Shown here in pieces: positions 1-64,000 of a DNA stretch of 64,000 nucleotides. Origin of the DNA: Alentia gelatinosa (taxonomy: Eukaryota; Annelida; Polychaeta; Phyllodocida; Polynoidae). Under the pieces are notes generated by a model. The model made no database searches and was not told where the DNA came from. It was given only the letters and a program-made list of their open reading frames with translations. The stretch lies in NCBI GenBank assembly GCA_950022655.1, contig OX465587.1:35335153-35399152 (forward strand). Direction: 5' to 3'. How positions within the stretch are numbered: the first letter of the stretch is position 1; every line of letters begins with the position of its first letter. A program made the position numbers and the translations under genes.

Positions 1-2
1 AG

Positions 3-2684
3 TCACTGCGAGTACAGAAGGAACAGCTTGCTTTGGCCGAGGATCAGGAAAAGGCGGTATTGGCGCGCACACAGCGCGCAGAGGCAGACTATGCTTTAAA
101 GTATAGGACTCCACCGCCAGGCTGGCAGAGTGTGACCAAGGATCACATATACTCCCCACAAGGGAATGCAACGGGTCCTCATGTATTTACTCCGCCACAA
201 ATAGATCGGAGACCTCCGATGGTGAACTTTGCTTCCCCAACGGATTCTCTGAGAGACTCTACGCATGCTAGTGATAGGGGAGTACCATCTAATTCCGCGA
301 TAGCTGAATTAGGACTTAACCCTGTGCTTGCGGAGAGTAACGCAGATCGGGTGTTCAATCGATCTCTAGCACAGGCTAGGGATGTCCCGATAGTGAGACC
401 GGCAGAAACGGCCAGACGTAACACCATTATTCCGAAGCCTTTTGGTAAAGGAATGGTGTGGGAACACTGGTTTGCCGGGTTCTGTGAGGATGTCCAGTGC
501 AATGGGTGGAGTACTACCGATGCATTGCCGTACCTCATGAGAGCATTGCGCAATGGACCCGGTGAGGCTGCTTTACGCGCCTACCGGCGTTCAGCTACGC
601 ATGGATGGGATGCCCTTGTAGAAGTGGCGTCCTATTACTGTGGGCAGCTAGTAACGCTGAACCCTCGTTCGACTTTTCTAAGTCGGATACAGGGTAAAGA
701 TGAGTCCGCCCGTGCTTATGGGTTAGCCTTACAGCAATTGCTGATGGAGGTTTACCCCGGTACTCGACTGGACTCACCGGCACTGCATGAGGATCTACAA
801 ACTCAGTTTGTGAAGGGTCTCAGAGACGAGGACATCCGCACGGAGGTGGTCTCGAAATGGGAGCCTGGTATGACCCTCATACAGGTGTTGAAAATAGTGG
901 ATGCCTATGGACAAAGGTGTGCCTTGTTTGGACAGTATGGAAAACCAGATGATCATTCCTCGTTGAAATGGCTCTTTAACTTTAAAGATGCCGAAGGAAT
1001 GATCGGAAGATGGCTGGCAGCTTTATCCAAATTCAGACTTAAGAACTGTCAGATAGAGCACAGACCCGGTAAATCACACATTAACGCAGATAGTCTCTCC
1101 CGGAGACCATTGCGTAAGTGTGGGCGACCCAACTGTGTAGACTGTGGGGAACATGATGCTATCTTGGCTGCGTTGCACCAGATGGGTAATCCTGATCCCG
1201 CGTTTTATCAGTGGACACTGGAACAGACCCGAGAAGCTCAACAGAGTGATCCGGATATGTCCCGGTTGATTAAACTGGTAAAGAATGGCCTCCATAGACC
1301 ACGAGGAAAGGAACTCTCAATAGAGAACCGGGAGTTCCAAATACTCTGTAGTCAATGGGCGGAGTTGACTGTGAGGGATAACGTGTTATATAGGATGAGA
1401 ACCACAGTGTGTCCAGTAAGGAGACATTTACAGTTGGTTGTACCCATAGCACTGCGTCCTGGACTTTTGACTCTTTGCCATGAGCATAGAAGTTCGGCAC
1501 ATTTCGGAAAAAAGAGGACTGCCGCTAAAATAATGCGACATTACTACTGGCCCGGAATGAACGCCGACATAGAGCGATGGATTCTAGAATGCGCAGTCTG
1601 CTGTAGGGTTAAGCCCGGCGAAGGCATAGGGAAGATGCCCTTACAACAAGAGCTATTTGGAGTCCGGTTTGCCCGCATTGCTCTCGATATCATTTCTGGT
1701 ATCGATGAGTCCGATGACGGCAATACCTGCATGATGGTGGTGATGGATTACTACACAAAATATGTGCAGATCTATCCCATGAAAGATCACAAAGCTGTTA
1801 CCTGCGCGGAAGCACTTGTGAAGAATTGGGTGCTATGTTTCGGAGCTCCGAGTATTTTACACTCCGACCAGGGAAGAGAATTTGAGTCTCAAATCTGGCA
1901 GGAAATGTGTAGAATATTAGAGATCAAGAAAACACGCACCAACCCGTATCGTCCTCAATCAGATGGGATGGTAGAGCGGTTCAATCGAACGTTGATACAG
2001 TGCTTGCGCACTATGGTCAATGAGAGCCGTAGTAACTGGGATGAGTTAGCACCATTTATAGCGCACGCTTACAATGGTACTATTCATTCTAGTACGGGGT
2101 GTTCACCTAATCTACTTGTCTTCGGAGAAGATATTGTGATGCCCGCAGACATTGTCTATGGGGTGCCGGGAGTCTCCGCTGAGATACCCTGCCCTATAGG
2201 GTTCATGGAAAAACTTCGGGAACGCTTTGTGGAGGCTTATTACCCAGCAAGGCGAGGCCTAGAGAAAGCCGCGGAGTGGCAGAGGCCGGGACGTGATGTT
2301 CGACTAAAGCCGAGAAAGTTCCAGGTTGGAGACCGAGTGATACGATATCACACACCTTTAGTGAACGTAAAACTCGCCCCAAACTGGGATGGTCCGTTTG
2401 TTATAGTTGAAGTGCTGTCAGAAATGACAGTAGTCATCGAAGATGAATGGACACGGAAGCGCTATAAGTCGCATGTTGCTCGATTGAGAACATGGCACTG
2501 TACGCGCAATAGAGCTGGCTCTGATAACACGGAGTCCCCGCCCCAGCCGGTACCGCTTTCAGGGTCCCGGGTCAAAGCCGGTAAGAGTTGCAAGGGCCCT
2601 CCGCCAACACGGCGGAAGCCGGGTCGTCCGCGTAAGGTAAAGATACCCCGTCTGACTCGAGAGAGAAAGACTGGGAGGATTTGA
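3..2684 (+). CDS. Gag-integrase fusion of Gyp-A (internal deletion of protease/RT), 5' partial
   Basis: The frame is open from the window edge, and its first 30 bases give no ATG, so the true start is upstream. Roughly residues 1-310 are gag: a heptad-like N-terminus, then the capsid-like segment beginning GKGMVWEHWFAGFCEDVQCN, shared with Gyp-B and Gyp-C. Near base 950 the frame jumps without a shift to the RNase H end (HRPGKSHINADSLSRRP). An integrase follows: an H2C2-type zinc module (H...H...C-A-V-C), then a core with D in IALDII, D in HSDQG and E in MVERFNR, so the DDE triad is intact. The C-terminus carries an AT-hook-like RKPGRPRK. CCHC knuckle, protease and RT are absent. The in-frame junction means the fusion protein could be translated, but it cannot reverse transcribe. 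Confidence 0.88.
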   Translation, partial: SLRVQKEQLALAEDQEKAVLARTQRAEADYALKYRTPPPGWQSVTKDHIYSPQGNATGPHVFTPPQIDRRPPMVNFASPTDSLRDSTHASDRGVPSNSAIAELGLNPVLAESNADRVFNRSLAQARDVPIVRPAETARRNTIIPKPFGKGMVWEHWFAGFCEDVQCNGWSTTDALPYLMRALRNGPGEAALRAYRRSATHGWDALVEVASYYCGQLVTLNPRSTFLSRIQGKDESARAYGLALQQLLMEVYPGTRLDSPALHEDLQTQFVKGLRDEDIRTEVVSKWEPGMTLIQVLKIVDAYGQRCALFGQYGKPDDHSSLKWLFNFKDAEGMIGRWLAALSKFRLKNCQIEHRPGKSHINADSLSRRPLRKCGRPNCVDCGEHDAILAALHQMGNPDPAFYQWTLEQTREAQQSDPDMSRLIKLVKNGLHRPRGKELSIENREFQILCSQWAELTVRDNVLYRMRTTVCPVRRHLQLVVPIALRPGLLTLCHEHRSSAHFGKKRTAAKIMRHYYWPGMNADIERWILECAVCCRVKPGEGIGKMPLQQELFGVRFARIALDIISGIDESDDGNTCMMVVMDYYTKYVQIYPMKDHKAVTCAEALVKNWVLCFGAPSILHSDQGREFESQIWQEMCRILEIKKTRTNPYRPQSDGMVERFNRTLIQCLRTMVNESRSNWDELAPFIAHAYNGTIHSSTGCSPNLLVFGEDIVMPADIVYGVPGVSAEIPCPIGFMEKLRERFVEAYYPARRGLEKAAEWQRPGRDVRLKPRKFQVGDRVIRYHTPLVNVKLAPNWDGPFVIVEVLSEMTVVIEDEWTRKRYKSHVARLRTWHCTRNRAGSDNTESPPQPVPLSGSRVKAGKSCKGPPPTRRKPGRPRKVKIPRLTRERKTGRI

Positions 2685-3295
2685 AACCCGAAGCGGAGGA
2701 CTACAAAGGCCCTACTGATCGTTCTATGTATACGAAACATGGAAGATCAGTAAAAATGAAAATAGAATTGGAAAACAATTCGACCACCCGCCGCAGCGCC
2801 CGAATACGCGGCAAAGCTGCGGTCAGCTACAAAGAGTAGTGGTGCGTAATTGTTGTCGAAAATAACACAACGAGAAGTAAACCCTGACCAAACCTGCGAG
2901 TCCTAGGGTTGGTTGATTGAACGCGATGACGGTTGAAACCTGATAAAAGACGGACTTATGGCAGCAGTCCCGACGTTGCTCGAAGGGATTCCCCGTAGAG
3001 GGCCCTCCAGAGGCTGCATTATTCGCCATAACGTTCTAATTTGATGGTTTTTAATCTCTCGATCATCAACTTATACCTTCTTGAGATGCGTAATGGTGGT
3101 CAGATGGAATTGGAAACCCCCACGGGCATAGATTCGGCTTGGCGCAGTGAAGCGTGGCCGGTGTCTGTACCCGCTGGGAGAGTGTGGAAGAACGAATCAA
3201 ATGACACGTAACTGCGTCTTTGATCAGTTCGCGGTCGAGGGGGCGTGGAGTCGCTCGGATGATGAACGTCTCAACACCTCTCATTGGTCGAGGAC
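2685..3295 (+). other. Inter-ORF region of Gyp-A between integrase and ORF3
   Basis: No long ORF on the plus strand. At 2786-2838 a shifted frame encodes a tail resembling the last residues of the Gyp-B integrase ORF (RRSxR.....A.xxYKE), so the Gyp-A integrase ORF has lost its final residues by a frame change. Downstream is a block shared with 23363-23818 of Gyp-B, including the stem-loop at 2964-3017. The rest is diverged. Confidence 0.55.
2964..3017 (+). promoter_or_regulatory. Conserved stem-loop upstream of ORF3 (Gyp-A copy)
   Basis: GCAGTCCC at the 5' side can pair with GAGGCTGC at the 3' side, with G-U pairing. Inside, AGGG can pair with CCCT. The same hairpin occurs in Gyp-B at 23489-23540, where the outer stem reads GCAGCCC/GGGCTGC, so a base change in one copy is tolerated as a wobble pair in the other. 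The loop side carries a conserved GACGTTGCTC. The function is unknown; it could act in splicing, translation of ORF3, or RNA packaging. Confidence 0.5.
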
Positions 3296-6277
3296 ATGAC
3301 CTCTTTTAATTGGGGTCAACAGCCTGTATATAAGGCATTGTTCTCGGAGAACAGATCACTCTGGCCAAGTGGCGTCCCCGTGATGCCCCTGGAGTGTATT
3401 GCTGCGTTCAGCCTGGCTGAACAATTCAAAGAGGAGGCCACCCTTCCCGCGGAGGAAGAGGTGGTCCCGCAGGACTCGGCTCCGGCCGAGGGCCTTGCGA
3501 GCTCGGGAGACAGTGCGTCTGTCGGCCTGGGCAGTGACGACTCCATAGGGGGTAGTCACAGTGGTGACTCGGGTGCTCTGGATTCCAGTCCAGACGACAC
3601 CCAGTCAGCACAGCGCGGAGAGTCCTACCCTTCCACTTCGGTGGCAGAGGCAGGACCCGGTTCGCCTAAGACATCAGTTTCGGCTGAAAGCTCTGGGCGA
3701 GTTGCTTCCGCGAAAGGTGGGAAACTAGACCTTTCCCATGTGAAGAGCTCTGGGTACGGGCAGAAGTCAGTTTCGACTACTCCTGCTAAGCCCAAGGCTT
3801 CCCGTTTGCCGAAACCGACGTTTACGCCGGTGAAAGCAGCGGAGAAGAATGGAGATGCTCAGCGAGCTAAGTTGACTCCCGTTGGTCGTGGCCGCGGGAG
3901 ACCAATTAGCAGACCTGATCCTCCTGCTCCCGGGGGTATTCCAGCCAGTCCATGGGACCGGTGGACCCGGGAACTGCAGAACATCCCTGATCCCGACATA
4001 CGTGCTATGGCTATGAAGGGGTTAGTGGATCGATGGGTTGCTAGTCAGGGCCCGGAGAATGTTGTACCGGTGGTATCCCCCTCGAAGGTTGAAGCCCCGG
4101 TGGTAGCACCTCCAGCCCCGGCTACTAGCCAAGATACGCCCGCCGCTACGGAGAGCGCTATGGAGGTTGACAAAACCCCTGGTGCTTCCACGGAGTCAGT
4201 GGAGCCGGCTACTTCCTCGGAAGGAGCAAAGGCCACTGAAGGGCGTGCCACGGAGAAGGCGAAGCCGGCTAAAAAGTCGACGGAACCTGTCTCCGTGGAA
4301 GATAAACCGGCTGAAAAGCCAGTAAGTAGCTCCGCTGCCCGTAGGGGTAGACGCAAGACTCGCGCGGCCAGGGAAGCCGCTGCAGCGAAAGCTGCAGTGG
4401 ACAAAGCGGCCCGCGATGAGCGCTCTAGCTCCAGTTCCTCCCGCAAGGGAGGAAAGGGTAAGGGAGTTGGAAAGTCCAGTGCTGGCAAGCTTGTTGCTAA
4501 AGGCAAGGGATCTTCGGATCCTAAACCTGGTGGCAGCAAGGAGACGAAGGGGGCCGGGTCTTCGGGCTCGGAGAAACCCGCGTCTACGTCAGCTGGACAG
4601 CCGCACGAGAGTGCATCACAAGATTCAGATGAACAATCTGAATCCGCTGTGGTGGACAATTGTGGTCGGGCCAGAGACTGGGGCGAGATCATGGATCTTG
4701 ACGATGCAAAGCGTCTTGCCCGCGGTTCCGACGCCGACAGTGAGACCGGTGATTTTGTTCCCGGTGCTAAGCGTGCCCAGAAGCGTAAGGTGGCCCGCAA
4801 GCTACCGAGCTGTCTGGTTGGGCGCAAAGCGAAGTGTCTAGAAGACCTCCGCGTCAAAGACCGCCATTGGCTACCAGAACCGGTAGGGGAAGATGGCGTG
4901 TCTGATGACGAAGAGTGGCTTCAGGACGAGGGCTCTGCAAACACGTGGTATATCACCCGTGTGGAAGGAGTCAAGAGTGCCTCCAACCAGAAGTACAACA
5001 TCCTCCAGAAGGAAAAGTTGAACTTTGCATTGCGACAGTTTACTGTCGGAGGGCACTGTGTCTTTTTGTATAGCCAGGGCGGGGATGTAAAAACATCACC
5101 TGCCTACGCCACGAAAAGGTTGTACGCGCGGCATCTCGTAGAGATGCATTTAGCTGAGTTCCCCTGGTACCGTTGTAACGCAGGCCGGTGCTCAGCTGAC
5201 TCGGGTTCGTCGCGCCGGTCGTGGATGATTCGTCACATGTTGGACGAACACGGGATCGGTGCTGTTCGGGGTAGGGAAAGAACAATGCGGCTTTTCAATA
5301 AGTTTGTAGGGTTAGTTTCCGAAGCCCGGGCTAAGGGTGTCGAACCTAAGCGCAAGGCTATTGACGGGAAATATACCGTGTCTTGGAAACAGAATCGTAG
5401 CTTCGGCACGACTCTGCGGATAAGCTCACCGGATATGGAACGGATGAAGCACTTGCGTGACACCGCGCGTGGCGGCAGCGCGAAACGGGACTGGAGTGTA
5501 GACTCCTCGAACCGCAAGCCTGCTGCAAAGAAGACTAAGAGCTGGTCTAAGTCCAGTAGTGACTCAGACGACGACTCGAGGTCGAGCCGGTCAGCGCGAA
5601 GCCAGACGCCGGGCTCTGTAACTTTGGGGGATGTTCTCAATTCCTCAAAGACGGGCCCAGCGAAGGAAAAGCCTGGCCGGAAAGGGTCGAGTGCGCCTAA
5701 AGAGGAGAAATCTTCTAAGGGTTCTGTGGAGACAGCGGTCTCGTCTGACGCTTCGGCGTCGACTAGCACTGCTGGTGCTTGCCCAAAGAAAGCAAAAGTC
5801 CCCAAACCTAGCGAGGAAAGTTGCGCAGAAGGTGGTGGAGAAGAGGAGTACCCTTCTCTACCCCCACCACTGCGCCCTGCCCCTAAGGTAGTGAGCCAGC
5901 CTAGACCTCCGCCCGCGGAAGAGACTAAGCCTGGTAAGCACGGGGAACAGGTTGATGTGTACTCCGGCGATCAACATCTGACACTGGCTACTATAGCTAA
6001 GACAGATTGGCGCCCGTATCATATGCAAACCTACTTGGACCGCGTTGATAAACAGTCGATTATCAATGCTAACAGGTTTAGGGTAGCACAGATGCGGGTC
6101 GCGGAGTACGAGTGCGTCATCGCTCATCAGCGCATGTCTAGCCTCTTGCAAGTGCCATTGGAAAACATGGCTGCAAAGCTAGCGGCGGTTGAGGCGCGGT
6201 TGGCGCGTTCAGAGCTCGCCCTGCAGGAGTACGACTACAAGTTGCACTGTAATGGGGGTGAGCATGTTCGACGTTGA
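3296..6277 (+). CDS. ORF3 of Gyp-A: basic, Ser/Ala/Lys-rich protein with paired C2H2-like zinc motifs
   Basis: About 993 residues from the ATG at 3296; the frame opens slightly earlier without ATG. It lies after integrase and before the LTR, where some gypsy elements carry env, but I see no signal peptide or membrane segment. Residues 1-500 are low complexity, rich in S, A, P, E and K, with a K/G-rich stretch and a conserved IPDPDIRAM motif. A conserved globular part runs from about residue 535 (DDEEWLQDEGS) through RHLVEMH and C-N-A-G-R-C...RHMLDEH, which looks like two C2H2-type fingers with HX4H. In Gyp-B the first finger has CVFVSC, while here the second Cys is Ser. A coiled-coil-like segment closes the ORF. 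I know no family for it. Nucleic-acid binding is inferred from the fingers and basic charge. Confidence 0.75.
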   Translation: MTSFNWGQQPVYKALFSENRSLWPSGVPVMPLECIAAFSLAEQFKEEATLPAEEEVVPQDSAPAEGLASSGDSASVGLGSDDSIGGSHSGDSGALDSSPDDTQSAQRGESYPSTSVAEAGPGSPKTSVSAESSGRVASAKGGKLDLSHVKSSGYGQKSVSTTPAKPKASRLPKPTFTPVKAAEKNGDAQRAKLTPVGRGRGRPISRPDPPAPGGIPASPWDRWTRELQNIPDPDIRAMAMKGLVDRWVASQGPENVVPVVSPSKVEAPVVAPPAPATSQDTPAATESAMEVDKTPGASTESVEPATSSEGAKATEGRATEKAKPAKKSTEPVSVEDKPAEKPVSSSAARRGRRKTRAAREAAAAKAAVDKAARDERSSSSSSRKGGKGKGVGKSSAGKLVAKGKGSSDPKPGGSKETKGAGSSGSEKPASTSAGQPHESASQDSDEQSESAVVDNCGRARDWGEIMDLDDAKRLARGSDADSETGDFVPGAKRAQKRKVARKLPSCLVGRKAKCLEDLRVKDRHWLPEPVGEDGVSDDEEWLQDEGSANTWYITRVEGVKSASNQKYNILQKEKLNFALRQFTVGGHCVFLYSQGGDVKTSPAYATKRLYARHLVEMHLAEFPWYRCNAGRCSADSGSSRRSWMIRHMLDEHGIGAVRGRERTMRLFNKFVGLVSEARAKGVEPKRKAIDGKYTVSWKQNRSFGTTLRISSPDMERMKHLRDTARGGSAKRDWSVDSSNRKPAAKKTKSWSKSSSDSDDDSRSSRSARSQTPGSVTLGDVLNSSKTGPAKEKPGRKGSSAPKEEKSSKGSVETAVSSDASASTSTAGACPKKAKVPKPSEESCAEGGGEEEYPSLPPPLRPAPKVVSQPRPPPAEETKPGKHGEQVDVYSGDQHLTLATIAKTDWRPYHMQTYLDRVDKQSIINANRFRVAQMRVAEYECVIAHQRMSSLLQVPLENMAAKLAAVEARLARSELALQEYDYKLHCNGGEHVRR
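3327..3336 (+). promoter_or_regulatory. TATATAAGGC box at the ORF3 start (candidate internal promoter)
   Basis: TATATAAGGC lies about 30 bases into ORF3 and is conserved at the equivalent place in Gyp-B (23847-23856), each preceded by GTCAAC. It matches the TATA box of the Gyp-A LTR (TATATAAGG). Because it also encodes V-Y-K-A in both copies, protein conservation explains it equally well. Confidence 0.35.
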
Positions 6278-6826
6278 ACCGTCTAACATCGCAGGTGCGG
6301 AAGCAGCCTGGTTGTTACATCAGTGTCGAAGGGGGCATTTTCCGCATTGTTAGAGAGGGATTACGCCCTAGATGGACAGTCGTCCCAGGCTTCGGCCATG
6401 GAGACTGCTCCATGCAACCGGTCTCAGAGCACTGGTGGAAGTTCCTCGGAATCTCCACAGGTTTCTCTGAGACAGCCGCTGCCAGTGACCCATGTCGGAA
6501 CGAGACCAGCTAGCGTGCCTCCCCGGCAGCAGCAAGTCCCGTTTGGCCGGGAGTTGGAAGAATTAGGACCTATGTTCCCCCCGTTGCCCTTCACCTTAAC
6601 GGTGACGTGGGATTCTCCCGACATCGCTGACGACATCAGCACGGCTGACCTGAATGTGGTGATGTCTAGGTTCCGGGTCACAGACCCGCTTAGTCCACCA
6701 CCAAATGTTGGTCAGCAGGCTGCCGCGACGAGGCCCGCTACCCCGTCATCTACAGTTGCCCCTCCAGCTGAAGCCCCCGCCGAGGAACAACCCGGTTGTT
6801 CCGGCGAGAGGCCGGCTGGCTGAAGG
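6264..6826 (+). pseudogene. Frame-shifted C-terminal part of Gyp-A ORF3
   Basis: After the ORF3 stop at 6277, a second frame beginning MFDVEPSNIAG resembles the Gyp-B ORF3 segment MSLYDIGDDPQTLEEAW. From about 6323 the original frame is open again to 6826 (Pro/Ser/Ala-rich, ending near EEQPGCSGERPAG). The ancestral protein therefore probably continued about 180 residues further, and this copy has at least two frame changes near 6260 and 6340. An overlapping separate small ORF is the alternative. Confidence 0.55.
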
Positions 6827-8220
6827 GCCTGTAGCTAGGCAGCATCAGTCCATCCTACGCTGAATCTAGAGAACCCACGGAGGTTCCCCGGTATCTTTGG
6901 GATGGAGAAAGGCAGGACAACTCCTGCCACAGAGGATGGATCGACATATTCAACCTTAGTTGTCTGTGTCTGTCCGTCCGCCGGCTCCTCAGATATTAAC
7001 TCAAGCAGTTCTTACCTGGGGATCACCCACACCTGAATTCAGTTTCGGGTGGAGAGGGTGACTGGTTTGGTCCCCCATATAAGTGGTGCTTCGATCAGCG
7101 GCCCCCGTGGTCGCTGGGAGGGGTAGTACAGATGGATCAAAATAGAAAAGCGATCTCGTGTTGGGCCGTGGAGAATCACCCCTGTGGTGAATTTTCGCTG
7201 CACAACTTGAGTTTCAGAAGGCTGAAGGGTCTCTCGATGGTAGCCCCGTTGTAGGGCCCCATTGCGAAACACTCCGGCCTGTGGTGCTTTTCGCGGGTTA
7301 CACTCCGGTTTAACACCGCGGAAAGCGAAGGTGAGATATGGGGCTGAGACCCGGCTTCGGCAAGTGGTTTCAGTTCTCTGTGGGGTAATTCACGCTGGAC
7401 TCGCTTGGTCTTTTGCCAGTGAGGGAAGTGTGAATCACCGTGTGGATAGAGGTTGGGGCCTTCAGTGGTTCCTGCAACTCCTATCCAAGAGATGGATATA
7501 GCACGCCACGCTATAAGGACGCTGATACCAACTTTTTACGGAGATGGGAACTCCTACACGGAGAAGAAAATGTGTTTGCCTATCTTTTTCTTTCTCCTTA
7601 TATACTTATTACTCTCTTCACAACAATGACCTGCAGGACGGGCCATGTGAAGTCAAAAAGGTGGGGGGGGTTCGCGGAATTGCTCCCCCTAACAACGCTG
7701 GAGCTGTGCTAGGAAGACAGTTGGAAGCCTGGCGCTCGGAAGCAGGGGGCTGGATCGAGTAGGTCCCCACGCTGACGGGTCTGCCAGGCTCGACACTAAT
7801 ACTACGTTATCCCTGGCTTACAACTCCGGAACAGTGGGAGGCGGAGTGCTCATTGGTGAGGGCTGACCCCATGTAGGTCCGAGCCGGTGAGTCCTCTCCG
7901 CCCGATACTCAAGGAAGCCAGGGAGAAGCCAACAACATCGGCGAGACGGGTGATATTGTTACGTTTATATTTATTACCAATCTGGTAGCGAGGCTACTCC
8001 GTTTTTATATACCGTATCACCCTTATGTCTTCCTTTTTCAGCATTAGAAATGTATGAATTTTACTTTCCCATCTCAACCTTATCATATATCGGTATCAGT
8101 AAAAAGATTCTTTGTGAACGTTGAATGGTTAGACACGTATTCAGAACTGCTCGACTTAGTTATTAAACTTTTTCGGGATGTCCTCTTTGCAACACAATGG
8201 TTGCAGGTCCCCCCTTCGTA
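6827..8220 (+). other. Long non-coding 3' region of Gyp-A
   Basis: About 1.4 kb between ORF3 and the polypurine tract with no convincing ORF. The part from about 7020 to 7600 is recognisably related to Gyp-B 27120-27700: shared patches include CACCCACAC, GGAGAGGGTG, CGCTGGGAGGGG, a GCGATC...GTTGGG patch and CTGATACCA. Further on, TATCCCTGGCTT near 7808 can pair with the AAGCCAGGGA at 7915-7924, and other inverted patches surround it, so a folded RNA is likely. The purine run GCTGGGAGGGG at about 7114 resembles a second, central polypurine tract. Confidence 0.5.
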
Positions 8221-8237
8221 AAAGCTGGGAGGGGTAA
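8221..8237 (+). promoter_or_regulatory. Polypurine tract of Gyp-A
   Basis: AAAGCTGGGAGGGGTAA lies immediately before the TG that opens the LTR. It is the expected plus-strand primer for an LTR retrotransposon. Confidence 0.7.
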
Positions 8238-8791
8238 TGTAGGGGTCAGGGCAGTTGAGCAGCGTTGTTTCACTTTAGAACTAGGTGGCGCGAGTGCCGA
8301 TCCCTGCTGTGAGGTATGGCCGGCTTACCCGCAGTATGCAAATGCTGCGGGTTCACCCGCATTACGTAACTCGGCCACTATATAAGGTCGGGTCCACAGC
8401 AGGTTGACAGGACTTCTCACGGTGCCTCTTTACAGAGTGAACGTCTGGAGCCTCACGAGTTGGTTAGGTTGTGTTGAAACACCTTTCAACGTTGAAGAGA
8501 CCAGTATCTCTTCCCGTGCTAGTTGGTGCCCCGCAGCACCAACGGATTGTGTATTACTTCCAGTAATAAACGAACGGTAGACTGAAACTGTCCGGAGTCT
8601 GGTTTTCTATTCGCGGTTAAGTGGTAGCTGGTAGATCTCGTATCTCCCTCCCTTCTCCAGTGGGTAAAGCCGAACCCACCTGTATTGGCACGGTAAGTAC
8701 AGGGTAGCGACTAGTCTCGGAACCTCTGGTCGACTGACGATCGCGGAGAGTGGTAATACACTTTCAGCGACTAGAGGGTAACCGCTACACA
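8238..8791 (+). repeat. 3' LTR of Gyp-A
   Basis: About 554 bp, from TGTAGGGG to CTACACA. It shares boxes with the Gyp-B and Gyp-C LTRs: GGTGGCGCGA..GTGCCGATCC near 8285, ATTACGTAA at 8361-8369 and TATATAAG at 8379-8386. AATAAA is at 8565-8570. A perfect hairpin, GTTGGTGC/GCACCAAC (8522-8529 with 8535-8542), stands just upstream of the poly(A) signal. The 3' boundary is set by analogy with the ACCACCACA end of the Gyp-B LTR and could be off by some bases. Confidence 0.65.
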
Positions 8792-8960
8792 TGTATATCA
8801 ATATGTATTCTATTATTACATATACCATATGTACTACCTTATCCGGTATCACATCTCATTTATGTATAACATATACCATATTACCAAATATGTATCTCAT
8901 CATATTTACCAATATGTTATCATATAATATAACATATCTACCATATGTATATTATCTTTA
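8792..8960. repeat. AT-rich repeat between the Gyp-A LTR and the DIRS element
   Basis: Composed of variants of ACATATACCATATTACC and CAATATGTAT. Related TATATATACCATATTACG units occur twice at 12660-12725 within LINE-F. No ORF. It truncates the DIRS reverse transcriptase at its left end. Confidence 0.6.
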
Positions 8961-10077
8961 AGATATTATTCTCACGTATTAATATCTTTTGATTGATTTC
9001 GAAGCCCAACAGGTTTAAAGTGTTATTTAGAACCGTCTGAGTATCTGTGGTACTTTTGTGGTCGGGACCAGTAACGAAGAAATCGTCTAGATAATTTATA
9101 CAACATGTATAACCTTGTCCAACCATACATTCTACCACGAAGTCCGATATCGAGTTAAAAATAAAAGGACTGCTTTTTGATCCAAAACATAAACGATTAT
9201 CAGAAAAAATAATTTGTTCACCCTCTGGGAAACGCCAAGAAAAACCCTGATATTTTCGATGCGAGGGGGAAATATGGACCCCTCGGTAAGCATCCTTTAT
9301 ATCCGATATACCACAGAAACCATTAGGAGTTATCAACTCCCCTGCCATATCTATGTTTTTGAATCTAAAACGTGATACTGTTGAGTCCATATTAGCATTG
9401 ATACTTAGTCCTTCCGGGCGTTTACAATCTGTTATGGGTCTGAGTGAGCCATCCTTTTTTGATACTGCTCCTAACGAATGCACACATTCTGGAACTGAAT
9501 TCGCTATTGATACCTTTCCTTCTGCGAGTTCTTTTTTGATCTTGTCACACATTTCTCCGTAAAACGGTTCCGATTCAATAGAATCATAATTTTCACGGTA
9601 GTATCTGGTTTGGTTACTTGGGTCTAAGATATCAAAACCTCTACAAATTCCTGAGAAAACAAACCAGGCATTATCGGAGGGATCTTCCAACGATAATATA
9701 GCTGAGGCAAACCTGCATGGTAGTAATTGTATTAGTTCACCGTTAAAAGTATAAGAACAAGTACAACTGCCCTCTGTACATGAATAGAAAACGGGGTAAT
9801 GAAAACCATAACCTGCGTCAATGCAAAGACGATAACTTTCGGTTTGTGATACACTTTTACAAGTATCGGTTGTACAACCATGACAAATAGTCACATTTCC
9901 ATGCTCTTTATCGCAAGATTCACACTCACAGAAATGAACGATATTTTTTGAGCCAATACCGTGATCAGATGCTGATACATCGTGACTAAAGCATAATTTT
10001 CCTATACTACTATCCTGTTTACTACTGTCGGGTTCCTTACTCCGATAATCTTTATCAATTTCCACAAAACCATCCAT
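8938..10077 (-). CDS. DIRS-type reverse transcriptase, C-terminally truncated
   Basis: About 379 residues. The N-terminal 130 residues are Cys-rich and unrecognised. The RT fingers and palm follow: CVHSLGAVSKKDGSLRPITD, then GISDIKDAYRGVHIS with the first catalytic Asp, then LCFGSKSSPFIF, and the active-site box NYLDDFF. The thumb begins (NLLGFEIN) and then the frame runs into AT-rich sequence and stops. The SLGAVSKKDGS and SSPFIF forms are typical of DIRS-like RTs rather than gypsy. The polymerase is incomplete and presumably inactive. Confidence 0.75.
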   Translation of the reverse strand: MDGFVEIDKDYRSKEPDSSKQDSSIGKLCFSHDVSASDHGIGSKNIVHFCECESCDKEHGNVTICHGCTTDTCKSVSQTESYRLCIDAGYGFHYPVFYSCTEGSCTCSYTFNGELIQLLPCRFASAILSLEDPSDNAWFVFSGICRGFDILDPSNQTRYYRENYDSIESEPFYGEMCDKIKKELAEGKVSIANSVPECVHSLGAVSKKDGSLRPITDCKRPEGLSINANMDSTVSRFRFKNIDMAGELITPNGFCGISDIKDAYRGVHISPSHRKYQGFSWRFPEGEQIIFSDNRLCFGSKSSPFIFNSISDFVVECMVGQGYTCCINYLDDFFVTGPDHKSTTDTQTVLNNTLNLLGFEINQKILIRENNILKIIYIW

Positions 10078-10218
10078 TATCTGGTCCTGACGATAAAGAT
10101 TTGGTAAACTTACGTTTGGATATTCAACCTTACAACTCGTTTCACATTGATATATACTTTCGTTTTCTAGACAATCGTTTTCTGATACATCCTCTTTTGA
10201 TACCTGTGTAACCTCATT

Positions 10219-11064
10219 TCATTTAGAACTTTTCAGTCTTTTGAAGGCATCGCATTCACATTTGGGATGTTCGGCATCACATGCCGCGCATCTATGGTCA
10301 TAACGACAGTTCTTGAAGGTACAGGTCCCTTCCTGATAACTTATACATAATAACGGTTTACCGTCCTTTCCTTTGATCTTTGTTGGGCCTTTTTTGATCG
10401 TTGATGGGGCCTTTTTCCTTGCTACATCTCGAGTTGCTTCCATTCCTAGGAAACGTGTAGAAAGTTCCTGGTCGCCCGCTGTGAAGGCTGAAAGGCCCTC
10501 TTTTACTGCCTTTCTCCTTACTTCTATGTCGTATTTTACCAAGGCAGCTGTCGTGTACGTGCGGGTGTCTGCCTTTTCCGTCAGAAAGGCTATATGCCGC
10601 AAAAGTCCCTTGATATCTTTACCATCCTCCATGAGTTCCATTGATAGTTGGGTAAGCAAATTGATCAATAACTCAAATGTCATTTGCTTTGATCGCTCCT
10701 CTTTGGTTAAAAAGTGTTTTATGTCGTATTTGCGCTCTTTTCTTTTCCTACGGCGTTTGGCATCTCGCGATGCCCCGTATCCGTGTTTCGATTTACGTCG
10801 ATGTCGTTTATCCTCCTCTGAACTTGTCTCCGTAGTAGACCCGGTTGAGTCCGTCTCGGATGACCACTCCCTTCTGCTCCTGGATATAGATCGCACGTGG
10901 CGACTAGATCGTCTCACTTTTCTTGTCGCTTTAGCACCATCCTCCTCAGCTGAGGACTCTTCTGAAGCGACAACTTTTGTGATACTTTTGCGTCTACTGG
11001 ACACCGTAGACGTCTTTGGGTCAACCTTGTTGTCCTGTCCTGAGGTGATATCGTGGTCACTCAC
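10219..11064 (-). CDS. DIRS-like gag/ORF1 with CCCH-type zinc motif
   Basis: 281 residues. The first 130 are Ser/Arg-rich with SR-like runs (RSISRSRREW). The middle is helical (DIKHFLTKEERSKQMTFELL). The end has a CCCH-like motif, C-I-S-Y-Q-E-G-T-C-T-F-K-N-C-R-Y-D-H, followed by C-A-A-C...H...C-E-C. This arrangement is common in ORF1 of DIRS/Ngaro elements, where it is thought to bind RNA. It starts a few bases after the upstream ORF. Confidence 0.65.
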   Translation of the reverse strand: MSDHDITSGQDNKVDPKTSTVSSRRKSITKVVASEESSAEEDGAKATRKVRRSSRHVRSISRSRREWSSETDSTGSTTETSSEEDKRHRRKSKHGYGASRDAKRRRKRKERKYDIKHFLTKEERSKQMTFELLINLLTQLSMELMEDGKDIKGLLRHIAFLTEKADTRTYTTAALVKYDIEVRRKAVKEGLSAFTAGDQELSTRFLGMEATRDVARKKAPSTIKKGPTKIKGKDGKPLLCISYQEGTCTFKNCRYDHRCAACDAEHPKCECDAFKRLKSSK

Positions 11065-11067
11065 CCG

Positions 11068-11412
11068 CTACCGCTGTTGATCGGTTTTCACCGCGCTTGG
11101 CTGCCCGTCTCTGGATGTGCTTGCTTTTTCGTCGACCTTTGTAGACCTTTTTCCTGTGCCTTTTTCTTTGGGATTCAGGTAGTTGGCGATAGCTTGTATA
11201 GACTCTTCTAGACTGCTCATTCGACTGGACATGTTGGTGTAGACACCTAACATTTCGGTCCTTAGCGATAGTCCATCATGGCGACCGCTCTGTCGTGTGT
11301 CTGGGGTAGCTGCTTCACTATCGTCATCCTTCCATAATGTAGGACATTTGGCTCCCGTTGGTTTATAGTGTCGTGTTTTACACGTAGCACAGTATCTCTG
11401 TCGCGATGCCAT
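11068..11412 (-). CDS. Small Cys-rich ORF of the DIRS element
   Basis: 114 residues, ending 3 bases before the gag ORF. The N-terminus YCATCKTRHYKPTGAKC is a zinc-ribbon-like motif seen at the start of DIRS-type ORF1 proteins. A short coiled coil (SSRMSSLEESIQAIANYL) follows, then a charged tail. It is probably the 5' part of ORF1, separated from 10219-11064 by a stop or frame change, rather than an independent gene. Confidence 0.55.
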   Translation of the reverse strand: MASRQRYCATCKTRHYKPTGAKCPTLWKDDDSEAATPDTRQSGRHDGLSLRTEMLGVYTNMSSRMSSLEESIQAIANYLNPKEKGTGKRSTKVDEKASTSRDGQPSAVKTDQQR

Positions 11413-11677
11413 TGGAAATACAATCGGATGGCACCGCTAATTGCAGATTTACACCGATAAAAAATTTCACAAAGCTCAACACTCCGTCTTGGTTCGGCAA
11501 TGCTGGATCTATGGAGGCGCGGTAACACCCAGCGCCACCTAGCGTTAGAATACGGGCGATGAACAGTGTTGCCCTCTGGTGTATTCGGTGAGGAAATATA
11601 TAACCTTATTATCGTATATATTAAGGTAGACATTAATATCTTCTCCTCTTTGCTCATAAAATTAAAATAAATTTTAT

Positions 11678-12309
11678 TTGCCCAAACTCTGTCTTCTACT
11701 TTTGTGTTGCGGGTATAGGGGTAATGGTAGGAGTCGAGATTACGTCCTCAGTACGAACAGTGGTGCAAAAATTGAACGAATCTGTAGTGTGCTACTAAAC
11801 GCTATGAGGAGTGCGAGGCATGGTGGTGTTCACTACAAGGCAATCTATGTTATGTGCGGTATCAATGAGATTACCTACAAGAACAAGCATTACATAGGAC
11901 TGAGACGAGGCACACCAATGGATATTGGAGAAAGAGTTCTAGATCGTCTGAAGGACCTAAAAGCATTGGTGCACAGTATGTATCCAAATATCCCAGTGAT
12001 TATATCAACGGTCTACGGGGTTTGCTTGAACAAAGCGAACCATAGTACAGAGGTTTTTGCTGACCAGCTAAGACTCAATGACGTGATCAGTTGTTGAATG
12101 AAGGTATCGGACGAATGAACAGTGAGTAAGGGGTCTACACGCTCTACATAGCGAGGGAGGTGCATCGCAACCGCCCTGGGAGGGACACGCGTATCCTCTA
12201 CGAACGTCTCTACGATGGCACGCATCCAATTGATGAACTGCAAGCACGAATCGCTAGACTACTGTCGGATGTGATTGACAAAAATGTAGTGATGGGGTGC
12301 CACCAGTAA
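11678..12309 (+). pseudogene. SGNH/GDSL-type hydrolase domain of LINE-F ORF1 (decayed)
   Basis: The frame at 11678-12097 contains VMCGINEITYK (block III, G-x-N-E) and a typical helix-strand run, DLKALVHSMYPNIPVIISTV. A second frame continues to the catalytic-type block V, YDGTHPIDEL, near 12208-12240 (D-x-x-H), which matches LKDGVHPTTEL of LINE-G. The GDS nucleophile block is missing or lost upstream. At least one stop or frame change breaks it near 12094. Esterase domains of this family are known in ORF1 of CR1-like LINEs and may act on membranes; the function here is inferred. Confidence 0.6.
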
Positions 12310-12445
12310 TCAAGTAAGATCTTTCCATATCCCAGTATTGGTAATATGTGCAATAGTGAATACTGCTCCTGCTGTGATACACTGTTCCATATTCCAGATT
12401 GAACATGTACCAAGATTGCATGTTGTGAATCAGACGCACTGAACT

Positions 12446-12599
12446 GAGTCAAATGACCGGAACAGTAATCTGAACATAATGTCATGAGTCAAATGACCAG
12501 GCATAAGTAAGACATGTAATGATAAACTGAGTCAAATGACCAGACATGATATAAGTTCGCACTCTTTGTGACTAACACACTGAACCGAGTCAAATGACC
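12446..12599. repeat. Four spaced copies of GAGTCAAATGACC in LINE-F
   Basis: The 13-mer occurs at 12446, 12486, 12529 and 12587, usually preceded by CT or CC and followed by GG or AG. A fifth identical copy lies in the 3' UTR at 15949-15961. A looser relative, GAGTCATGTGACC, is at about 16176. Confidence 0.8.
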
Positions 12600-12654
12600 G
12601 GAACAGTAAATGACATGATATTAGACTAAATACAATATGATGATACTAGGTCAC

Positions 12655-12725
12655 TGGCCCATGGACATATAGCTATATATACCATATTACGCCCATGGAT
12701 TTATATCTATATATACCATATTACG
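12655..12725. repeat. Two tandem ~34-bp AT-rich units
   Basis: CCCATGGA...CTATATATACCATATTACG is repeated twice, with a few differences. It resembles the AT-rich block at 8792-8960. No coding sense. Confidence 0.7.
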
Positions 12726-13088
12726 CATTATAAACACTATCAAAGAAAGATATGAAGAACTAATAAACACTGAAGAGCTGAAATGCAGTGATTTAATAAT
12801 AGCTTTGCTACCACCTGATAGACGTTTGATATCTATTATTCAGAAAGATATATCTCTTTTTTGTGTATTATTATTCTTTGTGTTTAGCACTGTAATTATG
12901 CCCGGAGACATTTTGTTCACTGAGCTCAGTCTATTGAAAGTGCCTGGAGGCCCTTTAGACTGTGTACCGCACTGTATTTGCATATGTAATCTGTCTACCT
13001 TGTGTGATGTCTATTACTGTAGTACTGTTATATTTTGTATGTTTGTATGCCATTGCCCTAATACTAGGAGTATGTCCTTGGTACCTAT
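12726..13088 (+). other. Spacer of LINE-F with a hydrophobic open frame
   Basis: Between the tandem units and ORF2. The frame 12805-13098 is T-rich and hydrophobic (LFCVLLFFVFSTVIM). LINE-G has a hydrophobic frame in the same place (45811-46257). Low-complexity base composition is the likely cause. Confidence 0.3.
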
Positions 13089-15933
13089 ATGTCATTAATC
13101 ACACCTGAAACCCTTCAGAAAAGAAAGGGAGATAAATTTGTAACTGCAAATGTTCATAGTATTTTTAGGAGACTTAATGATGTTAAGAAGTTATTTGAAT
13201 CAAGTACGTATGTGATTATTACAGAAACTTGGTTAAGGGAGGCCTATGACAGTAATATGATAAATATACCAAATAAGACTATTTATAGACAAGACAGAGA
13301 TTACGTAGAAAAAAAGACGGGTGGGGGGGGGGGGGGGGGGTAGCAATGATGATTAATACAGAAAAAAGCCCTTATGTAAGGCGGATAGATAAGTACTGCT
13401 TCTCTACTATAAAATATGAGATATTAACACTTACCGTATCAGAACTGAGTCATAAACAACTACTATTGATCTCGCTTTACCGACCACCACATAAAGATGT
13501 AGCCTCCTGTTTTGAAGTGCTACAGAAAATTATCTCAGATAAGGAATTCAAAAGAAGGGAAATTTGGATAATGGGGGATATGAATATTAATAGTAATTTC
13601 CCAAATAGTGTAAAATACTCTCATGTAAAAAGCTTTTTAGCCAGAAACAAATTACAACAAGCAAAAACCCTAGATACTTATTTCCATACATTTGGCAAAA
13701 GCAAGATAGATCACATATACACCAATTGCCGATTTGTTATGGACACAGGTAATATCAATTTGTATGCTACCGAACATATGCCAATTTATGCAATACGAAA
13801 GTGTAAAAAGGTAACAAAACAACTGACTAAGATAACAGGACGAAATTACAATAGGCTGGACTGCAAAAAAATGAATGAATACATGACGAAATACCATACT
13901 CCAGATGATATGGCTGATCCTAATCTAAATTTTGAGAAGTATGTGAATGAAAACTTAGATAAACACTCCCCTGTTAGGGAATATGTTATTAGGATGAGGA
14001 ATAATATCGAGTTACCTAGACCTTTAAATAAGCTAATACGGAAAAGAGCAAAATATCTCAAGGATCTGTATAGGTCTGCACAGAATAATAACAGGGACTT
14101 GCTGGTTGAAATCAGACGGCTAAGAAAGACGATACATACAGGCATCAGGGAATATACCGCGGAAATTATAAAGAACGAAATGATGAATAACAGCAAAATT
14201 CCCAAAATTTTTTGGAGATCCATAAATAATCTGTGGAAACCTAAGGAGAGTAGTATACCCTTCCCCTTTGAAGAAGGTGAGAATGCAGATACGCTGAATC
14301 AGTATTATGTATCAGTTGGTAAGAAGATCACTAGTCAATGTCAGAATCTAGAAAGGGATGACGCTATTCGTAGGGAAAGGGTGGATGTACAAGGATTTGC
14401 TTTCAATGAAACTACTCGTGTGAACGTAGAGAAAATTATCAAGGGCCTGGATAATGATAAAGCAACTGGTGTACCACACCTAAAGATAAAATTATTAAAA
14501 ACTCTGTTATTTAATAATACAGGTATAATTGTTACCATGTTTGCAAATATGTGTAAGAATAAACTGTTTCCTGACTCGTTAAAGCGGGCGATTGTCACTC
14601 CCCTACCCATGGGTGGAGATATGAGAGTTTTTTCGAACTGGAGGCCTATTAGTGTCTTGCCAACTATGGCAAAGATATTGGAGAAACTTATCCATGGACA
14701 GCTTATGAAATATTTACTAGAATATGAAGTTATTAACGGCAATCAATATGGATTCATGCCTGGGAAATCGACAACCCAAGCTATTTTTCGTGTGATGCAA
14801 CAACTATCAGACTCTTGGAATGAAAATAAGTATAATCTGTGCGCATTTATTGATATGCGTAAAGCGTTTGATTGTGTATGCCATGAACAATTATTTATTA
14901 CTTTAAAAAGAATAGGATTGTCAGATGAAGCAGTCTGCTTGTTCAGGTCATATTTGTCAAATAGGACACAAGTTGTTAAAACAAATGGTAGCATCAGTGG
15001 GGAACTTGTTCTTGAATGTGGTGTACCGCAGGGTTCGGTTCTGGGTCCTGTACTCTTCATAATTTTCATTAATGATATATTTCAAATAGTAGATTACACC
15101 AAACCCACCATGTACGCAGACGACCTTGTCCTTGTTGCAAGTGGAAGGGAAGCAGACAAAGTTCGAGCTAGAATGCAACATGATCTGAATAAGATACAAT
15201 TATGGTTAAATAGAAAAAAATTAGTAGTTAATGTTGATAAATCTAAGCTTATGTGGGTGGGAAAGTGTATAACAGATGGAATTACCTGCCATATAAATGG
15301 AACTGCATTAGGAATAGTGAGTACCTACAACTATCTAGGTGTTATTCTAGACGAAAAAATGAACTTAAAGCACAGTTAAATAAGGTATTGGCGGATGTTC
15401 GAAAGAATAACTTTAAGTTTAGGAAATTTCGACACGTATTAACAGACAAAGCCGCAGTATCTATATGTAAGCAGATGATACTCCCTAGGCTAGAATATGT
15501 GGACTTTGTATATTTTTTAAGCAATAAAAGGGAAAGACAGAAGTTGCAAACTAGCCTAAATCACTGTCTGCGCATTGCTGTCAGTTGCCCAAGGTGGGTT
15601 CATATGAGCAATGAGGAACTGCTTAGAATATGTAAGATAAGAAGTCTGGCATATAGGAGAGCCCTGCATCTCTGTATATGTATACACTGGTGGAAAGATG
15701 ATAATGATAATATAACTGATTTGGGGTTTAATAGGACCAGAATGAATGATAAGATTGTCTTGAGAACGGGCAGGCCCAGAACTGAGTGGTATCACAAAAG
15801 TCCTCTGTATAGGGGAATGCTCCTGTGGAATCTGTTAACTCGAGAAATACAGTTAACACAAAAAAGGGGATTTAAAGATAAGGTAAAGAGATATTTGTTG
15901 CTAGAGAACATTGCCAAGGAAATACCAGAATAA
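13089..15933 (+). pseudogene. LINE-F ORF2: AP-like endonuclease and reverse transcriptase
   Basis: The ATG at 13089 opens the endonuclease (NVHSIFRRL, ITETWL with the catalytic Glu). The frame changes in an 18-G run at 13323-13340 and continues from 13346 with LISLYRPP, GDMNIN, SKIDHIYTN and TEHMPIYA (where SDHxP is usual). The RT follows: NWRPISVLPTMAKILEKL, QYGFMPGKSTTQA, IDMRKAFDCVCHEQLF, GVPQGSVLGPVLF and the active site MYADDLVLV. A second frame change in an A-run near 15356 leads to the C-terminal part (15253-15933 frame; LLWNLLTREIQL). The domain order and motifs fit the Jockey/CR1 group. Apart from the two homopolymer shifts the protein is nearly complete, so it may be young or mis-sequenced. 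Confidence 0.8.
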
Positions 15934-16395
15934 ATCTTTCATACATCTGAGTCAAATGACCGGATTTACATAAAATGATGATAGGGTATGTATTAACTAT
16001 GGATTTAGCAGGGATGCTCTGGGTAATGGAAATGATGGCATATTTTCTGTCTTATAGTACTTGTGTCAGTGTAATGTGTGTAATTTGCTTGTTTAATCTA
16101 TGTTATTATGATTTACATACCGCATAGTTGTCAGTAAATGCTGTACTAATGATAGATGTATAACTCTTTGTAGTGGAGTCATGTGACCCGCAAATGAAAT
16201 AAATGTAAAACTTACATGCAGGGAGTTAAACCAGGATGCGAAATATGTAAGTACTTAGAATTATTCATGTGTGTCATGCTGCACTGTGTATTGTCTAGTC
16301 CTGTCTGTCTACTCCCACCTGGAACGGTCCAAGGAAGAGCGTCTGTAAAAAGACGATTGTATCAATCCAATTTTTTCAATGAATAAAAAAAAACA
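15934..16395 (+). other. 3' UTR of LINE-F
   Basis: Non-coding. It contains one GAGTCAAATGACC copy (15949-15961) and ends with AATAAAAAAAAA near 16381-16392, taken as poly(A) signal plus tail. Confidence 0.5.
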
Positions 16396-17065
16396 GCAAA
16401 AAAACAAACGTTCCGAACAGTACGATCTGCTGTTTCCTCATGGACACAGAACCGCTTCTGCAGACGATTTTATAGAAGTTCTAGATGCGATAAAACAAGC
16501 AGCATCTCCCCAACACTTTATTTTGTAATACCATTGCTTCTTTTAGGAATGTCATTGTCTATGAATCATGGAATCGATCTGGGTTTCAGTTGACAGTTGT
16601 GTCAGACTCTTTTACTAAAAACATGTAAAATTGGGCTAACTTTGAAAAGCTACTGTACATAAACGACCGAAGTTCCATCAAAGATCTCTTGATGTATAGA
16701 TAGAGGGATCTTTGATATATCTAAAACCATCAAAGAACTCAATAGCACCTCCGGATTTATGTTGGTTTTGTTTGTTGGAATACAGCCTATTTCCACAAAA
16801 AATAATGCATAGTATAGTACAATACCCAGTAGCTCCAGAAACGTCTCTATATCTGTGTGTACTGATTCCAGGCGAACAGATTGCTCTTACTCATACTGTA
16901 TATCATTTTATGTATCATAGAATTTGAAATAAAACGTCTTCAACTTTTTCCATGTGAGCAGGGTGGTGGGTGGCAGTGATGTATGCAGGGCAGGAAAACG
17001 GACAGCAACACAGAGTCTTTGTGTTTACATGAGCGAAAATGGGGGTATTTGTCAGTTCAAAGATG
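16396..17065. other. Unassigned DNA between LINE-F and Gyp-B
   Basis: No convincing gene. A perfect 10-bp inverted repeat, ATCAAAGATC/GATCTTTGAT, with a short spacer occurs around 16678-16715. Confidence 0.4.
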
Positions 17066-17596
17066 TGTAGTGGGGCGGGAATCCAGCAGTGTTCGTGTGT
17101 TCTACGGAAGGTGGCGCGACGTGCCGATCCTTACTGTGTAGTGATTCCGAGCAACGCCGCACACGAGAGTGGCGAGACGGGGACCGGGATTACGTAATGC
17201 TGGGTATATATACTCAGCGTTCGCAGTAGGTCGACAGGCTGTCCTCGCGCGTCTCTTCTACGGAACAGACCCTTGGGCCCTCACTTTGCAGGCGGGTTCT
17301 CAGAACCTTCCTGGTGGTTAGGCGAGTCTTTCAGATTAGCCTCTCCAGCGTTACCTGGCACATTGTGGTGGGGTACTGTACTTGTGGGAAAGATCTTCTA
17401 AATCTTTCCGGGAAGTAATTGTTAATAAACATTCCTGTTTATTAAGAGACGAGTGTTGTGTTGTGTGTGACTAGGTCCGTGTAAACTCACCGAAAACCGA
17501 ACCAACCTACGTAGAGCGCGTAGGGTGGGATCCTGCCTGGAACTAGTGTTCCGGATTGGGGTCATCCAACCCGCTAGACAGGCGGCGACCACCACA
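17066..17596 (+). repeat. 5' LTR of Gyp-B
   Basis: TGTAGTGGGG to ACCACCACA, about 531 bp; it is recognised by close similarity to 60570-61101 and by the primer site that follows. Elements: GGTGGCGCGACGTGCCGATCC near 17112, ATTACGTAA at 17189-17197 and TATATATA at 17205-17212. The poly(A) signal AATAAA at 17424-17429 is embedded in the inverted repeat TTAATAAACA/TGTTTATTAA (17422-17445). Confidence 0.85.
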
Positions 17597-17597
17597 T

Positions 17598-17615
17598 TGG
17601 TGCCGTGACCAGGAT
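17598..17615 (+). promoter_or_regulatory. Primer-binding site of Gyp-B, complementary to tRNA-His
   Basis: TGGTGCCGTGACCAGGAT lies one base after the LTR. It is the reverse complement of the 3' end of metazoan tRNA-His (...ATCCTGGTCACGGCA plus CCA), as I recall that tRNA. The same site follows the Gyp-C LTR at 61103. Confidence 0.8.
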
Positions 17616-17650
17616 CCTAGGTTGCTTGCACAACCCGGGATTCTCGGTGA

Positions 17651-19548
17651 ATGAACGGGGCTGGTGTAAAAACCAGATCCCAGGCTGTGCCGAAGAGTGA
17701 GGATGAGGAGGTAACTTCTCAACTGGCTCTCCCAGCCCAGAATGACGCACCTGGGCCGGAGGGAGGGGTAACACCCAGAAGTCTGGCAAAGGGAAATCTC
17801 GGAAGAGAACCGCCGCTCAGAATCTGAGTTTGACAGTCCTGAAGAGTTTCAGTACGACGGCTGACAGCCAGAATGGCCCTGCAAGGGATCTGGAGGGACT
17901 CAGTAAAATCGGGTCTCAGACAGATAGTCCTGGAGAGTCTAGCACTCCCTGGGAGGGTGAGGAGGATACCTTCCAGGTACCCTCCAACCTGAATCCTGAA
18001 GGCCTTCTTGGGCCAGAGCTCTTAGCCGAAATGGATCGGAAAAGAGAGGCTCGAGAAATATTTCGGGAATTGGAGGCTCGGAATCGAGAGGTCGCTGAGG
18101 AAGTACCCAAACGGCACTTTACCTTAGAGGAACTCTTGACTCGTGAGACTGAGGTTCTAGCAAGGATTGAGCAATTGGACCAGCATGTACATTACATGAA
18201 GGACCAGGCTCAACGAGCTGAGACAGAAACATCCAAAAGGATGCCTATGTCCCAAGCTGGCTGGAACAATGTTAGGGATCCTCTCTATTCCCCTCCCGGG
18301 AGGACGGAAGATCCTGACGGAACCCCAACCAGATTCACATCTGGAACAAGGGGTGCACGGACTCCATTGATAAGCTTCCGGCTACCTTCCGAGTCAAGAT
18401 CGGGTTATCAGAGTCCAGAACATACTAGCAAAGCTATAGCCGAACTAGGGTTCAGCTTTGTTGACCGAGTAAGGGAGCAGGATCGGATATTCAACTTGTC
18501 AATGGCCCGGGCCAACAAGGTTCCGATCATGCGACCAGAGAACGCAGCCAGAAGAAACGCTGTTATTCCTAAACCTTACGGAAAGGGAATGGAGTGGGAA
18601 CACTGGTTCGCGGGATTCTGTGAGGATATACAGTGTAACGGCTGGAACAAGGTCGATGCATTGCCATACCTCAAAAGAGCGCTACGAGATGGACCCAGGG
18701 AAGCTGCACTTTGCGCTTTTCGCCATTCCGGTGGTACGGAATGGGATGAGCTGGTGGAGGTAGCATCCTACTACTGTGGTCAGCTGGTAACGCTGAATCC
18801 TAGATCAACTTTTTTAAAGAGGATCCAAGGTCGGAAGGAGACAACTCCCGCCTATGGGCTGGCTCTACAACAAATGTTGATGGAAGTCTACCCGGGAACG
18901 AGATTAGATTCTCCTGCGCTGCATGAAGATCTACAAACTCAGTTTGTGAAAGGGCTTCGAGATGATGACGTGAGAACGGAAGTCATCTCAAAGTGGGAAC
19001 CTGGAATGAACTTCATGCAGGTACTCCGGATAGTAGACGCCTATGAACAAAGGTGTGTGCTAGTCGGCAAATATGCTAATCCAGGAAAAACTTCCCGGGT
19101 TAACATGGTAGGCTCTTCTTGGCACCAAGAAGAGGGAGAAGATATCTACGAGTGTCAGGAAACGGAAATAGAGGATATACTCTCTAATGTCCGTTCCATG
19201 GTGCGCGGAAGGGGAAGTTTCCAACAATGCCGACGTGGACGTGGTAGATCCTCTAGCTTTGGAAGTAACAGCGATGTACTTTCTGTAGCGGCGGCTAAAC
19301 CCAAACCTGCAGAACCGGGGGAGAGCTCTTCCGAGGTAATGAAGTTGCTTGCCAGAATCAACGAAAGACTGGGCCAGGTGGAAAAGAACCAGCTGGACGT
19401 CCGACGTTGTTGGCGATGCAATAAGATGGGACATATCTCTCCAGATTGTCCAGAGTCCCGGAACGTGTCCACGGTGGAAGCACCTCGTGGTCTGCCCGCG
19501 TTACCGGTTGCTTCCAGAAGTGATCCGGAAAACGAGGGAGGACTGTAG
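17651..19548 (+). pseudogene. Gag of Gyp-B with CCHC knuckle, one N-terminal frameshift
   Basis: The ATG at 17651 corresponds to the Gyp-C gag start. One G is missing from the GGAGGGAGGGG run near 17768 compared with Gyp-C, which shifts the frame; the rest is open at 17830-19548 (about 570 residues). Features: a coiled-coil-like Glu/Arg segment (AEMDRKREAREIFRELEARN), the conserved capsid-like part beginning GKGMEWEHWFAGFCEDIQCN, and a single CCHC knuckle, CWRCNKMGHISPDC, near the end. It is the structural protein that would form the particle and bind the RNA. Confidence 0.8.
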
Positions 19549-19577
19549 AAGGTGGCAACACTACGGTCCGGGAAGGT

Positions 19578-20652
19578 GTGTGCCAGGAGACACAAACCAA
19601 CGAGATAAAAAGGAAGGGACTCGTCCCAACCTTGCCAGAAAAGGGGAAGATATGGAATACAGTCGCAACAATTTGTAGTAAATATCTTTCACCCGGGCAT
19701 CCCTGTCTGCAATGGCTTTGTCAACGCGGATGGGACCTTGGAACCTTGGATGGGATCTCGCGGTTTATACGACAGCCGTCTCCCTTAGGTGGACGACGCT
19801 GGTATGTGCTGGCTAGAATTCAGGGAAGAAAGATAGATCTGTTACTAGATACTGGCGCAAGTCGCTCTGTGTTGAACAATGGACTCTATCAGTCTCTTGG
19901 ATTTGCACAGGAATGTCATGTTCCTGGAGCTTCGGCAAAAGCTGTGAATGGCGCTCAAATGAGATGTGATTATTCCGGTCTTGATAGGTAACACTGAATT
20001 CGTATGGGGTCCCATACTCAGTGATGTAGAGGAGAGTGGAATATTAGGCGTAGATTTTCTCACCCTCTATGGAGGCTCTGTAGATCTACAAGACGGCACA
20101 CTCCGACACAAATATCCTGAGTTAATGGAGGTGGAATGTAGTTGCCGACGGATTTCTTCAGTGATTTCTGTTCGACAAGATGTGGGGATCCCCCCTCAGC
20201 AGATGGTTAATGTCCTGATAGCTTGGGAAGGTGATCTACCAGGAGAAACTGCACTATTCGAGCCAAACCCGGAATTGTTTTCCTTGAAAGGAATACAGGC
20301 CTGGGATACTTTGATTGGTAGTGCAAGAGAAGGATCAATTCCTATCAGTAATCATACCTCCGGGTTGATTAAATTGAAGAAAGGTGATACATTGGGTTGG
20401 GCAACCCTAGCTCATGTAGATGGCCTAGTAGACTCCGGTCCACAGGGAATCACACCTATTCCAGTTTCCAACCTAAACGGGGAAGATATGACATCCGAAC
20501 CGGGAAAGCTGGACTTTGAGGGAATTGATTATGAAGAAGTTCGAGTGAGTTCTAATGATTCTGGAACAGGATACATTCCAGTCCAAGGTCAGTTGCATGA
20601 AACTCGGGAAGCCTTGGTTCAGTCCGCAGATGCACTTAATAGTGGGGAATGA
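19578..20652 (+). pseudogene. Aspartic protease region of Gyp-B pol (frameshifted)
   Basis: The frame 19578-19991 contains the active-site strand DLLLDTGASRSVL. A frame change near 19970 leads to 19966-20652, which has the second conserved protease strand, SGILGVDFL. A linker follows and a TGA at 20650. The protein continues in the same frame with GRTDRVF, an RT N-terminal-like phrase, so the TGA is probably a nonsense mutation. Confidence 0.7.
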
Positions 20653-21638
20653 CATGAACTAAGAGTACTTCTTAAGAATGTGGAGTCAATCTTTGCTCAA
20701 CCAGGGGATCCTTTGGGACGAACTGACCGGGTCTTCCTTATCGACGGCTGCCTCCGGTAAAACGGGAAGCTTTAGAAGAGGAAGTGGAGAAAATGGTGAG
20801 CCAGAAAGTAATTGTTCCCAGTGCAAGCCCTTGGGCCAGCCCTGTCGTAATGGTTACTAAGAAAGATGGTACCTGCCGGTTTTGTATTGACTACAGAAAA
20901 CTGAATGGTATCACTCGGAAGAATGCCTATCCAATACCTCGGATCGATGAGAGTCTCAACTCTCTAGGTGGGAACCAGTGGTTTTGTACTCTGGATCTCC
21001 AGTCCGGATATTGGCAGGTAAAGATGAATAGTAATGATCAGCCTAAAATGGCTTTTACTACGCATCAAGGGCTTTACAAATTTACCGTAATGCCATTTGG
21101 CCTCTGTAACGCTCCTGCAACATTTGAATCCATGATGGACCAGATGTTGGGTGGCCTACAGTGGAAGAAGTGTCTGGCTTATCTGGATGACATAATCATC
21201 TTCGGAAAGAATTATGTCGAGTGTCTAGAAAACCTGAAGGAGGTACTTGAGCGGATTAAATTCTATGGGTTGAAGCTCAAACTTCAGAAGTGTAAGCTGT
21301 TTCGTAGGTCTGTGGAATGCTTGGGACGGATCGTCTCCGGAGAAGGAATCCGGGCAGATCCCTCTAAGTTGGAGGTTGTGACCAACTGGCCTCTCCCCCA
21401 GAATATAAAAGACATAAGGTCTTTCCTAGGATTTTGTTCATATTACCGCGACTTTATCCTGGGTTTTTCTGAAATTGCACAGCCCATGCAACAGTATGTA
21501 GTACTAGATAAGCCAGGGAAGCCGAAGGAGATCCAATGGACTCCAGAAGCCGAAGTTCCTTTTCTGGGACTAAAAAGGAAATTTACGGAGACTCCCGTGT
21601 TGGAGTACCCTTCTGCCCCAGGGTCGGTTCATTCTTGA
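20653..21638 (+). pseudogene. Reverse transcriptase of Gyp-B, RNase H deleted
   Basis: The main frame (20784-21638) covers RT from KKDGTCRFCIDYRKLNG through the first catalytic Asp (CTLDLQSGYWQV), MPFGLCNAPATFESMM and the YLDD box (AYLDDIIIFG) to the connection domain (IRSFLGFCSYYRDFI). At about 21636 the text FILDT, the start of RNase H, is followed directly by sequence upstream of integrase, so RNase H has been removed by deletion. The 5' part is in another frame with a stop at 20760. Confidence 0.8.
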
Positions 21639-23362
21639 TACCGATTAAGGAAGTCTTGAACAGATTAAGGAAAGTCAACAGGCTGACCCAGATCTGTCCC
21701 GGTTAACCAAACTGGTAGCAAATGGGCTCCATCGACCTACAGGGCCCGAGATCTCGCCTGAAAGCCGGGAATTTCGGAATCTGTGTGGTCAGTGGATGAT
21801 GAAGGAGATCCGGGATGAAGTATTATATCGATGGAGAACCACGTTGCAACCGCTTAGGCGTACTCTGCAATTAGTGGTCCCTCGAGAACTATGTTCCGGG
21901 TTAATGACACTATGTCACGAACATAGGAGTGCAGCACATCTAGGACGGAAAAGGATGGTTGCCAGAATAAGGTGTCGTTACTACTGGCCTGGTATGGGAG
22001 CGGATATCCGAAGATGGATATCCAGTTGTTCCGTCTGTGGCAAAGTCAAACCCGGGGTAGGACTCGGGAAGATTGATGTTTGGAGTCAGGTTTGCCAGAA
22101 TCGCTCTAGATATCATTTCTGGTATCGACGAGTCGGAAGACGGGAACACCTGTATGATGGTGGTGATGGATTACTACACTAAATATGTGCAGATCTATCC
22201 CCTCAAGAATCACAAAGCGGCCACTTGTGCGGAAGCTTTGGTGAAAAATTGGATGCTGCCTTTCGGAACTCCGAGTGTGCTACATTCCTACCAGGGACGG
22301 GAATTTGAATCCCAGATCTGGAAAGAAATGTGTAGGATACTGGAGATTAAAAAGTCGCATACTAACCCATATCGTCCTCAATCAGATGGTATGGTAGAAA
22401 GGTTCAACCGGACATTAATCCAGTGTCTTCCGACCCTGGTAGATGAAAACCGGGCGAACTGGGATGAATTGGCACCATTTATAGCACACGCTTACAATGG
22501 AACCATCCATTCCAGCACGGGGTGTTCACCTAACTTACTCGTATTTGGAGAGGAGATAGTAATGCCCGCTGACATAGTCTATGGTGTTCCAGGAATGTCC
22601 ACGGATGATCCTTGTCCCATAGGGTTTGTCAAAAAACTCAGGGAACGGTTTGTAGAGGGATATTACCTCGCAAGGCGGAACCTGGTGAAAGCTGCTGAGT
22701 GGCAAAAGACCGGACATGATGTCAATCTTAAGCCACGTATGGTCCGAGTAGGAAACCGGATTGTATGGTACCACACTCCGTTGGTAAATGTTAAACTCGC
22801 TCCCAACTGGGATGGACCATTCCGAATTGTTCAGGTTTTGTCAGAAATGACAGTAGTGATAGAGGATGAATGGTCACGAAGGCGTTACAAATCCCATGTA
22901 GCTCGATTACGACTCTGGGAGGGTAAGCGCGAACGTTCCGGCTTTGAAGTTTCACACCCTGCTACCAAGTGGGAGATGTCGCTAACCGCGGACTTACCCC
23001 GCAAGGCAGGGAGGTCCCGGGTTCAAAGAGCTGGGAAGCCGGGTGTCAAACCCCCATTCACGCAGCAGAGGCAGACCCCGACTGGGAAGTCCCGGGCAAA
23101 GAGTACCGGGGTTCCGAGCAATGGGTTCCCGTCTACACAACGGAAACCGGGACGGCCACGGCAGGTGATTCCTACTTACACTAACCTCAAAGGGAAGGTG
23201 TGGGTAGACGAGAAGCCTGATGCGGCTAAGTCCACCATGACTATGGATCGAACTGTGTATAATAAGCATGGTTCGAGATGTAGAAAGGAGCCTATAATGG
23301 GCTTAATACCTCGCCGCAGCAGTCGATTAAAATCGAAAGCTGTGGTTATCTACAAAGAATAG
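21639..23362 (+). pseudogene. Integrase of Gyp-B with mutated catalytic Asp and AT-hook tail
   Basis: The zinc module (CHEHRSAAHLGRKRM...C-S-V-C) is in frame 21796-22182; a short deletion near 22075 shifts to 22073-23362. The core has D in IALDII and E in MVERFNR. The middle Asp is Tyr here (HSYQGREF, against HSDQGREF in Gyp-A), so the enzyme is dead. The C-terminus keeps WDGPFRIVQVLSEMTVVIED, an AT-hook-like RKPGRPRQ and a basic end, RRSSRLKSKAVVIYKE. Confidence 0.8.
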
Positions 23363-23488
23363 TGGTGCCGGGATTGTCGAAAAACACGAGAAGCATTGGT
23401 ACGGAGTGTAGACCGTTGGAAGTCTGTGGTGTGTCAATTGACCGTGAGAGTTGATCAAAAAGTTACCTTAAACTTGTCGTTGAGTGCC

Positions 23489-23540
23489 GCAGCCCAGACG
23501 TTGCTCTAAGGGATCCCGTCGAGGACCCTCTAGGGGCTGC
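23489..23540 (+). promoter_or_regulatory. Conserved stem-loop upstream of ORF3 (Gyp-B copy)
   Basis: GCAGCCC pairs with GGGCTGC, and AGGG inside can pair with CCCT. It is homologous to 2964-3017 of Gyp-A in diverged surroundings, and GACGTTGCTC on the 5' side is identical. It lies about 130 bases after the integrase stop and 280 before ORF3. Confidence 0.5.
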
Positions 23541-23818
23541 AGAATTGCCGAACGCACTGATAGGTACGATCCTCTCATGGAAAATTGTACACAGCCTCCC
23601 ATACTTCTAACGTAATACACGACGGCATATAGAAACCCCCACGTGGTGGAGAACTCGGGATGGAGCCCAAAAAGGGCTTCTCCGGGTTTCGGAACCTACG
23701 CTGGGAGATTGAGGCGTGTGAGCGAATCAGGTCAAGCGTAATGCTGACCTTTGGTTTCTTCACGCATGCGGTGTTGAGACGCTCAAGATGAGTCAGTCTC
23801 GGCACGGTTGATTGGTTC

Positions 23819-26800
23819 ATGAAAGTGAATCTGAGTCAACTAGGAGTATATAAGGCCCTGTTTTTTTTAGATGTCTTCACTCTGTGTTCGGAGTGGTGCC
23901 TAGCACCACGGGAGTCGGGCGGTAGCAGCATAGCTGACCGTACCCCCGTTGAGGAGGGTGAGCGAGAGCTCCCCTCAACACTGCCCGGATCCTCAGCTTC
24001 GGCTGAGCGGGGGGCAGACCTGGACGATGATGCGTTGCTCATCGGTTCAGATGACGGTGATTTCGACTTGGAAGGGGAAGAAAGCCAAGGCGGCCTCGGC
24101 CGCTAAGGGTTCTTCCAGTGCCCGTCCGAAGACGAGCTCAGTGAAAGCTGAGACCTCCGACTTGGACTGATAATGATTTAGGGCAGAGGTTCCAAATCAG
24201 AGATGGAGACGCCAAGGCGAGGCCGAGCCCGCCCGCGTCGCCGTTCTCTGGGGAAGACCTCTACCCCGGGAGAGTCCGGGCCTGAGGTGTCAACCCAGAG
24301 CCTGGAAGAGGTATTGGCGGGGATCCCGGATCCCAAGACGCGGGCCATGGTACAGTCAATGTGCCAGCATTGGACTCCTCCCCAGGGGAAGCCAGCGGCG
24401 GCCAGAACCTTTTTGGCTCCGGGGCCAGAGACGGCCATGGAGACTGATTCGTCAGTTGGGGGCGACTCCGTAACCGCGGGGCCATCCAGCAAGGGTGATA
24501 AACTGGTGTCAAAGCCGGCTAAACCTGCGCCGGGAAAGAGCGAGAGTAACGCTGAGGTGTCAAAACTCATAGCTCCAACCCGCAGCTGTCGAAACAGCAG
24601 AGGAAGCGACTTCGTCTCGCTGCCCGGGAACGGGCTGCGGCGGAGTTAGCCGGAGACGACAGCCGGTCATCCTCTCGTGACTAGGGTAAAGCAAAGGCCA
24701 AACCCGAGAAACAGAAGGAGCCGTCAAAGGGGGCCGGGTCGACAGGCTCGGACAAGCCCGCGACGGAGACCGGTGATGGGAAGCCTGACTCCAAACCGGG
24801 CACCTCCACAGGTGCCACGGGTGGAGAAGGGGTAAAATGCTGGGGGATGGAGATGGACAAGGCTAAACCCTTGGCCGGACCAGATCCCGGAAGTGATGAC
24901 GGAGATTTCCTGCCTGGCATAAAGCGGGCTGGGAAGAGACTAACACTTGCCTGGAAGATCTCCGCCATGGGAACCGACATTATATTCCAAATAGTGTCGG
25001 TTTGGATGGAAATTTGGATGACGAGGAATGGCTGGAAGATGTAGGCTCTCCCAATGACTGGTACGTTAACCGGGTCAAAGGGGTACAGAGCGTAACTCTC
25101 CAGAAATACGACGATGGGGTGAAAGACCGCATTGCGTATGCATGGCACAAGTTTGGTGTAGGTGATCATTGTGTTTTTGTCAGCTGCCAAGGAAGGGACA
25201 AGAAATTGTCACCGACCTACACCACTGAGGGTCGATATGCTAGGCATCTCGTTGAGGTTCACCTAGCCGAACGACCATGGCTACAGTGCCTGGGCAAGAA
25301 GGGTGGTGCTTGCCAGGCCGGTTGTGCCAGCTCGAGGCGATCGGACCTGGTCCGACACATCGCCCGGGAGCACCGGACTGCTGGAGCTGCAGCTAGGGAG
25401 CGGGTCATGAACCTTTGGCAGAGGTTTCTGGACCTGGCTTCCGACGCTCAGAAAGGCAAGCCGGAGCCCAAGACAAGCCTGAGCGAAGGTCGGTTGTTCA
25501 TGGTTGGATGGAAGAAGAATCCTGGCTGGTACGGGAGTCTGATGCTGTCCGCCTCCAACCATCGTCGCATGGGACGCGAGTCGAGGACTAAACGGTCCCA
25601 TAGCAGGGAACCGTCGAAAGGGTCCTCGAAGGCTAGACGGCGGGTGAAACGGTTGCCGTCGTCCTCGTCCAGCGAGGATGCACTTCTGGGAAGCCAGCCA
25701 AGAAACCAAAGGAGAAGTCGGCCCCTCGTAGGCACACCATCGCTGACGTGGTGGAAGCTGTCTACCAGGCTACGCCGGGTATGGCTGAAGGACTGAAAAT
25801 CCTTTCAGCGAAGGGTGAGGGAAACCTTCCGCCTGCTTCCCAAGCGGGTGGACCCGGGGAGAAACTGGCTAGGACTCCAGGGAGTGACCCCACTAAGTAA
25901 GAAGGGTGCTGCACAGGCATCCGGGAAAGTTAAGAGTGAAGAGGCCTTTCCGGCACTCCCCTCTCCAACCAACCCGGCTCCTGTGGCGACGAAGAAGCCA
26001 ACGACAAGGCCCCAAGCTGAGTCGACGGTAACTTCCTCTCCCTCTGGGCTCAACCTTGAATACGTCCAACGGGCGGATCAACTAGAGTCCCAGATAGGCA
26101 GCACGTTGGAAGGCTGCGTCTGCAAGGGCGCGAAAACCCTCCATGAGAGCCTCGTTAAGGAGCTAGTCAATCTAGCCTGGTACGAGGTGCGTGAAGCCAC
26201 GACGGGCCTGGCTACGCAGTATGCGGCGGAACTTGAGAACGCCCGTATTGCGAAAACCACGGCCCAGTCGAGGTTTGCCCGGGTGGAGGCACAGGCTCAT
26301 CTCCAAGATGAGCGGTGTTTTCGGTACCTGGGCATGTCGCTCTATGACATCGGAGACGACCCGCAAACCCTAGAGGAAGCGTGGTTGTCCCGACAACGTA
26401 GCCATGGGAGGTTCCTCCAGTTCACTGCGGAAGGACCAGACCCGACACGCCGGCAACTCGCCGACATGTTGGGGTGGTCATCGGTGGAGGATATCTCCCT
26501 AAGTGGCACTACATCCACAGAGGCTCAGCCCATGGATGTGGGTGCGGATGCTCCACTCTCCGAGCAAAGCTGGGTCCTTACGGATCAGGCTGAACCTGGA
26601 AAGCCGAGATCGCCTCCTCCTGTGATGCGGACTGAGATATCGGCGGGACCCTCCCAGGGAACCCGATGGATTGCTCCGATGAACAGGACGGGGCTATGGG
26701 GATGATGGGCAACATCATCCCTCTGGAGTCCGGAATCGACTTGGATACCGGACCAACCACTCTCCAGCAGTTGGTGTCTCAGCTTCAGCCTACGGCGGTG

Positions 26801-26902
26801 CTGAGTCCCCTGCAACTGGAGCGGTCGACCCCGGCAGCTACTGTTGCGCCCAGCCAGTCGGATGTTCTCGACCTTAAATTGTCATCTGACGAGGACATTT
26901 AA
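23819..26902 (+). pseudogene. ORF3 of Gyp-B (zinc-finger-like accessory ORF, several frameshifts)
   Basis: Read piecewise in at least four frames from the ATG at 23819. The start GVYKALF matches the VYKALF of Gyp-A ORF3. The segments IPDPKTRAM (near 24320) and GSDDGDFLPGIKRA (near 24895) also match. The best conserved part, 25002-25560, has DDEEWLEDVGSPNDWYV, CVFVSC...RHLVEVH, and C...C...RHIAREH, i.e. two C2H2-like fingers. The C-terminal part (25815-26690) is helical and Ala/Glu-rich, and it ends in an acidic LKLSSDEDI after one more frame change. TATATAAGGC is at 23847-23856. It has no resemblance to an envelope protein. Confidence 0.65.
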
Positions 26903-27780
26903 GGACGACTACGGACGTCTGGTCTGACACATGGTAGGCCGGGGGGGTGCGCCATCTGAAGTCGGAACCAGAGGAGTTAACCACTCTCCTGGGACCGAAA
27001 TCAGATGGATATGGGAAGGACCCGGGCGGGGGAAATTTTTTTTCCCCTACCTAGTGACTTCCATGATGATCTTCCGGAAGCATTAACATGCTCCTCATGT
27101 ATTAACTTTTACCAGTTCTTATATGAGGAACACCCACACTGGGAAATCTAATTTTCCAGAGGAGAGGGTGTATAGGGTCCTTTTGGCTTGAAACCTGCCT
27201 CTTTCTCAGCTACCGCGAGGATCGCTGGGAGGGGTAGAGGGAAAGCCAGAAGGTCACCTAATGATAAGCGATCACGGGTTGGGGCTGAGGAAAGTCGGCA
27301 ACGACTTCCCAGAGGCACAACCCTGGTTTCAGGCAGCTGAAGGTTCTTCCGGTGGTAACAAGCCCATAATAGGCTCCCACCATGAAAACCTCCGGCCTGC
27401 GGTGTGGCACCGGGTAAGGAAGGCTATACTCTCAGGGTATAGATCTGACTTACCGGGTCTAAGTCGGAACCGAGTTCGGTGACTCGACAATGAGATGGTA
27501 GACGTCACCAACGTTTTCATTGATGATGTCTTCTATCCCTACCTTGGATCAGTGATCGTAAGTTCTGAATATGGCTGAGAGTGGGACCTTCATTGGTTCT
27601 CACTTTTCCAGCATACGCCAGTATAGCTGGAGCCGAAAAAAAGAACACTGATACCACACACTTTTACAAGGTGCATGGAGAAATGTTTTGCCTTTTTGGC
27701 CGCTGCTTCCGTTTTCGGAACACCACACATCTAGAAGGTGCCAAGCGAGGCTGGCCCTTCTTTAACATCTGGACGTCTTA
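26903..27780 (+). other. Structured 3' non-coding region of Gyp-B, truncated
   Basis: Related in patches to 7020-7600 of Gyp-A, including CACCCACAC, GAGAGGGTG, CGCTGGGAGGGG, CTCCGGCCTG.GGTG and CTGATACCA. Shared order with loss of overall identity suggests conserved folding. No ORF. Similarity ends before an LTR appears. Confidence 0.45.
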
Positions 27781-27831
27781 ATATTAATTAAAGGTTAGAA
27801 TCAAGGAACATAAGTAGTGTACCATAATTAA

Positions 27832-28024
27832 CCCTTTAACCGCCGCATGATGCCTCCAGGCATTCCCCTGGCTACCACCGCATGATGCCTCCAGGCATTC
27901 CCCTGGCTACCACCGCATGATGCCTCCAGGCATTCCCCTGGCTACTGCCGCATGATGCCTTGAGGCATCATAGAGTTGTTATTTCTATAAAGTCACTTTT
28001 TCAGTGTATATAGGCACGAAAGGG
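27832..28024. mobile_element. TTAA-flanked piggyBac-type MITE with four 35-bp repeats
   Basis: TTAA at 27828-27831 is followed by CCCTTTAACC, and GAAAGGG ends at 28024 before TTAA at 28025-28028. Inside, CCGCATGATGCCTCCAGG opens a 35-bp unit repeated at 27843, 27878, 27913 and 27948. The last unit turns into the palindrome ATGATGCCTTGAGGCATCAT. The ends share only CCCTTT, so the alternative is that this is the left end of the larger piggyBac element. Confidence 0.6.
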
Positions 28025-28027
28025 TTA

Positions 28028-29031
28028 AGAAATCTTCCATATGTAAATAAAACAGTTTAAAATCAATGTATTTGTGTGTTTCGAGTCTATTTCGGGACAT
28101 GGAGATGGTTATTTGCGAGTAGAATACGGAGAAAAATAAAGCAATGCACAGATCGAGTCACGCCTATGGACGAGTGGTGTCCCTGACAGCGCATTTCCCG
28201 ATATAGCGAATATTCGAACAAGTTGTCACATATTTATACCCTAAAGAATTGGTTCTCTTGCTGGCACAAGTTGAAAATAGTCATGTACTATTTAATTTGC
28301 GAGTTTTTAGGCAGTCTTACCCTTTCGTTTTCACTGATTTACGAATTCTGCGCCGATGTTTACATTTTCTTCGACAAATGCAGCAGTGGAGAGTTACACT
28401 TCCGGTCGCCCTAGTTTTACGTTCCCGCCCGTATCACAACAAGGCCCATACGAGGAAAGGCACCAAAGCTCATATAATATTGTAAATTGACACAAAAGAA
28501 TCATTGAAACATAGAGAATATTAAAAGTATGAACATATATTATGAATCTGATCATTAATAAAAAACAACAACATAGGTCTACCATGTTGCAGCAGTCGCC
28601 GACTGAGTTACATAGATGTTAATGGACAGTGTCACATTTTTTCACTTTTTTTTCTGAATGCTCTGAAAGCAAACACGACTATTCACAGGTATATTCTGTG
28701 AATTAATATTGATATTTAGTGGTTATATAAATCATTATATCGGATTTGCCCTAAAATTTCAACAGACGCTGATGGGAGAGAATAACTTTTTCATTTTTTA
28801 TGAAATGCATGCACTCTAGCGAATCAAAAACATTTTTCCAGTTGTTGTCCGTGTAATACATTTACGCTGTGGTCGATACTTAAAAATATAAATATGAAAT
28901 AAATAAATACAATTTTCTAAGGGTATTTCGTTACCAAGGCGATGTTGACAATAGACTATAAAAGACAGTAATTTCTTCCAAACGCCGTAGAGAGCGTTGG
29001 ACCTCACAGGGTTCTCTACACAAAACTCGCG
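28028..29031 (+). other. Upstream region of the piggyBac transposase gene
   Basis: AT-rich, no ORF of note. TATAAAAG at 28957-28964 lies 68 bases before the transposase ATG and is a plausible promoter. Around 28682-28755 is a diverged copy of the repeat seen three times at 31700-32700 (...TATTCTGTGAA...AGTGGTTA...ATTATATCGGA). Confidence 0.45.
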
Positions 29032-31102
29032 ATGGCTGCAGCCAACATATCAGACTCAGAGAATGAAGAGATCGATCTAGCGACCCAGGCGTTACTGGAA
29101 GGATTCGACGAATTCGCCGACTTCGAAGACAGTGAATGGGAGGACGAAGGGAACGAGTTATCGAGCACAGACAGAGACGAAGACCATGATGACGAACCTC
29201 TAACCAACCTACAGACACGCGAGACAAAAAAGGGGCGAACTTGGATCGATTTTCCAAAAAATGCAGCGAACGTCCAGCAGATGCAAGAGTACCAAGAAAA
29301 TCTAGGAATTACGGCCCAAGTGCAAGAAAAGAACTGCAAAACCGTATTGGATTATTTTCGCTTGTTTTTCACCGTATCCTTCATCACTCAACTCGCTAAG
29401 AAAACGAATACGTATGCAGAGAAGAACAAAGGTGGGCGTGGCACGCAAAAGAAAATGGCTGCGTGGTCTCCAGTGTCAGTGAACGAACTTCTACGCTTCT
29501 TCGGACTGACGTTCCTCATGGGTGTGCTAAAGAAACCAGAATTGGACCACTACTGGACTACCATGGCAGAATTCGCCACACCTGGGATTCGCCAGTTGAT
29601 GACCAGAGCGAGATTTATCTCCATACTCCGGTAAGTTATATCAGAATTCGCTCTTGTTTATGTTATGTTTATTCGTGACAGCGTAGGATGACAGCGCAAG
29701 CCGCATAGCATAGCCAGACGACAGGATGACCCAGTTACCAGTAGCTCATTTGCATATGTAGGAGTGTTGTAGTCGCTTTAATGTGTTTTATTCGCTCAAA
29801 CCGCCTGTCTTGCTCGTTTTATTTCAGATTTGATATGTATCGTATATATCACGATTCTTAGGGGAATATTCAACTTGTTTGTTCTAGATTTCTCGATTTC
29901 TCCAACGAATCTGAGGCCCCCACCACTGACAGAGATGCCGATACCCAGCAGCAAGGGACTTCCGGCAATCGTTCCCGCCCACATCCTGCCGCCAATCGTG
30001 ATCCCCACAGACTTACAGATTTCTTTTTCAGTCATTTTAATTCCGTTATTAATTGTTTGTACACTCCACATAAGGAATTGGCGAACGATGAGACGATTGT
30101 GAAGCACAAGGGCCGTACTCGACATCGCCAGTACATGCCTAACAAGCCGTGCAAGTGGGGGCTGAAATGCTGGTTGCTGGCGGAGTCGGCTACGGGCTTT
30201 GTGCTTTGCATTATCCCTTTCTACGGTCGCGATGACCGTAGGGGTGATAACACCACCGAAAATATCGTTTTGAGGCTGCTGAGGGGTGCAGAATTACTAG
30301 ATAAAGGTTATCACGTTTATTTTGATAATTTCTACACGGGTGTACAGGTCCTGGAAAAGCTCAACTCCCTAGAACTTACGCTTGTGGAACTCTCCGGATG
30401 AATCGCACGGAGGTCCCCAAGAATTTCATGGCGAAAAAACATCCCCAGCTGAAAGTGAAGGGCGATTCTGTATTCGCTATGTGTGAAAGTTTGGTATTGG
30501 CGTTGTGGATTGACCGTAAAATAATTCGTATCCTCTCCACCATTCACGGTTCCCTAATGTCAACGTGCGTACGCACTGTACGTGGTACTGACGGCAAATT
30601 CGCAAAAAAAGATATCCCCTGCCCTGAATCCGTTAAATCCTACTGTCAGTACATGGGCGGGGTGGACTTAGCAGACCAAATGGCGAACTACTATTCTTTC
30701 AGTAGTAAAAGCCGTAAATGGCCCAAAAAATTGTTTTTCTTTGTTCTGGAATTGATGAAATTAAATGCCCAGATAATGTTTAACTCTGTCTCGGAAAAAA
30801 AGATTTCTTTGGTCGACTTTTCTCTGTGTCTGATCCAGCAGATCGTAAAAGCGACCGACGAGACTGTTGACCGACCTATTTCTCAATCGGTCAACCGGCT
30901 TAACTCGAGTCTTCCAGATGATTTGGAACGAAAGAGCTTCTGCCGAGTATGTTACTATCGTAATAAGAATGGATTCGGCCCCAGAAAACAAACTCGGTAT
31001 GGCTGTAAAACCTGTGGCACACACCTTTGTCTACCTCATAGTTTCAGGATCTATCACACTAAGTCTAATTTTGAAAAACCAGCGAGTGCCACAGAAGAGT
31101 AG
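29032..31102 (+). pseudogene. piggyBac-family transposase (one intron, decayed)
   Basis: Exon 1 is 29032-29630: acidic N-terminus, then FRLFFTVSFITQLAKKTN and RARFISILR. GTAAGT at 29631 and TTTCAG at 29827 define a 197-bp intron that preserves the frame (CG/A). Soon after, a TAG near 29861 and a frame change interrupt. The DDE domain continues with KELANDETIVKHKGRT...MPNKPCKWGLKCW, HVYFDNFYTG and MGGVDLADQMANYYS, so all three expected Asp positions are visible. A frame change near 30375 separates the halves. The C-terminus is the Cys-rich RING/PHD-like domain (CRVCYYRNKNG...C-K-T-C...LC). Cut-and-paste transposase into TTAA; this copy is inactive. I could not find the right inverted terminal repeat. 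Confidence 0.8.
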
Positions 31103-31700
31103 TTATGCTATCTGATCTGCCATCTACCCCCCCCACCTTTTTAGACTCAAAATTACAGTCACAACGTCAAAGCAATCTTCCCACGATATCCAAATTTATC
31201 AAATTATCGGTATATTAAACCTTGTTAAATATTAAACTGCCTGTTGCTTCTGCTACTTGTATTTCGTAATTTTCAAAAACTCTATTTCAACTGGACTTTC
31301 AGATCTTCTATTCTAAATTATATGTTGAAACCAGGAACCCTTTCGATATGATGTCTATTCGACGACCTGTACACCAGTGTGTTTTTCAGCATTTGTCTAT
31401 TTTTCACCTTGTTTTTCAAGCCTGTCGATTAAATCCTATGTAAATGTATCACGTAATATAAGTATGACACTCAATGAAATTGTTTTTTATATCAAATCCA
31501 ATGTATCACCTTGAAAGAAGTAATGCTACCTTTGTAAATTCGCTAAAGATAAAAAACAACTCGCAAAACTTGGTAATATATATCTGACTATCTAATCCAT
31601 CGCGTAATGCTTATTCTATGATTCAACTGAGAATTGTACGATCACAAACAATATTTTGGTTTTGTATCTAATTCACGTTATTAATCTGAAACAAAGACTT
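31103..31700. other. AT-rich DNA downstream of piggyBac
   Basis: No gene seen; short related phrases (ATTAAACTGCCTG, CCTTGTTAAAT) suggest it belongs to the repeat field that follows. Confidence 0.35.
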
Positions 31701-32203
31701 CCTGCATGATCTATAGATCATCAACATTCTCCACATGTATATTTTGTGAAGATATATTGACCAGAAGTGGTTAAATTGATTATTATATCGGAGAAAAAGC
31801 ATCCAGGTCCGACCATGTCGAATGCCAGAAAGACACTGAATTTATGAATACCTTGTCAAGTATTTTAAACTTGATCAAATCGTATCACAATGTCAATGCA
31901 TTCAAATGAAACCAAAGCAAAGCGCCCCAGCAGCCTCACTCGTCTCATCGTTTGCCAGTGTCCATTTCTTTTTTTCAGATCGTCTCTTAATTGCAATAGA
32001 TCATTCATACCTGTGTAAATCCATATCTAACATGTAATGCTATTCTATGATTCAACTGAGTAGTGTACGAAGACGATCTATGTATCATCGAGCTTCTCCA
32101 CATGTACATTTTGTGAAGATATATCGACCAGAAGTGGTTAGATTGATTATTATATCGGAGCCAAAGCCCCCAGGTCCGGCCACGTCGAGTGCCAGACAGA
32201 CAC

Positions 32204-32250
<47 letters not shown>

Positions 32251-32715
32251 ACCTTGTCGAGTATTTCAATCTGAAACAAAAATCATTCCTGACTGTGTAA
32301 TATATATATATAGCATTGATTCAGTCTCAGATCAACCACAGAACTGTAAAAATGGATCGTATACCTTGTTAAATGTGAAATAAAACATGCCTATCTGTGT
32401 ATAGCCAACACTAATCTATGTATATCACCTTGAAACCGTCCTGCCTATGTGATCTAGCACGTAATGCTATTCTATGATTCACCAGAGAAGTGTATGGACA
32501 CGAACTATAATTGGTTTTTATATCTAATATACGTTATCAATCTGAAAGAAAGTAATCCTGGACGATCTATAGACCTTCAAGGTTCTCCACATGTACATTT
32601 TGTGAAAATATATCGATCAGAAGTGGTTAAATTGATTGTTATATCGGAGAAAAAGCCTGTAGGTCCGACCATGTCGAGTGCCAGACAGACACTGAATATA
32701 TTTATATCTTGTTAA
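31701..32715. repeat. Three dispersed tandem copies of a ~150-bp repeat
   Basis: The unit GATCTAT...TTCTCCACATGTA.ATTTTGTGAA.ATATAT...GACCAGAAGTGGTTA...TTATATCGGAG...GTCGA.TGCCAGA.AGACACTGAAT occurs at about 31708, 32073 and 32565. The second copy ends in the AT microsatellite 32207-32246. No coding capacity. Confidence 0.75.
32207..32246. repeat. (AT)n microsatellite
   Basis: Twenty AT units without interruption at the end of the second repeat copy. Confidence 0.95.
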
Positions 32716-33290
32716 ATCTGAAATAAAACATGCCTATCTGTGTATAGCCAACACTAATCTATGTACATATTGTGAATACGATGACCACTGCTGCACCTGG
32801 AAATGTATAAAGCCTTGTCAACCCGCTGAATAATATATGTTCCTGAATAATATATCTGAAAAAATATATCACATTATTAAAATATATCATAAATCTTACT
32901 TCACCTACCTTGTCTTCTTTTCTACCTTTCAGAAGTATTCGTATGTAGAAATAGTCAATCATTGTCCAGCAATTTATTTAAAAGTTAACTCCTCCTGGAG
33001 ATGTCAATGCTGAATAGGCACAAGTCGAATTTTCCGAATTCAATATTATATATCAGCCTGGACATTAAATATATATGTAGATGATCCTTAGAGTGTGGGA
33101 GATAACCACATATAGCCTTGTTATGATCAAACTCCATTAGAATCCTTAGGCGAATCAATTTGAAGAGACCACTGTAATTCTCTGGTGGATTATCTATAGT
33201 ATAATCAATGGCGAAAGAAGCCAATATAGTCACTGCTCGAATCTAATTTTCAAAAATCAATATGTAAGTCCCACCATGTCCGAATTGCAC
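32716..33290. other. AT-rich unassigned DNA
   Basis: No ORF or RNA gene recognised. It opens with a second copy of the phrase AAACATGCCTATCTGTGTAT also present at 32384. Confidence 0.35.
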
Positions 33291-34030
33291 ATTATATATA
33301 TCAAAAGAAAGCTGAGAATCTCTAATTTACGAATATTAATGTCTCCAGTCATATATTTGAAGTTATATTCTCATAATAAATGATTTTCGAAATCCTGTCT
33401 TGCCCAGAGCCCGACTTACCTACCAAACCAATAGTAAATCTGTAGATATATGACCATTTCCGTTAATTCATTTCTAAATCATCCGCTGGTTCAAAATGAA
33501 TCATATTTCATATAAACAAACCTAAGACAGTGTAGTTTCAAGGTTAAAAGCCTCAAAGAAATCATTTTGAAAGAGATGTCTTAGAACTCAGCTATGGCGA
33601 AATAAGCCAATTTATTGACAGAGTACTTTTAATTTCCTAAATTCGATAACTAATTCCCACCTTGTCTGAAATACACAAATTATATATCAGGAGAAAGCTA
33701 AGAACCCATAGTTTATGAATATTAATGTCTCCATTGATATATTTCAAGTTAAATCCTCGTAATAAAAGATTTTCTAAATCGTATCTCGACCAGCGCCTGA
33801 ATCCCCTACCAAGCCTATAGTAAAGCTTTTAATCTTCTAAATTCGATAACTAAATGCCAAATTGTCCGAAATACACAAAGTATATATCAGCAGAAAGCTA
33901 AGAATATGTAGTTTACGAATATTTATGTCTCCAGTAATAGAATCCAAGTTAAATCCTCATAATAAATGATTTTCTAAATCATGCCTGGCCCAGATCCGCA
34001 CTCCCCTACCCAACCTATAGTAAAGTATAG
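33291..34030. repeat. Three tandem copies of a second AT-rich repeat
   Basis: The unit AGAAAGCT.AGAA...TTACGAATATTAATGTCTCCAGT...AATAAATGATTTTC.AAATC...CCCTACC.A.CCTATAGTAAA starts at about 33308, 33702 and 33893. The units are 80-85% alike by eye. Confidence 0.7.
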
Positions 34031-34249
34031 AGGGTGCGTATGGCGCATCTTAATATTTCGGTTACTTGGTCTCAAATAAACCAAAATGGACAATATTATA
34101 ACATTATGAAGCTGAGAGTGTGTAGTTCACGTTAGAATATACGAAAATTCATTTATCTAAGATTTAAACCCCGAAATATATGATTTAGTTAGCCGAAACA
34201 CAAAAATGCGTAATGCTGACTTTCTTTTTTCGATTATTATTTCTAAACT

Positions 34250-35060
34250 GATCTAACCCGGACATTATTTACATAGTAACAAACCTTACAGCCTGTAGAA
34301 TATTAATATATATATGATTAATCATGAATCTAAAGTTTAAACCCGGTGCGAGCTGATTTCTAATGACAGCTCGACCACCCTAGCTACACAGTATAAGCAA
34401 TGGCGGATCGAGCTAGGCCAGAACTGAACGTGTGTAATGCGCATCTTAATATTTCAATATCTTGGTCTCTACTCGTCCAAATTTGCTAAAATACATACTG
34501 GAACAAACCTTGAAGTCTACAGAATGTTAATATATACTTCCCTGTGGTTAATTCTATTGTTTAAACCCTGTCCGATATGATTTAGAAAAGCTGCTCTGAA
34601 ATTCGACTGAACCAGCAAGCCGACTGCTTGATACCCAAGTTTAAATTTGAATTATTAAATCTAAACTCGTCAAACCTGGACATTGTTTACATAGAAACAA
34701 ACCTTACAGTATGTAGATTATGAAAATATGTATCATTCATCATTAATCTAAAGTTTAAACCTCGTGCGAGCTGATTTCTAATGACAGCTCGACCACCCTA
34801 GCTACACAGTATTAGCAATGGCGTATAAAGCTAGGCCAGAATTCAACGTGCGTAACTCGCATGGTAATATTTTAATATCTTGGTCTCTACTTGTCCAAAT
34901 TTGCTAAAATACATACTGGAACAAACCTTGAAGTCTATAGAATGTGAAAATACACTTCCCTGTGGTTAATTCTAATGTTTAAACCCTATTTGAGCTGATT
35001 TTGTTAACCTAAGATTCGACTGAACCAGCAAGCCGACTGCGTAATACCCAAGTTTAAATT
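34250..35060. repeat. Two tandem copies of a ~420-bp satellite-like unit
   Basis: ACAAACCTTACAG...GTTTAAACC...GAGCTGATTTCTAATGACAGC...CTAGCTACACAGTAT...GGTCTCTACT.GTCCAAATTTGC...CGACTGAACCAGCAAGCCGACTGC occurs at about 34250-34640 and 34670-35060, some 421 bp apart. The second copy stops exactly where Gyp-B-type LTR sequence starts. Confidence 0.8.
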
Positions 35061-35113
35061 TAGTGTTCCGGATTGGGGTCATCCAACCCGCTAGACAGGC
35101 GGCGACCACCACA
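35061..35113 (+). repeat. 53-bp fragment of the 3' end of a Gyp-B-type LTR
   Basis: TAGTGTTCCGGATTGGGGTC through GGCGACCACCACA is identical or nearly so to the last 53 bases of the 5' LTR of Gyp-B (17544-17596). No primer site follows, so it is the outer edge of a 3' LTR or a solo remnant. The rest of that LTR has been replaced by satellite. Confidence 0.85.
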
Positions 35114-35415
35114 GATGTTTTCAACCTCAAAACACAATAAAACCAATATCTATTAAACTTGGAATACAATACAGTATACACATGATCTAAGCTTTGCCTA
35201 CGACTGTCACTAACTAATAACGTTTCGGTATGGGTCAGACTGTGGAGCTCTTTCCCCCTTGCTGTCATGTTTGAAAGTGGCACCGTGAGACAGCCGCGAT
35301 CACATATATGAGTCAGGTCAATATAGGGGGCGCTGCGCTCTGTACCTCCTCTTGGCCCGTCCAATAAGAAAAAACTCTCAGGAGTAGACAGGGGGGAGCT
35401 ATTTTACATCTTTAT
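35114..35415. other. Flanking DNA before Gyp-I
   Basis: No gene seen. It ends in TTTAT (35411-35415), the left target-site duplication of Gyp-I. Confidence 0.4.
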
Positions 35416-35580
35416 TGTTAGGGAGCAGAATCATATTTCTTGAACGGCATCATGTCCGCACGCGCCGGATTCTTATGAACGTTATCATGTTGTAGTGACC
35501 GCACTGCCGCAATTATGAGGATAGTTTTGGACTGATGGTCATTCCTGTATCTAAAGCATATTAAACAACAAGTTATAATA
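35416..35580 (+). repeat. 5' LTR of Gyp-I
   Basis: 165 bp from TGTTAGGGAGCAG to AAGTTATAATA. By eye about five substitutions and one 3-base indel separate it from the right LTR, roughly 3% divergence. Confidence 0.9.
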
Positions 35581-35581
35581 G

Positions 35582-35597
35582 TGGCGACGAGAAATGG
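35582..35597 (+). promoter_or_regulatory. Primer-binding site of Gyp-I
   Basis: TGGCGACGAGAAATGG begins one base after the LTR, as expected for a tRNA primer ending in CCA. I could not assign the tRNA. Confidence 0.6.
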
Positions 35598-35876
35598 ATC
35601 AGTACACTTCAAGGACAGTATGTTAGGAGTGCTGGGAAGTGTTTCTGGATGTCTGTCAACTAGTGTGAGCCAGGATAAATGATGTCAACCTGAGGATCCA
35701 TGCTGTAAACATTGCTGTCTGCTTGTGGATAACTGCTGTCAGTGAGTGAGACTCTGTGACTTATCATCTGTGTCAGTGGTAGCTGTACCTGTATTATTAT
35801 AATCAGTGCTGTGTAGTATAAGCAGCACTAGAGTTGAAACCTGTAGTAGTGCCCAGTATAGGCTGTGTGTGTCAAG

Positions 35877-36847
35877 ATGTCTAACTATATAGGCGAGTGG
35901 GTGAGTACAGCCCCTCTAAGGAGACTTTCAAGGCATACAGTGACCATATGGATATGTTCATGAGGCAAATGACTTGGTGCTAAAAGGGGGGGCTGCCAAT
36001 GCAGTTGCTGATGCGGCTGTGATTAGGAAAAAGAAGGCCATATTTCTGACAGAAGTAGGTGCAGAGACATTCACTCTGTTAAATAATTTGCTAGCCCCTA
36101 GGAGCCATAAGGATGTGGGTTTAGATGAGATTACCTAGGCCCTAGAACATCATTTTAACCCTGCCTCGTTGGAAATCGCTGAGAGTTTCCATTTTGGTAC
36201 GCGTGTTAGGAAGCAGGCTGAGTCTATCGGTGACTTTATTGTCGCACTCAAAAAGCTCTCTATCCACTGTAATTTTGGAGCCCATCTGAACAGAGAATTG
36301 AGGGACCGTTTTGTGTGTGGGTTGAACCACTCGCGCATTCAACATCGCCTGCTGAACACTGCTGACCTGACTTTCGACCGTGGCGGAGTTACAGACGAAG
36401 GAGTACGCCCCAAATACGAGTGCTGTCCACAAGGTTGACAACCAGCAGCGTAGGAAACCACAGGTTAGTGCGCAAAGTAAGGCCAAGGAGCGATGTTCAC
36501 ACTGTAGTTGTTGGAAACATCAGTCGTCCGACTGCAAGTGGAAGGAAGCCGCCTGCTACAAGTGCCAGCAGCGAGGTCATATAGTCCCTGCCTGTAAATC
36601 GAAGGTGCCTGATAAAAAGGGCTCAAAGGGTAAAAATGTGTTGGAGGGCCAGTCCGAGGATGACTCGCCCCAAGTGTACCCAACACAGAGGTTTGACAGT
36701 TCATCGTACAGTATGTTCACTGTTCGTATGGCCCGAGGTTCTCCGCCGTGGAATGTGACTGTGTGCGTGGACAGGGTCGACCTGATGATGGAAGTCCACT
36801 CAGGAGCGACTTTCTCTGTGATCGGAGAAACTCAGCTGTCGCAGTAG
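35877..36847 (+). pseudogene. Gag and protease start of Gyp-I
   Basis: An ATG at 35877 starts a frame interrupted by stops before 36168. The readable capsid-like part (36169-36438) has ESIGDFIVALKKLSIHCNFG and RDRFVCGLNHSRIQHRLL, typical for this gypsy lineage. A second frame (36380-36847) carries two zinc knuckles, CSHCSCWKHQSSDC and CYKCQQRGHIVPAC. It then reaches the protease, where the usual D-T-G is H-S-G (MEVHSGATFSVIG), followed by a stop at 36845. Confidence 0.75.
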
Positions 36848-38626
36848 GGTTCACCATTAGTGCTGCAACCGTCACCTATCAAGTTGAGGACTTTTACGGG
36901 TGAGGTGATAACTCCATAGGGCAAAGCTGAGGTGAAGGTCGACTACGAAGGTCAAACCTGTCATCTTCCCTTGCTTGTGACACCCGGTACGCGGCCGGCG
37001 CTGTTGGGCCGTAACTGGTTGAATGAGCTGTGTTTGAACTGGAAGGAACTGGCGCAGCAGCACCAGGCGTACCATGTGATGATGCAGCATCGGTGATGGA
37101 CCAGTTTCCCAGCCTGTTTCGGAAGGAGCCAGGGAAGCTTAAAGGGTTCAAGGCTCATGTGGAAGTGGAGCCTAATGCTGCACCTATCTTTGTGAAGCCC
37201 CGACCAGTGTCATACTACATGCGCAGTAAACTGGATGCTGAGTATTTATAAGCGCCTACAGGACACTGGTATCGTGGAACCAGTGCGCTATGCTCAGTGG
37301 GCATCGCCTGCAGTTCCCGTCTTGAAGAGCGATGGATCGGTATGGGTCTGCGGGGATTACAAGGTCACCATCAACAAGTCCCTGCGGAAAGAGGTGTATC
37401 CCCTACCGATACCTGACGACCTGTTCATGAAGCTGGAGGGAGCAGTCTGTTTTGCTAAACTGGATCTCTCTCATGCGTACCAGCAGGTTGAGTTGGACGA
37501 GTCAAGTCAAGAGTTGTTGGTACTAAATTCTCACCAGGGACTCCTGAAGTACAAGCGCCTTAAATACGGCGTGGCCGCAGCACCAGCGATATTCCAGCGG
37601 GCCATTGAAGGCCTACTTCAGGGAGTGCCAATGACAGCTGTGTTCCTTGATGATGTGATTGTTATGGGCAAGACGCAAGTGGAGTATGAGCAAAACTTGC
37701 TGGAGGTCTTGACCCGGTTATGTGACACCGGACTTACGCTCAAGGAGGCTAAGTGCGAGTTTGGTATGTCGGAGGTCCAGTACCTAGGGTATAAGGTTTC
37801 CAGCTGTGGTCTGGAACCACTGACTGAGCAGATTCAGCCAGTTATGGACGCTCCTGTTCCAACGTGTGTTGGCGAGCTAAAGTCTTACTTGGGTATGCTC
37901 ACCTACTACAACCGGTTCCTGCCGAACATGAGTACCGTATTGGAGCCACTTCACGAGCTGTTGCGCACGGGTGTGGAGTGGAAGTGGACGGCAGAACGTA
38001 ACAAGGCATTCAGGGTAACCAAGGAAATGTTGAAGGCTGCACCAGTGCTCACACATTACGACCCGAGTAAGCCCATTGTGTTATCCTGTGACGCGTCTCC
38101 CTACAGTGTCGGAGCTGTGTTATCCCAAATCGGTGATAGTGGGCAGGAAGTGCCAGTGGCATTCGCGTCACGTAAGTTGAACACCTGCAAGCGACGGTAC
38201 TCCCAACTGGACAGGGAGGGCCTATCAGTGGTATTTGGTGTGGCCAAATTTTACAAGTATTTAGAAGGTAGGAAATTCAAGATTCAGACTGATCATAAGC
38301 CGTTGCTCGGGCTGTCAGGAGCAGACCGCCCAATTCTGGTGATGTCTTCACCTAGAGTCCAGCGTTGGGCTGTGACCTTAGCTGGGTACAGTTACGATCT
38401 GGTGTACCGTCGGGGAGACGACCATGGAAATGCTGACTGTATGTCACGACTACCCGCACCAGGACAACTGGAGGAATCCCCTGTGCCAGCTGACATGGTT
38501 CTAACGCTGGAGCAGTTAGATGCAACACCTGTCACATCTACGATGGAACGAGAGTGGACCCGTAAGGATCCGGTGTTGGCCCAAGTAGCACTTATTCTAG
38601 TGGAAGATTGGCCAGACACCGTGAGA
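36774..38626 (+). pseudogene. Protease-RT-RNase H segment of Gyp-I, copy 1 of a tandem duplication
   Basis: The frame 37235-38707 holds RT (SDGSVWVCGDYKVTINKSL; CFAKLDLSHAYQQVEL; AAAPAIFQRAIEG; active site FLDDVIVMG) and RNase H (LSCDASPYSVGAVLS; Y-S-Q-L-D-R-E; QTDHKPLLGL; HGNADCMSRLP). The preceding 37030-37251 frame ends at a TAA near 37249. The ORF then runs straight through the duplication junction into a second protease start. The segment is 1853 bp and is repeated at 38634-40486. Confidence 0.85.
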
Positions 38627-38633
38627 CACCTGT

Positions 38634-40486
38634 GGGTCGACCTGACGATGGAAGTCCACTCAGGAGCGACTTTCTCTGTGATCGGAGAAACTCAGCTGTC
38701 GCAGTAGGGTTCACCATTAGTGCTGCAACCGTCACCTATCAAGTTGAGGACTTTTACGGGTGAGGTGATAACTCCATAGGGCGAAGCTGAGGTGAAGGTC
38801 GACTACGAAGGTCAAACCTGTCATCTTCCCTTGCTTGTGACACCCGGTACACAGCCGGCGCTGTTGGGCCGTAATTGGTTGAATGAGCTGTGTTTGAACT
38901 GGAAGGAACTGGCGCAGCAGCACCAGGCGTACCATGTGATGATGCAGCATCGGTGAAGGACCAGTTTCCCAGCCTGTTTCGGAAGGAGCCAGGGAAGCTT
39001 AAAGGGTTCAAGGCTCATGTGGAAGTGGAGCCTAATGCTGCACCTATCTTTGTGAAGCCCCGACCAGTGTCATACTACATGCGCAGTAAACTGGATGCTG
39101 AGTATTTATAAGCGCCTACAGGACACTGGTATCGTGGAACCAGTGCGCTATGCTCAGTGGGCATCGCCTGCAGTTCCCGTCTTGAAGAGCGATGGATCGG
39201 TATGGGTCTGCGGGGATTACAAGGTCACCATCAACAAGTCCCTGCGGAAAGAGGTGTATCCCCTACCGATACCTGACGACCTGTTCATGAAGCTGGAGGG
39301 AGCAGTCTGTTTTGCTAAACTGGATCTCTCTCATGCGTACCAGCAGGTTGAGTTGGACGAGTCAAGTCAAGAGTTGTTGGTACTAAATTCTCACCAGGGA
39401 CTCCTGAAGTACAAGCGCCTTAAATACGGCGTGGCCGCAGCACCAGCGATATTCCAGCGGGCCATTGAAGGCCTACTTCAGGGAGTGCCAATGACAGCTG
39501 TGTTCCTTGATGATGTGATTGTTATGGGCAAGACGCAAGTGGAGTATGAGCAAAACTTGCTGGAGGTCTTGACCCGGTTATGTGACACCGGACTTACGCT
39601 CAAGGAGGCTAAGTGCGAGTTTGGTATGTCGGAGGTCCAGTACCTAGGGTATAAGGTTTCCAGCTGTGGTCTGGAACCACTGACTGAGCGGATTCAGCCA
39701 GTTATGGACGCTCCGGTTCCAACGTGTGTTGGCGAGCTAAAGTCTTACTTGGGTATGCTCACCTACTACAACCGGTTCCTGCCGAACGTGAGTACCGTAT
39801 TGGAGCCACTTCACGAGCTGTTGCGCACGGGTGTGGAGTGGAAGTGGACGGCAGAACATAACAAGGCATTCAGGGTAACCAAGGAAATGTTGAAGGCTGC
39901 ACCAGTGCTCACACATTACGACCCGAGTAAGCCCATTGTGTTATCCTGTGACGCGTCTCCCTACAGTGTCGGAGCTGTGTTATCCCACATCGGTGATAGT
40001 GGGCAGGAAGTGCCAGTGGCATTCGCGTCACGTAAGTTGAACACCTGCAAGCGACGGTACTCCCAACTGGACAGGGAGGGCCTATCAGTGGTATTTGGTG
40101 TGGCCAAATTTTACAAGTATTTAGAAGGTAGGAAATTCAAGATTCAGACTGATCATAAGCCGTTGCTCGGGCTGTCAGGAGCAGACCGCCCAATTCTGGT
40201 GATGTCTTCACCTAGAGTCCAGCATTGGGCTGTGACCTTAGCTGGGTACAGTTACGATCTGGTGTACCGTCGGGGAGACGACCATGGAAATGCTGACTGT
40301 ATGTCACGACTACCCGCACCAGGACAACTGGAGGAATCCCCTGTGCCAGCTGACATGGTTCTAACGCTGGAGCAGTTAGATGCAACACCCGTCACATCTA
40401 CGATGGAACGGGAGTGGACCCGTAAGGATCCGGTGTTGGCCCAAGTAGCACGTCTTCTAGTGGAAGGTTGGCCAGACACCGTGAGA
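38634..40486 (+). pseudogene. Protease-RT-RNase H segment of Gyp-I, copy 2
   Basis: A direct repeat of 36774-38626 with offset 1860, joined by the 7-base filler CACCTGT and the shared GGGTCGACCTGA. By eye about 17 substitutions in 1853 bases. Both copies share the HSG protease, the stop after TQLSQ and the TAA frame break, so these lesions predate the duplication. The copy 2 frame (39095-40510) runs on toward the integrase spacer. Confidence 0.85.
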
Positions 40487-40510
40487 TCCGAGGAAATGCC
40501 GCCCTACTAA

Positions 40511-41675
40511 CACCGTCGCACAGAGTTGAGTCTACAAGACTTGTGTGTTGTGGGGTGCCTGTGTGTTGATACCCGCTCCTGGGCGAGCCGGTATTTTGCA
40601 AGAGCTACTCGCTACCCAACCTGGTGTGAGCCATATGAAGGCTCTGGCACGTAGCTACGTATATTGGCCAGGGATTGACAAGGATATTGAAAGGTTGGTT
40701 TCTGACTGTGCAACCTGCCAGGAGCACCGTAACATTCCGCAGAGTACGGAGTCACACCCGTGGGAGTGGCCAGACAAGCCGTGGTCCCGTCTACATGCGG
40801 ATTTCGCAGGGCCGTTCCTGGGCTACATGTTCCTGCTCATCGTGGACACACATTCTAAATGGATAGACGTTCACACCATGAGTTCGATTACGTTGGAAGT
40901 GACTCTCGACAACCTGAAGGCCAGTTTCTCAACCCATGGCCTACCTGACGTACTAGTTACAGATAACGGACCATCTTTCAAGAGTGAGACTTTCAGGCAG
41001 TTCATCTCACTAAATAGCATCAAACACCTGACATCCGCGCCATACCATCCAGCATCAAATGGTCTGGCAGAAAGAGCCGTACAGACTTTTAAAAACGCCA
41101 TGAAGAAGTTGAGTGGCGGAACGGTTCAGAGTCGAGTTAACCGTTTCCTTTTCCGATACCATGTGACACCTCAGTCTACTAATGGACATTCACCAGCTGA
41201 GCTGTTGTTTAGTCGGGGTATCAAGTGTCCTCTGAATCTTCCTCGCCCCGACTTGAAGGCAAAAGTGTGCAATAAGCAGAGGCAGCAAAAGGAGAGACTC
41301 GGTGGGAAGGCTGTCTACCGGTCCTTCCAGGAAGGAGAGTCAGTGTACTACAGGAACTTCTCAGGGAGAGGTAACCAAAACCTTCCAGGTATGATAACCG
41401 AAAACCTTGGTGGTAAGGGCTACCTGATCCGGGACACCACCGAGAACAAGTTGGTCAGATGTCACCCTGACCATATCTTCAGAGGGGGCAATCCACCTAC
41501 GGACATACCTGAGATCATTGTCCAGCACCACCACCCCTGGCTCCTGCTATCAATGAAGAACTGCCACGGCAGCTACCTGCGGCTACTAATCCGCCAGTTC
41601 AAGGGAGGGAACCATTGGTTACACCAACCCCAGTCAGGTCATCACAGCGTGCCACAAAAGGCATACCACCAGTGA
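40511..41675 (+). CDS. Integrase of Gyp-I
   Basis: The frame is open at 40545-41675, about 376 residues. Zinc module: a degenerate H-H half (QPGVSHMKALARSYVYWPG) and C-A-T-C. Core: D in LHADFAGPF, D in VTDNGPSFKS, E in SNGLAERAVQTFK, so DDE is complete. The C-terminal SH3-like part (GESVYYRNFSGRG...GKGYLIRD) follows. There is no chromodomain. The first His of the HHCC motif is Gln, which may weaken it. The start is not an ATG; it is normally released from Pol. Confidence 0.8.
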
Positions 41676-41839
41676 AGATGAACCTATAGAGTGTGAACTG
41701 TGTGAAATGTATTAAGATCTATTTTGTGTTTTCTCATATAATAATTTTAAGTTAATATTGGGTAGTGGTAACTATAGTGTCGTTTTCACAGAATATCTGA
41801 TGACATAGACTGAACTTTTAAGTAGTCTTCCTCTTCTTT

Positions 41840-41852
41840 AAAAAAAGGGAGA
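41840..41852 (+). promoter_or_regulatory. Polypurine tract of Gyp-I
   Basis: A purine run (AAAAAAAGGGAGA) immediately before the TG of the right LTR. Confidence 0.75.
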
Positions 41853-42020
41853 TGTGAGGGAGCAGAATCATATTTCGTGAACGGCATCATGTCCGCACCC
41901 CAGGCCGGATTCTTATGAACGTTATCATGTTGTAGCGACCGCACTGCCGCGATTATGAGGATCGTTTTGGACTGATGGTCATTCCTGTATCTAAAGCATA
42001 TTAAACAACAAGTTATAATA
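41853..42020 (+). repeat. 3' LTR of Gyp-I
   Basis: 168 bp from TGTGAGGGAGCAG to AAGTTATAATA, followed by the TTTAT duplication. Confidence 0.9.
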
Positions 42021-42416
42021 TTTATTACCCACCAAATACGGAGTCTCCATAGGAAATGTATAAAGCACCTGGAATCAACTACCCGGAGATTCTGACATGT
42101 CAGAATCTTCTGCAGGAGATTCCGGAAAAAAAGTCCCATCCATAATGAGGTCAAATTATCATGTACTTCAAAATAACTTTTTGGAATGTTCATTCAATAT
42201 CAATTATTTAAAATCAGTCATAATAATCTCATTTACCATCAGAAATCACTGTCATAGCATGCTTTTCACGCTAAAATCATGGGGAATGGTGAACTATATT
42301 AGTATACACCAAATTACTGCCAGCTTGACAGTGCTATGGGGTTTGGAACTAAATGTCTTGCAGAAACATATTTATTGCAATAGATTTGTTATTAATCTTG
42401 AAGGTGGGTAATAAAT
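42021..42416. repeat. Segment bounded by a perfect 13-bp inverted repeat
   Basis: TTTATTACCCACC (42021-42033) and GGTGGGTAATAAA (42404-42416) are perfect inverted repeats, which suggests a short non-autonomous element. Its left end starts at the Gyp-I target duplication. It shares the phrase CATAGGAAATGTATAAAGCAC with the MITE at 49626-50048. No coding capacity. Confidence 0.5.
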
Positions 42417-42568
42417 ACAATAACGACTGGTTTTGTATACGAGTGACCTTAATCTCCTCGTAGTTGACAACGTAATATCCTCGCTAATCGCTCGGATATT
42501 ACTATGCGTCAACTACTCGGAGATTACGGCCACTCGTACACAAAACCAGGCATTATTGTGTATTTATC
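42411..42568. repeat. Long hairpin (foldback) of ~158 bp
   Basis: The arms ATAAATACAATAACGACTGG...(to 42484) and (from 42493)...CCAGGCATTATTGTGTATTTAT are inverted repeats of about 74 bases, roughly 85-90% complementary, with an 8-base loop. It may be a MITE or a microRNA-like hairpin source. Confidence 0.7.
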
Positions 42569-43250
42569 CTCTGTAAGTGGTCGTGACAGTGGCATGTGTG
42601 AGATATACTGAAGCCACGTTTTCCCAACCGAATTGTAAAGCTCTGATTGCTGTGTACTAATTGTGCATGAATGTTAATTACTGCATGTGTGTGCAAAAGG
42701 CCTGTTTTTGTACTTGGCCAGACATGATGTTTACTCTGTTGGTTAAACAATGATCAGGATTTGGAAAACACTGAGCCATCCTGAGAGCAACAATCCTATC
42801 AAGAACTACTTCTAAACTGAGCATGAAAATATTTGTTTATATAAGTTAACATTCCGTGTATATAAGTCCCCTCGGGTGTGAATAATTTTGTCCTATTTGG
42901 CATCATGCATACATCTGATTTTGTATGTTGTGCTAGGCCAGTTAGATTATGTTTATGCATATTTAAGCCGCATTCTAGTTTCCAATTATTCCGATATCGG
43001 TACCTTGGGGAGACCACTGTTGCTTTTATTCCATTTACCATATATGTAGCCATTTAAGTCTATGGCATATGGAAAATCCAATGTAATATTATCAATTGTG
43101 ATTATATATAGAATCTTTCTAGAATCCTTTTCAGTATTTCTTGATTGATTAAATGTAATAAACCCAGCATAATTTTTACTTTAAAAACACCATTATTCTG
43201 TAAGATTTAGGTTCTGTCTGTCTTTAAAAAAAAAAAAAAAAAAAAAAAAA
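42569..43250. other. Unassigned DNA ending in a 25-A tail
   Basis: No ORF. AATAAA at about 43159 and a pure A run at 43226-43250 suggest the 3' end of an older retroposed sequence just before LINE-G. Confidence 0.45.
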
Positions 43251-43380
43251 TTGCAATGGCGTTGTAAGCAGCGGGTGCGTGTGTAAATCGGAGCGCGGCT
43301 TTTCCTGATATCGATGGGACATTCTAATATTTTTGGAACTCTATGCCAACAGACAGACGTGTAAACATACTTGGATCAAT

Positions 43381-44760
43381 ATGGCTGGGAAGAATCGACA
43401 CAAAAAGACTGATACTCGCTCTCAGAGCAAAACTGAAGATATCGACACTGAACAGGTGGGTGCATGCGATACTGATCAGCCATTATCACGTGTGAAGGCT
43501 ACACGTACCGCCCCTCTGACCCAAGCAGCTAACAACACGGCTATAGTGAACAAAATTAACGAAATAGAAGAGAGGCTGAATGAACATGACCAAATCATAA
43601 ACTCGACTGTTGATGTTCTGAATGTAATGAAAGAAAAGTTAGTGAAGAGTGACAAAATCCAGAACAACTCTTTAGATCTTATTCAGAAACTAAATGACAA
43701 GCTTGACAAAGCGAACAACACTGTTGACGGGTTGGAACGTACTATGTATACTCAGGGTGAAGAAATATCGGAGCTGAAAGAAATTGCTGACGAAACTACT
43801 AAAGTATCTGCCACTATTAGTGAAAAAGTATTGAGAATCGAGACAGTACAAAAAAGAAAGATACTGATAATAGAGGGGGTGCCGGAGAATCCAAACGAAA
43901 ACTTGAGGGACTTGTTTACACAACTTCTTAATGATATTGGATTGGAAAGCACAGCAGCAGTAGTAGAATCAATCTACAGAAGAGGTAAACCGGGTCAATC
44001 GAGAATTCGTTTGATCTGTGTACACCTGTCAAGTCAAAATGCTAAAAGTCAGATTTTCTTAAGTATAAAACGCCTGAAGGGTATTGATAGGTGGAAAAAA
44101 GTCACATTGTCAGACGATCTGTCACCTGAGGATCGAAAGAAAAATCAAGATCTTAAAACAATCAGAACTGTTGCCGCTAAGAAAGGTATTCATTGTCAGA
44201 TCAAAGGTACCAGGATTGTGATAAAGGGCAAAAGTTATTCATATGAGGAGGCCTCAACTCTTCCTGATGGTATAGGCTTACAAGACATCAAAATGCTACA
44301 TAATGAAAAGGGAATCTTTTTTCAGAGTAAGCACTCCCCCTTTAGTAATCTATATCCTAGTGATATAGTTTACAAAGGGAAACGCTTCAGTACAGCCGAG
44401 AAGTGTTACCAGTATGAATTTGCAACAGCTGAAGGTCAAAGTGATATAGCCAGTTGTATTCTCAAGTCGAATGACCCGGCGGAGGCACTTTACCTGTCTA
44501 GACCAATCAAGGAGACAGTGGGCCGACTCCAAAATTGCACACATGACAGCCATTGTTAACGCCAATTTCTCCCAGAACGAAACATTGAAGGCTACACTAC
44601 TGAGCACGGAGAAAATCTTTTTGAAGCAACTAGAAACGACTTCTAGGGGTGCGGTTTTCACTTGGGTGAAGTTGATAAATGTACACCAGCAATGATCAAA
44701 AGAAACGAACTGGGAAAGATTCTAGAACAGGTGAGAGACACTTTCCCTACTGGTGTGTAA
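43381..44760 (+). pseudogene. LINE-G ORF1: coiled coil + L1-ORF1p-like RRM + NADAR/YbiA-like domain
   Basis: Starts at the ATG 43381 (MAGKNRHKK). Residues about 50-150 form a long coiled coil (INEIEERLNEHDQIINSTVD...). About 155-300 match the transposase_22/L1 ORF1p RRM and C-terminal fold (KRKILIIEGVPENPNENLRD; LSDDLSPEDRKKNQDL). From 44311 a NADAR domain begins: FFQSKHSPFSNLYPSD, GKRFSTAEKCYQYEFA, ILKSNDPAEALYLSR. Two frame changes (about 44520 and 44600) separate its second half: IVNANFSQNETLKATLL, then ENLFEATRND and RNELGKILEQVRDTF. This order matches bacterial YbiA over the whole domain. NADAR proteins act on N-glycosidic bonds of NAD/ADP-ribose-related or flavin-precursor substrates. 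One in-frame TAG at about 44644. Confidence 0.8.
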
Positions 44761-44797
44761 ATAGCCAATTCACTGTCCGCGCTGTTGGCATAGAGGT

Positions 44798-45605
44798 ATG
44801 GCAGGTCACTCATCTCTCAACCGGTGTTACTCAACAAAATTATCTAGAGACATACAGAAGCTGGAAGATATTTTAATATGGACGTGGAGCCCCAGTCCCA
44901 ATCATGTAGTAATTGGAGACTCCAGGGTCAGTAGATTATATGAAGCAATATCTCACCAAAACGACAAAATGCAAAAGTTTAATGTTTACACATTTCCTGG
45001 TGCTACGCTACGAGAGTTAGTTGTATTGACTGACAATCACTTGACACATCAACCCAATTCCATAGTATACATTGTAGGAGGTGCCTGTGATATCACAAGT
45101 AAAATACCGGATCCAATAAATCGAAGAAAATTTCTGTGAGAAATGAACTGGGATACTGAAGAAAAACTATTTCAACATCTAAAGACGTATGCTACAACTG
45201 GTTATGACTGGCTCGAAGATAGAAATCCCAAGTCGCGCTTCGTCATATGTCCTACACCAGCAACCTATCTCCCCCAATGTTTGCCTAATTTGTATGATAA
45301 TAAGGACGATGTTGAAGCTGAAGATAAAGAGAAAAGAAAGGAACTCCTTCAACAAAAAACAAGAACTTGTCACAAATGCGATTTTGAGATTCAACAAAAG
45401 TTTAATCAACACAAATGCACGCCATAGTATTCGTTTCCCCTGGTTGGTGAACAATATCCACAAATGGAGAAAAGGGAAATATCACCACTATTGGGCGCTA
45501 CTAAAGGACGGTGTTCATCCAACTACTGAACTGTTGGACCTGTGGGCGAAAGAATTCTTAGCTACTTTCGAAAAAAATATCCCAGTAACTGTATCAACAT
45601 GGTAA
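44798..45605 (+). pseudogene. LINE-G SGNH/GDSL-type hydrolase domain
   Basis: Block I with the nucleophile Ser: HVVIGDSRVSRLYEA. Then GATLRELV (block II-like Gly) and VYIVGGACDITSK (block III; the usual Asn is Cys). The first frame stops at 45137; 45143-45427 continues (YDWLEDRNPKSRFVICPTPA), and a third frame, 45189-45605, ends with WRKGKYHHYWALLKDGVHPT, giving the D-x-x-H of block V. A Cys-His cluster, CHKCDFEIQQKFNQHKC, lies between. It could be a lipid or carbohydrate esterase. It may once have been continuous with ORF1. Confidence 0.7.
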
Positions 45606-46243
45606 TCTCTTTATTTTTATACTTCCCTGGCTTCCCTGGAATTTTATCTGTTGTTACCTATAATGGATAAAACCCAGATCACCAGGTCTCTAATTTGTAT
45701 CTAATAATAGGTAAGGGTCGAATAAATCATTAATTTATACTGACTAAGAGTATTAGAGAAACCTGGCAACACTAACTCTGTATCTTTTGGTACCTATAAA
45801 GGATACCTGAATGGTGACTCCAGGGTGGCAGGGTTTATGGGTTCTATACTTTTCTACACGCAGTGACTTGCCTCCTGCTCCTGTCGAAATAAGCGATGAT
45901 AACGAGGTAGGCCCAACCAATTTATTTATTATTATCAAATTTTATAGCTATATGGATAACAATCTTAGTGGAAGGAGGGGCCGCCAAACGGTCCACCACT
46001 TATTGCTGCTCATCTTGATTTTTAAACTTGATATGACGGCCTTAGTGGCCAAAGTCTTATCATGTTATTTTTTTGTTTTTGTTTTCTTTATTTATCACAA
46101 GTATGATGATACGCTATTTGCTTTCAAATGTTTTTCTGATGACCAGGTTACAGACATTTTGTTGATTGTTATATTTTTTGGACTAATGTATGGGAATCCA
46201 GATAGGATACATGAGACCTCAGTGGAATTGTTTTTGTTTATTG
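45606..46243 (+). other. Spacer of LINE-G with a hydrophobic open frame
   Basis: The frame 45811-46257 (148 residues) has two hydrophobic stretches (HHLLLLILIFKL; VLSCYFFVFVFFIYHKYDD). It sits between the hydrolase and the endonuclease, like the hydrophobic frame of LINE-F. It may merely reflect T-richness. Confidence 0.3.
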
Positions 46244-49132
46244 TCAATGATACTTGATAGTGATGAAGAGGTAGCCCAACAAAGAGGCTGTAAGATTGTT
46301 CATTTAAACATAAGAAGTTTGAGATCAAAATACGAATCTCTTGTAGTAAATGTTGCTAAATATAACTGGGATATAATTACTATCTCAGAATCATGGCATG
46401 TTGTTGGCGATGCAGAAGAATCATATTAGATAAAAGGCTATAACAAATATCGTTTAGATAGAGAATGGAAAAAGAATATTCGTGATAAAAAACCAAAGAT
46501 AGGAGGTGGCCTTTGTTGCTATGTTAAAAATGGATTGCAAGCTGATCATATTAAATTTGGACATCTAAATAAGAGCATAAAGGATATTGAAATTCAGATC
46601 CTTGAGTTTAAAACACCCAATGGTAACTCGTTTGTGCTGTGCAATGTATATAGACCAAATAATGGTAGTACCCATGAATTTATCAAATACCTCCACGAAG
46701 TTGTAGATAATCTAAGATCGATTCCAAATTGTGACTTTGCATTTATTGGCGATTTTAATATAAATGTAAGTAAACCAACATCTCCGATAGGCGAAAACTT
46801 GTTGCGCGAAATGGAATCAGTAGGTTTAATTCAGCTAATAGATGACTATACAAGCCTATCAGATAACAGCTCAACTATAGATCTTATATTCTCGACAGGT
46901 AAATGTCTCTCCAGGTCTGGGGTCCTAACATCCTCCCTAAGTGATCATCAGTTCATTTATATGATAAGGAAACACCTAAAGAGGATTGATATCAAAAAAG
47001 AATTTTATGGAAGATCCTATGTAAACTATTCAAAAACCGATTTTCATAAATACTTATCAAACTATAATTGGGAAGATTTTTATGTTTCGGATAGCTCTGA
47101 TTATAAATGGGATACAATTATTGAGGCTATAAATGGTTACTTAGATATAACCTGTAAATACAGAAAGTTTCATATTAAAAAGACAAGTGAGCCATGGATG
47201 TCTAGAGAGCTAGTGGAACTAACACGTGATAAGAATATATTATTGAAAAAGGCCAGGAAAACACTAAGACCACATGATAAAGCCCGAGCTCGACTGGCAC
47301 GAAATCATACAAACAACGCTATCAAACAAGCAAGGCAACAATACACACTGAATGAACTTTATATGAATCTAAACGATACAAAAAAGTTATGGCGTAATAT
47401 TAATGGTATTCTACCTGGTTCTGTTTATAAACAAAAAAGAGACATCCATTTAAAAGATAAAGAGGGAAATTTTATTGATATTCAAGATAGTGCTTCCTAT
47501 ATAAATCAATTTTTCAGTAGGATTGGTGGGACCTTATCGGAAGAGATGAATATCCCCTGGTTACCAAGAGATGATAAAAACCAAGAATTGCTTATAAACT
47601 TCCAAACAGATATACCAGGTTTACTAAAAGTTGCAAAAGATCTTGATATCCACAAACAATCAATGCTGGATGGGATACCTTCAAAAATTTTCAAAGATGC
47701 TCTACTGATTATCCCAGAAGTCTTTGTTGAGTTATATAATGTTGTATTTAGCTCTGCCTGCATTCTGACTTCATGGAAACTTTCAATCATTGCCCCTATA
47801 CCTAAAGGTGGGGATCCTTTTCAGGTAACGAACTTAAGGCCAATCACTTTGTTACCCATTGTCAGCAAGGTTATGGAAAAGATTGCACATGAACAATTGT
47901 ACACATTTCTGAATGATTGCAATGTCTTGACAAGTACACAGTATGGTTTTCGTAAAAGTTTTTCTACCGTTGATGCTATTGCTAAATTAACTGACCAGAT
48001 TTTACTAAATAGAAACATGGGAAAGGATACAGTGGCCATTTTTATTGACTTTGCCAAGGCATTTGACACCGTGAACCACAGGATACTATTACAAAAATTG
48101 GAATTTTATGGGGTTGTTGGCATAAATTTAAAATGGTTTCAAAATTATTTAACTGATAGGATACAAAAAGTCAAGGCTAATGATCATCTCTCAGAGGGTA
48201 TGCCTGTGGTTCACGGTGTCCCACAAGGATCGATTATGGGTCCTCTCTTGTTTATTTACTATGTAAATGACTTATGTAAAATGATTACGCAGATGAACTC
48301 ACTTATGTATACAGATGATACTGTATTGTATTATCATGGAAACTTGGACATAAATTCTTATAATCTTATACAAACTAATCTTGAAAACGTATATACATGG
48401 TGCGTTCAGAACAAGTTGTCTATAAATATTAAGAAAACTTAATACCTAATTTTTTCAAGTAAAAAGAAGAAACGACAATTCTCAAAGACATTTTGTATGA
48501 ATAACTCCCAATTAATTGATGTAGTATCGTATAAATACCTTGGTATGTACTTGGATGCACAACTTGATTATAGACACCACTTTTCTTCTATTATTAAAAA
48601 CATGTCTTATAAAATTTATCAATTGACTAGGATGAGATCGCATATGTCGCAAAATACTGCACTCCAGATTTATAAAACAGCTGTGTTGCCCTATATGGAT
48701 TATGGAGATGTTCTGTTTGCAAGTAGCTATCAAAAATATTTAGACAAATTACAAATTCTACAAAATAGAGCGCTGCGAGTTTGTCTGAAAATGCCAATTT
48801 TGACTCCAAGCATAAATCTGCATAAGTTAGCTAATGTATCTTTACTCAAACAGAGAAGAGAGGCACATATTTTAAATTATATGTTTAAACGCTCTCAGTT
48901 GTCCCAGTTTATAGTAAGTGACCCTTTACCCACTCGGCTCTATATGGTCCCAGTATTAAAAAAATTCAAACCAAACTGTTCATCTTATATGAGGTCTCTA
49001 CAATATTATGGTAGTACCCTGTGGAATGCTCAACCTGCTGATGTTCGAAATGTGGAGACATATAGAGAATTTAAATCCTTAACAAAAAAGAAATGTCTGG
49101 CTTTATTAGACAACATTCCATATGAATTGTAG
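46244..49132 (+). pseudogene. LINE-G ORF2: AP-like endonuclease and reverse transcriptase (two in-frame stops)
   Basis: ATG 46244, then IVHLNIRSLRSKYESL, ISESWH (catalytic Glu), a TAG at 46427, and the same frame on: NVYRPNNG, IGDFNIN, STIDLIFS, LSDHQFIY. RT: NLRPITLLPIVSKVMEKIAH, QYGFRKSFSTVDAI, IDFAKAFDTVNHRILL, GVPQGSIMGPLLF, and the active site MYTDDTVLYY (YTDD in place of YADD). A TAA at 48440 interrupts, and the same frame resumes to 49132 with YKYLGMYLDAQLDYRHHF and the C-terminal ALRVCLKMP...LWNAQPADVR. Only two single-base nonsense changes stand between it and an open frame. Confidence 0.85.
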
Positions 49133-49535
49133 TGTGATCAAGATGATATAGCTTAATACCTCTGAATATTGTTAAAGTATGTTTGGTTTAAATGTATTAT
49201 TATATCCTAAAAGGATGGTCTTTTACGTATCCGCCTAGGTGGTTCTCATGCATATTTTGTAACAGTTTTGATATAACTATCCTGGTTTGTCTCACTTATT
49301 GACAAATTATGAGTATGTGGAAATACGACCTGTTTCACTTTTAAATATACCCTATTTGTTAATTGGTTTACCACACTATTGGCATAGCCAAGAAAACCAG
49401 TTGTTTATTAACTGAGGCCTATTGCCACTTTATTGATTCTTATATGGAGTGATATATTAAAACAATACGACTAGATGGATATATGTAAGGAAATTTGATG
49501 AATCAATAAAGAAATTCGTACCTAAAAAAAAAAAG
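49133..49535 (+). other. 3' UTR of LINE-G
   Basis: Non-coding, with AATAAA at 49505-49510 and a 12-A tail. Confidence 0.65.
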
Positions 49536-49625
49536 CACAAGCTGATTGTATCAGGAGACTATGGTTATTGACAAAGGCTCGGGCTTGGGGTCGGGATCGG
49601 AGTGGGAGTCGGAGTCAGAATACCA

Positions 49626-50048
49626 GGGCCGTTGAATAATAATTCTACAATAAAAAATAAAAGTATTATACAAGTCTTGCTAAAATGCAGCATAAAAAAA
49701 CATATTGTTGGCAAACAAGCCTTTGACAATACAATAACCTTAAAGGTCTTAGGAAGTGTAGCATAAGAAATCGTTCATTTTGAAAATGCCGTCCATTTGT
49801 TGTCTATTTGTCTCGAACATACCACTGCATCGCTCGATAATGTATTTGTGTATATTGGCGTTCATATAGGAAATGTATAAGCACTTGGAAATAGGTCAAT
49901 TTTACAATCGTATGACATTTTTTATGTGCTGATGCCGATGACAAGTTTTAGCCTATCCTGAGTAAAAAAGGTTTTCCAGTATATCGTTCATCGTTCGCTA
50001 TGTTGTATCGTCCAACCTTATGGATGACAAAATATTATTCAACGGCCC
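49626..50048. mobile_element. MITE with 16-bp inverted repeats
   Basis: GGGCCGTTGAATAATA (49626-49641) and TATTATTCAACGGCCC (50033-50048) are perfect inverted repeats, about 420 bp apart. No ORF. It contains ATAGGAAATGTATAAGCAC, also present near 42050. Confidence 0.7.
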
Positions 50049-50468
50049 CCAGGAGCGTGGGATTCAGTGTAAAGCCTAAAGACATGAAAATTCCCCCCCG
50101 ACCATCCGCTCAGTGAGAGTCGGGAATAAAATGTTGATGTCTTATACCTAGTGCAGCCACACAGGTAGTGTGTGGAGCCACTGATAAGCGACGGCGGCAT
50201 TGCCAACTGCCGCCGCTGCTCCGCCACACCCTCCACTGCTAAGGTGCGGCGGCTACAGGGGGCTATGGGTAAACGTTTTTTTATCATTTATAAACATGTG
50301 TATTTACGCTATGCTTACCACATATTTAAAACATCTACGTCACACATTGCAAAAGAGAGCAGGACAAGTATATGACCCGAATATACATGTCACACGCAGG
50401 ATATTTCTCTTCACATATGCTTTGGGGCAAATACAGCCATTACGCTGACGTACAGAAGGAAAGTCGGC
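50049..50468. other. Unassigned DNA
   Basis: No gene recognised. A GC-rich patch at 50190-50270 contains GGCGGCATTGCC and self-complementary GCCGCCGC/GCGGCGGC. Confidence 0.35.
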
Positions 50469-51272
50469 TGGGGCTCATGAAATTTATCCTAAAAGTCCAC
50501 ATTGGAATGTCACAAACGTAAAATCTAATTTAAATGTTGAATAATATTTTAGAAGAAAGATACACTGCTAAAATGATTATTACCATCAGCTCTTTGAACC
50601 CCCCTCGTTATACCAATATATATTTTTTTAATATATAAACATTTTCTACATTTTCCCATAATTTCACCAAAATGACTCTAATATTCAGTGACTTTCCCAT
50701 TAAAGAAGTGTCAATATTTTTTTCATAATTTACTGCAAATAAGACATCCCCTTCCACATGAAACAAAAATGAAAAAAGAAGAGCTTACAAAATCATTGAA
50801 AAAATTATGTCCATTTTCATATTAAACCATATTGCAGGTCATGAAGTATGATGTCACAAAACGACCATGTTAAGGCCAAATATGAATAATCTCAATAAAT
50901 CTAATAGAATTAGAGAACTTCACTTAGAATTGTGATAGAAATCAATAATGACCATAGGAAACTGAGAAATTCAGTCTACGAACTGGCAAATACAAACGGC
51001 ACTGAAGAAATATTTACATCATATGTAATGAACATTTATTCAATCTGTTAAAACATTTCATTAGATTGTTGCAGTACAGACTGTGCTCCCCTCCCAGGCT
51101 TTGACTCCTGGTGCGACAGGCTTAGTGGGTTGATGTTCATGTTGAAGCAGGCTCCCAGGTATACTGCAAGGTATCTTTCTTCTAAAATATTATTCAACAT
51201 TTAAATTAGATTTTACGTTTGTGACATTCCAATGTGGACTTTTAGGATAAGTTTCATGAGCCCCACCCGAGT
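50469..51272. mobile_element. ~800-bp element with ~100-bp terminal inverted repeats
   Basis: The left arm 50469-50567 (GGCTGGGGCTCATGAAATTT...AGAAGAAAGATAC) and right arm 51171-51270 (GTATCTTTCTTCTAAAATAT...CATGAGCCCCACC) are nearly perfect inverted repeats, with only a handful of mismatches. The 600-bp centre is AT-rich with no transposase. I saw no clear target-site duplication. Confidence 0.85.
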
Positions 51273-52029
51273 ACTCACCGCCAAAGCGAGAGCTAACAAT
51301 GACACTTGAAGCGTCGCTGTGGAGGTGGAGGTGCCGCTCGCTATTGGGTAAATGGCGCAATGGAATCAGGTCTACAGCAAGTATACAAATGGGATATCAA
51401 GAAGAAGGCATTTTATTACATGACATGTGGTATGAGACTTACCTTAGTTTGTGAATGTGAGATCGTTCTGCCGATCACTGTTGGAGACGGATTTCTGGTG
51501 TGGACTCTTCCAAGGTCATTGTAGATTTGGTAGATTTTCCTCCCTTTGCATCACCACCCTCAAATGAGGTGCTTGACCATATCGCTAATTGCACAACAGG
51601 ATTTACCCGTGACGGTTGGCCTAATTTCAAATCTTTCTTGGAGAGGAGTTGCAAAAATCGTTTATTCACTGAACATTCGACATTACATTGTCGTTCTTCC
51701 ACGTCCGTGAGTGTGTGGGAAACGTAACATAAACGTGAATTTCATGAAGTATATATACATAATGATGGGAATCAATTGTATGTAGATGATACATCGAGTT
51801 TTGTTGATTTGATTCAGATTTAGTCTGAGCATTTGGATCTTAGGGATGTACATCAATATATCGTGGGATAATTATAACACGGGTGTCTATGGAGATATGG
51901 CGAGGTTCTGTTTGGTCCTAAATAGACCTAGGCAAGTAAATTATCGAACATGCTTTTATAGCGTTCAGCTATAGCTTACATATTGGTAAGTTCTCTTATT
52001 TTTCGTAGTACCTCTTTTCTAAATAATTT
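51273..52029. other. Unassigned DNA with a short open frame
   Basis: The frame 51500-51727 (VDLVDFPPFASPPSNEVLD...FTRDGWPNF) looks coding-like and may be a broken piece of a gypsy Pol spacer, but I cannot establish this. Confidence 0.25.
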
Positions 52030-53140
52030 CTATCCACTAGACAATTGGGTTTCCCTGGACAGGGAGTTCCAGATTCTTAAACCTATGTAGATTGATGAGT
52101 TCCTATGCCTATCAGTTTTTGGTCTTTTAAGGTAAATATTCGCTCTAACCATTTGCCCTGTTTCTCTAGTTTCTACATCTTGTCCAACAGTACTTATACA
52201 CTTACTTAAAATTAGATTGCGTATCACACCTAGTAATAACATCAGCCTTCGCATCTCAGGTCTTTGAACATTACATAGCGCTTGTAGATCATCATTACTG
52301 ATATAATGTCCATCGTTAAATGCTCGTTTGCCTATTGCTAATCTGAGACCTCTATTTATACTAACCTCCATTTTCCTCTGTATCTTTTTAGAGGTACCCT
52401 CAAGTAAAAATGAACAGTGATCTGTTAACGGAAGTAAACATGTTCTAAGGATACTCAGTGCAGTGTTACTTTCTAGTTTTAGTATAAATAGCGGTCTTAT
52501 CTTGCAACTTCTTTAATAAGATGTTTGCATGGGACTCAAAATTTAATGAGTAGTCGTTTATTGCGCCCAAGTAGTTCATTTCACTAACTACTTCGATCTC
52601 CTTCCCGCACATAAAAAGTTTTCCTTTTCTAATGTTCTTTAGTCTTTTCTTAGATCCGTGATACACTGCTCGAGTTTTAGAGACATTTAATGATAGCTGG
52701 TTGGTGGATTCCCAATTTTCTAACTTTTTTATTGATGACTGCATAAGTTGCTCGGTTGCAGATACAAGATGGGCGGAGGTGACAATGACTAAATCGTGAG
52801 CATACATCAAATAAAACATAGAGTTATCATCATCAAAAACAAGATCATTAACGAATATAAAAAAAAAAAGCGATCCTAAAATTGAACCTTGTGGTATACC
52901 AAATCTAACTGAGAGGTCCCTTGATGAGTGTCCAACGTATTCAGTGTGACATTTTCTATTGTCCAAGTATGATTTAAACCATTAAATCAAATTATTACTG
53001 ACCCCGGCTTCCTCCATCTTTATTAGAAGGATACGGTGATCTACGCAGTCGAAGGCCTTAAGGATGTCAACATAAATGGCCATAGAAATAAGATTTTCAT
53101 CTACTGCTTCGCTAATGTGCTGCACTGATCAATGAGGACA
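52030..53140 (-). pseudogene. Non-LTR retrotransposon RT fragment (LINE-H)
   Basis: On the minus strand: IYVDILKAFDCVDHRILL (about 53090-53035), a TAA, then frame 52966-52466 with VRFGIPQGSILGSLFFFIFV, MYAHDLVIV (YAHD where YADD is needed, so dead) and SLNVSKTRAVYHG. A second frame, 52371-52030, gives the C-terminal RLMLLLGVIRN...LRIWNSLSRETQL. The endonuclease is missing. Motifs place it in the Jockey/CR1 group, but it is not a copy of LINE-F or LINE-G. Confidence 0.75.
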
Positions 53141-53199
53141 GGTTTCTGCAAGGGATTCAAGTTGCCTATTGCCATTTTTTCACATGTTGATTTTGGTTG

Positions 53200-53560
53200 A
53201 TATTATCCATTATGCCCTAAACCAGCAGAAACGAAATGATATTCAAATAATTCAAAATAATTACTCATGCATAACTGTAGGAATATGATGGGCAAAAGCA
53301 TCTCTAATGAAAAAATCTACAAAAAAGCACATCTATCAAACTTAATTCACCAATGAAGTAAGGGTCCTAATAATGTAAATGATACTGCTACAAGAACTAG
53401 ACAGGAAAGCAAAATCACTGTACTGAACCCTGTACTGAACAATTCATTTGCATATAAAGGTATGTTATTATGGAACCAGTTACCCCATGGAATCTATAGT
53501 GGAAACAAAAACACTTTAAGCAGGTTATCAAAAAGCATCCAGATCTAAACTATGATATTC
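53200..53560 (+). pseudogene. Remnant of a LINE RT C-terminus
   Basis: Short frames on the plus strand read IQIIQNN and FAYKGMLLWNQLPHGIY, the phrase found near the end of LINE ORF2 proteins (compare LLWNLLTREIQL in LINE-F). Stops throughout. Confidence 0.45.
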
Positions 53561-53945
53561 AATGTGATGTTCCAGGGATGATTTCCCCCTCTGTCATATG
53601 ATGAGGGTGATAATACATATGGTCTCCTGCATTTTTTCCTAAGAAATCCTCAGAAGGGTACATAGCACACTTCAATTACTGTCCTATACATGTACTGTTA
53701 AGGTTCTGTCATGGTTACATGTCTACATGTATTATGTTCTGTGTTACTTATCAAACATGTAAACATTAATGCATATACTCCCTTAATATGGATGAAGTGT
53801 AATGATTCAAAACTCTGTGATAGGATCCAACGAACTCTGCCTAATTGTATATAAGTTACCTAACTACATGGAAAAACACCCATTGCGGGTGAATGTTACC
53901 TTTTGAACTTAATACAAAAATTTGAAAAAAATTCTCTCTGTAACA
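53561..53945. other. Unassigned DNA
   Basis: AT-rich, no gene or clear repeat seen. Confidence 0.35.
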
Positions 53946-53949
53946 TTAA

Positions 53950-54098
53950 CCCTATCAGTCCGAGCAACTAAGACAATGCATAATAAATGCACCTTCCAGT
54001 ACCATTGCAATAAGAGCATAGTCCCCTAGGGGTATGTTTCTATATATTTGTGGGACTTGACATGTGGGCCTCCCGCTAGGGGGTTTTGACTGAATGGG
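53950..54098. mobile_element. TTAA-flanked MITE, 149 bp
   Basis: TTAA (53946-53949), then CCCTATCAGTC; GACTGAATGGG ends at 54098, then TTAA (54099-54102). The ends match at 9 of 11 positions. TTAA duplication and CCC ends are the piggyBac hallmark. Confidence 0.7.
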
Positions 54099-54119
54099 TT
54101 AAGCAGTGTGGTACCACCT

Positions 54120-54418
54120 GGGACCTGTTTCAGTAGGCTCGTGACATGAGGCTTAGACAGACATCAACAGTGGCACCAACAGTGCAAGCAACAGCGGAAA
54201 AAGACTAGCAAATATCAGAAAATCGGAGTGTCCAATCTTCTTCATATTTGGGACGACTATAGGTTTTATGTATCCCCTACTCATGTTAAAGTGTCATTGC
54301 TTGATTCCTACGAGAAATGAGTGAAACTTCGTGTGTCATCGACTGCAATCTTGTGATCTGTCCGTATGGTGTCACAGACGCCATCTAGACATGTCACGAA
54401 ACTACTGAAACAGGTCCC
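54120..54418. mobile_element. MITE with ~29-bp inverted repeats, 299 bp
   Basis: GGGACCTGTTTCAGTAG..TCGTGACATG at the left and its reverse complement at 54390-54418, differing at a few positions. No ORF. Confidence 0.75.
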
Positions 54419-55720
54419 TGATGATATTTTAGCTTGTCAATTAAATGTATCTGGATACAGACAAAACTTAAACTTTTCAACTGGAGCCAGCGGAGGATAG
54501 GTATTGCATTGCCAAGCTGTTTTACTCCAGTATAAATAAAAACCTTTAAAAAAAACAACAGTTAATCAGTGGCAGACTGTAGGTTCACACTCTCAATTCT
54601 TCAGTGGTCACCTCCCATAAAAAAAGGCCTTCCCCTCAGTGATGGTGATTTCTACCATAACCCTATTCACACATAAAGGAACCCCACCAGTTTGTCTATT
54701 GCAAATATATACTCAACTGTAGCTTAGGAAGGGATTATCTTCAGGTTTTTCTGTGAGATAGAAATTGTGCACCCCCAACCAAGGAAGTAAATGCTGAGCA
54801 ATCATCAGGTGGAAATGGTCTGTTATGGGGTATCATTAGCTTTTCAGTGATCTAGGAAATTGGGAGTTTTGTCTCATGTAATATCTCCCTCTAGATCAAT
54901 GGGGCATTACATTAGCTTAGTCAAAGATGTAATAACTGCTATGTTATGCTATCTTACATAAGACAAAAATGGGGGGGGGGGGGCGGGTTCGGAAAGTGTG
55001 ACATAATATTTTGGGGGGTGGTACGAAAAGTGTGACAGAGTGTGACGGGGGTGGGGGGGGGGGGGTCCTAAAAATGCTCTAAAGAAGTGTGACATAATTT
55101 ATGGAGGTCCCTTAGAACCATGAGGCAGTCAAGCTGTACTGTAGGTTTTTTATTGTCAACCAACACTTTGGACTATTTTGTCCTTTATCAAGGTTAACAG
55201 TCTTTGTGAGTATCATTGCTTAGGTGCGAAGTGAGTTGTTACAATCACAGGGGCGATAGTTCCCAGCAACTGTTGTCTAGATTCTCTCGCAGCTGAGGAA
55301 CTGACATCGCTTGCCAATTTTGTGGTATTATCGACCACTTCCTGCCAGATTCCACCACGCCCATATCAATACAATATTAGGTCCAAGGTCACTCAACAAA
55401 AACAGTGTAAATCTTAATTCTTCACTGCAAATATTTTTTCGGTAAAATTTCTTTATTAATATAATAAAATATAAGTTCCATCGTTGTACATGGCTCTGTG
55501 TTGTTTCTATCAACAAAGAGGCTAGGGTCTCAGCCTTTTTATAAGGCTGGTGTCAATGGTCCACCTTAGTTAGCAACCATAGTTTAACAAGTGAATGATT
55601 TTTAAAGTCTTTCAAACTTTGGAAAATACATCCAACAGGAATAGTTAAATATCAAAAATGAACTTCATGATATCATTTAAAACCTTTTTAGTATGTTAAA
55701 TGAAATACCAATATTATCTC
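54419..55720. other. Unassigned DNA with G-rich tracts
   Basis: No gene. Between 54969 and 55069 several runs of 6 to 14 G alternate with AAGTGTGACATAAT-like phrases; the G runs could form quadruplexes. Confidence 0.45.
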
Positions 55721-55930
55721 AATTGTGGAATAATGGTACATTGTTTTTTAATTTGTGATGTGACACCTCAAATATTATACGAGGTAAGATGTATGAATAA
55801 TTCATGACTTAAAGCGGGAAAAAACGCGCATCTGTTTTTCTGAGGCAACGACAGACCTCAACTATATAACAACCCTCTCAATCCGCTGAGTCAGCACTTT
55901 CTAAAAGGCCACTCAGACGTACAACGATTC
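55721..55930 (+). repeat. Split repeat A1
   Basis: 210 bp. Contains CTATATAAC near 55861, a possible TATA box for the element. Confidence 0.9.
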
Positions 55931-55979
55931 ATGCACCAGGCACGCAACGCAGAGACCGGGGGACACTGACGCGCCAGTC

Positions 55980-56988
55980 ATGTCAACCGAGCGGAGAAGC
56001 AGCAGAACAAAGCCTACTGCAGAGAAAAGGGTGACTGCAGATGAAAGACCTATTGTTGCAACGGGCGGACAGGTGCAGAAAAAAAGTTTCTATGGCTAGC
56101 AATGCCAAAGAAATAGCAGAACTGCGAGACCAAGTGAGCGAAATGGTCGCAATTCTTAGAGAAAACCAGGGTGAAAGAAAGAGTGCGCGAGAAAGAAAAA
56201 GAAGCAAAGAAAAGCGACAGCACAGCAGAGCCAGGCGAGACCATTCGACGGGCAGATCGACGGGCAGTAGAAGCGGCAGTAGGTGCAGTAGACGAGAGAG
56301 CTGGGAAAGTGCCAGCGAATCATCTTTCACCGACCGGGGCAGCGAGGCATCGAGCGAGGCAACACCGGGGAAGTACAGAAGCAGCGGCGGGCGGCAGCGG
56401 CGCCCCTCGTCAGTGCAGAAACACCGCGAACAAGAACACCGCAGCAGGCGCAGAGGGCGACCACAGTCGGAAAGGCCAAGGGGTGCGAGGCACACAGACG
56501 CACGTTCGCTGTCCAGCGACAGGGACCTGAGCGACCGGGTCGCAAGATTCCTGTCGGAGACGAAGAAGAGCACAGAAAAAGGTAAAAAACTTCACTTCGC
56601 TTATGCTCACGTGACTAGAGGAAAGAAAAAAGACAGGTGTGCTTTAGGAGAGTTAACGTTAGCGGAAACTATTTGGGGACTCACCCAGGTTAAAAAGATG
56701 TACAGAAGGGAAAGAGAAATGTACAAAGCGATAGAAAAACACATTGAACAGGTGGTAGAAGATGCTATGTGCTATGCTTTTGATAATGTACGTTCATTTT
56801 CCGAAGAGGTGTGTGCACAGATACATGAAGGTAGATTGGAGTGGACAGATTCTTATGAAATCGACAAACTCCAATTAAAACTGGCACAGAGAGGCGAAAT
56901 CGCCCAACAAAGCGTGGTAAAGGAGGTAAAAAATGACGGGTTCAAACTGAGTGGAGAGTTATCAAGTGCAAAACCGGCCCCACCATGA
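55980..56988 (+). pseudogene. Gag-like ORF of the Ngaro element
   Basis: ATG 55980 (MSTERRSSRTKPTAEK) runs into a frame change at an A run near 56080 and continues in the frame 56041-56988. A coiled coil (AKEIAELRDQVSEMVAILRE) is followed by a 120-residue Arg/Ser/Glu-rich region and a helical domain (LTLAETIWGLTQVKKMYRRE). The zinc motif H-I-C-S-H-C...H-S-E-K-E-C is just downstream (57057-57123) after a stop at 56988. This resembles ORF1 of DIRS-type elements. Confidence 0.65.
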
Positions 56989-57290
56989 CGGCAATACAAT
57001 GATGGCTCATGCTCATACAATGACGACCACGTGAGTGGAGGGTACAGACACCTGCACATTTGCAGTCATTGCATATGGGCAAAATGTACTCCGCTGGCAC
57101 ACAGCGAGAAAGAATGTCGCATTAAAAAAGCTAAGGTGGAAAGGAAAAAGGCCCAAGAGGGCAATAAGAAGGATTTTTAGATCTGTTTTTAAACCCAAGC
57201 AATAGGGAGTGTGATAAAAATCCACGAGAACAAAATGATGGCGAGGAGACCGGTGACAGTCATGGTGAAAAGGCACAAAAAGCTAAACAC

Positions 57291-58060
57291 ATGGTACAGG
57301 TTAGCGACACGTTCGCTAAAGAGGAAGGTCGCCATTATCAGGCACAGGGTACTAAGGTGAATAAAGCCGCAGAAGGCTATGACATATTTGTAGGTGAAAA
57401 CTGGCCTAACCCGACCCCCGCAGCAGAAAAGCAAGCTGGTAAGGTTATGGCAACTTACAAAGAAGTAAGAAAACAAAGTGTACCAAACTATCGAGGTGCA
57501 AGAATCCAAGTCCCGTCGGCAATGCATTGCGACAACTGGGATAGGTTACTTGAAAACTATCATGACAACGAAATGACGGAATTTATAAGGTTCGGTTGGC
57601 CCATAGCTTACTCGGCCGAATTCATTCCGACAAGTACGGAGGCAAATCACCCATCAGGGAGAAATTATGCACGACACGTATCAGAGTTGAAAAGGAATGT
57701 GCCATGGGGGCGATGGTGGGTCCATTTGCGAACAAACCATTTACCCCGTGGAGTCAAGTCAGCCCTATAATGACTCGCCCTAAAAAGGTGGAAGGTGAAC
57801 GAAGGGTAATAATTGATTTTTCTTTCCCCAAAGGGAAATCAGTTAACGACGGTATTCCTAAGAACATGTTTGAGGGTAAGGTCGTGGAGTACAAACTTCC
57901 AACAATCACAGATATGGCAAGTCAGGTGGAAAAAGCAGGTCCGGGGGCATTTCTGTGGAAATGCGACTTCGAAAGAGCGTACAGACAATTAAGAACAGAT
58001 CCACTGGCCTACCCCCTCACGGGCGTCAAACACGAAGGGCAATATTACATTGACGTGTGA
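57291..58060 (+). pseudogene. N-terminal part of the DIRS/Ngaro reverse transcriptase
   Basis: The frame 57291-57770 has NYRGARIQVPSAMHCDNWDR and FIRFGWPIAYSAEFIP; a frame change near 57660 leads to 57596-58060 with MTRPKKVEGERRVIIDFSFP, GKSVNDGIPKN and FLWKCDFERAYRQLRTDPLA, where the first catalytic Asp is present. The frame ends at EGQYYIDV, before the YxDD box, so the palm is incomplete. RNase H is absent. Confidence 0.8.
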
Positions 58061-58599
58061 CGCGTTTGGTCAGAGCTATTGTATTATTTTTATTACATAC
58101 ATTTCTGAGGCAGGGTCACGTGACCGATTCCGGAGGAGGAAATAAACATTTGTTACGAAACAAGCATATACGGCCTAGTAAGCAAGGAATCTGGATCCAG
58201 GTACCCACATCTAAGACAACCTCGACACCTGTGGAGCTGTGGGTGGGTAAACACAGTGACCCGAAGTACTGCCCGGTAAGGGCCCTTGATAATGTGATCA
58301 GACTTAAGACGTGCCATAAGGAGGCACCCTTGTTTCTTGCCCCTGGCAGCTCGACCCCGATCCAGGTAAAGAAAGCCACCTCATTACTCCGCCTTGCTTC
58401 AGTGCTAGCCCGCATACCCGTGCCGGAGAATATAACATTACACTCTCTGAGACGGACCGGAGCCTGCCTCGCAGCGCGGGCCGGGCTACCAGAAAAAGAC
58501 ATTGCGACACATGGCCTTTGGGCATCAAAGGCAGTCCGTACTTATGCACCCAAGAGACTATACACAAACGTGTCAGCAACAATTGAAAAACTTTTCTAG
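58061..58599 (+). pseudogene. C-terminal tyrosine recombinase of the Ngaro element
   Basis: LRQGHVTDSGGGNKHLLR and KQGIWIQVPTSKTTSTP form the start of the catalytic domain. Then LHSLRRTGACLAARAGLP gives the H-x-x-R box, and ASKAVRTYAPK holds the nucleophile-type Tyr. This enzyme would recombine the circular cDNA into the genome. The N-terminal DNA-binding part and probably the first catalytic Arg context are lost at the fusion with RT near 58057. Confidence 0.8.
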
Positions 58600-58606
58600 G
58601 TTGCGG

Positions 58607-58675
58607 TGTTATAAGAAACTACGATGTAATAAAAAAGTTTCTTTTATGCAAACATATTTGTGTCCACTTATAATT
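58607..58675 (+). repeat. Split repeat B1
   Basis: 69 bp, identical by eye to 58957-59025 (TGTTATAAGAAACTACGATG...TCCACTTATAATT). It overlaps A2 by the shared AATT. Confidence 0.9.
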
Positions 58676-58881
58676 GTGGAATAATGGTACATTGTTTTTT
58701 AATTTGTGATGTGACACCTCAAATATTATACGAGGTAAGATGTATGAATAATTCATGACTTAAAGTGGGAAAAACCGCGCATCTGTTTTTCTGAGGCAAC
58801 GACAGACCTCAACTATATAACAACCCTCTCAATCCGCTGAGTCAGCACTTTCTAAAAGGCCACTCAGACGTACAACGATTC
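58672..58881 (+). repeat. Split repeat A2
   Basis: 210 bp copy of A1, with GTGGGAAAAACC against GCGGGAAAAAAC as the differences seen. Confidence 0.9.
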
Positions 58882-58956
58882 CCCACCCACCATCCCAAAA
58901 ACTGTGTATTTCAAAAAAGAATTGTTTTATCTGTTGATAAACCCGTATAAGCGGTA

Positions 58957-59025
58957 TGTTATAAGAAACTACGATGTAATAAAAAAGTTTCTTTTATGCA
59001 AACATATTTGTGTCCACTTATAATT
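58957..59025 (+). repeat. Split repeat B2
   Basis: Second copy of B1 and right end of the element, ending in AATT, the same four bases that open A1. Confidence 0.88.
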
Positions 59026-59357
59026 ATGGATGAAATAATTGTAGAAACAATAAAACTGCTCTACAACCTTCTATAAAAAGTATTTAGATGTCAATATAGA
59101 TTATGGTATTGAGCTATCTATACAGGATTTGTGAAATTAAAATTAAAAGAATAGTTGTTTGTTTTGTTATAACACTGCATGAAAAAGGCATATATTTCCT
59201 CTATACACCACTGTGTAAGCACATGTATACAATGTATATCCACCTTATCTTTTATGTATTCACCTATATTGTGTGCCAGTGTCTATGGCGTATACAACGT
59301 AGCTTTTACTTGAATGCGCCAGCAAAATGGCTCTCTTTGAAGCCCATCATATATAAA
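59026..59357. other. Unassigned DNA
   Basis: No gene. Sequence at 59262-59357 (GTGTGCCAGTGTCTATGGCG...) is loosely related to 60285-60390, both preceding gypsy-type LTR sequence. Confidence 0.35.
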
Positions 59358-59651
59358 TGTAGGGTCAGTCGAGTGGTGGTATGTACGCTCTTCACTAGAT
59401 CTCTACTGTGTGATGATACAGGTGAGCCCGTGCATGGAAAGTGCTATGGGTCCACCCGGATTATGTAACTTGGTCTGTATATAAGGCTGCTCTTTGTGTT
59501 CCCCTGGGAAGAGTGGACCCCTTGGAGCCCCACACCAGTGGTAGTAGGTTTTTTCTGAACCCCCTTGGTGGTTAAATAAAGGAGCTTGCTTCGGCTTACA
59601 TACTTATTTGCTTGGCTTTACTTGATATTCTGGTGTCAAGGTACTGTAACA
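59358..59651 (+). repeat. Possible solo LTR related to the Gyp-A/B family
   Basis: TGTAGGGTCAG to CTGTAACA, 294 bp. It contains ATTATGTAA (59460-59468), TATATAAGGC (59478-59487) and AATAAA (59575-59580) in the same order and spacing as the Gyp-A LTR. No primer site or pol follows. Boundaries are provisional. Confidence 0.45.
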
Positions 59652-60456
59652 AACGTGAGTATATCAAAGAACATTTTGCATCCAAAAGCTAAATCAGAAC
59701 TCCAAAGAACAGATGTGCCCATCGTGCAGGCATGAAAATATGTTAAATACCTCTACGCTCTCCTAATCATAGTCTTTGCTATTCAGTTAGCATGTGCATA
59801 ACAGAAGATACAATTGCAGAGCGACTAGCGGTGACACGCTCTCCATATCATAGACTCTGAACATTGGTAACCTCAGGTAGGAAAGTATATTGGAGTTGAC
59901 ACACACTGCACTGCTCGAGCAACCTACAGGAAACAATAAACTGGAGTGGCGTAGTTTGGGAATTGCCAGTTAATCAACTTCTAGTTGAATAAAAAATTTT
60001 ACAGCCCACTTTTTCTCGTAAACTGCTTAAAGTGACAGTACTTTTAATGGCTAAAGGTTTTCAAAAGGATTTACTATCAAATTGGTAATATCAGATTGGA
60101 TTTTCCATATAATGTAGACTTTTATGACCAATGGCAAATAATAAAAGACAACAGTGGTGACCCCGACGCACACATTTACGCCTGCTTACACACAGGCATA
60201 TACACTGCATGACGACCATCATTTTATTTATCTAAACACTATCGCGGAAGTGCATGTATCAGCTGAATATTGATTTGTTTTCATATATACGCCGGTATTT
60301 CATGTCAGCATATGAGGCGTATACAAGACCATTTCCTTTTGAATACAGACGCGTCTTGGCTGTATTTCACACCAGGCATATATGAGAGGAAATATCCTCT
60401 GGGTGATATATATATACGGCATATAGCCTATGAGCCATGGGGGCGGCCATGACGCT
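59652..60456. other. Unassigned DNA
   Basis: No gene recognised. Confidence 0.35.
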
Positions 60457-60569
60457 CCCCGAGTAGGTGTTCTTCACTAATGGAGGTGAAAAAGTAGGTG
60501 TTCTTCACTAATGGAGGTGCAAAAGAAGTGAGTGATAATTGAGAAGTGTCACATTTCTAGCCTTGCTTA

Positions 60570-61101
60570 TGTAGTGGGATGGGAATCCAGCAGTGTTCGT
60601 TTGTTTTCATGGAAGGTGGCGCGATATGCCGATCCTTACTGTGTAGTGATTCCGGACAATGCCGCACATGAGAGTGGCGTGGCGGAGACCGGGATTACGT
60701 AACGCTTAGTATATATACTCAGCGTTCACAGTAGGTCGACAGGCTGTCCTCGCGCGTCTCTTCTACGGAACGGACCCTTGGGCCCTCACTTTGCAGGCGG
60801 GTTCTCGTAACCTTCCTGGTGGTTAGGCGAATCTTCCGGATTAGCCTATCCAGCGTTACCTAGCACCCATGTGTTAGGGTACTGTACTTGTGGGGAAGAT
60901 CTTCCAGATCTTTCCGGGAAGTAAGTGATTAATAAACATCCCTGTTTATTAAATGACGTTGTTGTGTTGTGTGTGATTAGGTCTGTGCAAACCAACCGAA
61001 AACCGAACCAACCTACGTGAGTGCGTAGGGTGGGATCCTGCCTGGAACTAGCATTCCGGATTGGGGTCATCCAACCTGCTAGACAGGCGGCGACCACCAC
61101 G
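60570..61101 (+). repeat. 5' LTR of Gyp-C
   Basis: TGTAGTGGGATGGG to ACCACCACG, about 532 bp and about 90% like the Gyp-B LTR by eye. ATTACGTAA at 60694-60702, TATATATA at 60710-60717, AATAAA at 60931-60936 within the same TTAATAAACA/TGTTTATTAA palindrome. Confidence 0.88.
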
Positions 61102-61102
61102 C

Positions 61103-61120
61103 TGGTGCCGTGACCAGGAT
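61103..61120 (+). promoter_or_regulatory. tRNA-His primer-binding site of Gyp-C
   Basis: TGGTGCCGTGACCAGGAT, identical to the Gyp-B site. Confidence 0.8.
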
Positions 61121-61155
61121 CCTAGGTTGCTTGCACAACCCGGGATTCTTGGTAA

Positions 61156-62586
61156 ATGCACGGATCTGGAATAAAAACCAGATCCCAGGCTGAACAGGAG
61201 AGTGAAGATTGGGAGGTAACTTCTCAACAAACTCTTCCGGCCCGGAATGACGACAAGTCTCCAAAACCGGAGGGAGGGGGTGAAACCCAGAAGTCCAGTA
61301 AGGAGAAATCTCGGAAGAGAACCGCCGCTCAGAATTTGAGTTCGACGGTCCTGAAGAGTTTCAGTCCGGCGGCTGACAGCCGACATGGCCCCGCAAGGGA
61401 TCTGGAGGGACTCAGTAAAATTGGATCTCAGACAGATAGTCCAGGAGAGTCTAGTACTCCCCGGAATAGGTCGGAAGATACCTTAAGAGTACCTTCCGAT
61501 GAAGTTCCTGCAGGCTTCCTTGGACCAGAACTCTTAGCCGAGTTTGATAGGGAAAGGGAAGCCAGAGACATGGGTCGGGAACTAGAAGCTCGAAACCGGG
61601 AGATCGCCGAGGAGGTAGCCAAAAGGCACCATAACTTGGAAGAACTTTCGGTTCGCGAGATTGATACTCTAGAGAAAATCGAGCGATTGGACCAACATGT
61701 ACATTACATGAAGGACCAAGTTCGACTAGCAGAGACAGAATCATCCCAACGGATGCCTATGTCACAAGCTGGCTGGAGTAATGTGAGAGATCACCTATAT
61801 TCCCCACCAGGGAAAGTAGAAGATCTAGAGAAGACCCCTAACAGATTCATATCTGGAACAAAGGGTGTGAAGACTCCTTTGGTTAGCTTCCGGCTACCCT
61901 CTGAGTCAAGAATGGGTTCTCCGAGTTCCGAACGTACTAGTAAAGCTATAGCTGAACTAGGGTTCAACTCGTTCAACCAAATCCGGGAACAAGATCTGAT
62001 CTTTAGCTTGTCAATGGCGAGAGCCGACAAGGTTCTGATGATGCGCCCAGAGAACGCAGCCAGAAAGAATGCTGTCATTCCAAAACCTTATGGGAAAGGA
62101 ATGGAGTGGGAACAGTGGTTCGCGGGATTTTGTGAGGATATACAATGTAATGGCTGGAATAAAGTTGATGCATTGCCATACCTCAAAAGAGCGTTACGAG
62201 ATGGACCCGGAGAAGCTGCACTTCGCGCTTTTCGCCGTTCCGGTGGTACGGAATTGGATGAGCTAGTGGAGGTAGCCTCGTACTACTGTGGTCAATTGGT
62301 AACGCTGAACCCCCGATCCACTTTTCTAAAGAGGATCCAGGGTAAAGAGGAGACAACTCGCGCCTATGGGCTAGCTTTGCAACAAATGTTGTTAGAGGTT
62401 TACCCAGGGACGGGATTAGATTCTCCTGCGCTACATGAAGATCTACAAACTCAGTTTGTGAAAGGACTTCGAGATGATGACGTGAGAGCGGAAGTCATCT
62501 CTAAATGGGAGCCTGGTATGAACTTCATGCAGGTGTTGCGAATAGTAGATGCCTATGAACAGTGTAGGCTACAGGGGACTGGTTAA
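61156..62586 (+). CDS. Intact truncated gag of Gyp-C
   Basis: 476 residues from the ATG at 61156, uninterrupted, 55 bases after the LTR. N-terminal Ser/Lys-rich part (KSSKEKSRKRTAAQN), a coiled-coil-like Glu/Arg segment (REARDMGRELEARNREIAEE), and the conserved capsid-like block with GKGMEWEQWFAGFCEDIQCN and DLQTQFVKGLRDDDVR. Similarity to Gyp-B ends at RIVDAYEQ near 62562; ten codons of unrelated sequence and TAA follow, so the CCHC knuckle, protease and pol are gone. It keeps its own LTR promoter. This could be chance survival of a young deletion copy or retention as a capsid-only gene. Confidence 0.8.
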   Translation: MHGSGIKTRSQAEQESEDWEVTSQQTLPARNDDKSPKPEGGGETQKSSKEKSRKRTAAQNLSSTVLKSFSPAADSRHGPARDLEGLSKIGSQTDSPGESSTPRNRSEDTLRVPSDEVPAGFLGPELLAEFDREREARDMGRELEARNREIAEEVAKRHHNLEELSVREIDTLEKIERLDQHVHYMKDQVRLAETESSQRMPMSQAGWSNVRDHLYSPPGKVEDLEKTPNRFISGTKGVKTPLVSFRLPSESRMGSPSSERTSKAIAELGFNSFNQIREQDLIFSLSMARADKVLMMRPENAARKNAVIPKPYGKGMEWEQWFAGFCEDIQCNGWNKVDALPYLKRALRDGPGEAALRAFRRSGGTELDELVEVASYYCGQLVTLNPRSTFLKRIQGKEETTRAYGLALQQMLLEVYPGTGLDSPALHEDLQTQFVKGLRDDDVRAEVISKWEPGMNFMQVLRIVDAYEQCRLQGTG

Positions 62587-63415
62587 ACCTTTTTATCTAT
62601 ATATGAGTATGTGTATATTCGCAGAGTATAGGTGTATTCATGATTAATGTTTACCACTCTTTACTACAGTTTAAGCCAAGCAAAGGTGGTATATTTGCAG
62701 GGGCATTTGTAGATGTAAAGTCATCTTTATGCATTGGTCGTCTCTGGCCTTTTTTACAGCCAGAACGACCGCGTTAAGTGGCGTTTTCGACAGTGTTTAT
62801 GCCATGAACGCCAAAAAGGTATTTGTCTTGAAACAGCCAGACTCACCCTGTGTCAATATATCAATTATTAAAGGATTCACAAAAAGACCTAATTACATGG
62901 TATTGTACATTCTGCCCCAATTACACATAAACGTTAGTATATCTTCTTACACAGGTGCCAAATATGAGGTAGTCAAATGGAGGCACTACTATCACCATCC
63001 AATACTTGCATTTACACTGAGGTTTATAGATTAATAGACTATAATGTTCATGCTGTATGGGTTGGGAAATTTGGTAAAGAATAATGACATGTAGTATTGT
63101 ACAGGATTGGTAGAAGAAGGAGGAAATTGGTGGGAGGGCAGCTTCAGGTAGTGTGCTTTGTTGGGAGAGGTCAACAGGTCAGATCGATGAACTCTATAAG
63201 GGACAGAGCCATTGTTAGTTCATGAAGCAGTCACCAGGTAGCCACCGTTCAGGGGGACAGAAGCTATACTGTCGTTCTTTGTTCTTATGAAATCTATCTC
63301 TCTCAAGGTTTTACCAGGGTTCTCTTGTCTCTTTTTCCTAATCCCAGAGTAGGATGACTTAAAGATGAAACCCAGAACATGTTTTTCGGCACATGAAAAG
63401 CTATAAATACATGTT
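62587..63415. other. Interior of the foldback element right of Gyp-C
   Basis: One open frame, 62729-63034 (101 residues; WSSLAFFTARTTALSGVFDS), that I do not recognise. Otherwise nothing seen. Confidence 0.3.
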
Positions 63416-63520
63416 TTAGAGAGGCTAGAATTTTGACAATTCACTTTTATCACTCACCAATTTTTGTTCTGAAGAACACATGCTTTTGTACCTTCAGTAG
63501 TAAAGAACACCTACTCGGGG

Positions 63521-63802
63521 GAGAGGAGGGCACAATGGCAGCACCCAGTGAACATTGCCTGTCTACCATATACTGCGTTGTCTTTATTGTTCAGTAGAGT
63601 CTTGTATTGTCTTTTTTGTCCTCATATTTTGTCCCATGCAGTCTGGTATAAACTTATCTTGATATTCACACCGCTATGTATATATCTTCTAGTGTTCAAG
63701 TTTCTTTATTTGATTGATGATATATGCATGGTAACAGCTAACCATTATCATCAACATCATGACTATGAAATGACTTGATACAAAATGTTTGTCTGATGTG
63801 AT

Positions 63803-63858
<56 letters not shown>

Positions 63859-64000
63859 GCCCTTGGTGGAGTTCATGTTAACTTAGTTAGCCAACACCTC
63901 ATTTCTTGTGCTAGTAGGTGTTTACCTTTCTGGTTAGCTTGTTCCCACGTTAGTCCTAGGTTATTGGAGTAGAAACATTCTTTCAATCGTTTCATGCCAT
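63521..64000. other. Unassigned DNA at the right edge, with a (TA)n microsatellite
   Basis: No gene. An uninterrupted run of about 25 TA units occupies 63806-63855. Confidence 0.6.

Follow-up and report, generated by a model that had tools for sequence, protein, structure and literature searches.

The LINE at the centre of this study is a decayed member of a large animal LINE group, some families of which were recently mobile, and its ORF1 protein ends in a NADAR domain. It lies in the window, that is, the whole stretch of 64,000 nucleotides of Alentia gelatinosa DNA that was analysed. Judging from profile searches, alignments and predicted folds, this ORF1 architecture occurs in many copies, the NADAR domain is under purifying selection and keeps Glu43 and Glu125, Lys50 has been lost in the window family, and the module is common to elements with distant RTs. 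We infer that the domain may erase ADP-ribose from LINE RNA or cDNA.

ORF1 and the decayed LINE in the window

The element occupies 43381-49132 (+) and its parts are listed in Table 1. In intact copies ORF1-NADAR is followed by an SGNH-hydrolase-like ORF and then by an ORF for the endonuclease (EN) and RT, three ORFs in all. In the window ORF1, the second ORF and ORF2 are all broken, and the copy, as its frames read, looks dead, NADAR having once been present there. The open frame of ORF1 is 43333-44559 (+), with the first likely ATG at 43381.

Table 1. Parts of the decayed LINE, in window positions
Feature	Position	Strand	Basis
ORF1: coiled coil, L1-type RRM and CTD, first part of NADAR	43381..44559	+	ATG at 43381 to end of open frame
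L1-ORF1p-like RRM plus CTD	43870..44304	+	HMM of 12 relatives, E 1.9e-70; fold seen on homologues
NADAR piece 1, profile 1-67, ORF1 frame	44320..44544	+	HMM E 3.8e-20; Pfam E 1.1e-4
NADAR piece 2, profile 65-101, other frame	44483..44653	+	HMM E 4.6e-9; Pfam E 1.7e-4
NADAR piece 3, profile 113-142, C-terminal end, frame of piece 1	44647..44736	+	HMM E 2.9e-7
Second ORF, SGNH/GDSL-hydrolase-like, overlapping broken frames (GDSR, GGxCDIT, DGVHPT)	44798..45602	+	identity to L050
Endonuclease part of ORF2	46241..47164	+	43% to L052; Exo_endo_phos_2 E 7.8e-8
RT part of ORF2, at least one internal stop	47168..49087	+	49% to L052; RVT_1 E 1.8e-33

The NADAR domain of the window copy is interrupted by two frame changes and an internal stop. 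Residues 330-394 of the ORF1 frame match Pfam NADAR (22.9 bits), and the shifted ORF at 44471-44695 matches the next stretch of the same profile (22.3 bits), each frame taken singly being below the Pfam cut-off of 35.1. An HMM trained on 45 NADAR domains from this genome finds three significant, collinear pieces, which lie in two frames and span profile positions 1-142. The closest relative among the loci examined (L048), which is 90% identical over query residues 221-375, has the whole NADAR in a single frame, and the intact relatives L010, L014, L021 and L041 reach 115, 113.5, 106 and 79.6 bits against Pfam NADAR (PF08719), all above the cut-off. All 12 sequences aligned for the window family match NADAR too, with 81.6 bits for the first. 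The predicted fold of the domain is that of YbiA/NADAR. The first-pass annotation, made from the letters alone, had placed a NADAR/YbiA-like domain fused to a LINE ORF1 at 44308-44760, and its coordinates, the fusion and the identity of the domain are all borne out by the Pfam and HMM matches in the window and by relatives far above the cut-off.

The same annotation had called the RRM L1-ORF1p-like, which agrees with the predicted fold of homologues. In the modelled ORF1 of a homologue (another record), the coiled coil, RRM and CTD match human L1 ORF1p, and the carboxy-terminal third matches NADAR structures. Foldseek and VIA-align gave matches of homologues to 2yko, 2ykp, 2ldy and 2w7a, and the window RRM is homologous to theirs by HMM. 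A search with the RRM sequence against Pfam and PDB found no L1 ORF1p match, and the likeness of the RRM to L1 ORF1p is one of predicted fold only. With a coiled coil, RRM and CTD in ORF1, and EN and RT encoded by another large ORF, the element is a LINE with a type II (L1-like) ORF1. Unlike the type II protein of human L1, which consists of coiled coil, RRM and CTD, the ORF1 described here has NADAR added, and its sequence does not match the L1 ORF1 family in Pfam or PDB. NADAR follows the CTD directly in the window family and in an L1-like trio of loci (L012, L015 and L021); a long linker separates the two in the other three-ORF families.

The second ORF of the window is 51-57% identical to that of the intact relative L050 over 44798-45367 and 45300-45602. 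In 18 aligned second ORFs, DGxH is present in all, as is the GDS serine (the ORFs were picked by a pattern requiring that serine), and the third-block position is mostly N, with C in six and T in one. Four second ORFs were scanned against Pfam: two gave Lipase_GDSL_2 matches below the cut-off (E 0.0007 and 0.0015) and the other two gave no GDSL match. These proteins share SGNH-type motifs and a LINE setting with the type IV ORF1p that contains an SGNH esterase (ZfL2-1; CR1, L2, RTEX), but the SGNH-like protein is here a separate ORF beside an RRM-bearing ORF1, within one element.

The window contains remains of other LINEs as well. A second decayed element at 11666-15930 (+) has SGNH-like pieces at 11666-12094 and 12130-12306 and an RT related to that of L025, and a third fragment at 52015-53128 (-) has an RT related to L013/L014. 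Beyond ORF1 of the main LINE, an HMM search of the window found no other NADAR or RRM.

Copies, selection and active-site residues

The genome searched comprises 1.23 Gb in 101 contigs. A first look gave 3136 NADAR candidates, of which 150 were scored; all 150 exceed the Pfam cut-off (E <=1.4e-25), and they include a stand-alone gene-like ORF (L001/L011) and an odd protein (L020). The window ORF1, used as query, gave 2962 candidates and 106 scored matches. In 97 of the 106, the window among them, the match runs to query residue 350 or further, which is 40 residues or more inside NADAR, and the remaining nine stop between residues 258 and 336. Most of the scored copies of the LINE, to which the first-pass annotation had looked for a check, thus reach into the domain at the same position. 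Stretches of 9-10 kb around the top NADAR matches contain both an ORF with NADAR and an RT in 18 of 20 cases, the two without an RT match being L011 and L020.

Purifying selection on the domain is indicated by an uncorrected pN/pS of 0.09-0.25 in 12 NADAR pairs, hand-picked from a larger pair set, with a highest upper 95% limit of 0.36; the choice of open frames biases this estimate toward constrained copies, and as most pairs are close to saturation at synonymous sites, the true ratios are lower. The NG86 ratio is 0.03-0.15 for pairs with a computable dS > 0.1. The expectation of a dN/dS well below 1 is thus upheld in the chosen pairs, the first seven of which belong to the Lys50-less window family, where purifying selection acts too.

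Some families have moved recently: L016 and L017, which lie on separate contigs between unlike flanks, share 7259 bases with 99.74% identity, and L003, L004 and L005 are about 98.5% identical. Some copies seem to have been amplified through tandem segmental duplication rather than transposition: at G000:C6:11617364-11678017, window-family ORF1 matches start at 11617364, 11647136 and 11676908, an exact spacing of 29772 bases. The truncated ORF1 of L048 is immediately preceded by what reads as a Penelope-like RT fragment, in the initial 540 bases of the minus strand.

Active-site residues are numbered here as in the NADAR of P. nicotianae (PMC11543638), and all eight fit the alignment with a single offset of two. 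The count covers 37 of the 45 domains; L002, L003, L004, L005, L007, L008 and L011 (repeat fetches or identical sequences) were left out, the stand-alone L001 was treated separately, and the near-identical pairs L016/L017, L006/L019 and L024/L025 were kept. The 17 domains of the window family come from 20 stretches, three of which (L030, L033 and L037) have no complete domain because their frames are broken. Glu43, Glu125 and Trp133 are conserved in all 37 domains and Trp89 in 36. Glu43 and Glu125, the latter on the last strand, are also present in seven of the seven ORF1s from other records, as in the YbiA subfamily.

Position 50 divides these domains. Outside the window family it is lysine in 19 of 20 own-genome domains and arginine in one, and it is K or R in six of the seven ORF1s from other records. 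In the window family it is A, F, M, H or L in every domain (Lys 0/17). Its counterpart in the E. coli C7 NADAR, K95, is reported to be essential, with arginine partly tolerated (PMC11543638), and the window family thus does not have the lysine of an active guanine-ADP-ribose hydrolase. It is a NADAR by fold and by its Glu residues, not by the lysine. To go by this substitution, the family may either act on a different substrate or bind without efficient hydrolysis, and removal of a modification is therefore less certain there than in the Lys-bearing relatives.

The stand-alone NADAR at L001:1501-1950 (+), probably a host gene, is a 242-residue open frame scoring 180 bits. It has Glu43, Lys50, Arg79, Trp89, Glu125, Asp130 and Trp133, with Cys in place of Arg93.

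Relations of the RTs and of the NADAR domains

The RTs associated with ORF1-NADAR are of two distant kinds. Those of L021 and L012 are strongly L1-like, with 250 and 328 bits against human L1 ORF2p, and L015 is a third such locus. The window ORF2 matches human L1 ORF2p weakly (48 bits, E 6.1e-12), so that the element, whose RT is not close to L1 ORF2p, falls outside the strongly L1-like group and does not fit the L1/Tx1 clade, and the ORF2 of L010 has no L1 ORF2p match at E 0.001. In an RT tree built without a reference clade set, a very long branch with 100/100 support separates L012, L015 and L021 from the window element and the rest. From their motifs we read the latter as candidate members of the CR1/L2/Jockey group.

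The NADAR domains themselves were compared in a tree of 59 sequences, which leaves out the domains excluded from the residue count plus L006, L017, L034 and L047. One side of a 99/95 branch holds 33 rows from this genome (32 LINE domains and L020) together with P0121-P0123, and the other side contains the genome's stand-alone gene and 18 further stand-alone NADARs. The ORF1 proteins P0124-P0127 fall outside the LINE NADAR group, P0125 and P0126/P0127 being placed, in the best tree, among the stand-alone NADARs on long branches. A single capture for all ORF1 NADARs is compatible with the data (AU p 0.256). Separate capture of the NADAR of the L1-like elements from a stand-alone gene was considered and rejected (AU p 0.0024, for a group named after seeing the tree).

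RT and NADAR identities were compared over 19 loci, two of them L1-like; L009, L015 and L024, whose RT pieces are short, and loci lacking a paired NADAR were left out. Among the non-L1 elements the two identities correlate with r 0.87, as expected from joint descent. Across the split between L1-like and non-L1 elements (L012 and L021 versus the 17 others), mean identity is 0.21 for the RT and 0.35 for NADAR. The RRM profile of the window family matches the ORF1s of L012, L015 and L021 at E 2e-14 to 2e-13, and SGNH remains lie directly behind ORF1 in L015 and L021; an SGNH fragment was looked for in L012 and not found. The sharing of RRM, NADAR and SGNH remains despite distant RTs suggests that the 5' module has been exchanged between LINE clades, which fits the reticulate evolution of ORF1 reported for the Jockey superfamily (PMC4120745). 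Alternatively, the two sides could go back to a very ancient common ancestor, the 5' module having changed more slowly.

The odd protein at L020:224-3343 (+) is encoded by an open frame of 1040 residues. It combines an LRAT domain and long repeats with a weak match to a glycine zipper, and its carboxy-terminal NADAR falls inside the LINE clade. It has no RRM match, and no RT match was found in 9.9 kb. The host may have taken this NADAR from a LINE, or a LINE may have taken it from the host.

Earlier reports and candidate functions

The first-pass annotation knew of no description of this combination, but a NADAR domain in the ORF1 of Crassostrea gigas LINEs (several Tx1 families; Repbase) is already in print, in one sentence that suggests RNA processing (PMC12477816). 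The oyster and worm elements have in common NADAR in a LINE ORF1 and the idea that RNA intermediates are processed, and L012, L015 and L021 are probably of the same kind as the oyster elements, the Tx1 label being our own reading. In contrast to those, the RTs of the window element and of most loci examined match L1 ORF2p weakly or not at all, and the window family lacks Lys50. The oyster account, in the portions of the paper at hand, comes without ORF architecture, selection or residue analysis (PMC12477816). The same source describes NADAR in a Gypsy Pol of Ectocarpus, likewise a capture by a retrotransposon, but in an LTR element, in another protein and another host, and with almost exclusively bacterial relatives (PMC12477816).

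Among papers using the phrase "NADAR domain", in a mostly open-access literature set that holds no preprints, PMC12477816 is by title the only one about transposons, and no further paper on NADAR in LINEs is among the matches listed. Transposon terms do not occur in the accessible parts of PMC11543638 and PMC9503650. As far as found, the non-L1 three-ORF class, the selection, the Lys50-less class and the module exchange are new. Compared with DarT1-NADAR antitoxins, YbiA and the P. nicotianae NADAR (8bau), the domain is here fused to a retrotransposon RNA-packaging protein, and in the window family it is without Lys50.

Relatives outside this genome were sought in protein and viral data. A set of 5.8 billion proteins, queried with the NADAR region of the L014 ORF1 (three-ORF class), gave no match among 846 candidates. 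A NADAR profile matched 223 of 1017 candidates, the named ones among the 120 matches listed being stand-alone animal or bacterial NADARs. A profile of the window family matched eight of 5140 candidates in a protein search, seven of them ORF1-like; in viral contigs it gave 34 pattern matches and no relative.

We propose, at somewhat less than an even chance and lower still for the Lys50-less window family, that the NADAR of ORF1 is an RNP-bound eraser serving counter-defence. As ORF1p coats the LINE RNA, NADAR would be held on the RNP, where it could release ADP-ribose, by cleaving its N-glycosidic bond, from guanines in the RNA or the nascent cDNA (or from the RNP). The mark would be put on by host ADP-ribosyltransferases, and its removal would keep the LINE template readable. 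The Lys-bearing families would be ordinary NADAR hydrolases, and the window's family would have shifted in one of the two ways given above. Guanine de-ADP-ribosylation is reported for bacterial, phage and eukaryotic NADARs (PMC11543638; PMC11125620), and for the NADARs of positive-strand RNA viruses of invertebrates the authors propose reversal of host ADP-ribosylation (PMC9503650). Shellfish are reported to have guanine-N2 (DNA) ADP-ribosyltransferases with a proposed immune or antiviral role (PMC8053099). The genome contains PARP-type ADP-ribosyltransferase domains, with 26 matches among 43 candidates counted exon by exon. A search of it for DarT found no match, which counts against the eraser model, and a Scabin-like search found none either, but there the control was silent as well. 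PARP13 is also called ZAP. Human retrotransposition is reported to be restricted by ZAP (PMC4441479).

We consider it rather unlikely that NADAR instead serves as a nucleic-acid or ADP-ribose binding module for which catalysis is not needed, adding to the hold of the CTD on RNA or anchoring the RNP to partners that are ADP-ribosylated, with the catalytic residues lining a ligand pocket. The loss of Lys50 in 17 of 17 window-family domains under persisting purifying selection, and the lack of a long linker between CTD and NADAR in this family and in the L1-like trio, are consistent with such a module. The overall pattern, however, is enzyme-like: all 37 domains counted have Glu43, Glu125 and Trp133, and all 20 that lie outside the window family have Lys/Arg50.

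Since NADARs also act on small riboflavin-pathway intermediates (PMC11125620), the fold does not fix ADP-ribose as the substrate. Instead of a nucleic-acid mark, the domain could hydrolyse a small molecule in the vicinity of the RNP (derivatives of ADP-ribose, breakdown products of NAD, or immune signals), as is argued for many viral NADARs in the case of small ADP-ribose derivatives (PMC9503650). We think this quite unlikely, as fusion to an RNA-packaging protein would presumably be costly for an enzyme with a soluble substrate. Finally, the frameshifted window copy, below the Pfam cut-off in either frame, might by itself point to a chance in-frame neighbour or to a host NADAR gene inserted into a single LINE copy. 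This is effectively ruled out by the 97 of 106 scored matches, by the 99/95 branch separating the LINE NADARs from the genome's own stand-alone gene, by purifying selection, and by seven proteins from other records with the same fusion.

The eraser can be combined with the other findings in a single account, which we hold only tentatively and think somewhat improbable as a whole: the NADAR of ORF1p would counter an undescribed animal defence that puts ADP-ribose on retroelement nucleic acid (compare the proposals for viral NADAR and Macro domains), the ORF1-NADAR/SGNH module would have passed between LINE clades as a unit, and the window branch would have dropped the phosphate-binding lysine for a new substrate. 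If the ORF1 NADARs are working hydrolases, nucleic-acid ADP-ribosylation would be implicated in the struggle between retrotransposons and the animal genomes that host them, a role of which we know no earlier demonstration. ORF1-NADAR is suited to assay, in that its substrate chemistry and catalytic residues are known and intact copies exist. Also, some of the NADAR proteins catalogued in animals may be ORF1s of transposons and not cellular enzymes.

Two long single-frame proteins with PARP domains, at L054:34-2310 (+) and L055:1-1950 (-), the latter frame with two PARP matches, contain what we read as NFX1-type zinc-finger repeats. About 220 bases separate the end of the L054 protein from the ORF1 match of the NADAR LINE L037 that follows it, probably through chance insertion.
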